DNA from: an uncultured Schlesneria sp.
Lineage (GTDB): Bacteria > Planctomycetota > Planctomycetia > Planctomycetales > Planctomycetaceae
Assembly: GCA_903899985.1 (NCBI GenBank)
Contig: CAIULL010000237.1
Location: 1 to 38,562 of the forward strand
Direction of reading: 5' to 3'
Length of the DNA: 38,562 bases
The notes below the pieces were generated by a model. That model was not told where the DNA came from and ran no database searches. It was given only the letters and a program-made list of their open reading frames with translations. Positions 1 through 38,562 of this stretch are shown here, one piece after another. The translations under genes and the position numbers were made by a program. Each line of letters begins with the position of its first letter. Within the stretch, counting starts at the first letter, position 1.

Positions 1-171
1 ATCCCTCGCTTGCGCGTCGGGCTAATGAATAATCCGGGCTAGGGCAAAGGCCCGTTAACCACCGCCGCGGGGGCGGTGGGGTCGCGGAGATACGGGGCGC
101 TGGGGTGGTGGGGCCGGTGGGGTAGTGGGGTGGCTTTTAAAGCCATTGCGGCGTTGAATGTCCGGGGACTG
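1..171. other. Gene-free window edge with G-run tract and small hairpin
   Basis: No coding sequence is supported before the stop codon of the exporter gene at 172. The stretch holds a short palindrome (cgggc 35-39 pairing with gcccg 50-54) and a striking G-rich tract (described separately). It lies downstream of the minus-strand exporter gene, so it may act in transcript ending. Confidence 0.6.
69..130 (+). repeat. Clustered G-runs, candidate G-quadruplex
   Basis: Seven runs of four or five G occur within 62 bases on the plus strand (69-73, 78-81, 94-97, 102-105, 110-113, 119-122, 127-130), separated by 4 to 12 bases. That is more than the four runs needed for an intramolecular G-quadruplex. 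The tract lies about 40 bases past the stop codon of the minus-strand exporter gene, so its G-rich strand is the template strand for that gene. Folding and function are inferred. Confidence 0.6.
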
Positions 172-2397
172 TTACACCGTCTCTTGCTGTTCACTTTTGT
201 CGCGTTGGCCGACTTGAAGCAGCAATGGCAACAGCAGCAGATTCACTGCAAGGCCGCCGGCGATGGCGACGCTGACCATTACGCCGAAATAGATCAGCGG
301 GACGAAGTGGGATGTTGCCAGGACGAGAAAACCGACGATCAGGGCAATGTTGGAATACAGCAGCGGCTGACGGGTTTCGGACTGCACGTGATGCAGTGCA
401 CCCGAAAAGTTCAGTCCGGACCGACGAGCCCTTAAGTAGGCGGAGATATAAAAAATGCTGTCGTGGATGGTCAGCCCCATCGTATCGCTGGAGATCATCG
501 CCGTGCCGATATTCACCGGGACATTCAGCCACCCCATGCCACCCAATAGCAGGACGATCGGTATCAGGTTGGGGACCAGCGAGACGACACCCATCCAGAG
601 ACTGCGATAAGCGATCGTCATGATGGTAATCAGGCTGATCGCTCCCAGCATCAGATCAGTCCATTGATCGTGCAGCAGGCTGTCGATCAGGAACGTCAGC
701 AACACGAACAGGCCGGTAACCTTGGTTTCGGGGAAGGTGGCCCGAGCGATCTCGCCGACTCGTTTAATCAGTTGTTCTTTGGCTTCGGACGACTGCCGTT
801 CATAGGACCTGAGCATAATCCGCATGCGTCCCGCGTGCGGGTTATAAAGACTCGGCATGAACTCAGCTTGAAACCGGTTTAACCAACCCGCCTTTGCATC
901 CGGCGTTCCGGCGACGAAGGGAATGGTCGGAACCATATCCAGCCCATCGGTCACCGCCACGACTTTTGTCAGTCCCTTTCCCTGATCGCCTTGCACGGCG
1001 CGAAGCTCGTCGGCGAGCCGACGGACCTTGTCCAAAAACTCTTCCGTCAAACTTGCAGGAGCGGGAAAATTGACCTCCCACGCTCCGGCTCCCCCAAGTC
1101 GTGATTCGAGAAAATTCAAACCTTCCACGACGGGACTGTTGGCCCGGAAATTCTTGCTGAAATCGGTTTCGATCTTCAGGCGAGATAATCCGAGGGCGCT
1201 GAAGCCGACAAGAGCACCACAAACCGACCAGACCACCCACGGATGCCCCAGGACCCAATGAGTCAGCCCTTGCAGGGATTGATTGACTTGCTGTTCACCT
1301 CGCGGGACCGGTAACGAGGCTCGCTCGCGACCGATCAGAAACCCGCCGGGCAGGACAAGGATCATGGCCACCAGAACCAGCAACGAACCGATCACCATCG
1401 TGATACCGAACGAACGAACCGGATGCAGATGACTTGAAAGCTGAGCACCAAATCCCGCAGCCGTCGTCAGGCAGACCCAGAAGACATCGGTCCCAATGGT
1501 TTTGACGGTCTCGCGGAACGCGTTGACTCGATTGTGTTCGTCCCGCAGCTTGCGGTAGTAAAGCGACATATAGACCACCGTCGAGACACCAATGATCGTC
1601 ACCAGCGAACCGAGGATCGAACTGACCATGCTCAATTGCATGCCGCTTTGAAACAGGATCGCTTTGGTCCACAGGATCACGAACTGCACAATCACGAACG
1701 GCAGCACAACCGCTCTTAGGCTGCGGAGAAAGAAGATAATGACCAGAATCAGCAGACCCGAAGCGGCCCAGCCCATCCATTCGCCATCTTCCTGAGCATA
1801 CCGGAACATGTCATGGACCAAAACCGGTTCCCCGACGGCGAACGTTGGAATCGACTGTTGGGCTGCAATCCGTTTGATTTCCGCCAGGGTCTCGGCACGC
1901 GGGACAGGTGACTTATGTGCGTCCAGCAATCGCAGGGCGACGGCGGTGGTCTGGTTATCGTCACCTAACAGGATTCCCCGGCTGAACTCGATCACCTGAT
2001 CGCGGCCGGCGCTGCCGAGGAACCGCGCAAACGCCAGGGTTCGGTTCAGGCTTTGGATACTTCCCTCAGCGACACCGGAAACCAGTTCCAGTTGATTCGC
2101 CAGATCCTCCAGTCGTTTTTGCCCGGCGTCGGTAAACAGATCGGGATCGGTATAGGCAACAAAGACAAATTCGTCACCACCGAACAGCGACTTTCCTTCA
2201 ACATAGTCTTGCAAACGGACGTTTTGTGCGGCGTAAAGCGATTCGATCGACTGATCGAACGAAAGTCGACCGGCCGGCGTGATCGACACGAGAGCCAATA
2301 CGATAGCCAGGGCCAGCAATAATCGATTGTAGCGAACAAGAAAATCTATCAATCGGTCGATCGCTCGAAGCGGCATGAACAACATTCCAAACGGCAT
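172..2397 (-). CDS. MMPL/RND-family membrane exporter
   Basis: A 741-aa polytopic membrane protein of the RND/MMPL superfamily, probably a proton-driven exporter of lipids or hydrophobic compounds across the inner membrane; the substrate cannot be told. The layout is the duplicated RND one: an N-terminal helix (YNRLLLALAIVLALVSI), a large extracytoplasmic domain, a block of helices, then a second extracytoplasmic domain and second helix block ending in LLLLPLLLQ. The length is typical for single-gene planctomycete MMPL proteins. A GTG at 2445 would add 16 residues; ATGs at 2397, 2385 and 2376 are alternatives. None has a clear Shine-Dalgarno sequence, and 2397 was chosen as the first ATG before the first helix. 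No adaptor or outer-membrane partner gene is adjacent. The DUF58 gene upstream runs in the same direction. Confidence 0.85.
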   Translation of the reverse strand: MPFGMLFMPLRAIDRLIDFLVRYNRLLLALAIVLALVSITPAGRLSFDQSIESLYAAQNVRLQDYVEGKSLFGGDEFVFVAYTDPDLFTDAGQKRLEDLANQLELVSGVAEGSIQSLNRTLAFARFLGSAGRDQVIEFSRGILLGDDNQTTAVALRLLDAHKSPVPRAETLAEIKRIAAQQSIPTFAVGEPVLVHDMFRYAQEDGEWMGWAASGLLILVIIFFLRSLRAVVLPFVIVQFVILWTKAILFQSGMQLSMVSSILGSLVTIIGVSTVVYMSLYYRKLRDEHNRVNAFRETVKTIGTDVFWVCLTTAAGFGAQLSSHLHPVRSFGITMVIGSLLVLVAMILVLPGGFLIGRERASLPVPRGEQQVNQSLQGLTHWVLGHPWVVWSVCGALVGFSALGLSRLKIETDFSKNFRANSPVVEGLNFLESRLGGAGAWEVNFPAPASLTEEFLDKVRRLADELRAVQGDQGKGLTKVVAVTDGLDMVPTIPFVAGTPDAKAGWLNRFQAEFMPSLYNPHAGRMRIMLRSYERQSSEAKEQLIKRVGEIARATFPETKVTGLFVLLTFLIDSLLHDQWTDLMLGAISLITIMTIAYRSLWMGVVSLVPNLIPIVLLLGGMGWLNVPVNIGTAMISSDTMGLTIHDSIFYISAYLRARRSGLNFSGALHHVQSETRQPLLYSNIALIVGFLVLATSHFVPLIYFGVMVSVAIAGGLAVNLLLLPLLLQVGQRDKSEQQETV

Positions 2398-2502
2398 CGC
2401 ACGGCAAAATCGCGACCGTACGAGACTTGATGCACCCGAAACCACAATGCGGATGTTAGGTCATCGGGCGGCTCGCGACCACCACAGAGCTTCCGTACAA
2501 TG

Positions 2503-3378
2503 TTAATTCAGGGCGCCGGCGGTTCGCATCATCCTCAGGACCAGATCTTCGAAGTTGACTTCGTTGGTCGTTTGAGTGCATCCCAGCCCGTACTTTTTCC
2601 CGTAAGCGGCCACACTGGCCTGGTATTCGTCGAAGACTTTTCGATAGTCTCGAAGTGCCCGTTCGGTGATGGTGACCTTTCGCATCACCTCGGTTTCGAC
2701 ATCGACCAGTTCAATCTCGCCCAGCATATTGGGCCGAGCCTCTTCCGGAGCGTGAATCTGGATGATGTGTGGTTCGTAAGTTCTGTGCCGCATCAGATCC
2801 AGACCCCGTTCGAAGCCAGCAGGATCAAACAGGTCGCTGACGACGATGGCCAGACCTCGACGTTGGGGCCGCATGACGAAGCCGCTGACAACTCGAGCCA
2901 GATTGGTATCCGTCCCCTGCGGTTTCAGATCTTCAAGAAAGCGCAACAATGACAGGATTCGGTCTTTCCCGCGAGTCAAAGGGAAGTCGCCGAGAATTTC
3001 CTGGGAATAGGCCACGACCGAGACGCGATCCAGATCAGCCAGTGCAATATAGGCTAATGCCGCGGTAACCTGACGAGCCAGGTCGAATTTCGCGGGGGAG
3101 CCGAAGGCCATACTGCGCGAACAGTCGAGCAGAAAGTAGACGTGCAAATCTTCTTCCTCTTGAAACCGTTTCAAAAGCAGTTCGCCGTGCCTGGCGTAGA
3201 TGTTCCAGTCCATATGCCGAAAGTCATCGCCCGGTGTGTATTCACGGTGATCGGCAAATTCGATCCCGCCCCCCATCTGCTTGGTCCGGCGTTGAGCGAG
3301 GACTGAACCCCGGAAGACTCGACGCGAGATCAGCGACAGATATTCGAGCTTCTTGAGAAAGTCACCGTCGAAGAGCAT
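2503..3378 (-). CDS. DUF58 domain-containing protein (vWA-like)
   Basis: A 291-aa soluble protein with the DUF58 signature near residues 37-65: the GGGIEF, REYTPGDDFRHMDWN and YAR elements. A von Willebrand factor A-like fold follows, with a MIDAS-type DCSRSM motif (DxSxS) around residues 84-89. Family members commonly sit beside MoxR AAA+ ATPases and VWA membrane proteins and are thought to help assemble or activate enzymes or envelope structures. Here no MoxR gene is visible, because the neighbour downstream is the exporter and upstream lies a gene-free stretch. The ATG at 3378 is preceded by a good ribosome-binding site (ggaga, five bases upstream), which fixes the start. The exact role is unknown. 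Confidence 0.88.
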   Translation of the reverse strand: MLFDGDFLKKLEYLSLISRRVFRGSVLAQRRTKQMGGGIEFADHREYTPGDDFRHMDWNIYARHGELLLKRFQEEEDLHVYFLLDCSRSMAFGSPAKFDLARQVTAALAYIALADLDRVSVVAYSQEILGDFPLTRGKDRILSLLRFLEDLKPQGTDTNLARVVSGFVMRPQRRGLAIVVSDLFDPAGFERGLDLMRHRTYEPHIIQIHAPEEARPNMLGEIELVDVETEVMRKVTITERALRDYRKVFDEYQASVAAYGKKYGLGCTQTTNEVNFEDLVLRMMRTAGALN

Positions 3379-3622
3379 TCGGTTCTCCAGGCTGATGTCG
3401 CCGATCCAGTTAAAGACATTATGACAGAGGGGAATCGTCGTGCAAAGGGTTGCCCGGTTGTTGTGACAGGGAAGACGTGTCTGTCACACTTGATGCTCGA
3501 GCAGACTCAGTCCGTTTCGATGACACTGTCGAAGTATCCAGCGAGGCTTTGCCTCTGACCAAAGCAGCCCGCTCGCGCCGAGGTTGTCTTTTTTATAAGT
3601 TGAGAATGATCAGCCACAGCCC

Positions 3623-3681
3623 GTAGCATGGGCTTCAGCCCGTGCTACACAACATTTTGTGCGGGCTAAAGCCCACACTAC
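3623..3681. repeat. Two adjacent REP-like palindromes
   Basis: Two imperfect palindromes stand side by side: 3623-3648 (gtagcatgggctt... pairing with ...gcccgtgctac) and 3659-3681 (gtgcgggct-aaa-gcccacac, then tac). Both share a GGGCT(N)AGCCC core and a flanking GTAG/CTAC theme, with a short spacer. This resembles the 'gggctTTAgccc' dispersed palindromes common between genes in planctomycetes. Role unknown: transcript end, mRNA stabiliser or RAYT-mobilised REP are possible. Confidence 0.6.
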
Positions 3682-3693
3682 AAAGAATGACAG

Positions 3694-3708
3694 CCTCTCT
3701 GCGAGAGG
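3694..3708. repeat. Short hairpin
   Basis: Perfect 6-bp inverted repeat cctctc / gagagg with a 3-base loop, immediately beside the REP-like pair. No T-run follows on either strand, so a classical terminator is not supported. Confidence 0.4.
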
Positions 3709-3710
3709 AT

Positions 3711-3782
3711 AGCCGAATTGCAACCGAACTCAGCGGGCGTTTGAAAGCCCCGATGGATCGCGAGGTCATTGGCAATTCGGCT
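3711..3782. repeat. 11-bp inverted repeat with ~50-bp spacer
   Basis: agccgaattgc (3711-3721) is the exact reverse complement of gcaattcggct (3772-3782). The spacer is 50 bases. It could be the footprint of a small non-autonomous element or a long stem-loop; no transposase is nearby and no target duplication was identified. Confidence 0.45.
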
Positions 3783-3969
3783 TTCTTCTCGCGGAGCTAG
3801 AAGGCTTCTTTTGCGGAAATCCTTGAACCTGACTCAGTGGGTCAAGTTTCGGACCTGAAGAAGTCTATGAATGTGGCACCCGGTTTTTGTTATGTTGATG
3901 TTGAACAATTGAATCGCACACGGGTGCGACAGGCGCACGGAATGAGTCGGCTGTCCGGGAGGCAAGACG

Positions 3970-5286
3970 ATGATTGAACGACTTTCGACAATCATGCTGC
4001 GATCGCTGCGCGGTTTCGCCGCTTGTGTCACGTGCGCCTTAATATTCGCGAATCCTGGATATTCGGTGGCCCAATCACCGAAGGCTGGTGAGCAGCATTC
4101 AAATGAAAAACGTCCGAAACCGCTGGGGGTGCCGGACTATGCCAATATCACTGGATTCGTTGCGAATGCCAGATTACCGACAGAACAACCAGAGGTGCTT
4201 TGGGAGGCGACTTCCGAGACGGTCGATGGCAAAGGAAAGGTTGTCAGTTACTCGCTGACTGACGCCGCCATTGCGGATGGGATTTTGTATTTTGGGGATA
4301 GCAAAGGAGCGATTATCGCGTTCGATGCCAGGGACCAGTCCGAATTATGGACCCACGTTCATGGAAAACAGAGCTCGACAGAGCCGTCGGTGGACGAGGA
4401 TAACCTCTATTTTGGATCAGAACGCGGGATCACGGCGTTGCGAAGAGACAATGGCAAGGAGGTCTGGCACCATGACATCAAAAAGGGGACCCGCGAGACG
4501 ACACCGATTCCCGTCGGCGACTATGTCTACACGTCGGGCTACAACGGTCGATCCTATTGCCTGAATCGAACCGATGGAAAAGTCATCTGGGAGCATGACT
4601 TTGTCGAAGACGCTCCACCCGATCCACCTGAATTCGCCGGAGCACGGGCTCGGTTTCAGGACATCAAGGCGAGACCAAACGGTGCCACTTGTAATGGAAA
4701 GCTGTTCCTTCAATCGGTGTTTGACCAGTCACGTGTGATCGCCATTGACTGCGAAACCGGGAAACGAAGCTGGTCATTTCAGACGGGCGGCTGGATAGGA
4801 CCGGCTCCGACAATCGCAGACGGCCGTGTTTATCTTTCAAGCCAGGATAAGCACATCTATTGCCTGAACCTGGAGACAGGGGAATTGATCTGGAAACAAA
4901 AAACTCACAGCTGGCTGGCATCGCAGGCTGCCGTTCACGATGGCGTTGTCTACCTGCCACACCATGGGGGAAAGTTGTATCAGTTCAAGGCCGAGACGGG
5001 GGAACTGATCCGAACGTTTGAACCGCCCGACGAAGCCGATCGCAAGGGACTGGTCTACTCGTTCCCGATCATTTCTCAGCAGACAGCCTATTTCCCCTCG
5101 GGAAGCGGTGTTTTTTTTGCTGTCAACGTTGAAACTGGCGAGTTACGATGGAAGCTGCGTCCTTCGGAAGATTCTGAACTTTTTACGTCACCGGTCACCG
5201 ATGGCCGTCATATTTTTGTGACATCACGTAAGGGGAACGATCATGACGGCGAGCACGCCATTCTGGCCATTGGCACAATACCTTAA
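3970..5286 (+). CDS. Secreted PQQ-like beta-propeller repeat protein
   Basis: A 438-aa protein with an N-terminal signal peptide (hydrophobic FAACVTCALIFANPG ending near SVAQS, about residue 36), followed by a beta-propeller of PQQ/BamB-type blades. The blade-ending motifs are visible: GKEVWHHD, GKVIWEHDF, GKRSWSFQT, GELIWKQK and GELRWKL, each preceded by a strand such as GRVYLSSQDKHIYCLN. Such proteins work in the periplasm or cell envelope as scaffolds. Catalytic PQQ-dehydrogenase residues were not recognised, so enzyme activity is not claimed. The ATG at 3970 has a gggagg ribosome-binding site seven bases upstream; an internal ATG at 3994 is less likely. The gene stands alone, 153 bases before ftsH. 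Confidence 0.85.
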   Translation: MIERLSTIMLRSLRGFAACVTCALIFANPGYSVAQSPKAGEQHSNEKRPKPLGVPDYANITGFVANARLPTEQPEVLWEATSETVDGKGKVVSYSLTDAAIADGILYFGDSKGAIIAFDARDQSELWTHVHGKQSSTEPSVDEDNLYFGSERGITALRRDNGKEVWHHDIKKGTRETTPIPVGDYVYTSGYNGRSYCLNRTDGKVIWEHDFVEDAPPDPPEFAGARARFQDIKARPNGATCNGKLFLQSVFDQSRVIAIDCETGKRSWSFQTGGWIGPAPTIADGRVYLSSQDKHIYCLNLETGELIWKQKTHSWLASQAAVHDGVVYLPHHGGKLYQFKAETGELIRTFEPPDEADRKGLVYSFPIISQQTAYFPSGSGVFFAVNVETGELRWKLRPSEDSELFTSPVTDGRHIFVTSRKGNDHDGEHAILAIGTIP

Positions 5287-5317
5287 CCAGACCGCCCATT
5301 GTTCCATCCCCCAGCAG

Positions 5318-5346
5318 TTGACCGCGGTAGTTTGACGGCCTAGAGT
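5318..5346 (+). promoter_or_regulatory. Candidate sigma-70 promoter for ftsH
   Basis: TTGACC (5318-5323), a 17-base spacer and TAGAGT (5341-5346) match the vegetative -35/-10 pattern at 5 of 6 and 4 of 6 positions. It lies 93 bases before the ftsH start. This is pattern matching only. Confidence 0.35.
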
Positions 5347-5439
5347 TAAGGGTTTGCTGGTTGAACTTTATGCAGTCCGACAATTTTTTGCGGCCATTAT
5401 TTATGGTAGCCGCCGTTTATACAGGATACTTGACACTTT

Positions 5440-7449
5440 ATGTCTAAATCACATCCCAAACGCCCGACGGACTTGCCGGAACCGCCCAGTAAAAAACCTG
5501 ATAAAGGCAATTCCAGCAATCTTTTCTGGTTTCTGATGATCCTCGCGGTTATCGGAGCGATTCTGTTTGGCTTTTCCGCCAAGTGGCGTGGGAAGACGCT
5601 GACATACAGCGAATTCGTCAAACGACTTGAAGATCATACGTTGCATGCGGAAAACGTCTTTGAACTTCGGCGTGGACACAGCACGATTACGTTCCAGGAC
5701 CAGCCGAAAAACCTGGTGAACGCCAAGCGCAGTCCTGAACAATATACCGTTTCGGTGGGCAGTATGAGCGACGCCGAGAAAGCTCGTCTTGACGACCTGC
5801 TACGTAAGGAACACATCGACGATTGGGGTTACGATGAACCCCCTTCCCCGTATCGTGACCTGATGTATCTGACGCTTTTCACCGCCATCTGCCTGGGTTG
5901 TTTCTGGGTGATGTTCCGTCGTTTGAATGGACCTGGATCGGCCATTGCATTCGGACGAAGCCGAGGAAAATTGTTTGCTCAGGAAGACGTTGGCATCACT
6001 TTTAACGACGTCGCAGGAATTGAAGAAGCGGTGGAAGAACTGCGGGAAATCGTGGACTTCCTTCGTAATCCCTCGCGATATCAGGCGCTGGGAGGACGAA
6101 TTCCTCGCGGGGTGTTGTTGGTCGGTCCGCCCGGTACCGGGAAGACGCTGCTGGCAAAAGCGGTCGCAGGGGAAGCGGGTGTTCCGTTCTTCAGTCTTTC
6201 GGGATCGGACTTTGTCGAGTTGTTTGTCGGCGTCGGTGCGGCTCGCGTTCGCGATATGTTCCAGCAGGCTGGTCAGCGTTCACCTGCCATCATTTTCATC
6301 GACGAACTGGACGCGATCGGTAAAGTTCGCAGCCACGGGGCGCCAGGTGGAGGCGAAGAACGGGATCAGACGTTAAACGCGCTACTGGTCGAAATGGACG
6401 GCTTCGGTTCCGATCAAAGCGTGATCGTGCTGGGTGCGACAAATCGTCCCGAGACATTAGATCCGGCTCTGATGCGACCCGGCCGATTCGACAGGCATAT
6501 CCTTGTTGATCGACCTGACATCCGGGGCCGCGAAGCGATCCTGAAAGTTCACGCCGCCAAGGTGAAAATGGACGAAGGGGTCAATCTGAAGCACCTGGCC
6601 AAATTGACGGCGGGTTTTGTCGGGGCCGATCTTGCGAACCTCGTCAACGAAGCGGCGCTGCTGGCGGCACGAAAGAACAAGACCTCCGTTTCCAACGATG
6701 AATTCGAAGAGGGCTTTGACCGTGTCGTCGCGGGACTGGAAAAGACCGCGCGCGTGATGCCCGAAGAAGTGAAACAGCGCGTGGCCTGGCACGAAGTAGG
6801 ACATGCACTTGTGGCTTGTTCGCTGCCGCACGTTGATCCCGTGCATAAAGTCTCGATCATTCCGCGAGGACTGGGTGCCCTGGGTTACACGCTACAGCGT
6901 CCGGAAGACGATCGACAGCTGATTACCAAGACAGAACTCCAGAACCGGATTTGTGTGCTGCTTGGTGGGATTGCCGCCGAAGAAATCATCTACAACGAGA
7001 ACTCAACCGGTGCATCCAACGATCTTCAGCGTGCGACCGACTTCGCACGCCGGATGATTACCGAGTTTGGGATGAGTGCGAAACTTGGCCGCGTTCACTA
7101 CAGCGAATCTCGCAATAGTCCATTCCTGGGTGGAAGCAGCGCACCTGCCGATCATTCCCACAGCGAGGAAACGATCCGGGAAATCGACCTCGAAGTTCGC
7201 CGGATCATCGATGCTGCGTACGAGACCGCTCATGAAGTGTTGATGTCGCGTCGAAATGTGATGGAACATATCACTCGGGAACTGCTGGAGAAAGAAGTGA
7301 TCGATGCAAATCAGTTGCAAGCGATCCTTGACCAGTACAAGACCGGCCCGCAACTGAAGCCCGGAACATTTGCGGCGACCGCAACACCACCACTTCGCCC
7401 GCAAGATGACGCCGCCGGCAACCAGGGGGATGTTTCACAAAGCGGCTAG
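5440..7449 (+). CDS. ftsH: ATP-dependent zinc metalloprotease FtsH
   Basis: A 669-aa membrane-anchored AAA+ protease that extracts and degrades membrane and regulatory proteins as a hexamer. In order: a hydrophilic N-terminus, TM1 (residues ~28-46), an extracytoplasmic segment, TM2 (~142-160), the AAA domain with Walker A GPPGTGKT (229-236), Walker [10 protein letters not shown] (D288) and the arginine-finger region RPGRFDR, then the M41 peptidase domain with HEVGH (451-455) and the downstream Asp ligand in [14 protein letters not shown]. The zinc motif reads HEVGH instead of the near-universal HEAGH, while both His ligands and the catalytic Glu are kept, so activity is expected. The C-terminal ~40 residues are Pro/Ala-rich and unstructured. 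The ATG at 5440 has no strong ribosome-binding site (agga is too far upstream). Its stop abuts the convergent response regulator gene. Confidence 0.95.
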
Positions 7450-7830
7450 TTACTGATGATTCGACGTCGCAATACGTGAAACGATCGGCTCGAGATCAGC
7501 GGTCTTGATCGGTTTGATCAAGACTGAGGCGAGCAATGGGTGTCCCGTCAGCCACTCGGGGATGTCTTGCGGATAGGCTGAAATGACGATCACCGGGATC
7601 TGTTGTTCCTGCCAGATGTCTTTGATCGCCGTGACTCCGTCTCCGTTTGGCATTTTCAGATCGGTAATCACCAGATCGGGCTTGGTCTTTCGGCACTCGC
7701 AGGCCAGTTGAGTCCCGTTTTCCGCGACACCGACAACAAGATGCCCCCAGCGCGGCAACACTTTCTGCAAGTAGTCGCGCATGTCGACTTCGTCATCAGC
7801 AATCACGATTCGTAGAGACTTTTTCGACAC
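7450..7830 (-). CDS. Single-domain response regulator (CheY-like)
   Basis: A 126-aa receiver domain with nothing after it. The acidic pair is DD12-13, the phospho-acceptor is D57 in the VITDLKMP context, and the conserved Lys is in the LIKPI motif near the C-terminus. With no output domain it probably acts by protein contact or phospho-relay. The GTG at 7830 is taken as the start because aaggga lies six bases upstream; an ATG at 7881 would add 17 non-conserved residues and has no ribosome-binding site. It lies 69 bases downstream of the histidine kinase gene in the same direction, so the two very likely form a kinase-regulator pair at the tail of the oxidase cluster. Its stop codon directly abuts the convergent ftsH stop. 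Confidence 0.88.
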   Translation of the reverse strand: MSKKSLRIVIADDEVDMRDYLQKVLPRWGHLVVGVAENGTQLACECRKTKPDLVITDLKMPNGDGVTAIKDIWQEQQIPVIVISAYPQDIPEWLTGHPLLASVLIKPIKTADLEPIVSRIATSNHQ

Positions 7831-7899
7831 AAGACATCCCTTCGGGCAAACAGTCGGAAGCTTGCTTGCCCCGGAATTCATTAGGTTTTTAATGTTGTT

Positions 7900-9360
7900 T
7901 CACCGGCGCTCCTCATTCGGCAGAAGCAAAACAATCTCGGTACCGTGCTCTGTGTTACCAACGTGAATTTCTCCACCGTGGGCTTCCATAATCCGCCTGG
8001 CAATGGCCATTCCCAATCCTGTTCCGCGTGATTTTGTCGTATAAAAAGGTTCGAAAATACGAGCCCGTTGTTCGGGGTTCAGGCCTGGTCCGTTGTCGCG
8101 GATCGCGATTGTCAATCCGGGCGTGGCAGCACCTGTCTCCCCGCCGAACTCGATGTTGATTTTACCGCCCGATGTGGGGAGGACAGAAATGGAGTTTTCA
8201 AAAATGTTTCGCAGGACCTGGCCAAAACGGTGTCGGTCGATGTGACGGACCGGCGAAACTTGCGCCGGATCGATGGTGAATTCAATCTGCTTCTGGCTGC
8301 GGGATGTTTTCAAATGTTCCCAGACTTCCTCACAGATCGTCTGTAAATTCCATTCGCGAATTTCCAGGACCAGCGGCGCTGCGTAACCGCGTACCTCTTC
8401 ATAAAGTCGCTGCAATTCATCCACGGCGACTTGAGAACGCCGGGCCAGGTTCAAAAGCTCGGGCCGGTCTTCCAGATCCAGTTCGAGCATTTCGAGGCAG
8501 GCTTGTGCTCGTTGCAGCGCGTTACGGCTTTCATGCGCCAAGGCGGTCATCATCTGGCCAATCGCGGCCAGACGCTCGGCTTGCACAACCTGCTGTTGCG
8601 CCCGCATTTGATCCGTCACATCGTGCAGCAGCCAGACTTCATCGGAACCATCACGAAAGGCGGTCAGTTCCACCCAGCGCGATTGACCGTTGCGACGGAT
8701 TAATTCCCAGGTGCGAGTTTGCGGAAAATTCGCTTCCCGATCGATCAGGTATTGTTCGCGGACCTTGGATGCCCGCTGTTGGAAAAGGACGTCAAACCAT
8801 CGATCGACCGTGTCCAGATCCTGGCGACTGTATCCGGTGATCTCTTCGGTGGCCCGGTTCATCTGAATCGAATTGGCCGAGATATTGACGGCCCCTGCCG
8901 GGAGGTTATCGACCATGAAACGAAGTCGCTTATGCGATTCCAATTGTCGACGTTCCGCCTCAACCCTTCGTCGTTCCGTAATATCGACAATATGAACCAT
9001 GACTTGCATTCCGTGTTCTGAAGGCAACGGATGAAGGCTGATATCGCAGGGGAATTCGGTTCCATCTTTCCGGCGAGCAGAAAGGTCGCGACCTGAGCCG
9101 AGCTGTCGTACATCGGGTGCCGTCAGATAGTGATTTCGCAATTCGACGTGTAACGGTCGGATACTGTCGGGAACCAGAAACTCGATGAATTGGCCCATCA
9201 CTTCAGATCTCGAATAACCAAACCACTTTTCAATTTGCGCATTGATCAGTTGAATTTTTCCCGTTTCATCGACCAGGATCACTCCGGCCGGTGACGCTTC
9301 AACGACCTGGCGAAAGCGTGCATCCGGAAGAAATTCCTGGGGATTGGTGTTGTATGTCAT
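7900..9360 (-). CDS. PAS-domain sensor histidine kinase
   Basis: A 486-aa soluble kinase without membrane segments. Two PAS domains come first: residues ~13-130 (FRQVVEASPAGVILVDETG, then WFGYSRSEVMGQ) and ~145-260 (a second sensor including GYSRQDLDTVDRWF). Then the dimerisation/phospho-acceptor helix ALAHESRNAL with H276, and a HATPase domain with N box (IFENSISVLP), G1 (DNGPGLNP), F box and G2 (TTKSRGTGLGMAI). It should autophosphorylate and pass phosphate to a response regulator, most likely the CheY-like protein encoded next. The PAS domains might sense redox or a ligand; no heme-binding signature could be assigned with confidence. It follows the oxidase accessory genes by 15 bases, which argues for co-transcription and a link to respiratory control (inference). 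Confidence 0.9.
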   Translation of the reverse strand: MTYNTNPQEFLPDARFRQVVEASPAGVILVDETGKIQLINAQIEKWFGYSRSEVMGQFIEFLVPDSIRPLHVELRNHYLTAPDVRQLGSGRDLSARRKDGTEFPCDISLHPLPSEHGMQVMVHIVDITERRRVEAERRQLESHKRLRFMVDNLPAGAVNISANSIQMNRATEEITGYSRQDLDTVDRWFDVLFQQRASKVREQYLIDREANFPQTRTWELIRRNGQSRWVELTAFRDGSDEVWLLHDVTDQMRAQQQVVQAERLAAIGQMMTALAHESRNALQRAQACLEMLELDLEDRPELLNLARRSQVAVDELQRLYEEVRGYAAPLVLEIREWNLQTICEEVWEHLKTSRSQKQIEFTIDPAQVSPVRHIDRHRFGQVLRNIFENSISVLPTSGGKINIEFGGETGAATPGLTIAIRDNGPGLNPEQRARIFEPFYTTKSRGTGLGMAIARRIMEAHGGEIHVGNTEHGTEIVLLLPNEERR

Positions 9361-9375
9361 GCTCGAAAGTCCATC

Positions 9376-9867
9376 TTACGTCGAATTCACCAATCCGACC
9401 TTTGTGGCTAAAATGCCGATCACGAGCAGGTGGACGAGGAATACCAGTACGCCGACACCGATCAGCGTATGCGAACCATCGTCTTTACCTGGCTTGCGAT
9501 GAAAAATACGGGTCGCCACAACCGCGCAGATCCACTGCCAGTGAAACATCACGTGCACAACGACGGCCGCCGCAAAGATACAATAGGTTGTAAACAAGGC
9601 TTCCGACCAGTCGAGCGGCGTTGCGCCCCAGATTTTCCAGTCCGATCCGGCACCACGCGGAAAAACAACGCGAAGCACGGCGAACATCCACGCTTGAATC
9701 ATAAACAGGATCAGCAGCAGAACGTCGAGCCAAAAGTTGATAAGCGTGTTGTAACGACTCCAGAAAGTCCCTTTCGGCGAGGTTTTCTGCGCAACAGTCA
9801 CGTGTTCCGATGATGGAACTTCCGAAGGCGCGACCTCTGTTTCTAGTGGCTTCATAATGGACAACAT
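9376..9867 (-). CDS. DUF4405-like small membrane protein in the oxidase cluster
   Basis: A 163-aa protein with a ~38-residue hydrophilic N-terminus and three or four transmembrane helices: NFWLDVLLLILFMIQAWMF (~44-62), TTYCIFAAAVVVHVMFHWQW (~93-112) and a C-terminal GVGVLVFLVHLLVIGIL. The helix-borne histidines (VHVMFHWQW) resemble DUF4405-type cytochrome-b-like membrane proteins, whose paired histidines may bind heme. It starts six bases after the SafE-like gene ends and 15 bases before the kinase gene, so it is almost certainly in the same operon. A role in oxidase assembly or in passing redox state to the kinase is conjecture. The start could be the ATG at 9867 or the one at 9855; neither has a clear ribosome-binding site. 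Confidence 0.7.
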   Translation of the reverse strand: MLSIMKPLETEVAPSEVPSSEHVTVAQKTSPKGTFWSRYNTLINFWLDVLLLILFMIQAWMFAVLRVVFPRGAGSDWKIWGATPLDWSEALFTTYCIFAAAVVVHVMFHWQWICAVVATRIFHRKPGKDDGSHTLIGVGVLVFLVHLLVIGILATKVGLVNST

Positions 9868-9873
9868 CGCAAA

Positions 9874-10677
9874 TTATGGTTGAGGGTTCTGATTGATATT
9901 TGCGACCGGTTGGACGGTCAAGTCGACGGTCGGGGACGACTCGCCTCGAAGTAACACCGGAGGCTTCAATGACGTTTCTTTGCAGAAGGGGCACGAAACG
10001 GCTTGTGGTTCGGTTTGCAACTGCAGGAATCCGACACCACGGCCGACCGTCAGCAGTCCCGTCATCACGACGGACCAGGCTGCGACCTGCCACAGTCGCT
10101 GGCGCGCCGTCCAACTGAGCAGCGCCGCTCCACATCCCGTGACAACCATTAAGGGAACTGTTCCCAATCCGAATGCCAGCATTGTACTGGCGCCGAGCAG
10201 CAAGTCACCGGAACTTGCGGCCAGCGAGACGAACGCATAGACCAGTCCGCAGGGTAACAGCCCCGTGATTATTCCCGCAGCAAACGTATTGCGCGCTCCG
10301 GGCGTCTTCAATATCGTCGAAAACAAGGGACCGAGAAGGCAACCTGTGGTTGACGATCCTGTGATCCGTCGCGCAAACAAGCCCGTCGCCAAAAGTCCTT
10401 CTCGGACAAGAAACAATCCGGCAGCAAGACACAAGACCGCCGGGACATTAATCATTTTGGGAAGGGAATCGGAAAGTCGCTGTCCCGCGAAACCGGCGAT
10501 TGCGCCAAGGGTTGCGTAACTCATTAAACGACCGGCGCTGTAGATCAGCTGAGCACGCAGATTTCCAGCAAGTGACCCCGTGCGAAGTCCGACGATCGCC
10601 GCAAAACCTCCGCACATTCCCACACAGTGAGACGACCCCAACAGACCACCCAGCATCGTTAACCATAAAGGTGTCAT
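9874..10677 (-). CDS. SafE/UreH-like membrane protein of the oxidase cluster
   Basis: A 267-aa protein with about six transmembrane helices. The N-terminal SSHCVGMCGGFAA motif (residues ~15-27) is the hallmark of the UreH-like branch of the TauE/SafE/DsbD-related family, members of which often accompany cbb3 oxidase and CcoI/CopA genes. A second characteristic segment is GIITGLLPCGLVYAF. The paired Cys in HCVGMC and the PCG motif suggest a metal or thiol-redox role, and copper or heme delivery to the oxidase is the usual hypothesis. The ATG overlaps the ccoI stop in an ATGA, indicating translational coupling. The C-terminal ~55 residues after the last helix are unusual, with CPFCKE (a CxxC), and may add a periplasmic or cytoplasmic metal site. 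Confidence 0.82.
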   Translation of the reverse strand: MTPLWLTMLGGLLGSSHCVGMCGGFAAIVGLRTGSLAGNLRAQLIYSAGRLMSYATLGAIAGFAGQRLSDSLPKMINVPAVLCLAAGLFLVREGLLATGLFARRITGSSTTGCLLGPLFSTILKTPGARNTFAAGIITGLLPCGLVYAFVSLAASSGDLLLGASTMLAFGLGTVPLMVVTGCGAALLSWTARQRLWQVAAWSVVMTGLLTVGRGVGFLQLQTEPQAVSCPFCKETSLKPPVLLRGESSPTVDLTVQPVANINQNPQP

Positions 10678-12863
10678 GATCTCGCCTCGTCCGGGGTCGT
10701 GGCATTCAAAGTCGCCTGGAGATGCGAGTCGGAACCGTCAGCGTCATACATTTCCCTCGGCGCGAACGGCCCATCGGCTGACAAGCGAAGCGAGTTACCC
10801 AGCACCATCAGGCTGCTGACGACCATCAAGACCGCCGCGACCGCAGGATGCAGCTGCCCGCAGGCCGCCAGGATGACACCAATACTGTTGTAACCAAACG
10901 ACCAAGCAAGATTTGTCCGGATCGTTCTTACCGTCAGCCTGGAAAACTCATAGGTCCATGGGATCAATCGTAAGTCGCTGGAAAGCAGGCAAACGCCAGC
11001 GGAATCACGGCTGACATCCGCTCCGCAACCGAGCGCGATACCGATATCAGATCCCGCTAATGCCGGGGCGTCGTTCAGGCCATCGCCGACCATCGCAACG
11101 CTGCCAAACCGCTCATGTGCCGCACGAATCGCGGTGAGTTTGTCCTGCGGCAAAAGTTCTGCGGCAACGGGAATCCCGAATGTTTTCGCCAGACCACCCG
11201 CTCTCGCCACTCGATCACCCGTTAACACGGCCTGGTCAAGCCCCAGCTTCTGGCAGTCCTGCAGCACTTCAAAGGCTTCCGGACGAATCGTTTCTTCCAA
11301 CAGAAACAAGCCCTGGACTCGCCCGTTGTACCCGATTGCCGTCATCGGACATTCGGCAGTCGCCGGATCACGAATCACACGTGACAGATTCGGTCCCCAG
11401 GCCAGTCCACAATCGTCCATCCAGCGAATCGCCCCGAGCAGCGCGACTTGGCCGTCATCCAGTGTTGTGCGAAGACCTCGCCCCGGGACTGTCTGCACAT
11501 TAAGGGAAGAATCAAGTGGCTCGACCCCCAACAGGAACTCGCCAATCGCCAGGGAAAAGACATGATCGGACGCCTCGGTGATCGACGCAGCAATCTGTTC
11601 GATCGATGCGCGGTAAGCAGCATCTTCACAAACGAACTTTAACACGCTGGGCTTGCCCGTTGTCAGTGTCCCGGTTTTGTCCCAGCGTATCGCCCGAATC
11701 CCTGCCAGCGTTTCTAATGCCGATCCGCTGCGAACGAGGACCCCTTTCTTCGCAGCCGTTCCGAGTGCCGCCCACACCGCTAACGGGGTCGCTAAAGCCA
11801 GCGCACAAGGGCAGGCAATCAACACAACTGATAATGCGGTCAGCAGGCCGTAGTCCCAGTCAACTCGCAGACCATGGAAGATCAACGCGGCAAACGCGAT
11901 GACAGAAATAATGGGAAATACGCATTGCGACCAGGCATCGCTCAGTTGTTGATAATGCCCCTTTGACAAACGAGCAGCACGAACGGCATTGACCAGCCGC
12001 CCCAAAGCCCCTGCATTGGGTGGGGCTGTCACTTCAATGATTAAATCGCCGTCAAGGTTTAAACTACCACCCAGCAAGAGATCGCCCGCTCGCTTTTCGA
12101 CAGGAGTACTTTCACCGGTAAAGAATTGTTCATCCACGACCCCATGTCCGTTGACGACTCGTCCGTCGACAGGAATTCGCTCGCCCGCAATGACATGCAG
12201 GTGATTCCCGACAGACACCTGCTGCCTCGGCGTGACGACATCGACGCCAGCTTCTCGCCGGCGCACGGTCTCGGGAACCAGTCGTTCGAGTTGATCCAGC
12301 GCGGTCGAGGCTTGAGACCGGCCTGCCGCTTCCAGCCATCTGCCAATCGTCACCAGGACAAGAATGACGCAACCCACTTCGTAATAGACGTGACCGCCCC
12401 CCCGCAAGGTGCTGACGATCGATACGGCGAAGGCTGCGATCACACCGGTCGCCAAAAGGAGATCGGTTGTGAACAGACCTCGTCGCAGGCCGGTGATGGC
12501 GTGACTGACGAGCGGTCGTCCAAGCAGCAATAGCACTGGAAGCGAAAAGGCCATGGCGCCGTATCGCAAAAATGCCCCTAAAGCCTCTTCAAAGGGGGTT
12601 TGAGGCTGGGCGGCGTAACTCCACAACGACATCGTCAGCATGACGACGTTCATCGTGAAAAAAACCGAGAAACCTAAGGCTGTTGCCGGACCCATGGGGT
12701 TCGTCGACGTATCCGGCTGGGAAGAAATTCCCGCTGCAAAACGACAACCGAAACAGCAGTACGAGGGTTCGTCCTGCAATGCCGATCCAGACAACGGTAA
12801 CCCGCAGTAGTCACAGGTTGCTGCATCGGTCGCGACATCAGTTATCGGTTTCACTGATTTCAT
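10674..12863 (-). CDS. ccoI: Copper-translocating P-type ATPase CcoI/FixI
   Basis: A 729-aa P1B-type ATPase that moves copper for loading into the cbb3 oxidase. The N-terminus carries a Cys cluster, CDYCGLPLSG then YCCFGC (residues ~19-40), as in CcoI proteins, but no recognisable ferredoxin-like HMA domain follows. Eight predicted helices include the ion-site motif C351-P352-C353. The A domain has TGES, the P domain DKTGTLT with D395, and the hinge GDGLNDAPAL. The usual N-domain His-Pro dipeptide appears as SDHVFSLAI, with Val for Pro. The ATG (12863) overlaps the preceding 59-aa gene by ATGA, and its stop overlaps the next gene the same way. Position and Cys cluster favour CcoI over a general CopA. 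Confidence 0.92.
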   Translation of the reverse strand: MKSVKPITDVATDAATCDYCGLPLSGSALQDEPSYCCFGCRFAAGISSQPDTSTNPMGPATALGFSVFFTMNVVMLTMSLWSYAAQPQTPFEEALGAFLRYGAMAFSLPVLLLLGRPLVSHAITGLRRGLFTTDLLLATGVIAAFAVSIVSTLRGGGHVYYEVGCVILVLVTIGRWLEAAGRSQASTALDQLERLVPETVRRREAGVDVVTPRQQVSVGNHLHVIAGERIPVDGRVVNGHGVVDEQFFTGESTPVEKRAGDLLLGGSLNLDGDLIIEVTAPPNAGALGRLVNAVRAARLSKGHYQQLSDAWSQCVFPIISVIAFAALIFHGLRVDWDYGLLTALSVVLIACPCALALATPLAVWAALGTAAKKGVLVRSGSALETLAGIRAIRWDKTGTLTTGKPSVLKFVCEDAAYRASIEQIAASITEASDHVFSLAIGEFLLGVEPLDSSLNVQTVPGRGLRTTLDDGQVALLGAIRWMDDCGLAWGPNLSRVIRDPATAECPMTAIGYNGRVQGLFLLEETIRPEAFEVLQDCQKLGLDQAVLTGDRVARAGGLAKTFGIPVAAELLPQDKLTAIRAAHERFGSVAMVGDGLNDAPALAGSDIGIALGCGADVSRDSAGVCLLSSDLRLIPWTYEFSRLTVRTIRTNLAWSFGYNSIGVILAACGQLHPAVAAVLMVVSSLMVLGNSLRLSADGPFAPREMYDADGSDSHLQATLNATTPDEARS

Positions 12864-13039
12864 GGAGGCGTCAACAGCTCAGTTTGAATAGCGGGCAGGA
12901 AGTAAGCAACGACGTATCCGATGGCAAACACCCAGAAGAACAGCCAGATCAGGCGGACGTACCACGGAATGACGTGACTGGCGTAGGTATGGAAACGTGA
13001 TTCTTGTTCCGGCGAGGCGGATTCCGGTGTCGAGTTCAT
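12860..13039 (-). CDS. 59-aa one-helix membrane protein, CcoP N-terminus-like
   Basis: A short gene that length cut-offs would miss. The 59-aa product has a polar N-terminus (MNSTPESASPEQES), then an IPWYVRLIW entry followed by FFWVFAIGYVVAYFLP, a single transmembrane helix, and a short tail. The pattern Pro-x-Trp, aromatic-rich helix, FAIGY, Tyr, Pro is what the FixP/CcoP N-terminal anchor looks like, yet no cytochrome domain follows. It lies between the 97-aa protein gene and ccoI, and its stop overlaps the ccoI ATG (ATGA), so translation is coupled and the frame is very likely real. Function is inferred: a detached CcoP membrane helix, or a CcoQ/CcoS-like stabilising subunit. The ATG at 13039 was chosen as the first in frame. 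Confidence 0.75.
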   Translation of the reverse strand: MNSTPESASPEQESRFHTYASHVIPWYVRLIWLFFWVFAIGYVVAYFLPAIQTELLTPP

Positions 13040-13146
13040 CTACATTGTCTCCATCGAATCTCATTCCGAATCGAGCGAATATGTTATTGGAATATGCGGC
13101 TTGCCGCCGGACCTAAGCGGATCTCACAGACGGGTATGGACTTCAC

Positions 13147-13440
13147 TTACGGCTGAGAATCCAATCGCTTTTCATTTTCCATCATCGTGTGACTGGGACC
13201 ATCAAGATTTTGAAAGGCTCCTTGAGTGGCCGTCCAGACAAACAGGCAAAGGAATCCTGCCGTAGCGAACAAGTAATTACAAATTGGCGTGACGGCAAAA
13301 GCGCCGTCTTCGTCCCCTTGAACGACCAGGACCAGATCCAGAAATTTGTTTGCAAACCCCAGGATTGTCGGGATCAGAACCATTGCGGAAAAGAACCAGG
13401 TCAGCCAATGCGTACGATAAGGCTGGCGTTGCTCTGACAT
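13147..13440 (-). CDS. 97-aa two-helix membrane protein in cbb3 operon
   Basis: Not recognised by family. The 97-aa product has a short basic N-terminus (RQPYRTHW), helix 1 (LTWFFSAMVLIPTILGFANKF), a ~20-residue loop with acidic residues, helix 2 (YLFATAGFLCLFVWTATQG) and a polar tail. It begins six bases after the ccoO stop and carries an ATG preceded by ggag about nine bases upstream, so it belongs to the oxidase operon. Plausible roles are a small structural subunit or an assembly factor comparable in size, though not in sequence, to FixH/CcoH. It lacks Cys pairs or clear heme ligands. Confidence 0.75.
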   Translation of the reverse strand: MSEQRQPYRTHWLTWFFSAMVLIPTILGFANKFLDLVLVVQGDEDGAFAVTPICNYLFATAGFLCLFVWTATQGAFQNLDGPSHTMMENEKRLDSQP

Positions 13441-13446
13441 GATCAG

Positions 13447-14133
13447 TTACTCCGTTTTCGAAGCGGTTTTGATAGGAACAGGGATGTAGTCTTCATAGTA
13501 AGGATACGTCTCGTGCCATGAGCCGAGCCATTGAATATAGGTGAGCAGCGCCAGGCCACGGATCGTTGGTTTATCCGGAGCACCATCGAACAGCCATGGA
13601 TATCGCGGCATGGGTGATCCAACCGAGAGTGCTTCTGGATTGAAGAAGTGCACCGCCTGCCAGTCGCTGGATCGCCGTCCCCCCTCTCGGCAGAGGTCAG
13701 GTCCGACGCGTCGCGTACCAAACATCACCGGGCGTTGAAGTTCGTTCTGGTATTCCCATGATTTGGATACGGGTCCCCACCGACGATCTTCGTTCGAAAC
13801 CGGCCGGACGAACTGGCTATGGCAGTGCCAGCACCCTTCTCCCACATAGATCTGATGACCCAGCTTTAAAGCGCTTTCGCAATGATCGTTGTACCAGGTG
13901 CTGGCTTGTTCGGGATCGGCTGGCGGCTGGCCATAGGCTTTCTCAAAGGCTTCCGGGAATCGCTGAGCGAGATCTTCGAACTGATAACGCAAATTGCCGT
14001 TGATCAGTTCTTTAACCGACTTTTCCGGCATGTGCTGATACATCAACACCGGAACAACGGCATTCGAAAGAAAAGCCAAGGCGAAAAAGCCGATGCCTGC
14101 AATCAAGATGATGCCGGACTTACGTTCGAACAT
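13447..14133 (-). CDS. ccoO: cbb3-type cytochrome c oxidase subunit II (CcoO/FixO)
   Basis: A 228-aa monoheme cytochrome c subunit that passes electrons to CcoN. It has one N-terminal anchoring helix (IILIAGIGFFALAFLSNAVVP), then the periplasmic domain with heme motif C101-W-H-C-H105 in GCWHCHSQFVRP, followed by the family motif GTRRVGPDL and the Met-ligand region SPMPRYPWLF. The C-terminus LLTYIQWLG matches CcoO. The ATG at 14133 has aaggg eight bases upstream. It lies 172 bases downstream of ccoN, the widest gap within the cluster, which leaves room for processing or an internal promoter. Length is close to the normal ~200-240 aa. Confidence 0.95.
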   Translation of the reverse strand: MFERKSGIILIAGIGFFALAFLSNAVVPVLMYQHMPEKSVKELINGNLRYQFEDLAQRFPEAFEKAYGQPPADPEQASTWYNDHCESALKLGHQIYVGEGCWHCHSQFVRPVSNEDRRWGPVSKSWEYQNELQRPVMFGTRRVGPDLCREGGRRSSDWQAVHFFNPEALSVGSPMPRYPWLFDGAPDKPTIRGLALLTYIQWLGSWHETYPYYEDYIPVPIKTASKTE

Positions 14134-14305
14134 GAAATCTGCCCTTCAGGATAAGCGGTCAAGGCGAACTTTACGGGGTCTGTTTCCGAATTATTCCGCC
14201 GTCACTGACTGAACGATCGCGGTTCAATTTACCGAGTGCCGAAGCGCCCCGGATCGCATGCTTGGTTTACTTAAGGTTCGAATCAATCCTGGCACGGACG
14301 TTCCG

Positions 14306-15730
14306 TCACGCCGTGGCCAGTCCTGAAGCAGGTTCCGTGACCGAAGTCGATCGCGGAGCGTTGCGCCAGGTGAGATAGAAATTCAAAAGGAACAATAACT
14401 GGGCGGCAAAAATCACCAGTCCCGCGACCAGACGAACTGACCAGAAAGGAAGCGAAAGTCGAATCGACGCATCCCAGGGTTGCAAGGCGGCCCACGACCA
14501 ACCCTGGAACAAGCCACCCAGAATCAGGTCACCAGACATGACCAACAACCCGCCTGCAGAGGCCCAGTAATGCCATTCACACCATTTCGTGCTGTACCAT
14601 TCGGTTTTGAGAATCCGGGGAACCAGATAGGTCATGACACCAAGTTGCCACATGCTGAAGACACCGAACATCACCATATGAGCGTGACCCACGACCCAGT
14701 CCGTAAAGTGGATCAGTGCCTGGAACGTCATTGTCACCTGCAGCGCACACTGCAGACAGGTCAGGAAGTAGAACAGGATCCCGGTGTAGAAATATCGCAG
14801 TGGAAGATTGGTGACCACCAGTCCGCCGGTACCGTACAGCGTCCCGACAAAGTTGATGATCACGGTCACAACGACCAGTTCCAGAGCGATCGTGGAAAGC
14901 ACCGCACCGTACTGCAGGAACATCGGGATTGGCGTGTAGAGAAAGTGGTGAATCCCTTGCAGCGGATAAAAGAACGCCAGACCCCAGAATCCGACAAGCG
15001 AAAGACCGTGACTCCACATCGGTCGCTTCAACAGGATCGGTACGAAGTAGTACATCATTCCCCAGCCCAGCGGCGTTACAAACAGACCGACCAGGTCGTG
15101 AATGAACAGTCCTCCGACGGCCCCGGCGCTGGACCCGCAGACAAAGTACTCTGGCACGAAATTGCCCATCGCATAGGTCAGAAACGTCCAGACCAGTGCT
15201 GCCAGGTAGTACCACAGCGTGACGTACATCGGGCCACGCGTCTGTAAAATCGGGGCTCCGAAATTAATGGCGACAAGCAAGAGTCCCAGCTGAGCAACAG
15301 GATCGATCCAGACTGGCGTTTCACCCCATTCCAGACCCTGGGCTTGACCGAAGATGAGCCCGACTGCTGTGGCCAGCACAACAAATTGCCAGGCAGCAAA
15401 AATCAGGTACGAGAGCTGACGATTGAGGCAGGGACGCAAAGTCAATCTCGGTATGACCCAGTGCATGATTCCCAGAAACGCGTTCGCGAGAAATCCATAG
15501 GCGATCGCGTTTGTATGAATCATTCGCCAGCGGCCCGGCGAAAGGATTTCAATCGCCGGAAGCGGATTATGTCGAATCAGCTGCAGCCCCATCAATGTCC
15601 CTGCTAACATCGACACTGTCATGAATGTCAACGCCGCAACGAAGTACCAGAGCACCAGCCGCTCTTCCACCAGATCCTGATGCTTGGGGAAATTACGATC
15701 AGCAGTGACAACATTTGTTCCAGCACTCAT
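14306..15730 (-). CDS. ccoN: cbb3-type cytochrome c oxidase subunit I (CcoN/FixN)
   Basis: The 474-aa catalytic heme-copper subunit with twelve predicted helices, which reduces O2 to water and pumps protons across the inner membrane. Ligands are in place: H72 (IHTNAIAYGF) for the low-spin heme, H211 (FIHDLVGLF) and H261-H262 (QGIHHFLYTPIP) for CuB, and H349 and H351 (VGHAHMVMFG) for the two hemes. Y255 in FFYPLQGIHH is placed to be the helix-VII tyrosine that cross-links to a CuB histidine in C-family oxidases; this and the HFTDW motif mark it as cbb3 rather than aa3. The ATG at 15730 has agga eight bases upstream. It follows the coiled-coil membrane protein gene by 90 bases. Confidence 0.96.
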   Translation of the reverse strand: MSAGTNVVTADRNFPKHQDLVEERLVLWYFVAALTFMTVSMLAGTLMGLQLIRHNPLPAIEILSPGRWRMIHTNAIAYGFLANAFLGIMHWVIPRLTLRPCLNRQLSYLIFAAWQFVVLATAVGLIFGQAQGLEWGETPVWIDPVAQLGLLLVAINFGAPILQTRGPMYVTLWYYLAALVWTFLTYAMGNFVPEYFVCGSSAGAVGGLFIHDLVGLFVTPLGWGMMYYFVPILLKRPMWSHGLSLVGFWGLAFFYPLQGIHHFLYTPIPMFLQYGAVLSTIALELVVVTVIINFVGTLYGTGGLVVTNLPLRYFYTGILFYFLTCLQCALQVTMTFQALIHFTDWVVGHAHMVMFGVFSMWQLGVMTYLVPRILKTEWYSTKWCEWHYWASAGGLLVMSGDLILGGLFQGWSWAALQPWDASIRLSLPFWSVRLVAGLVIFAAQLLFLLNFYLTWRNAPRSTSVTEPASGLATA

Positions 15731-15820
15731 ACGAAAATTCCTGATAGTCGTTTCATTTCCATGAATTCAGTTCGAACGATCATGACAATCCTGTTTGCCA
15801 GGCTTTCCTGAAGTCGCTCG

Positions 15821-16477
15821 TTATGATTCCTGGCTGGTTGGTTGTGTGTACGCCTGGAATTTGGCCCAGGGATAAAGCAGTGCCAAGGTCCATCCGAAAA
15901 CGAGGTGTGTCACCAATGCAACCCAGCTCGGCAAGTATTCAGGATTCGTGATCCAGTTTCCGCCAAACAGTAATGGCTGTAACCAGGACAGAATTCCCCA
16001 GAAGTTAATGGCCCAAAGCAGCGTCGCCAGGATCGTGGCGATGAACAGTCGATAGATGACCGACTTACCTTCGGTCAGCCAGACCAGCGAGACAAAGAAC
16101 GGTATCCCCAGGACCATGCCTGTCCCAAGGTACAGACAGCAACCGATGGCGAGAATCACTCCGTCACCGATGACGTAAACATCCTTGACACCCGAAGCAA
16201 GTTCCAGAGCCTTCTCACCAAGCGGGAAGGTCAAGTAGATCCGAATCAGTTCCAGCGGACTCTTCTTGGCAATCGGGGCACCGATCACGTTCACCAGCAG
16301 GCTGAGTGCCGCACCGAACATCCCCAGGATGAACCCGGTTGTGGCGTAGTATTCGGCGTAAAAGCCTTTGGGTGGCCATTGCCCGGCCGTTTTTTCGGCT
16401 TCAACCTGGGTTTCAAGCTCCCTGACCCGAGTCCGGAGTTCTTCCAGTTCCTGAACCTTGCGAGCGTCGACTGTCAC
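15821..16477 (-). CDS. Coiled-coil membrane protein of the cbb3 cluster
   Basis: Not recognised by family. The 218-aa product starts with a charged ~30-residue heptad-like coiled coil (KVQELEELRTRVRELE), then has four predicted helices: GFILGMFGAALSLLVNVIGA, DGVILAIGCCLYLGTGMVLG, LFIATILATLLWAINFWGI and VALVTHLVFGWTLALLYP. Between the first two lies an amphipathic LTFPLGEKALELASG segment. The GTG at 16477 is the start because aagga lies eight bases upstream; a longer reading from a TTG at 16510 lacks a ribosome-binding site. It sits between the cytochrome c lipoprotein gene, 33 bases away, and ccoN, so it is likely an oxidase-associated subunit or assembly factor. It carries one helix histidine (VTHLVFGW), too few to claim a heme. 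Confidence 0.8.
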   Translation of the reverse strand: MTVDARKVQELEELRTRVRELETQVEAEKTAGQWPPKGFYAEYYATTGFILGMFGAALSLLVNVIGAPIAKKSPLELIRIYLTFPLGEKALELASGVKDVYVIGDGVILAIGCCLYLGTGMVLGIPFFVSLVWLTEGKSVIYRLFIATILATLLWAINFWGILSWLQPLLFGGNWITNPEYLPSWVALVTHLVFGWTLALLYPWAKFQAYTQPTSQES

Positions 16478-16510
16478 AGAGATAGTCCTTATGAACGAGA
16501 TTACGAACAA

Positions 16511-17530
16511 CTACTTCGCCGGGACATACGGCTTAATCGCACCTGGAGTCGGAATATCCCCGCGACGCCGCTTGTCCGTCAGCGACAGTACGTAGGCCAC
16601 CAGATCCCAGACCGTTTCTGGTTCTTCTTTCAAAACATTCGCGAAACTGGGCATCGGAGTACCGTTGATTCCGTTGTAAATCCGGCGATAGATGTCGATG
16701 GGCCGGTTACCGCCGTGCAACATCCCAGACGTCAAGTCCGCCGCTCGCGTCTGAAAGCCCCAGGCATCGGCTCCGCGATTGTCGGCCGTCTGACCTCGTC
16801 CATCCTCACCATGGCACTTTGAGCAGCCACGTGTCAAAAACGCCTTCTTGCCCCGCTCAACAAACTCCGGAGTAAATCGTGGCTGTGGCGACGCGGGAAG
16901 AACTTCAGCAGCCTCTGCTTCTGACCACCGAGTCAGCACCGCAGGAATCAAGTCGCTTTTCACCTCATCGGAATTCACGGCGCTGTCCGAATCGGCCATG
17001 TCAATAACCTGCCGTTCCAGCTCACCCCGGCGACCCAACGTCAGCACATAGTCGACAACGGACTGCACATCTGCCTCTGGCAGCAGATTGAATCCCGGCA
17101 TTGAAGTACCACGAATCCCCTGCCGAATCGTACGAACCAGGTCGTCACGCAGCGGGCGATAGCCGTAGGGTGTCGAGGCGAATTTGAAAATCCCTTTGCG
17201 GTAGTCGCGAGGGCGTGGGTACATATATTTTGCAGAAGGCCCATTGCCGTCGCCACTGACGCCGTGACACTGGACGCAACGTTCCTGATAGACCGCCTGG
17301 CCGCGACCGAGATCCTGATGGCTATCACCATCGGCAATCAGCATCTTCGGCTTAAGAAACGTTCCGGTCTGCTTTACCATTTCAGCTTGAACAGCCTGCT
17401 GCAGTTCGGCAGACAAGTCTTTTGCCGTTTCGCTGATTACAAATTGAGGCGGCTCGGATCGATGACAACCGATCACACACAACATGGCCAGCGCGCCGCA
17501 CAGAGACATCCATCGATCCGGATGAAGCAC
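16511..17530 (-). CDS. Diheme cytochrome c lipoprotein (CcoP-like)
   Basis: A 339-aa periplasm-facing lipoprotein with two class-I cytochrome c domains. Domain 1 has C85-V-Q-C-H89 and a Met ligand in GTSMPGFNLLP; domain 2 has C236-S-K-C-H240 and GTPMPSF. The N-terminus MLHPDRW followed by a hydrophobic stretch and lipobox VIGC gives lipid attachment at Cys22. The GTG at 17530 is taken as the start: gggag lies about six bases upstream and it yields a compact signal, whereas a GTG at 17626 would bury the signal. Heading the oxidase cluster, it should feed electrons from the bc complex or cytochromes to CcoO/CcoN in place of CcoP, which normally carries two hemes on a TM-anchored chain. Both inter-domain spacings are normal. 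Confidence 0.9.
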   Translation of the reverse strand: MLHPDRWMSLCGALAMLCVIGCHRSEPPQFVISETAKDLSAELQQAVQAEMVKQTGTFLKPKMLIADGDSHQDLGRGQAVYQERCVQCHGVSGDGNGPSAKYMYPRPRDYRKGIFKFASTPYGYRPLRDDLVRTIRQGIRGTSMPGFNLLPEADVQSVVDYVLTLGRRGELERQVIDMADSDSAVNSDEVKSDLIPAVLTRWSEAEAAEVLPASPQPRFTPEFVERGKKAFLTRGCSKCHGEDGRGQTADNRGADAWGFQTRAADLTSGMLHGGNRPIDIYRRIYNGINGTPMPSFANVLKEEPETVWDLVAYVLSLTDKRRRGDIPTPGAIKPYVPAK

Positions 17531-17804
17531 TTTACTCTCCCAAGGAGACCGATACCAAAGTTTTCCAGTGACTGTCTTTTCAAAACCAGAAAGACAGGCT
17601 CGCACCCGTCTCAACTGCAAAATCACTGCTGACTCAAACGGAACGCAATTCGGATGCCAATCGGGATCCTGAATGAAAAGACGTGGTTTAAGCCGTGAAT
17701 TTGGCGGAAACCAGCATCACGCGCGAAATCTGGACCGTGTGCCTTCTGTGTGCGGCCGTGTCACAACACGTGCGGAAGCTGTGCGGATTTGTCACAATCA
17801 GGGG
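17531..17804. promoter_or_regulatory. Divergent promoter region of the oxidase cluster and NtrC gene
   Basis: 274 bases separate the cytochrome c lipoprotein gene (minus) from the sigma-54 activator gene (plus). Promoters for both should lie here. I could not find a perfect -24/-12 site. The best partial match, on the minus strand around 17616-17631, keeps the -12 GC but not the -24 GG. No clear activator palindrome was found. Confidence 0.5.
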
Positions 17805-19133
17805 ATGGAACTTTTGATTGTTGAAGATGACGACGATTTCCGTGCCATCGCTGCCCAGTGGATGGCGCGTAAAGGTCACCGTGTCGCCGAAGCCTCAGAC
17901 TGTCGATCGGCATTGGAGTTAACTCGACAGCGACAATTCGAAGTGGCAATTCTTGATGCGAACTTGCCCGACAGCTCTGGAATCGACCTTCTGCAGGAGC
18001 TTCGCAATAAATCCGAAGAAATTGAAGTAATCATCCTGACGGGCGAAGCCACCGTCGAGACAGCGGTCGAGGCGATGAAACGCGGGGCCTGCGACTATCT
18101 TTCAAAACCGTTTCCTCTGGCCGCGCTCGAAGAACGGTGTGTCAAAGCGGCCGAGCGGGGGCGTTTGCGACGTGATGGACTGCGCTGGAAGACGGTCGCC
18201 GAACGAAATCGCCCGACGCCAGTTCTGATTGGCGAATCACCGCAGATGCGAGAAGTCTACCGCTTGATTTCCCGGGTTGGCCCCACGGACGCTCCCGTTC
18301 TGATTCAGGGTGAAACAGGAACGGGCAAAGAACTGACAGCACTCGCGATACAGCGGGTGAGTCGGCGAGTCGACCAACCGTTTGTGACGGTGAACTGTGC
18401 CGCCTTGCCAGAACAACTGGTCGAGAGCGAATTGTTTGGACACGAGAAAGGGGCTTTTACAGGGGCCGTGAAGTCACGACCTGGTCTTTTCGAGATTGCC
18501 GATCAAGGGACATTGTTCATCGATGAAATTGGCGAACTTCCGCCAAGCCTGCAACCGAAACTGTTGCGGGTCCTTGAGGACGGGTCGCTTCGACGGGTCG
18601 GGGCGTCACAGGAACGTCGCGTTGACGTCCGCATCATCGCGGCAACAAATCGCGATCTGGTGAAAGAAGTTCGCGAGCAGCGCTTTCGTGAAGATCTCCT
18701 TTACCGGATTAATGTGATGTCAATCACCTTACCTTCACTCCGGGATCACTCAACGGATATCCCGTTATTGATCCGTTACTTTCTGCCCCATGAATGGGGT
18801 ATCGACGCGGACGCGGAAGCGCTGCTCACTCGATATCGCTGGCAGGGAAACGTACGACAACTGAAGAACATCCTCGAACGAGCCACAATACTCGCGGAGG
18901 GAAACATTGTGACCATTGATGATCTCCCAGCGGAAATTGTGAATTCGACCGACGCTGCCGAATCCTCATTCGCCGTTCAAGGGGACACAAATCTGGAAAC
19001 GATCGAACGGACACACGTCCTCGACGTCCTGCAGAAATGCCAGGGAAACAAATCTCAAGCGGCCCGAATGCTTGGGGTTCACCGACGTAAGCTGTATCGA
19101 CTGATGGAGCGCCTGGGACTTCCCACAAAATGA
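17805..19133 (+). CDS. Sigma-54-dependent response regulator (NtrC family)
   Basis: A 442-aa transcriptional activator. The receiver domain has the acidic pocket EDDDD (7-11), phospho-acceptor D51 and the LSKPF lysine. The AAA+ domain has Walker A GETGTGKE (169-176), the sigma-54 contact loop GAFTGA (216-221) and Walker B LFIDEIGE. A Fis-type helix-turn-helix ends the protein (NKSQAARMLGVHRRKLYRLM). It should open promoters bound by sigma-54 RNA polymerase once phosphorylated. The ATG at 17805 is chosen because the receiver fold begins with it; gggg directly precedes it, too close for an ideal ribosome-binding site, and upstream GTG/ATG codons would add non-conserved residues. No kinase gene is adjacent. 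Divergent placement from the oxidase cluster suggests regulation of it, possibly served by the kinase at 7.9-9.4 kb. Confidence 0.93.
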   Translation: MELLIVEDDDDFRAIAAQWMARKGHRVAEASDCRSALELTRQRQFEVAILDANLPDSSGIDLLQELRNKSEEIEVIILTGEATVETAVEAMKRGACDYLSKPFPLAALEERCVKAAERGRLRRDGLRWKTVAERNRPTPVLIGESPQMREVYRLISRVGPTDAPVLIQGETGTGKELTALAIQRVSRRVDQPFVTVNCAALPEQLVESELFGHEKGAFTGAVKSRPGLFEIADQGTLFIDEIGELPPSLQPKLLRVLEDGSLRRVGASQERRVDVRIIAATNRDLVKEVREQRFREDLLYRINVMSITLPSLRDHSTDIPLLIRYFLPHEWGIDADAEALLTRYRWQGNVRQLKNILERATILAEGNIVTIDDLPAEIVNSTDAAESSFAVQGDTNLETIERTHVLDVLQKCQGNKSQAARMLGVHRRKLYRLMERLGLPTK

Positions 19134-19196
19134 CCATCGTCTGACCACCTTGTCATCGGGCAACGAGGGGCTTTTCAGTGAGCGAACTGGACGTCG

Positions 19197-20165
19197 TCAG
19201 TGTTGCGTTGCCGAATGCGAAGCCGCCCATGCCGTCAGTTCGTCGCTGGTTGGCATCGCCGGTTGAGCACCAAATTTCGTGCAAGCCAAAGTCCCTGCGA
19301 GCGATCCAAAATGAGCTGCATCCTTCAGCGATTGACCTTTGCATAAGGCGACGGCGAGTGCTGCCGTAAATGCATCCCCTGCAGCGGTGGTGTCAACGAC
19401 TTCCACTTTGCAGGCAGCAACCTGATGGATCGAACCATCTCGATCGCAAACCAGTGCGCCAAATTCTCCCATTTTCAGAACGACCGCGTTCGCTCCCAGC
19501 TTTTTCATCGCTTGCGCGGCCTGTAAAGCGGTTTCCCAATCAACAACGGGAATACCAGTCAGTGCCTCGGCTTCCGACTGGTTCGGACTGAGGATATCGA
19601 CCGTCATGAGTTCTCGGGGCAATGGCTTTTTTGGTGCCGGTGCTGGATCGAGAACGGTCAAAACACCATGTTGTTTTGCAATTTGAATCGCCGCAGCCAC
19701 AGTCTCGATTGGCGTCTCGAGCTGGACAACTAATGCGTTCGCCGTTGCGATCAGTTCCCGACAAGATTGCACATCATCTGGCGTTAATCGGCCGTTCGCG
19801 GCGGGGACAACGGTGATTGCATTTGCTCCGGATTGCTCAACACCGATCAGTGCGACACCACTTGAAACCCCGGAGGTCTCTAAAACATGAATCGTATCAA
19901 CACCTGCGGAGTTCAAGTTCTTTCGCAAAATGACCCCGAACGAATCGTCACCAATTCGTCCAATCATTGAAACGCGGGCACCTAACCGAGCCGCAGCGAC
20001 AGCCTGATTGGCCCCTTTGCCACCGGAAATCGTTTGGAACGTTTCGCCTGAGACCGTTTCTCCGGGTTTCGGCAATCGATCCATCCGAGCGACAAGATCC
20101 ATGTTGATCGATCCCACGACAACAATTCGTGGCGGCAAACCGGTGAGGGAGTTTTCATTTGACAT
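19197..20165 (-). CDS. rbsK: Ribokinase (PfkB family)
   Basis: A 322-aa cytosolic sugar kinase that phosphorylates D-ribose to ribose-5-phosphate. The N-terminal substrate site VVGSINMDLVARMDRLPKPGETV and the glycine motif SGGKGANQAVAAARLGA match ribokinase. The C-terminal ATP/anion-hole signature DTTAAGDAFTAAL carries the catalytic Asp. The ATG at 20165 is chosen; an upstream GTG at 20213 would add 16 residues with no conservation. It converges with the NtrC gene 63 bases away. No ribose transporter or rbsD is in sight, so other pentoses or nucleoside salvage are possible. The possible 48-aa membrane peptide gene lies 54 bases upstream in the same direction. Confidence 0.9.
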   Translation of the reverse strand: MSNENSLTGLPPRIVVVGSINMDLVARMDRLPKPGETVSGETFQTISGGKGANQAVAAARLGARVSMIGRIGDDSFGVILRKNLNSAGVDTIHVLETSGVSSGVALIGVEQSGANAITVVPAANGRLTPDDVQSCRELIATANALVVQLETPIETVAAAIQIAKQHGVLTVLDPAPAPKKPLPRELMTVDILSPNQSEAEALTGIPVVDWETALQAAQAMKKLGANAVVLKMGEFGALVCDRDGSIHQVAACKVEVVDTTAAGDAFTAALAVALCKGQSLKDAAHFGSLAGTLACTKFGAQPAMPTSDELTAWAASHSATQH

Positions 20166-20219
20166 GAATTGACAGGCTTCTTTTTTTCGCCGAACTAACC
20201 CAAATGAAAACACTCTGAT

Positions 20220-20366
20220 TTAATCACGATTTGGAATCAACAGTTCAGAAGTGAAATACGCAAGAATGTCCCAGCCGAATGGCATCAGGACAATCACAAT
20301 CGCTATAATCACCGCTTGCCCGGTTTCTATTTCTGTATTGATTTCGGATTTCGTCATAATGTCCAT
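20220..20366 (-). CDS. Possible 48-aa single-helix membrane peptide
   Basis: A short frame giving MDIMTKSEINTEIETGQ, then a strong hydrophobic helix (AVIIAIVIVLMPFGWDILAYF), then SELLIPNRD. A plausible ribosome-binding site (agga) lies 11 bases before the ATG at 20366, and a second ATG at 20357 is possible. The charged head, hydrophobic core and short tail look like a real one-pass peptide. Against it, its first bases overlap the start of the divergent NHL-repeat gene (20359), so one of the two starts may be wrong, and no family was recognised. It would be read just before ribokinase in the same direction. Confidence 0.4.
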   Translation of the reverse strand: MDIMTKSEINTEIETGQAVIIAIVIVLMPFGWDILAYFTSELLIPNRD

Positions 20367-21207
20367 GATACGTTCTTTCCTGTCGGCCTGGCTTATCGGA
20401 TGCGTTCTGTTGTGTGGCATGACGCAGTGCAGTCAAGCGGCCGACGGAATGCTTTATCCGTTGGCGGCCGCCGTTACAGAAGATGGCACAATCTATATCG
20501 CCGACCGCGATCTTCCCGGTGTCTGGAAGTATGCCGATGGAAAATGGTCGATTTATTTCCAGGGTTCGAAAAAGTTTCGAACCCCCTTGAATGCTGTGCG
20601 TTGCCTGGCAATTGATCACCAGGGAAAGTTACTTGCGGGCGATTCGAGTACTCGTGAGATTTACCGCTTCGACGATGCCAATCAGCCTCAGCCACTGACA
20701 AAAGGGGGAGTTGGAATTCCGATGTCGTTGGCCGTCGCGAAAGATGGTTCGATCTATGCGGGCGATATTGAAATTCAACGAATCGTGAAAATTCCCGCCG
20801 CAGGGGGAGTCGCGGAAATCATCGCGGAAGTGACCGCTCCACGCGGGATGACAATTGACGAGGAGGGAAAGCTCTGGATCGTGTCGCACGGCAAGGACGC
20901 CGTCATCAGGTTATCGCCAGATGGCAAGCAACGCGACGTGATCATCGAAGGGCGTCCGTTTCAGTTCCAGCACCACATCGTCCTCGGCAAGCAAGGGGAA
21001 GCATTTGTCGCCGACGGTTATGCAAAAACGATCTGGAAGATTAAGCAAGGGGAAAAGCCTGAGGCGTTCATCGCGGGTGAGCCGCTGAAAAATCCCGTCG
21101 GGTTGGCCTGGTGGAAGGGGGAGTTGCTGATCGTCGACCCGCACACAAAGGCCGTTTACCGCAGGACCGCCGACGGAAAGCTCGAACCGATCGTTTCCAC
21201 GCAATAG
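20359..21207 (+). CDS. Secreted NHL/SMP-30-like beta-propeller protein
   Basis: A 282-aa exported protein. The signal peptide IRSFLSAWLIGCVLLCGM ends at about residue 27 (QCSQA|ADG). The mature part is a six-bladed propeller like NHL-repeat and SMP-30/gluconolactonase proteins, with repeats of the type 'DGTIYIADRDL', 'GKLLAGDSSTREIYRF', 'DGSIYAGDIEIQRIVKI' and 'GELLIVDPHTKAVYR'. No catalytic metal residues could be assigned, so a lactonase activity is not claimed. The start at 20359 (or 20365) is set by the signal peptide; translation upstream reads antisense to the small peptide gene. A strong hairpin follows the stop and probably ends transcription. Confidence 0.82.
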   Translation: MSMIRSFLSAWLIGCVLLCGMTQCSQAADGMLYPLAAAVTEDGTIYIADRDLPGVWKYADGKWSIYFQGSKKFRTPLNAVRCLAIDHQGKLLAGDSSTREIYRFDDANQPQPLTKGGVGIPMSLAVAKDGSIYAGDIEIQRIVKIPAAGGVAEIIAEVTAPRGMTIDEEGKLWIVSHGKDAVIRLSPDGKQRDVIIEGRPFQFQHHIVLGKQGEAFVADGYAKTIWKIKQGEKPEAFIAGEPLKNPVGLAWWKGELLIVDPHTKAVYRRTADGKLEPIVSTQ

Positions 21208-21231
21208 CCCTGGTCGCGATCACGACGCACC

Positions 21232-21261
21232 AGCGAGGGACATCAAAACAGGTCCCTCGCT
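21232..21261. terminator. Bidirectional hairpin terminator
   Basis: Perfect 10-bp inverted repeat agcgagggac (21232-21241) / gtccctcgct (21252-21261) with a 10-base loop, set 24 bases after the plus-strand NHL-repeat gene and 33 bases after the minus-strand GlsB-like gene. Neither side has a long T-run, so it is a strong-stem, T-poor type. Confidence 0.7.
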
Positions 21262-21294
21262 GACTGATCTTTGTACGTGGTTACGCTGACGAGA

Positions 21295-21681
21295 TTAAGC
21301 CGCACGCCGATTTCTGCGGCGATAATACGATGTCACTGTCGTGCCCGGCGTGCCAGTGACCCGTCCGTCAACAGCTTCCACGACATAGGAATTCGACAGA
21401 AGCCTGAAGAAGAAAAGCAGCAAAAATGCACCGGCGGTTCCCGCAACGAATCCAATCGGACTGATCGGCGTAATCTTGAAGCTCGTGTCAAACAGCAATA
21501 AGACGCTGCAACCGATTAAGCTTCCGACAATCCCCATCAACATCGTTCCGATGGCACCTCCAGGATCGCGTCCTGGCATTAGACCTTTTGCTGACAGGCC
21601 GACGACCGTGCCAAATCCAATCCACATCAGCACTTCATGTGCGATATTGTCGATCGTCAACATGATATTTGGGTCAGCCAT
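21295..21681 (-). CDS. GlsB/YeaQ/YmgE-family membrane protein
   Basis: A 128-aa small membrane protein of the transglycosylase-associated / GlsB family. The signature GLSAKGLMPGRDPGG followed by GTMLMGIVGSLIG is intact. Helices: VLMWIGFGTVVGLSA, MLMGIVGSLIGCSVLLLF and PIGFVAGTAGAFLLLFFF; then a basic tail ending in RRRNRRAA. Members are induced by general stress in many bacteria; the molecular role is not settled. ATGs at 21681, 21696 and 21741 are possible; 21681 was chosen as nearest the first helix, since no strong ribosome-binding site decides. The C-terminal extension of about 25 residues beyond the last helix is longer than usual. Confidence 0.8.
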   Translation of the reverse strand: MADPNIMLTIDNIAHEVLMWIGFGTVVGLSAKGLMPGRDPGGAIGTMLMGIVGSLIGCSVLLLFDTSFKITPISPIGFVAGTAGAFLLLFFFRLLSNSYVVEAVDGRVTGTPGTTVTSYYRRRNRRAA

Positions 21682-21849
21682 TTTATCAGCTCGCATGGAA
21701 ACAAAGTTCATAATTCCGTCGATTCGACCGCTAGATAGCATCGGCGGCCTGACCCACGTTTTTCAGAATAATCGTTGTACTCAGAAAGGTCGTAGACATC
21801 CTTCCCAGCTTAACGACGACTGGTGGTTTTTCTGACGATTCCATGCTGA

Positions 21850-23241
21850 TCATCTGGCGGTTTGCCAGTCGCGGCCAGAATAGCTGAGGTCAAGAATTTC
21901 CATTGGATGTGCAACCCAAATGGGGCTTCCCGACTGACGGAGAGCCGCCTGAATCTGCAAGGAGCAACCCGCATTACCCATGATGACCGACTCAGCACCG
22001 GTTGCCAGAATATTTTTGAGTTTTCGATTGGCTAACTGGTCAGCCATTTCCCCTTCCGTCAGGTTGTAGCTACCGGCCGCTCCGCAACAGATTTCTGACT
22101 CAGCCAGAGGAACGAGTTCCAGCCCTGGAACAAGGGCCAGCAGATCTCGTGGTTGCTCACGAATTTTTTGTGCGTGACACAGATGACATGCATCGTGATA
22201 TGTCGCTTTCAAACGGACTTCACCCTTTGGGGCCACTGGTCCCAGTGCGACAAGAAACTCAGAAACGTCTTTCACCTTTCCCGCGAATTTGTTCAAAGTC
22301 GCCGATGTTCGTTTGTCTTCCGAAGCGAGTTCAGACGCGATATGTCCATAGTCCTTGAGCATTGATCCACAACCCGCAACATTGACGATGACCGCGTCGA
22401 CGTCATTGGCAGAAAAGGCATCGGCATTTGTTCGAGCCAGTTCTAAAGCGGGACCGCCAGCCCCGCTGTGATAGTGAATGGCACCACAACACGCCTGATT
22501 GCGGGGAATAATGACATCGCAACCGTTTGCCTGTAAGACTCGCGCGGTCGCCCAGTTGACGTGATGAAACATGGCGTCAGCGACACAACCAGTGAACAAG
22601 GCGACCCGAGCTCGCTTGGGACCGATTGCAGGCAAGAACTCGGGAAGTTGTGGTTCGCGAGACTTTAAGGGTGGCAGCAGTCGCTGCATGCGGCGAAGTC
22701 GTTCCGGAAGCAGCTTTGTCAGCCCAATCCGCTCGGCGAACTGGTCAAGTTTTAAAGTTTGCATCAGCTTCGCAGGGGCGAGTGCCCAACGAAGTCGATT
22801 CGGATAGGGAAACAAACCGTAAAGAATCCACTTTTGAAACCAGTCCTGGCGCAGTCCCCCTTTGGACTCTTTCGACTTCTGCTGCATCTCGACCCGAAAG
22901 GGTTCAATCAGTCGGCCATATTGAACCCCCGAAGGACATGCCGTTTCGCAACTGCGACAATCGAGACAAAGATCCAGATGCCCCTTGACCGTTTCCGTTA
23001 ACTCAAGGCGACCGTCGGTGACCGCTCGCATCAGATAGATACGACCTCGTGGACTGTCGTTTTCATTACCCGTTTCCAGATACGTCGGACAGGACGCGGT
23101 ACAAAGTCCGCAATGAACGCAGTCGAGAAATCGTTCGTAATCGATTCCACTGCCAACACGCGATTCCGATGTCTTCGGAGCGACTTCGGTCGGCGTGAGT
23201 CCGGTGAAATCACTTTTTCGTTGTGCACTGATGTCTGTCAT
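21850..23241 (-). CDS. GlcF-like (Fe-S)-binding oxidoreductase subunit
   Basis: A 463-aa protein with two 4Fe-4S ferredoxin motifs, C41-C44-C47-C51 (CVHCGLCTASCP) and C92-C95-C98-C102 (CLDCRSCETACP), then two CCG domains: ACCGAIHYHSG near the middle and EICCGAAGSYNL near the C-terminus, as in heterodisulfide reductase B-type proteins. This layout is the iron-sulfur subunit of glycolate/lactate oxidase (GlcF). It would pass electrons from the FAD subunit (GlcD) to quinone. No GlcD or GlcE gene is in the window, so the partner lies elsewhere and the substrate is uncertain. The ATG at 23241 is the first in frame and leaves about 40 residues before the first cluster. A region of 177 bases separates it from pyrD. 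Confidence 0.88.
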   Translation of the reverse strand: MTDISAQRKSDFTGLTPTEVAPKTSESRVGSGIDYERFLDCVHCGLCTASCPTYLETGNENDSPRGRIYLMRAVTDGRLELTETVKGHLDLCLDCRSCETACPSGVQYGRLIEPFRVEMQQKSKESKGGLRQDWFQKWILYGLFPYPNRLRWALAPAKLMQTLKLDQFAERIGLTKLLPERLRRMQRLLPPLKSREPQLPEFLPAIGPKRARVALFTGCVADAMFHHVNWATARVLQANGCDVIIPRNQACCGAIHYHSGAGGPALELARTNADAFSANDVDAVIVNVAGCGSMLKDYGHIASELASEDKRTSATLNKFAGKVKDVSEFLVALGPVAPKGEVRLKATYHDACHLCHAQKIREQPRDLLALVPGLELVPLAESEICCGAAGSYNLTEGEMADQLANRKLKNILATGAESVIMGNAGCSLQIQAALRQSGSPIWVAHPMEILDLSYSGRDWQTAR

Positions 23242-23418
23242 GCGTGACGGATTTCCACAGCGTAGTCGTTCGATCGAAGTAAAATCTTATGCCGGAGCAT
23301 TGTAGCCATGGGGACTCGCATTTGCAGAGCAGGAGCGACTGAAACACACGCCCGACGCACAAGCGAGGAGATGACGGCAGGCCCCTTCCGGGTCGACTAG
23401 TGAAAACCCTGCCGGAGC

Positions 23419-24372
23419 TCATGGCGTACCGCAAGCCGCAGCTGCCGCCATTTTTGCCACAGTTGACGGCTGGATTGTACCAACCAGATCTCGAACCGAT
23501 TCGCAGCCTTCCAGCTCGATAATCGACTCGAGTTCAGCGACCAGATTTGTCGCAAGGGTCGGGTTGTAAAAGTTGGCTGTTCCGACCTGAACCGCTGATG
23601 CACCACAGACGAGAAAATCCATCACATCATCAATCGACTGAATTCCGCCGATTCCGATGATCGGAGTTTTGATGGCTTGTGCAACCTGCCAGACGATTCG
23701 CAGCGCAAGGGGTTTTATTGCAGGTCCGCTCAGGCCTCCAATCCCGTTTCCCAGGATCGGTTTTCGTTTCCGCCAGTCTACCGCCAACCCTTGAAACGTA
23801 TTAACAAGCGACAGCGCATCAGCCCCGGCTTCACTGGCCGCAATGGCGATCTCAACGACGCTGGTGACGTTAGGAGTGAGCTTGGCGATGACCGGAAGTT
23901 CACACGCATTTCGCACCGCAGAAACGACCTCAGCCGCCATCTTCGGATTTGTTCCGTAGTCCACGCCACCCGTTACGTTCGGGCAAGAGATGTTCAGTTC
24001 CAGTCCCGCCAATTCGGGATAGGCATTGAGTTTACGCGCCATTTCGACGAATTCGCTCGTATTCTTACCGGCAATATTCGCGATGATCGACGTCCCCAGA
24101 CCTAGCAGGCCGGTCAGGTGTTTGGAAATGAATGCGTCGAGCCCGTCGTTATCTAATCCAATCGAGTTCAGAAGACCCGAGGTTGTTTCAACGGTTCTCG
24201 GCGGGGGGTTTCCTGGACGTGGTAAGGGCGTGACCGTTTTCGGGATGATCCCGCCCAACTGAGAAAAATCGGCGTACGCGACCATTTCCCGGGCGTACCC
24301 GAATGTTCCAGACGCAACCAGAATTGGGTTTTTGAGGTGAAGTCGATTGAGGTAAACGTCAAGACTCGGCAC
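23419..24372 (-). CDS. pyrD: Dihydroorotate dehydrogenase, class 1 (PyrD)
   Basis: A 317-aa FMN enzyme of de novo pyrimidine synthesis that oxidises dihydroorotate to orotate in the cytosol. The N-terminal [15 protein letters not shown] loop, [10 protein letters not shown] with catalytic Cys130, the Lys of VIAKLTPN, and the C-terminal FMN phosphate site ([10 protein letters not shown]) are present. A Cys rather than Ser as the base places it in class 1. It is most like the class 1B type that pairs with the iron-sulfur subunit PyrK, but no pyrK is in this window. Start is a GTG at 24372 with gagag nine bases upstream. It is followed by a gene-free 177-base stretch before the GlcF-like gene. 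Confidence 0.92.
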
Positions 24373-24495
24373 GAAGAAGTTCTCTCAGTCACGATGCACA
24401 TTTGTTTGACGCCAATCGTGCCCCACTGGCATTGGCCGCCTGCAATCGCGCAGTCGTCGACTGATTATCTTATCCGGCAACTCATCGACGCAACA

Positions 24496-24575
24496 TTCAC
24501 ATGGGATGACCAAAGACGATTTCGCCTTTAATCGCGAGCCAGGTTTCGCTGACGGGTCAAACGATCCCATGTGAA
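24496..24575. repeat. 12-bp perfect inverted repeat between pyrD and lipoprotein gene
   Basis: ttcacatgggat (24496-24507) is the exact reverse complement of atcccatgtgaa (24564-24575), with a 56-base spacer. It lies in the pyrD upstream region (pyrD starts at 24372 on the minus strand), so it could be a looping operator or a long stem in the pyrD leader, for example for pyrimidine-responsive attenuation. No regulator is known to match it. Confidence 0.5.
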
Positions 24576-24587
24576 CGATCCCCACTA

Positions 24588-24613
24588 GCCTTATCGTTCT
24601 ACGCCGATAAGGC
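24588..24613 (-). terminator. Hairpin downstream of lipoprotein gene
   Basis: Nine-bp stem gccttatcg (24588-24596) / cgataaggc (24605-24613), loop 8 bases. It is the second of two consecutive hairpins past the minus-strand lipoprotein gene. Confidence 0.55.
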
Positions 24614-24616
24614 TTC

Positions 24617-24636
24617 GCCCCTGTCATAACAGGGGC
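24617..24636 (-). terminator. Tetraloop hairpin downstream of lipoprotein gene
   Basis: Eight-bp perfect stem gcccctgt / acaggggc with a 4-base loop, 14 bases after the stop codon of the minus-strand lipoprotein gene (24651). No T-run follows. Together with the neighbouring hairpin it likely ends the transcript. Confidence 0.6.
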
Positions 24637-24650
24637 ACGCAGCAGGTACG

Positions 24651-24872
24651 TCAAATGACGCCACCATGCGTACGATAAGGGGTCATCGGGTCAGGCCCAT
24701 CCAGAAACCAGATCCGTTCCCAGATTTCTGGAATATGACGATAGTTTTCTGATTGGTAAATGAGCTGTCGGGCCCGGGTATCCGGCGAAGACGACCAGAT
24801 TGGCACGATGCATCCGACCTGCCCTAAACTGCATGCCAGCAGCAACAACGTAATGTACAGTCGATTTCGCAT
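24651..24872 (-). CDS. 73-aa planctomycete-type small lipoprotein
   Basis: A tiny exported lipoprotein: N-terminal MRNRLY, hydrophobic ITLLLLACSLG and lipobox QVGC with lipidated Cys21. The mature ~53 residues contain ARQLIYQSENYRHI, then EIWERIWFLDGPDPMTPY and the tail RTHGGVI. From memory, a tail of this kind recurs in small planctomycete proteins of unknown function; this was not checked. The start at 24872 is fixed by ggagg five bases upstream; a longer reading from 24971 would bury the signal. It is single-copy here, not linked to an obvious pathway, and followed by two hairpins. Confidence 0.8.
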   Translation of the reverse strand: MRNRLYITLLLLACSLGQVGCIVPIWSSSPDTRARQLIYQSENYRHIPEIWERIWFLDGPDPMTPYRTHGGVI

Positions 24873-24981
24873 GATGGCCTCCGTGCCAACCGCCAAAAGA
24901 CGGTCTTGTTCGCTCAATCCCTTAGCGACACTATCGTTCACAGTCTTCAGGTCGACCTGTGATCGATACATCCTAAACCCG

Positions 24982-25002
24982 CCCAGTGATCATTCCACTG
25001 GG
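24982..25002 (-). terminator. Hairpin after HU gene
   Basis: Seven-bp stem cccagtg (24982-24988) / cactggg (24996-25002), loop 7 bases, 77 bases after the HU stop on the minus strand, followed in that direction by cgggttt. A weak terminator by sequence. Confidence 0.4.
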
Positions 25003-25079
25003 TTGATGTCTTCGTGATTTTTCGATCCTTCCGACATCACACCGGTTATTGAACGACGGCCACTGCATCAGTGTCGAAG

Positions 25080-25526
25080 TCATTCGGGTAAACTGGAATG
25101 AACGTCAGTTGGGTTAGTTTTGTGTTCTGGTAACCTGTTATGCTGGTGATGGTCAGCATGCGGGTGGTGTTCAGCAGCAACATGTTGATGATCAACGTGT
25201 TGCTGGAGTTCTGCATTTTGACTGGCCGCTTTTGCGGCGGCTTCCATTTCTAACAGACGGACTTTTTCTTCCATTTCTTTGCCCGGCTTGAACGTCACCA
25301 CGAACTTTTCCGGGACAAAAACTTTGTCCCCCGTTCGAGGATTCCGTGCCTTCCGAGCCGCTCGCTTCTTAACTTCAAAAACCCCAAAATTTCGCAACTC
25401 AATCCGCCCGTCTTCAACGAGCGTTTTAACGATCGCGTCGAAAGTCTTTTGGACGATCTCTTTCGTCTTGAGCTGTGTCATTCCCAGGGCTTCTGAGATC
25501 TCTTTGACGATTTCTTTTTTGGTCAC
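25080..25526 (-). CDS. HU-family DNA-binding protein with His-rich tail
   Basis: A 148-aa nucleoid protein. Residues 1-90 are a full HU/IHF domain ([13 protein letters not shown], then the beta-arm region with [20 protein letters not shown] and [12 protein letters not shown]). Beyond it is a ~55-residue tail that HU proteins normally lack, with 11 histidines in about 46 residues ([19 protein letters not shown]) and acidic residues. The tail may bind metal or give pH-dependent DNA compaction, both inference. Start is a GTG at 25526 with gggag nine bases upstream. A near-consensus promoter lies 70-100 bases upstream. It stands alone, flanked by hairpins. The tail DNA is low-complexity, with repeated caacatgttg-like palindromes. 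Confidence 0.92.
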
Positions 25527-25595
25527 GACATGAGTCTCCCGAAGAATGCCGACCTTGAGCGATCGAACAGTATTCGATGGTGCTGATAAGACTCA

Positions 25596-25625
25596 ACTGT
25601 ATTCCCAAAAAAGACTTAATGTCAA
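25596..25625 (-). promoter_or_regulatory. Sigma-70-type promoter of the HU gene
   Basis: On the minus strand: TTGACA (perfect -35; plus-strand 25620-25625), an 18-base spacer and TACAGT (plus-strand 25596-25601). The predicted start near 25589 gives a leader of about 60 bases before the GTG at 25526. Confidence 0.55.
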
Positions 25626-25750
25626 GTCGCCATGTTCTCAAACAGCCAATATCGCGAGGAAAACTGTATTCGGTCGCCCGACGCGCAGTCTTCCCTTGCA
25701 CACTTTATCGGCTCGTAACAATGAGAACTTTTGGAAAAAGTGATACAACC

Positions 25751-25774
25751 GGCAAAGTTTTCCATAACTTTGCC
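25751..25774 (-). terminator. Hairpin terminator after PH-domain gene
   Basis: Nine-bp perfect stem ggcaaagtt (25751-25759) / aactttgcc (25766-25774) with a 6-base loop, 95 bases past the stop codon of the minus-strand PH-domain gene; a T-run (cttttt) appears some 16 bases further on. Confidence 0.55.
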
Positions 25775-25869
25775 TCGCACACTCAATACAAATTCACCAG
25801 AGGACGCACTCTGTATGCCGAGAAGTGGCGCGACCGCCCTGTCAAAGCGACTTGAATCACCAGCGCAAA

Positions 25870-26385
25870 TTAATGTCTGGCTTTGATTTGCGCTAAAGAG
25901 TTTGCCACGAGACGCTTCGCGTCGCTGGCCTCTTGAATCACCTGACAGAAACGTTCGGGACGTGGCACGCCTCGAAGAAGCAGCAATGACTGGCCGCCGG
26001 CTCCAGACAAACGAACGTCACCCGTCTGGTAGAATTCCATGCGGGAATCTGGATCAACAGTTGCTGTCACGATTTGGGAGAGAGGTACGGATTCACGCTG
26101 CCGAAAGCCCACGGAGTCGACTCGTTTTACAACACGATTCGTCACCACGTACTTCGAGCCAAAAACTTTCATCCAGAGATAAACAGTTGCCGCCATGGGT
26201 GCGACGAGCAGACCGAACAAAAGGTTCGAAACTTTCAGTCCCCAGACCCTGTTCGGAATTGAGCCGAGGAGGCGATTGATAAAGTCGCCGACGGGAGTAA
26301 TCGCGATCGAAGGATACAGTTCTTCAATCACGGTCTCGTGATCAGGACTGACACCGGATATGGCCTGAGGCTTTTTCGTCAACAT
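25870..26385 (-). CDS. PH-domain (bPH2/DUF304-like) membrane protein
   Basis: A 171-aa protein with a hydrophilic N-terminus (~55 residues, EELYPSIAITPVGDFINRLL), one or two membrane segments (LLFGLLVAPMAATVYLWM) and a C-terminal bacterial PH-like domain with the typical YVVTNRVVKRVDSVGFRQRESVPLSQIVTATV pattern (here in parts). Such proteins sit at the inner membrane; their function is mostly unknown. Start ATG 26385, with aaggtga about ten bases upstream. Nothing around it hints at a pathway. Confidence 0.75.
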   Translation of the reverse strand: MLTKKPQAISGVSPDHETVIEELYPSIAITPVGDFINRLLGSIPNRVWGLKVSNLLFGLLVAPMAATVYLWMKVFGSKYVVTNRVVKRVDSVGFRQRESVPLSQIVTATVDPDSRMEFYQTGDVRLSGAGGQSLLLLRGVPRPERFCQVIQEASDAKRLVANSLAQIKARH

Positions 26386-26441
26386 GATTCCAAATCACCT
26401 TTTATGAACTTCGCCCAGCGAGATGCATTATCCAGACGCCG

Positions 26442-26467
26442 GTCTCCTCAAATTGCATTGAGGAGAC
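26442..26467 (-). terminator. Ten-bp hairpin between two membrane protein genes
   Basis: gtctcctcaa (26442-26451) pairs perfectly with ttgaggagac (26458-26467), loop 6 bases. It lies 144 bases past the stop codon of the minus-strand 285-aa gene and upstream of the PH-domain gene. Without a T-run it may be a terminator or a leader element of the PH-domain gene. Confidence 0.5.
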
Positions 26468-26610
26468 ATTAGAAAAATCGCGACCCGACGACAATCCTCG
26501 CACAACGAAAAGTCTAACGGTTTAAGTACGTCACGAGAGCGACGTAAACATTCAAAGAAGATAGCCAACGCCGTTTTAGAACGCCAGTCGCCGGAAACCC
26601 ACCTCGACCG

Positions 26611-27468
26611 TCAGGCCACGTCAATGGCTTGCATCCGTCGAAATTCGTCCGCCTGAAACCGTTGAGAAATGGTTCGCAGATTGGCGCCAATCACACAAAT
26701 GCTGATGATCCCCGCTAAGAGCAACGGGTAATATACGTGAAACGGTTGTTGCAGAACCGAAGCGATGGCTCCCGCTGCCAGGGAAACGCATCCGATCGCG
26801 ATTCCAGAAGCGCACAGGCCCATCGTGAGCTTCCGTGATTTTCCCCAACTTGCGGACCAACCGATCAGCCCCCCGATCACACCGAGGAGACTCCCCACAA
26901 TTCCACCAACGATTCCGGATTGCTGGTTGGTCCACCATGCTGCAGCCGAATCAGGGACATTCACGAATCGAGGCTGACTCACAATCACTTTGCCTTTGCC
27001 CTGAAGGACCAGATTCAGACTCAGCTTGACAGGCTTCATCCCGGGATCGGCATGAAAAGGCAGCTCAAATTCCCGCCAGTCACTCGTTCCCCGAAGCTTC
27101 TTCATCCCGCCAAACTGGCCGAGCGTTCGAGTGAAATAGACTTTTTTGTCGCCAAAATCGTTCAGCAATTCCAGATAGCCGTCCCCGACAACCCCTTCAT
27201 ATTTTACGCGTCCGCGAACGACATATTGATGCGTGGAAAATTCAGGAGCGTCGCAAGTAATCAACAGAGTTGAACTCGCATTTTCACCACCGATGACTTC
27301 GATCGCCGCTTCTCTGTTCGGCCCTTTGACAAATGTCGCGTGGCTTCCCATTTCTTCAACGGGGACAAAATTAATATTCACTCCTGTGTCATCCGCCCAA
27401 ATTGAGCTAGCCGGCATTGTCGACACGATGACTGTCAGCACGAAGACGATCGTTTTCAGAAGATGCAT
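26611..27468 (-). CDS. Exported membrane protein coupled to DUF2089 gene
   Basis: A 285-aa protein, family not recognised. N-terminal signal peptide (LLKTIVFVLTVIVSTMPASSIWA, cut near residue 25), then a ~155-residue extracytoplasmic beta-rich region containing GEFELPFHADPGM-like and VVRGRVKYEGVVGDGYLELL stretches that resemble a carbohydrate-binding-module fold. Two or three helices follow (GIVGGIVGSLLGVIGGLIGW, then LTMGLCASGIAIGCVSLAAGAIA and LLLAGIISICVIGANL), and a cytosolic tail. The start at 27468 overlaps the DUF2089 gene by 62 bases, so the two are co-translated. This hints that the regulator and this membrane protein act in one circuit. Confidence 0.75.
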   Translation of the reverse strand: MHLLKTIVFVLTVIVSTMPASSIWADDTGVNINFVPVEEMGSHATFVKGPNREAAIEVIGGENASSTLLITCDAPEFSTHQYVVRGRVKYEGVVGDGYLELLNDFGDKKVYFTRTLGQFGGMKKLRGTSDWREFELPFHADPGMKPVKLSLNLVLQGKGKVIVSQPRFVNVPDSAAAWWTNQQSGIVGGIVGSLLGVIGGLIGWSASWGKSRKLTMGLCASGIAIGCVSLAAGAIASVLQQPFHVYYPLLLAGIISICVIGANLRTISQRFQADEFRRMQAIDVA

Positions 27469-27760
27469 GAGCTTTCTCTCTTTCTTTTTGGTGTGCAGAA
27501 AGCAATGTTTTCAGGGTCGCGAGATCGATCTTGCCGTCGGAATGCAGTCCGCGCAGTGTCCGTTCAAAATCACTCATGGCGTGTTCATGGTCAAAAATCT
27601 TGATCTTCGCGATTAATCGATCGAGACGTAGTCGAACCGTTGGATACGAAATCCCATATGCCGTGGCCATTTCCTTGAGCGACCCCGAAGCCAAGACAAA
27701 ACGCTTCAAGAACGCAAGGTCTTCTTCTTCCAGCAACTCAATCCAGCGGCTCGCACTCAT
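27407..27760 (-). CDS. DUF2089-type helix-turn-helix regulator
   Basis: A 117-aa protein with the core of the DUF2089 family: LLEEEDLAFLKRFVLASGSLKEMATAYGISYPTVRLRLDRLI, a winged or simple HTH (GSLKEMATAYGIS as recognition unit). The Cys-pair zinc ribbon that usually precedes this core is absent, so it is a short form. The C-terminal ~40 residues are charged (KEREKAHASSENDRLR) and overlap the start of the next gene by 62 bases. The ATG at 27760 has no ribosome-binding site, and a TATTAT element ends seven bases before it, so the transcript may be leaderless. It likely regulates itself and the overlapping membrane protein gene. Confidence 0.82.
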   Translation of the reverse strand: MSASRWIELLEEEDLAFLKRFVLASGSLKEMATAYGISYPTVRLRLDRLIAKIKIFDHEHAMSDFERTLRGLHSDGKIDLATLKTLLSAHQKEREKAHASSENDRLRADSHRVDNAG

Positions 27761-28198
27761 AGTTCAATAATATTAACTTCGATTAAACAAAAGTAAAGTC
27801 AAATCTTCGTTACTGTTTCACATTTTTAATATTTCTCTCGAGTTGTGATCTACGGGCGTCCAATCAGAGAGCCGATCTGGCACGGAGGCTGTGAAGACGA
27901 ACCTTTGGCTGAATTTCCGGCATTTGAAGTCTTTTCGGCGACCGCAGCGCCTCGGTGGTAAAATCTATCTTTTCTTCTGGATCTGAACCATCAGATCATA
28001 AATCCTGAAACGTCTTGGGTAGGACCTGCAATTTTTGTGTCGAAGCGGGCGCGGGCTAGCCTGCTTCCGTCACTTGGGCAAACCGAAATCGCAGACAAAA
28101 CACCGCTTGATCTGTTTGCGTCCGTTACATCGGCCTCGTAGCATCAACGTCGCGCCGATCGATGATTTCCCGTGTGTCATGTAGTGGAAGGTTCTCTC
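27761..28198. promoter_or_regulatory. Divergent 438-bp intergenic region (DUF2089 gene / M16 peptidase gene)
   Basis: The first ~80 bases beside the DUF2089 gene are AT-rich. On the minus strand TATTAT (plus-strand 27767-27772) lies six bases before the ATG. No convincing -35 was placed: TTTACT at 19 bases spacing is the best. Towards the peptidase gene there is nothing beyond ggaagg (28186-28191), the ribosome-binding site. No gene is supported in the rest. Confidence 0.45.
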
Positions 28199-30949
28199 AT
28201 GCGTCGGTTGCTCGTTCTTGCTTCGATTCTTCTGGCCGCGTCGTCTGCGATGGCCGAGCCCACTCAGAAGGTCGTCTCAATTGAAGGTGTGACGGAATAC
28301 CGGCTCGGCAATGGTGCCCGAGTACTTCTGTTCCCCGAGATGTCGCGTCCCAGTATTACGGTCAACATGACGGTCCTCGTCGGCAGCCGGCATGAGGGAT
28401 ACGGCGAATCCGGAATGGCGCACCTGCTGGAGCACATGGTTTTCAAAGGGACTCCAACGTTCCCGGAAGTTCCGAAGGCACTGCGAGATCACGGTGCCAA
28501 CTTCAACGGAACCACCAATAATGATCGAACCAACTATTTCGAAACGATGCCGTCCACCGACGAAAACCTGGAATTCGGCATCGCCCTGGAATCTGATCGG
28601 CTCGTGAACAGTTTTGTCAAACGCGAGGACTTGCTGTCGGAATTCTCGGTTGTGCGGAATGAGTTCGAACGGGGCGAAAACAGTCCTGCATCGATATTGA
28701 ACCAGCGCATTTATGCCACCGCCTATGAGTGGCATAACTATGGAAAATCGACGATCGGAAATCGTTCCGACATTGAACGAGTCCCCATCGAAAAACTTCA
28801 AGACTTCTATGCCAAGTATTATCAGCCAGACAATGTGGTCTTCATCGTGACGGGCAAGTTTGAAGAGTCGAAAGCTCTCGCTCTTGTGGAAAAATATCTC
28901 GGCTCGATTCCGAAGCCGGCACGAAGACTCGATGCGACTTACACAGAGGAACCTCCGCAGGATGGCGAACGCGTTGTCACTTTGCGACGAGTGGGGGCGG
29001 TTGGTTCCGTGGGTGTTGGCTATCACGTCCCCTCGGCCTCACACGATGACTGGGCACCCCTCAGTCTGTTAGGTGGCCTGATTTCACAAGCCCCGAATGG
29101 ACGTCTTTACAAGGCCCTTGTCGAGTCCAAACTGGCGACGACAGTGTTCGCGGGATCGGATAATTCTCACGATCCTGGATTGTTCTTTTCGTCGGCATCA
29201 TGCCCGCCCGAAACGCTGGACGCGGCTCGCGAAGCGCTCGTCAAGACATTTGAAACACTGGGCGAAGTTCCCTTTAACGATGACGAAGTGAACAAAGCAA
29301 AACTTCGCAGTGCCCGTAACGCCGAGATGCTGCAATCGAATAGCCAGATGATGGCTCAAGCCCTCAGTTCCGCTTCGAGTCTGGGAGACTGGCGATTACT
29401 GTTTATTCAACGGGATCGGATCGCTGCGGTCACCGCGGCGGACGTGAATCGCGTTGCCAAAGCATATTTTCAACAGCCGAATCGGACCGTCGGCGTTTAC
29501 ATTCCCGCAAAAGAGGCTCAACGGCTGTCGGTTCCTGCAGCACCCGCGATTGCTTCCATTGTGAAAGACTACAAGGGAGGTGCTGTTGCTGAGGCTGGCG
29601 AGGCATTCGATCCCTCCCCGGCCAATCTGGATGCTCGACTGAAGATTGTCACAAAACCTGGGTTAAAAGCGGGACTGCTGCAGAAAAAGAATCGAGGTGA
29701 AACGGTCTCGCTCGTCCTGACGCTGCATTATGGCAATGAGTCGTCTCTGAACGAACTGACCACGGCAGCGGGGATGCTTCCTGGCCTGATGATGGCGGGG
29801 ACACTCAAGCATGATCGTCAGGCCTTACGAGAAGAACTCGACTCGCTCGGAATCCGTCTCGGAACAGGTGGCGGAGCTGGAGGGCGACGTGGTGGCCGTG
29901 GAGGTGCTGGAGGTGGGACTGGAACGGCCGGTCGACTTACGTTCTCGATGGAAGCCAAGCGGGACACACTTCCAAAAGGCCTGAAGCTGCTGGGTGAAAT
30001 TCTGCGCGAGCCCGCTTTTCCCGCCGATGAATTTGAAACGTCAAAGCTCCGTATGATTTCCGGGTTGACCGCCAGCCGCACGGAACCTGCGGCCCTGGCC
30101 GGAAATAAAATCAGCCGCGCGCTCTCGCCTTATGCTCTGGGTGATGTCCGCTACGTACCGACATTGGAAGAGTCGCTCGAGCGATACAAGAACGTGACGC
30201 TCGAACAAGTGAAACAACTCTATGAAACGCAACTCGACGGGACACACGCCGAACTGGGAATTGTTGGCGACTTCGATCCCGATGCGACGCTGCAACTCGT
30301 CGAGGAAATGCTGGCGACGTGGACTCCCAAAGTCCCGTATCTACGAATCGCACGGAAGGTTTCCGACAATGTGGTTCCGGTTCAGGAAGACATTATTACA
30401 CCGGATAAATCGAATGCTGAATACCTGGCTGGGCTGTCGTTCCCGCTGTCGGACAATGAACCAGAATATCCTGCGCTGATGATTGGCAATTACATTTTTG
30501 GAGGCAGCACACTCGCTTCCCGACTCGGAGACCGGATTCGTCAGAAAGAAGGCCTGTCATATGGCGCAACGTCATCATTCAGCGCCTCATCGCAAGATCC
30601 CGTCGCTTCGTTATCTGTCACCGTCAGCACGAACCCCGAAAACATCGATAAAGTGACTGCTGCAGTGATGGAAGAGCTCAAACTTTTCCTGAAAGATGGA
30701 CCAACGGAGAAGGAGTTGGCGGACGCGAAACAGGCGTTTGTGGAATCTCAAAAGGTAAATCGGACGGCAGATGCATCAATCGCCGGTCAAATCGTTTCGA
30801 ACCTGGAACTCGATCGAATGTTCGCTCATGCGGCGGATCAGGAGAAGGCGATTCTGGCGTTAACGCCCGACAATATTTCTTACGCATTCCGCAAATACGT
30901 CGATCCCAAAAAACTGGTCATCATCCGTGCAGGAGATTTCAAAAAGTAA
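28199..30949 (+). CDS. M16-family zinc metallopeptidase (fused two-unit type)
   Basis: A 916-aa exported peptidase of the pitrilysin family. Signal peptide RRLLVLASILLAASSAMA (cut near residue 19). The N-terminal M16 unit carries the inverted zinc motif HLLEH (H75-E78-H79) and a downstream Glu in VVRNEFERGENSP. The second unit, after about residue 480, lacks HxxEH (it reads LTLHYGNESSL) and should be the non-catalytic half of the clamshell; a Gly/Arg-rich linker (~residues 553-582) sits in it. Start ATG 28199 is fixed by ggaagg seven bases upstream; an ATG 27 bases earlier has none. It degrades unfolded or small peptides in the periplasm, by family. It stands alone as a one-gene unit. Confidence 0.92.
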   Translation: MRRLLVLASILLAASSAMAEPTQKVVSIEGVTEYRLGNGARVLLFPEMSRPSITVNMTVLVGSRHEGYGESGMAHLLEHMVFKGTPTFPEVPKALRDHGANFNGTTNNDRTNYFETMPSTDENLEFGIALESDRLVNSFVKREDLLSEFSVVRNEFERGENSPASILNQRIYATAYEWHNYGKSTIGNRSDIERVPIEKLQDFYAKYYQPDNVVFIVTGKFEESKALALVEKYLGSIPKPARRLDATYTEEPPQDGERVVTLRRVGAVGSVGVGYHVPSASHDDWAPLSLLGGLISQAPNGRLYKALVESKLATTVFAGSDNSHDPGLFFSSASCPPETLDAAREALVKTFETLGEVPFNDDEVNKAKLRSARNAEMLQSNSQMMAQALSSASSLGDWRLLFIQRDRIAAVTAADVNRVAKAYFQQPNRTVGVYIPAKEAQRLSVPAAPAIASIVKDYKGGAVAEAGEAFDPSPANLDARLKIVTKPGLKAGLLQKKNRGETVSLVLTLHYGNESSLNELTTAAGMLPGLMMAGTLKHDRQALREELDSLGIRLGTGGGAGGRRGGRGGAGGGTGTAGRLTFSMEAKRDTLPKGLKLLGEILREPAFPADEFETSKLRMISGLTASRTEPAALAGNKISRALSPYALGDVRYVPTLEESLERYKNVTLEQVKQLYETQLDGTHAELGIVGDFDPDATLQLVEEMLATWTPKVPYLRIARKVSDNVVPVQEDIITPDKSNAEYLAGLSFPLSDNEPEYPALMIGNYIFGGSTLASRLGDRIRQKEGLSYGATSSFSASSQDPVASLSVTVSTNPENIDKVTAAVMEELKLFLKDGPTEKELADAKQAFVESQKVNRTADASIAGQIVSNLELDRMFAHAADQEKAILALTPDNISYAFRKYVDPKKLVIIRAGDFKK

Positions 30950-31013
30950 TTTGTCGTCCGACGCAGGTGGGCTTTGGTGATACCAGCACACACGTCCTTA
31001 ACAAAAAAACCTC

Positions 31014-31196
31014 ATGAGCAAACCTAACCAGAAATCGATTGGTAAGTCCAAAGCCGAGCCCGAGCCATCAATCAATCCAGCAGTGGCTTGGGGCGTAAGC
31101 GTTGCCAAATCCGCAGTTGCGGTCACATTGCTGGGTTTGGCACGGCAGAAGTATCAGTTCAAGCAAGATTTTTTATCCAACCACGAGACTTGGTAG
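31014..31196 (+). CDS. Possible 60-aa single-helix protein
   Basis: Starts 64 bases after the peptidase gene. The product has a charged, Lys/Ser-rich head (MSKPNQKSIGKSKAEPEP), a moderately hydrophobic segment (AVAWGVSVAKSAVAVTLLGLA) and a polar tail (QKYQFKQDFLSNHETW). No family recognised and no Shine-Dalgarno sequence before the ATG. It may be real or a chance frame at the edge of a decayed region. It could be read through from the peptidase transcript, since no terminator lies between. Confidence 0.35.
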   Translation: MSKPNQKSIGKSKAEPEPSINPAVAWGVSVAKSAVAVTLLGLARQKYQFKQDFLSNHETW

Positions 31197-31588
31197 AAAG
31201 CGTTGCGTTCCAAGAGCGAGAACGATGATCTGACCAAGTCAGAATTCGGCAGGCTTCCCTGTGAAGGGAATCCCCTCCGTCACATCTGGCAAGGCAGGCC
31301 CGTACTCATTGTCCGCTTCCACAGCGGACACCTCCATCTGGAAAGAACGGATTCGAAACTGCGCATTCAAAGTCCAATTCGGACCCGGGAACGATCTTCC
31401 CGTCGAACTAGTTGAAATCGTCGTTCACGGGCACGAAAACGTGAAACCCCGAATTAGAACGGCGTCACCGAATTAATCGATTGGGGCAACAGGCCCTTAC
31501 CTCATCGAGAGCCGCGACAACCGGTTTGTCAGAAGCTACCGCTGGATGGACTTGAGGAACTTTGGCAACACTTCCATCGTCAAGTTCC
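31197..31588 (+). pseudogene. Decayed reading frame, family unknown
   Basis: 392 bases with no intact gene. One plus-strand frame from a GTG at 31261 reads protein-like sequence (KGIPSVTSGKAG, KVQFGPGNDLPVELVEIVV, HGHENVKPRI) up to a TAA at 31474-31476. The same frame then continues open to a TAG at 31639 with further protein-like sequence (YLIESRDNRFVRSYRW, MDLRNFGN). A neighbouring frame reads DWGNRP just before the second part, as expected if a one-base shift split a domain. I infer a remnant of a small beta-rich protein gene; a chance open frame is not excluded. Confidence 0.3.
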
Positions 31589-31593
31589 TCAAG
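31551..31593. terminator. 12-bp hairpin overlapping the acyltransferase stop codon
   Basis: cttgaggaactt (31551-31562) pairs perfectly with aagttcctcaag (31582-31593) across a 19-base loop. The acyltransferase stop codon (31589-31591, minus) lies inside one arm, so the hairpin forms only at the very end of that transcript. No T-run. It may end transcription or shield the 3' end. Confidence 0.55.
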
Positions 31594-32512
31594 AGGAATG
31601 AACATGCTCGACATCATGGCGAATTCGCGCGAACAGCGTAGGCAACCATTGCTCTATTCGATTCCAGATGACCGAACGCAATTCGCTCCAAATATAATTC
31701 ATCGCCGCCTCGTGACCTTTACTGTCAACAAGCAAGTCGGCAGATACCGGAGTGGTATAGCGAATCGCATAGCGAAAGCCACCGATTCGCGAAATGATAC
31801 AAGGAATGACTTGAGCGGAAGTCAATTGCGCCATCACGAGCGCTCCAGGGGCCAGGGTAATCTGCCAGTCGCCGTCGCGCACCGATATCGCTCGACGCAA
31901 TGATCCGTCGATGGCAATCCCAAGTATCCGTCTCCCCCCTGAGAGGTAGTCGTAAGCCTTGCCGATTTCGTTTGTCTCAAAAACCGAGGGGATATCGCTC
32001 ATTTCATTAGCAGCGTCAGCCAAGTTGTCGATCCACGTGCGGACCGGACACACGTTTGTGGAATTCTGCCGTCTCATAAACGCCGCAGCGAACTTACTGC
32101 TACGCAGCGTGTAGAGCAAAAGGCGCAAGTCGCCGTAATGCACAGTCACCAGCACGACGGGACCTGAAGTCAGCGCACGATCGAGATGCTCTTGGCCCAT
32201 TATTTCCGGGCATAGTCGCCAGCGCGCGTTCCCGAGACGATCTGGCCACCAGTTATGGAAATAGGCGACATTAGCGTCGATTTCTGATAACCATCGTCGA
32301 GGTGTCCATGCTTTAGAGGTCAAAGATTGGAGACATGTGAAATGTTCTTTTGATTGCTGTATGGCGAATCGTTGATTCCGCCACTGGCATATCGTTAAAT
32401 AACAAGCCCCCGGCATCAGAAACCACCAAAGTAACCAAGGGGGCAGCGTGGATTCCGCGCTTCGCACAATCGAAATGACTATCCATTTTGCACGGATAAC
32501 GATCCATTTCAT
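31589..32512 (-). CDS. LpxL/HtrB-like lysophospholipid/lipid A acyltransferase
   Basis: A 307-aa inner-membrane acyltransferase of the LpxL/LABLAT type. A hydrophobic N-terminal segment (PPWLLWWFLMPGACYLTI), then the catalytic block VLVTVHYGDLRLL: His with a Gly-Asp context, in place of the exact HX4D/E spacing. Later blocks ILGIAIDGSL and APGALVMAQLTSAQVIPC match the family's substrate and glycerophosphate regions. It would transfer an acyl chain onto lipid A or another envelope lipid; the substrate is not determined. Its ATG overlaps the SDR stop in an ATGA, so the two genes are translationally coupled. Cys and Trp content is higher than in its neighbours. Confidence 0.75.
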   Translation of the reverse strand: MKWIVIRAKWIVISIVRSAESTLPPWLLWWFLMPGACYLTICQWRNQRFAIQQSKEHFTCLQSLTSKAWTPRRWLSEIDANVAYFHNWWPDRLGNARWRLCPEIMGQEHLDRALTSGPVVLVTVHYGDLRLLLYTLRSSKFAAAFMRRQNSTNVCPVRTWIDNLADAANEMSDIPSVFETNEIGKAYDYLSGGRRILGIAIDGSLRRAISVRDGDWQITLAPGALVMAQLTSAQVIPCIISRIGGFRYAIRYTTPVSADLLVDSKGHEAAMNYIWSELRSVIWNRIEQWLPTLFARIRHDVEHVHSS

Positions 32513-33312
32513 CGCCGCGTCCCGAGGAGTACTTGACGCCCTTTACGTCGATCAACCCACCGCGGAAAAAATCGGTTTGCCAAGATCATTCTTCGGGCAT
32601 CGGAACCGACGATCAGTTCATTTTCTCTTCGGATTACACCTTCGAAAACGGATTTTGCGACAACCTCAGGGGCTATGCCAGCCGAAAGCACTAGGTCTTG
32701 TTGTGTGGAATTGGCGATCAGCCTGCTGCCAAAATCAGTTTTCGTTACGCCAGGAAGGACCAAAAGTAGCCCAATTCCGTCGGGAACGAGCTCCGCGCGA
32801 AGGGCTTCCGAAAATCCACACAGGGCAAACTTACTTGCGCAATATCCGGCCCATTGAGGAACGCCCCGACGGCCATACATCGAACTGATATTGACGATTA
32901 ACGGGTCAACTCCGCAACGCAATATCGGTGATGCAATGCGGCACAACTCGGCAACCGCAAAAAAATTGATCTCCATGATTCGACGAAGTGAGTCCGGCTC
33001 CAGATCAAGAAACGAACCGAATGCCCCAGCTCCAGCAGCGTTCACCAGAACATCAAGTCCGCCCCATTCCGATTCGATGACATCGATTGCCCGCTGGCGG
33101 TCAACTTCGTCAGTGAGATCAGCAGTAATCGCTTTAACTTCGTTGTCATTTGCAAGCAAAACCTCGCGAGTTTGCCCAAGGCGGTCAGCTGCAACGTCGG
33201 TAATCGTAACCCGCATGCCACGTTCTACTGCCGAAAGGGCCAATGCACGACCGATTCCGCCGCCGGCCCCAGTAATCAAAATCCGCTTCCCCTGGAGTGA
33301 CCTTTTGTTCAT
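32509..33312 (-). CDS. Short-chain dehydrogenase/reductase (SDR)
   Basis: A 267-aa classical SDR. Nucleotide-binding GAGGGIGRALAL (glycine motif), NAAGAGAFGS (NAG motif), catalytic Ser in NISSMYG, and Y-x-x-x-K in GYCASKFAL. An NAD(P)-dependent reductase or dehydrogenase; the substrate is unknown. The C-terminus (RFFPRWVDRRKGRQVLLGTRR) is basic and could associate with membranes. The ATG at 33312 is used; a TTG at 33351 would add 13 residues. The coupled acyltransferase gene suggests a role in a fatty-acyl or lipid path (inference). Confidence 0.88.
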   Translation of the reverse strand: MNKRSLQGKRILITGAGGGIGRALALSAVERGMRVTITDVAADRLGQTREVLLANDNEVKAITADLTDEVDRQRAIDVIESEWGGLDVLVNAAGAGAFGSFLDLEPDSLRRIMEINFFAVAELCRIASPILRCGVDPLIVNISSMYGRRGVPQWAGYCASKFALCGFSEALRAELVPDGIGLLLVLPGVTKTDFGSRLIANSTQQDLVLSAGIAPEVVAKSVFEGVIRRENELIVGSDARRMILANRFFPRWVDRRKGRQVLLGTRR

Positions 33313-34162
33313 TGAGCTAAACTCGCCCTTTTTTAAACGAATACGACCCAAGCGAGAAAACTGGGAGACCGATGTCTACTTATCTGCTCGGCTTACTTCA
33401 AAATACGGCCTGATTCCTAAGCTCGCCAAACCCCCGATAAGAGATGAGATATCACAAGCCGTTTTCTGATTTATTCCATAGAATTCGAAAGTCCCGCAAT
33501 TTATTTTGATAATTGACGCTTGTAGCCAAGTCAACACTTGGAAGCGGGGACCACGGCGATCCGAAGTTTCCAGGGTTCGCGCCGTTAGGGCCGGTTCCAA
33601 GCGTTTTTCGCAACCGCGAACCCCCGCGACAAATGCGATACAGATTGGACGTGACAAAATTGCAAACTCGGTTACGGAGCGGATTCACGATGCCGACACA
33701 GCCAATGACCAAGTAGATGATACATCCAAACGTAATTTTCAAAACCGCAATCTTTTAACATTGTGAGATTAGTTTCTTTCTAAAACCTCGATGAACTGAA
33801 CGTAGTGGAAAGAACGCAGATCAAGGCGCAAGTTCCAGTGCGAAAGAGCGCCAAGCAGAGATGAAAGAGGAGACCAACGGTTCCGCGAGCTTTCCAGGGG
33901 TCCGACTTCTTCAGTCAGAAGGCTGCTGTTAGGGCAGACCAAACAGAACACCACGCCGTTGTTATTGATACCCTTGGTCGTGAAACAAGTTTATCAAGTC
34001 GATGTCGCCGCAAGATTCCCACGCCGAATAATCTCGCATCCTCGCTCGTGCCTCTTTATCCGAGGAAGGAGCCAAATGCGGAAATTCTACCGGGTGAGGG
34101 TCCGTCCCTGAAGCGATCACAGCCTGGGTCGATTCATCCGAGCAAAGAGAAGTGACCGCTTT
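33313..34162. other. 850-bp stretch without a recognisable gene
   Basis: Several short frames occur on both strands but none looks like a known family. The minus-strand frame at 33742 opens with a membrane-like start (MKITFGCIIYLVIGCVGI) and then loses protein-like character, suggesting decay or chance. The best candidate is a 52-aa frame at 33962-34120, listed separately. The stretch is AT-richer near 33.3-33.8 kb. Confidence 0.5.
33962..34120 (-). CDS. Possible small protein or in-frame tail downstream of INO1
   Basis: Minus-strand frame from a GTG at 34120 to TAA at 33962 (52 aa). Residues include HPVEFPHLAPSS, DKEARARMRDYSAWES and CGDIDLINLFHDQGYQ, with a protein-like mix of charged and aromatic residues. 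The same frame is open back to the inositol-3-phosphate synthase TAG (34163), which it follows in register. There is only a weak ribosome-binding site. It may be a real small gene, a remnant of a longer C-terminus, or chance. Confidence 0.3.
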   Translation of the reverse strand: MIASGTDPHPVEFPHLAPSSDKEARARMRDYSAWESCGDIDLINLFHDQGYQ

Positions 34163-35386
34163 CTATTCTTCTCGATCTTCCTTCACTGTCCGTTCGACCC
34201 ACTGCATGAGTTGCTGGAACTGGTAAGCAAAAGCTGGCTCATCCGTTCCCATGGGGCTCTTGAAGAAAGACCCCAGATGCGACATGACTCCGGTTGTTCC
34301 CCGACGAGCTTCACGGTCTGTGAGTCGAACAAGATCGATGACGAGTGGTGCGGCCAGTAACGAATCACATCCCTGCCAGGTGAATTGCAGCACCATCGGC
34401 GTTCCGAGGAATCCTTGAAAATGGATGTGGTCCCAGGCGGTTTTCCAGTCACCCATCGATTCAATATACTCGATTGAGACCAATGTTTGCGGTTTATAGC
34501 CCAGAATTTCCGTCAGCAAGTGGTCTTTGGACTTAACCTTATTGGCTTTGTTGGCCGGATCATCAAGAACCTTGCCGTCCAGGTTTCCAAAAATGTTGTG
34601 ACCGACCCAACTCATCACTTTTAAATTGCGAGCGGCAAACATCGGAGCCAGTACAGCCTTCATCAGGGTTTCACCGGTCTTGCCGTCTCGACCGACATGC
34701 AAAACCTGTTGTTTTCGAGCATATTCGTCGAGACCAGGCAGGTCGGAACCAATTGACGGGGTGAAGTTGACAAAATGACTGCCGCTTTGCATGGCGGCGA
34801 TGGCATAGAGCGTGCTGGCAGGCAGCGACGAGTGACTTTTCCCCGTCAGCGATTTCTGGACTTGTGACCAATCCCAAGTTCGAACTTCGTCTGGCGGAGG
34901 GGGCTCAGTCGAGGAGACATTCACCACGATCACTCGGTCCAGTTTATTGCTTTCTTTGAACTCTGTGATATCGCTTGCCAGGCGCGAGACCGCTTGGGAA
35001 GCGGTCTCGTTCTTAGTCTTTAACACCAGTGGTCCAGCGAACGATTCGATTTTCGCCCCGACGTTGTAAAGCGTTCCAGGACGTATATTGCGGTCAAATT
35101 TTGCAAGTTGTGACGAGATACCCGCGAGTGTTTTTTCATTAAAAACGTGCGACTTTTCAATCAGTACTTGCGCTTCAGCCGAGTAGGTGGTTTCGCGGAT
35201 TTCGTGACCGCCGATAACGATCTCGTCCCACTGAATCAGGTCTAGCGCGGAAAAGGGAGGAAGCGAAGTGACCAGGCCCGTCGTGTCAGAGAGTCCTTTG
35301 CGAAGTGCTGCCAGCCCGACCACTACGGTTGTCGCCACACCACCCCAGGCTCCGACTAACCAGACGCCAACTTTCCGCTTCGCCAT
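34163..35386 (-). CDS. Inositol-3-phosphate synthase (INO1-type)
   Basis: A 407-aa NAD-dependent enzyme that converts glucose-6-phosphate to 1L-myo-inositol 3-phosphate in the cytosol. Visible motifs: the N-terminal nucleotide site VWLVGAWGGVATT, NVSSTEPPPP, the HFVNFTPSIGSD loop, GRDGKTGETLMK, and GHNIFGNLDGKVLDDP, then DHIHFQGFLG near the C-terminal catalytic part. Length is within the ~360-440 aa seen in bacteria. Start ATG 35386 has aggaagg about eight bases upstream. It would supply inositol for phosphatidylinositol or other polar envelope lipids; the neighbouring acyltransferase and SDR genes are consistent with, but do not prove, a lipid role. Confidence 0.93.
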   Translation of the reverse strand: MAKRKVGVWLVGAWGGVATTVVVGLAALRKGLSDTTGLVTSLPPFSALDLIQWDEIVIGGHEIRETTYSAEAQVLIEKSHVFNEKTLAGISSQLAKFDRNIRPGTLYNVGAKIESFAGPLVLKTKNETASQAVSRLASDITEFKESNKLDRVIVVNVSSTEPPPPDEVRTWDWSQVQKSLTGKSHSSLPASTLYAIAAMQSGSHFVNFTPSIGSDLPGLDEYARKQQVLHVGRDGKTGETLMKAVLAPMFAARNLKVMSWVGHNIFGNLDGKVLDDPANKANKVKSKDHLLTEILGYKPQTLVSIEYIESMGDWKTAWDHIHFQGFLGTPMVLQFTWQGCDSLLAAPLVIDLVRLTDREARRGTTGVMSHLGSFFKSPMGTDEPAFAYQFQQLMQWVERTVKEDREE

Positions 35387-35637
35387 ACCCTACGCCTTCC
35401 TGTGATGCAATCGCTATGATGTTTTGAGCGTGAGACACGCATTTTTTGATCCGTCACTCTAACACAGGAATTCGAACACCGCGAGGGCGCTTGCGTCCAA
35501 TTTAGCGACTCACGTAAGGGATTTCGAAATAGACATTTCCGTTTTTGGTGCCACATTTCGATCGGCATTTGGTTTTTTGGCAAAATCGATAGAATATCTC
35601 ACGTTGCGGCCAAGAGGATGATTGGCAAGATCCATCC

Positions 35638-36558
35638 ATGTCAAAAAATGAGACGGATACGATGAATCGCTGTGCCCTGAAAGAGAAAAGCCAATACGGT
35701 ATCCGATCGAAACGAACTTCGATCGCGATCTTAATCGCATTTAATCTATTTGCTGCCTGCGTCGTGGGATCGAATGCGTTAGCGCAAGAGCCATTGCCAA
35801 TTAACGACTCGGCCACTCCGGCCAAACCAGGATGGAACAAGGACTCAGCCTGGTCGAAGGAGGGAAAAATCCCGAGTGAGCCCTACGAGGTCTGGGACGC
35901 GCTAGGACCGTTTCGGTATCCGCTTGCATTCACGTCAATTATCGTCGTCTGGTTTACGATCGAGCGGCTCGTCGTCTTGCGAAGTGGTCGCGTGATTCCG
36001 CGTCATTTCGTTAAACGATTTTTCGAGCATATGGAAGCGGGAAATCTCGATCCCAAAATGGCGATCAAATTATGTGAAGACAACGGCAGCCCCATCGCAT
36101 TAGTGCTGGCAAATGGACTCCGTAAATGGGGAAAGAGCAGTGTTGAAGTGGAACAAGCCATTATCGACGGTGGAGAACGGCAGGTCAGTCAACTTCGCAA
36201 GCACATTCGAGTTCTGAATGGTGCGGCAACTGTGGCTCCACTCCTGGGATTGCTTGGGACGGTTGTTGGTATGATTGATTCGTTCAATCGCATCTCGCAA
36301 AAGGCCGCGATGGGAAAATCCGAAGCCTTGGCGAGCGGTATCGGTCTGTCGCTGCTCACAACGGCTGCGGGGCTGGGGATCGCGATTCCCGCCCTGGTTA
36401 TGTACATGTACTTTACCGGCCGCGTGGACTCGCTCGTGATCGAGATGGACGGGATTGCTCAGGAACTCGTCGATAAAATCTCCGCCGAAGGGCTCGCCGA
36501 GCAGGCTCGAGCAGCAAAGCTGTCGTCCGCGAAACCCGAATCTCGGCGGGCCGTTTGA
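35638..36558 (+). CDS. MotA/TolQ/ExbB proton-channel family protein
   Basis: A 306-aa protein, longer than the ~220-240 aa of typical ExbB because of an N-terminal extension with a signal-like segment (AILIAFNLFAACVVGSNALAQ). Three channel helices follow: YPLAFTSIIVVWFTIERLVV, NGAATVAPLLGLLGTVVGMI and GIGLSLLTTAAGLGIAIPALV. These, with the LLGLLGTVVGMIDSF and GLSLLTTAAGLGIAIP motifs, are the family hallmark. It should form the stator of a proton-driven ExbB/ExbD or TolQ/TolR engine at the inner membrane, but no ExbD/TolR gene is adjacent here. The ATG at 35638 is used; an ATG at 35662 is possible. It converges with the oxidase subunit III-like gene ten bases away. Confidence 0.88.
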   Translation: MSKNETDTMNRCALKEKSQYGIRSKRTSIAILIAFNLFAACVVGSNALAQEPLPINDSATPAKPGWNKDSAWSKEGKIPSEPYEVWDALGPFRYPLAFTSIIVVWFTIERLVVLRSGRVIPRHFVKRFFEHMEAGNLDPKMAIKLCEDNGSPIALVLANGLRKWGKSSVEVEQAIIDGGERQVSQLRKHIRVLNGAATVAPLLGLLGTVVGMIDSFNRISQKAAMGKSEALASGIGLSLLTTAAGLGIAIPALVMYMYFTGRVDSLVIEMDGIAQELVDKISAEGLAEQARAAKLSSAKPESRRAV

Positions 36559-36568
36559 CCTCGTGCGT

Positions 36569-37132
36569 CTAAGCGTAAAAACGTGCAATCAACATGACAA
36601 CCAGGATCGCGGCCCAGACGATCCCAAGGGCATGCCAGAACCAGGCACAAAATCGGATTCCCCAGTAATACTCATGATCGTAACGATCGGCAAATGCCTG
36701 AACAGTCGCGTAGGTTAAGAATAACAGGGCCACAATGAAATGCATGGCGTGAAGCGCCGCGATCACAGCAACGAATGCCGCAGCGTCAGATGTGGCGTCG
36801 TGCAGCGAATGACGACGGATCAGGCACGTCAAGGCATATGTCTGAAATGTGACGAAGAGCGTTCCCGACGTTAAGGCGAAGACGAGCCACCTTCGAAACG
36901 AATACTGCCGCTCGCGTCGAACAGATTCGATTGCACGAAACAGGCATCCGCTGCCGATCAGAAGTAGCCAAGTACTGACGCCAAACGCAGGAGAAAACCG
37001 GTTTGAGGGTTCTGTGACGACTGGGGGAATCAATTTCAGCAGGATCAATGCGAGACCGGCTGCCGTAGTTAGTAAGACGACCGCCAGTTGGAAGAATCGA
37101 AGAGCATAGATACTTCTGGGTTCAGGAACCAC
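36569..37132 (-). CDS. Stand-alone cytochrome c oxidase subunit III-like protein
   Basis: A 187-aa protein with five predicted helices (residues ~13-35, 51-70, 81-100, 118-145 and 165-186). The C-terminal pattern, LHAMHFIVALLFLTYA then YYWGIRFCAWFWHALGIVWAAIL, is the heme-copper oxidase subunit III fold (usual HGxHVxxG, and YWHFVDxVW near the end). Subunit III stabilises the catalytic centre of A-type oxidases. No subunit I/II gene of that type is beside it: the cbb3 cluster is ~20 kb away and has no subunit III. It may serve an oxidase encoded elsewhere. Start is a GTG at 37132 with aaggga eight bases upstream. Confidence 0.72.
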   Translation of the reverse strand: MVPEPRSIYALRFFQLAVVLLTTAAGLALILLKLIPPVVTEPSNRFSPAFGVSTWLLLIGSGCLFRAIESVRRERQYSFRRWLVFALTSGTLFVTFQTYALTCLIRRHSLHDATSDAAAFVAVIAALHAMHFIVALLFLTYATVQAFADRYDHEYYWGIRFCAWFWHALGIVWAAILVVMLIARFYA

Positions 37133-37244
37133 TTAAGATCCCTTATGCGGAATTGTGAGGTTGCCCCGTTAGCAGTTAATTCAAGGATGTAGACTCGCCG
37201 AATCAGAACTTGAAAACTCGCATGTACATGAGAATTATGATTGC

Positions 37245-37910
37245 TTAGACCAGTTCGACCAGCAGCTGCTGTGCAACTGGGTGTCCAAGCGTGACCTGTC
37301 GACCATCAACTTCGGTCGTCACTATCCCGGCTTCCGGACTGTTGTGAACGACATGACATTCTTTGTGCAGCGAAAATCCCGATTCTCGCAAGAAACGAAG
37401 AAAATCCCCCTCTTGGTCGGTGACCCTTACGATCCGAATTCTGGTCCCTGAACTTACGGATGTCAGCGGGATGGCACGTTCAGGATTCCCACGCATTGCG
37501 CCGTCCGCTGACGGAATTGGATCGCCGTGCGGATCGACAACAGGCCTGCCGAGAAACTCGTCCATCCGATCGACAAGATTGTCGCTGACTGCATGTTCCA
37601 TGTTTTCGGCTTCTTCGTGGACCTGATCCCAGTCGAGATTCAACGTCTTCACAAGAAATAATTCAATCAACCGATGTCGACGAAGCATTCTTAAGGCGAC
37701 TTCCCGGCCCGAATCCGTGAGTCGAACGCCTTCATAAGGACGATAATCGGCGTGTCCGGTTTCCGACAGTGTTTTTAACATTGAAGTCACCGTCCCGGGA
37801 GCAACGGACATTGCGACGGCCAATTGACCGGTCGTAACCCAGTCAGAGCCCGTCTTCAGGCAGGTGAGCAATGTTGTCTTGAGGTAGTTTTCCACCGTCA
37901 GGGTTGTCAT
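37245..37910 (-). CDS. DtxR-family metal-dependent regulator
   Basis: A 221-aa iron- or manganese-responsive repressor. N-terminal winged helix with the recognition part VAPGTVTSMLKTLSETG, then the DtxR dimerisation/metal domain (RRHRLIELFLVKTLNLDWDQVHEEAENMEHAVSD in parts) whose His and Glu are the usual ligands, and a C-terminal FeoA/SH3-like domain (~residues 145-221, with SSGTRIRIVRVTDQEGDFL). It would repress metal-uptake genes when Fe2+ or Mn2+ is bound. No transporter gene is adjacent, so its targets lie elsewhere. The ATG at 37910 was chosen as the first in frame; no clear ribosome-binding site. It is read towards the subunit III-like gene, 112 bases away. Confidence 0.9.
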   Translation of the reverse strand: MTTLTVENYLKTTLLTCLKTGSDWVTTGQLAVAMSVAPGTVTSMLKTLSETGHADYRPYEGVRLTDSGREVALRMLRRHRLIELFLVKTLNLDWDQVHEEAENMEHAVSDNLVDRMDEFLGRPVVDPHGDPIPSADGAMRGNPERAIPLTSVSSGTRIRIVRVTDQEGDFLRFLRESGFSLHKECHVVHNSPEAGIVTTEVDGRQVTLGHPVAQQLLVELV

Positions 37911-38192
37911 AAAGTTCGTCTCGACAGGAAATAACGATCTTTTGCGTATCTCAGTCTCGGATAATTGGAGACATTTTTAAAGTGGCAACGCAAATGAAGT
38001 GGAAAGGCTTGCGAGTCTGGCCAGGAACTCTTACACTTCTTGGTCCCGTTCGGATCGCGGTATTTTGGATAACAGCGAGTGAGTCTGCTCCACGGGGAAA
38101 ATGCTGCGAACCGTTTTTAAATCGTCGAGTAAATAGGCCGCCATCGCTTACACAAGCATCGGGCGGTCGGCACTTTGCAGGGTAGTTGGATC

Positions 38193-38480
38193 ATGAAAGA
38201 GGGCATTCATCCCGAGTATCGAGATGTCGTGTTTCAGGACACGTCGACGGGAATTCAATTCGTGATTGGATCGACGATCAAGACTCAAAAGACCGTCGAG
38301 TTTGAAGGTCGGACGTTGCCGATGGTGACTGTTGACATCAGTTCGGCATCACATCCGTTTTTCACTGGCAAGCAGAAGTTCATCGATGCTGCTGGCCGAG
38401 TCGAGAAATTCCAGCGTAAATACAATTGGGGCAAGAAAGACGAATCCGCCGCTGCAGCTCCCGAAGCAGCCAAGGGCTAG
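38193..38480 (+). CDS. rpmE2: 50S ribosomal protein L31, type B
   Basis: A 95-aa ribosomal protein. [16 protein letters not shown], then [15 protein letters not shown], and [24 protein letters not shown] are the L31 signature. There is no CxxC pair, so this is the zinc-free type B. The tail [12 protein letters not shown] is an alanine-rich extension beyond the usual ~85 aa. Start ATG 38193 is chosen by family alignment; an ATG 18 bases earlier would add six residues. Type B paralogues often replace the zinc type under zinc shortage; whether the genome also has a type A copy cannot be seen here. A hairpin follows it. Confidence 0.93.
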
Positions 38481-38502
38481 TTTCGTTTGTGATTGTATCG
38501 TG

Positions 38503-38544
38503 CGAAGCGAGCCACACGCGGTTTGAACGCGTCGGCTCGCTTCG
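38503..38544 (+). terminator. Long hairpin terminator after rpmE2
   Basis: cgaagcgagcc (38503-38513) pairs with ggctcgcttcg (38534-38544), and inside it acgcg (38516-38520) pairs with cgcgt (38528-38532). A short tttt-containing stretch follows (acagttttcg). It lies 22 bases after the rpmE2 stop, so a terminator is likely. Confidence 0.6.
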
Positions 38545-38562
38545 ACAGTTTTCGTTCGGTCC

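Follow-up and report, generated by a model that had tools for sequence, protein, structure and literature searches.

The window, by which we mean the whole stretch of 38,562 nucleotides that was analysed, carries on its minus strand a group of genes that appears to encode a cbb3-like oxidase. The genes are as follows.

9376..9867, minus strand: 163-aa membrane protein, which some relatives also have close to the operon (weak match to DUF4405, PF14358, 17.6 bits, under the cut-off)
9874..10677, minus strand: DsbD_2/TauE-like membrane protein, conserved after ccoI (PF13386, 134 bits)
10674..12863, minus strand: ccoI-type copper P-type ATPase (TIGR01511, 427 bits, above the cut-off)
12860..13039, minus strand: x59, a 59-aa single-helix protein, probably homologous to the N-terminal anchor of CcoP/FixP but standing free (conservation, structure prediction and a link to FixP_N via bridging proteins)
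13147..13440, minus strand: 97-aa protein with a CcoS/FixS-like C-terminal half and an additional N-terminal hydrophobic stretch (profile and conserved position)
13447..14133, minus strand: ccoO, monohaem subunit (PF02433, 110 bits)
14306..15730, minus strand: ccoN, catalytic subunit of the Gln-type clade (PF00115, 198.7 bits)
15821..16510, minus strand: 229-aa multi-helix membrane protein, a conserved partner in Planctomycetales-type operons (conserved synteny)
16511..17530, minus strand: dihaem cytochrome c lipoprotein (PF00034/PF13442; TIGR00782 ccoP under the cut-off)

The ccoN product matches five solved chains, which are named cbb3 subunit I/CcoN or 'cytochrome-c oxidase'. The 97-aa protein scored 18.2 bits against FixS, under the cut-off of 23.1, and matched nine canonical CcoS proteins in a profile comparison with a probability of 92%; the position of its gene between ccoO and x59 is conserved. 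For the 229-aa partner, no family above the cut-off and no PDB fold match at E<=0.001 was found.

The initial annotation had placed a micro-gene at 12860-13039 that overlaps the ccoI start by ATGA, without naming a strand, and this was borne out on the minus strand. The ORF starts with ATG and encodes 59 aa ending in ...LLTPP; its TGA stop (12862-12860) overlaps the start codon of the P-type ATPase gene, an ATG at 12863-12861. Every feature listed for the product, that is, a single helix with a Pro-Trp entry (Pro25-Trp26), a FAIGY core, a Tyr/Pro exit and no cytochrome domain, is present in x59, which has no CxxCH. AlphaFold2 predicted a single long helix at residues 26-56, with mean pLDDT values of 98 (block 31-40) and 96 (block 41-50) and a low-confidence N-terminus. 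An excess of K/R on the N side of the helix was seen in 59 of 65 sequences.

A search of 150 genomes of the same family gave an x59 match at E<=0.1 in 72, of which 67 were strong and five weak ones were set aside by judgement. With these five and ten genomes with a low-identity CcoN removed beforehand, x59 was found in 64 of the 67 family genomes carrying the window-type CcoN. The same gene order was also sought in other planctomycetes, in 80 loci gathered by CcoN similarity. Sixty-seven of them had an x59 match (counting L047 and L065, which are cut by the contig end), L079 and L086 show the start of x59 at the contig end, and in ten the contig stops short of the x59 site. Thus, x59 is kept in 69 of the 70 homologous cbb3 loci whose contig reaches the site, the sole exception being L070, where the operon is present and x59 is absent. 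The dN/dS ratio was 0.015-0.22 in the close pairs listed, which is not near 1 and indicates that the frame is conserved; some listed pairs gave no value because synonymous sites were saturated. The reading that the ORF is spurious or drifting is refuted by conservation, dN/dS and synteny, and we regard its probability as negligible. These results demonstrate that x59 is a genuine conserved gene of a cbb3-type operon and that it is under purifying selection as a member of that operon. A search of plasmid sequences with x59 gave no match at E<=1, and the x59 profile gave a single chance match in the PDB (E 1.3).

We then asked whether x59 is related to the N-terminal anchor of CcoP/FixP (FixP_N, PF14715), as the initial annotation had suggested from its likeness. 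The Pfam profile did not place x59 in that family: the window protein had no FixP_N match (gathering cut-off 24.9 bits), the 65 x59 sequences gave one match only (E 0.55), and the 17 distant ones gave none. A FixP_N scan of the genome also found nothing above the cut-off, so by this measure no full CcoP lies elsewhere in the genome. Among the comparison loci, none of 20 fused-CcoP loci had an x59 match and none of 20 x59 loci had a FixP_N match.

Direct comparison of profiles was equivocal, and it should be kept in mind that likeness between single helices readily arises by chance in sequence comparison. We used A1, consisting of the window plus 64 x59 loci out of 67 (L035, L047 and L065 left out), a distant set of 15 of the 18 loci L125-L142 (without L134, L136 and L141), A3 with 17 of these 18 (without L141), and A4 and model D, whose rows were hand-picked for diversity. 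The CcoP anchors used were 29 of 30 (L143 was missed by the motif filter), and ten plasmid records supplied ten CcoP, ten CcoQ, six CcoH and nine CcoS proteins; in this plasmid set, the 95 N-terminal residues taken from the L217 CcoP apparently stop short of its anchor motif. In hhalign, x59 matched the CcoP anchors with a probability of 52%, and one CcoN helix decoy scored higher (28.3 vs 23.6); decoys exceeded the x59-CcoP score in 1 of 45 cases in one set and 0 of 38 in the other, the two sets overlapping in origin. In the A1 control, an equally high score was reached by 2 of 100 column-shuffled anchors, and the probability was 19% when the CcoP proteins of the ten plasmid records were added and 5% with those ten alone. 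The A1 profile, made of Planctomycetales rows alone, ranked CcoP only 3rd and 5th (E about 9 and 10). We dropped the direct comparison as proof of homology because the CcoN helix decoy had outscored the CcoP anchors.

The link came instead from stand-alone helices in sister operons. Two of these, L227 and L228 (46 and 55 aa, start codons chosen by hand), lie in operons of the same CcoN type as the window and scored 30.6 and 29.1 bits against FixP_N, above the cut-off. Two others, L237 and L238, matched the x59 profile with E values of 4.4e-8 and 4.8e-7 among the gathered loci and 4.7e-4 and 1.6e-4 at genome scale, and the Pfam families listed for them consisted of FixP_N alone (E 0.004 and 0.021, under the cut-off). 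They were first found by the x59 profile, and were picked since their genomes held weak FixP_N matches on other contigs. A profile of 11 stand-alone helices, from which L227 and L228 were left out, placed CcoP N-termini at ranks 1-10 of 4,093 ORFs drawn from 20 canonical loci and including 20 CcoP ORFs; the CcoP ORFs were recognised by a motif filter, except that of L177, which the filter had missed and which was then counted among them. None of 30 column-shuffled models gave CcoP ranks 1-10, the best of them reaching 7 of 10. The best ranking model, whose rows were hand-picked, scores individual CcoP proteins weakly (best E 0.0009).

The helices also share a pattern, noted in this analysis and distinct from Pfam's definition of FixP_N, of a Pro with a Tyr at a distance of 17 residues. 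It is invariant in A4, is among the invariant columns of A1 and A3, corresponds to P25 and Y42 in the window, and recurs with the same spacing, judged by eye, in canonical CcoP N-termini. The FixP_N anchor and x59 are thus alike in having one helix, an entry Pro, a Tyr 17 residues on, and membership of a ccoNO operon. They differ ahead of the helix, where the stand-alone helices have a shortened HxYxxN and FixP_N has DGIxExDN: this motif is absent before the helix-start Pro of the window x59, which has HTYASHVIP, whereas partial forms (SGIxE, IPExxxxxxP) occur in L227, L228, L237 and L238. Unlike the FixP_N anchor, the stand-alone helices are separate small proteins (46-77 aa in A3 and A4 rows counted from ATG) with no cytochrome domain. 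Through the bridging proteins in sister operons, the likeness proposed by the initial annotation is partly supported; the window protein itself fails the Pfam profile. Taken together, these data make it likely that x59 is a stand-alone protein homologous to the N-terminal anchor of CcoP/FixP and, most plausibly, a small structural subunit of the cbb3-like oxidase.

An unrelated, lineage-specific small subunit or assembly factor, similar in kind to CcoM, CcoX or CcoQ and resembling the CcoP anchor by convergence, would account for the weak direct profile evidence and the higher-scoring decoy, and small accessory cbb3 subunits do exist (CcoM, CcoX and CcoH, in the part of PMC8267372 consulted). 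We consider this unlikely, since both the ranking test and the bridging proteins speak for homology to the anchor of CcoP. CcoQ and CcoS were themselves rejected as candidates: relative to the helix, their positive charges lie on the opposite side (9 of 10 CcoQ and 9 of 9 CcoS), and their hhalign scores against x59 were low. No clear bias of charge is seen in the canonical CcoP anchors themselves. The place of x59 directly ahead of ccoI, as in the canonical ccoGHIS order, raises the question of whether it is a reduced CcoH (FixH) that retains the membrane helix alone. CcoH has the same charge pattern as x59 in 5 of 6 cases, and a FixH search of the genome gave just one match above the cut-off, which is partial (24.5 bits) and lies in a 978-aa frame on another contig; both points speak for this reading. 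Nonetheless, hhalign scores of x59 against the six CcoH N-termini were at the level of decoys (11.5 and 8.8), FixH (PF05751) was not among the families listed for the window, the 65 or the 17 sequences, and the helix gene of sister operons does not always adjoin ccoI. The CcoH origin is therefore largely refuted and very improbable.

The homology of x59 with the CcoP anchor has to be viewed together with the type of its oxidase. In an unrooted tree, sampled mainly from one phylum (the window with 14 of 80 window-type, 16 of 20 deeper, 19 of 20 fused-CcoP planctomycete and 8 of 10 plasmid loci), the CcoN of the window and of the other stand-alone cases placed falls in a clade apart from the fused-CcoP enzymes, separated by one long branch with support of 100/100. 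At the position of the Glu of FEGP, which we take to be a conserved residue of C-type (cbb3) oxidases, Gln was found in 97 of 97 and Glu in 27 of 27 fused-CcoP enzymes compared; Gln is also present in 4 of 4 stand-alone-helix loci and, in another comparison, in 14 of 14. The haem/CuB His residues and the active-site Tyr are kept in all four groups (7 of 81 rows have a gap at the first His). Judged from these sequences, the enzyme is a cbb3-like haem-copper oxidase of a distinct Gln-type CcoN clade, and the helix and the cytochrome are encoded by separate genes in every examinable locus of this clade.

The initial annotation had spoken of a split CcoP. The anchor may instead never have been fused, the two-gene state being ancestral and canonical CcoP arising by fusion, which is compatible with x59 being an anchor homologue. 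The stand-alone cases placed in the tree fall into one CcoN clade beyond the 100/100 branch, and none of 159 stand-alone helix frames (genomes partly repeated) contains CxxCH, the haem motif. Since that clade is one long branch from the fused-CcoP enzymes, an ancestor that was never fused fits as well as a split; loss by splitting also fits a tree that is unrooted and drawn mainly from one phylum. We take the never-fused origin seriously without favouring it. Somewhat doubtful, in our judgement, is the further proposal that places the operon in a clade of C-type oxygen reductases which branched early, has Gln, a stand-alone anchor and a cytochrome that is separate or fused to CcoO, and predates the joining of anchor and cytochrome. 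If it were true, x59 would preserve an unfused ancestral subunit and the assembly history of cbb3 oxidases could be read from such operons.

As the initial annotation had it, cytochrome domains sit on a separate lipoprotein: two CxxCH and the lipobox-like sequence ...CVIG|C are present in the 16511-17530 product. A lipobox-like site occurs in 66 of 68 dihaem ORFs of the window's group, and most of the listed dihaem cytochromes of the deeper group have their own hydrophobic N-terminus. Thirteen sister loci carry the same kind of dihaem module as a fusion with CcoO, which suggests that the dihaem cytochrome probably serves as a subunit of the oxidase and as the functional counterpart of the CcoP cytochrome domains. 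A role of x59 as tether of the cytochrome is weakened, because the latter has its own lipobox or hydrophobic N-terminus, and a structural piece is more likely. The x59 helix, with its N-terminus inside and its C-terminus outside as the charges would indicate, may sit against CcoN at the site of the canonical CcoP helix, where it could stabilise the CcoNO core and help to dock the dihaem lipoprotein. Electrons would then pass from the dihaem lipoprotein to CcoO and on to CcoN.

If x59 is an anchor homologue, the anchor of CcoP would be a module that stands by itself and has a job of its own beyond holding a cytochrome. Pfam and NCBIfam miss the short, divergent x59, so that such oxidases may be described as lacking CcoP. 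Neither a stand-alone CcoP anchor nor a Gln-type CcoN clade was reported among the open-access PMC papers listed in our searches. Together, x59, the difference between Gln and Glu and the separate clade of CcoN define a distinct cbb3-like subgroup in Planctomycetota. How it binds oxygen, pumps protons and routes electrons should not be assumed from proteobacterial enzymes.

CcoM, CcoX (DUF4006), CcoQ and CcoH are small membrane proteins that bind cbb3 oxidases or are encoded alongside them, according to the portions of PMC8267372 and PMC10433244 consulted. They resemble x59 in size, location and tie to a cbb3 oxidase; no sequence link of x59 to CcoQ or CcoH was found, and DUF4006 was not among the families listed for the 65 or the 17 sequences. 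Other gene layouts of the same modules are known. N. gracilis carries subunits I-III as one 954-aa fusion, as described in a section of PMC3578206, and our planctomycete comparison loci also show a fused CcoNO with a monohaem CcoP. Those are fusions or cytochrome truncations, whereas in the window operon the anchor stands alone. In canonical CcoP (subunit III), a single chain contains the anchor and, after it, one or two c-type haem domains; here, the putative anchor is a 59-aa protein without CxxCH, and the haems are at 16511-17530.

The oxidase operon of the window lies on the minus strand, with a gene for a dihaem cytochrome first and a gene for a 163-aa membrane protein last. The 59-aa protein under study is called x59.

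17530-16511, minus: dihaem cytochrome c lipoprotein
16510-15821, minus: 229-aa membrane protein
15730-14306, minus: ccoN
14133-13447, minus: ccoO
13440-13147, minus: 97-aa protein with a CcoS-like C-terminal half (FixS 18.2 bits, below the cut-off)
13039-12860, minus: x59, 59-aa protein
12863-10674, minus: ccoI
10677-9874, minus: DsbD_2-type protein
after the DsbD_2-type gene, minus: 163-aa membrane protein

The CcoN loci nearest to that of the window are labelled Schlesneria (identity up to 98%). The 97-aa protein aligned with nine canonical CcoS proteins at 92% probability (hhalign); it carries an additional hydrophobic stretch at its N-terminus, and its gene (13147-13440) precedes x59 and is not downstream of ccoI. 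The 229-aa protein (15821-16510), with 21 invariant positions among 55 sequences, showed no Pfam or NCBIfam family above cut-off and no match in a PDB fold search, and, among loci L197-L216 (20 with x59, some truncated at contig ends), was matched in 5. On either side of the operon (7900-9360, minus; 17673-19133, plus), translations inspected by eye contain a PAS histidine kinase and a sigma-54-type response regulator, which are possible regulators of the operon.

x59 is a real gene, as the initial annotation had proposed for this micro-gene. Matches (E≤0.1) were present in 72 of 150 genomes of the same family, 67 of them strong. With ten genomes of low-identity CcoN set aside, x59 was present in 64 of the 67 genomes carrying a window-type CcoN (the exceptions were G063, G115 and G118), and genomes G008, G112 and G143 had x59 without any listed CcoN match. 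Among 80 loci fetched by CcoN, 67 had an x59 match, two had the start of x59 at a contig end and ten ended before the site, so that x59 stands beside cbb3 genes in 69 of the 70 loci reaching it. In the remaining locus, L070 (2500-2760), the ccoS-like gene almost abuts ccoI. The reading frame is conserved, with dN/dS of 0.015-0.22 in the printed pairs, i.e. not near 1. AlphaFold2 predicted one long helix (residues 26-56), and H17, Y19, P25, W32, F35, W36, Y42 and P49 were invariant in 65 sequences including that of the window.

Direct comparison of x59 with the CcoP anchor was suggestive only, because the window protein matched no Pfam or NCBIfam family (including FixP_N, the Pfam family of the CcoP anchor), because one decoy scored higher, and because probabilities with plasmid CcoP were low. 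FixP_N matched one of the 65 x59 sequences, at E 0.55, and none of 17 distant ones. By hhalign, x59 aligned with 29 planctomycete CcoP anchors at 52% probability and a score of 23.6, versus 13.7, 11.5 and 8.3 for CcoQ, CcoH and CcoS. Decoy membrane helices outscored the anchors in 0 of 38 and 1 of 45 cases in two sets that overlap in origin; the single exception was a CcoN helix (28.3 vs 23.6). Anchors with shuffled columns scored at least as high as the real one in 2 of 100 trials with the Planctomycetales rows alone (the window and 64 of 67 x59 loci) and in 0 of 100 with the wider x59 set. Against CcoP from ten plasmid records (proteobacteria and one Bacteroidota), the probability was 5% alone and 19% when these were mixed with the planctomycete anchors.

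Stand-alone helices from four bridging loci support the core of the CcoP-anchor reading, since they match FixP_N and since stand-alone models rank CcoP N-termini high. L227 and L228, reached through small FixP_N matches in the phylum scan, have operons with the same CcoN type, in which the stand-alone helix protein (46 and 55 aa) adjoins a CcoS-like gene and scores 30.6 and 29.1 bits with FixP_N, above the curated cut-off. The helices of L237 and L238 were matched by the x59 profile (E 4.7e-4 and 1.6e-4), and the sole family listed for them among 24,736 in Pfam was FixP_N (E 0.004 and 0.021, below cut-off). Aligned with x59, the bridging helices share an invariant Pro and Tyr 17 residues apart, a spacing also seen by eye in canonical CcoP anchors.

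We then ranked 4,093 ORFs drawn from 20 canonical loci, which include 20 CcoP ORFs (counting one of L177 initially missed by the motif filter), with models built from stand-alone helices only. The hand-picked model without L227 and L228 gave the first ten ranks to CcoP N-termini (best E 0.0009); its column-shuffled versions achieved ten of ten in 0 of 30 trials, the best reaching seven. With L237 and L238 included, the larger x59 set gave CcoP ranks of 1, 2, 3 and 5 (best E 0.19); leaving them out gave 1, 5 and 6 (best E 2.7), and a model from only the Planctomycetales rows gave 3 and 5 (E about 9 and 10). A scan of the phylum with the hand-picked alignment including all four bridging loci gave matches, weak ones included, in 72 of 392 genomes, some of them coinciding with the FixP_N matches of G508, G240, G151, G287 (at a contig end) and G316 (E 2.5e-6 to 0.009); this coincidence is not independent, because the alignment includes L227 and L228, themselves found by FixP_N.

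No full CcoP was found elsewhere in the window's own genome, where the best FixP_N match (13.3 bits) is below the cut-off of 24.9 bits; its sole good CcoN match is that of the window, the next reaching 35 bits. Across the phylum, the x59 profile matched 42 of 392 genomes (E≤0.01) and FixP_N 78 of 392 above cut-off, counting those to stand-alone helices in G502 and G260. Only G497 and G493 were on both lists, the former with the two matches on different contigs and the latter with a weak x59 match (E 0.003) far from its FixP_N match. None of 20 FixP_N-fetched loci had an x59 match, and none of 20 x59-fetched loci a FixP_N match. The FixP_N-fetched loci encode CcoN and CcoO in one frame and a monohaem CcoP.

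By its sequence, the window oxidase is a member of a distinct enzyme clade. In a tree of 58 CcoN proteins, a 100/100 branch separated 31 (the window, 14 window-type loci including L070, and 16 deeper loci) from 27 of fused-CcoP operons, including proteobacterial and Bacteroidota ones; the tree, which does not include the bridging loci, is midpoint-rooted, with a very long inner branch and one row flagged as long. In 115 CcoN of window type (97 of 97, the four bridging loci, and 14 of 14), Gln takes the place of the Glu found in the canonical FEGP motif; this Glu is kept in 27 of 27 fused-CcoP enzymes. In Gln-type CcoN the active-site Tyr is retained, as are the ligands of haem and CuB. Locus L234 (4478-7408) has a CcoN and CcoO frame with a CcoP-like partner (FixP_N below cut-off), and its CcoN lacks several ligands in the alignment (Tyr to Gln, one CuB His to Arg).

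The initial annotation had envisaged a CcoP split into this anchor and the lipid-anchored haem protein at 16511-17530. In 66 of 68 Planctomycetales-type loci, the dihaem cytochrome encoded upstream carries a lipobox-like site; in the other two, the frame begins just before the first haem. Among deeper cytochrome ORFs, an automatic rule called 4 of 15 printed ones lipoproteins (L206 doubtful by eye), and most of the remainder have a hydrophobic N-terminal stretch. The cytochrome thus has no need of x59 for tethering, and these N-termini speak against that role. In 13 sister loci (L227, L228, L237, L238, L272, L273 and L276-L282) the dihaem module is fused to CcoO, giving three CxxCH in one frame in operons that also contain a stand-alone helix gene, which points to the cytochrome as an oxidase subunit. 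None of 159 frames holding the stand-alone helix contained CxxCH (some genomes were counted more than once). Genome G260 has two Gln-type operons: one is L228, and in the other a seven-CxxCH frame (L274, 2691-4454) lies immediately upstream of ccoN.

Two genes, for anchor and cytochrome, may be the ancestral state rather than the product of a split of fused CcoP. Searches of the open PMC literature turned up no paper describing a free-standing CcoP anchor. Most likely, x59 would take the position next to CcoN that the CcoP helix occupies, where it could stabilize CcoNO and may assist docking of the cytochrome, which would in turn deliver electrons to CcoO. Lys and Arg are more numerous N-terminal to the helix than C-terminal to it in 59 of 65 x59 sequences and in 14 of the 17 distant ones. 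CcoH shows the same pattern (5 of 6), whereas CcoQ (9 of 10) and CcoS (9 of 9) show the opposite one and canonical CcoP anchors have no clear bias. In the R. capsulatus supercomplex, CcoN helices 8 and 9 together with the CcoP helix border the interface with complex III, where the helices of CcoH and cytochrome cy are also located (PMC7876108).
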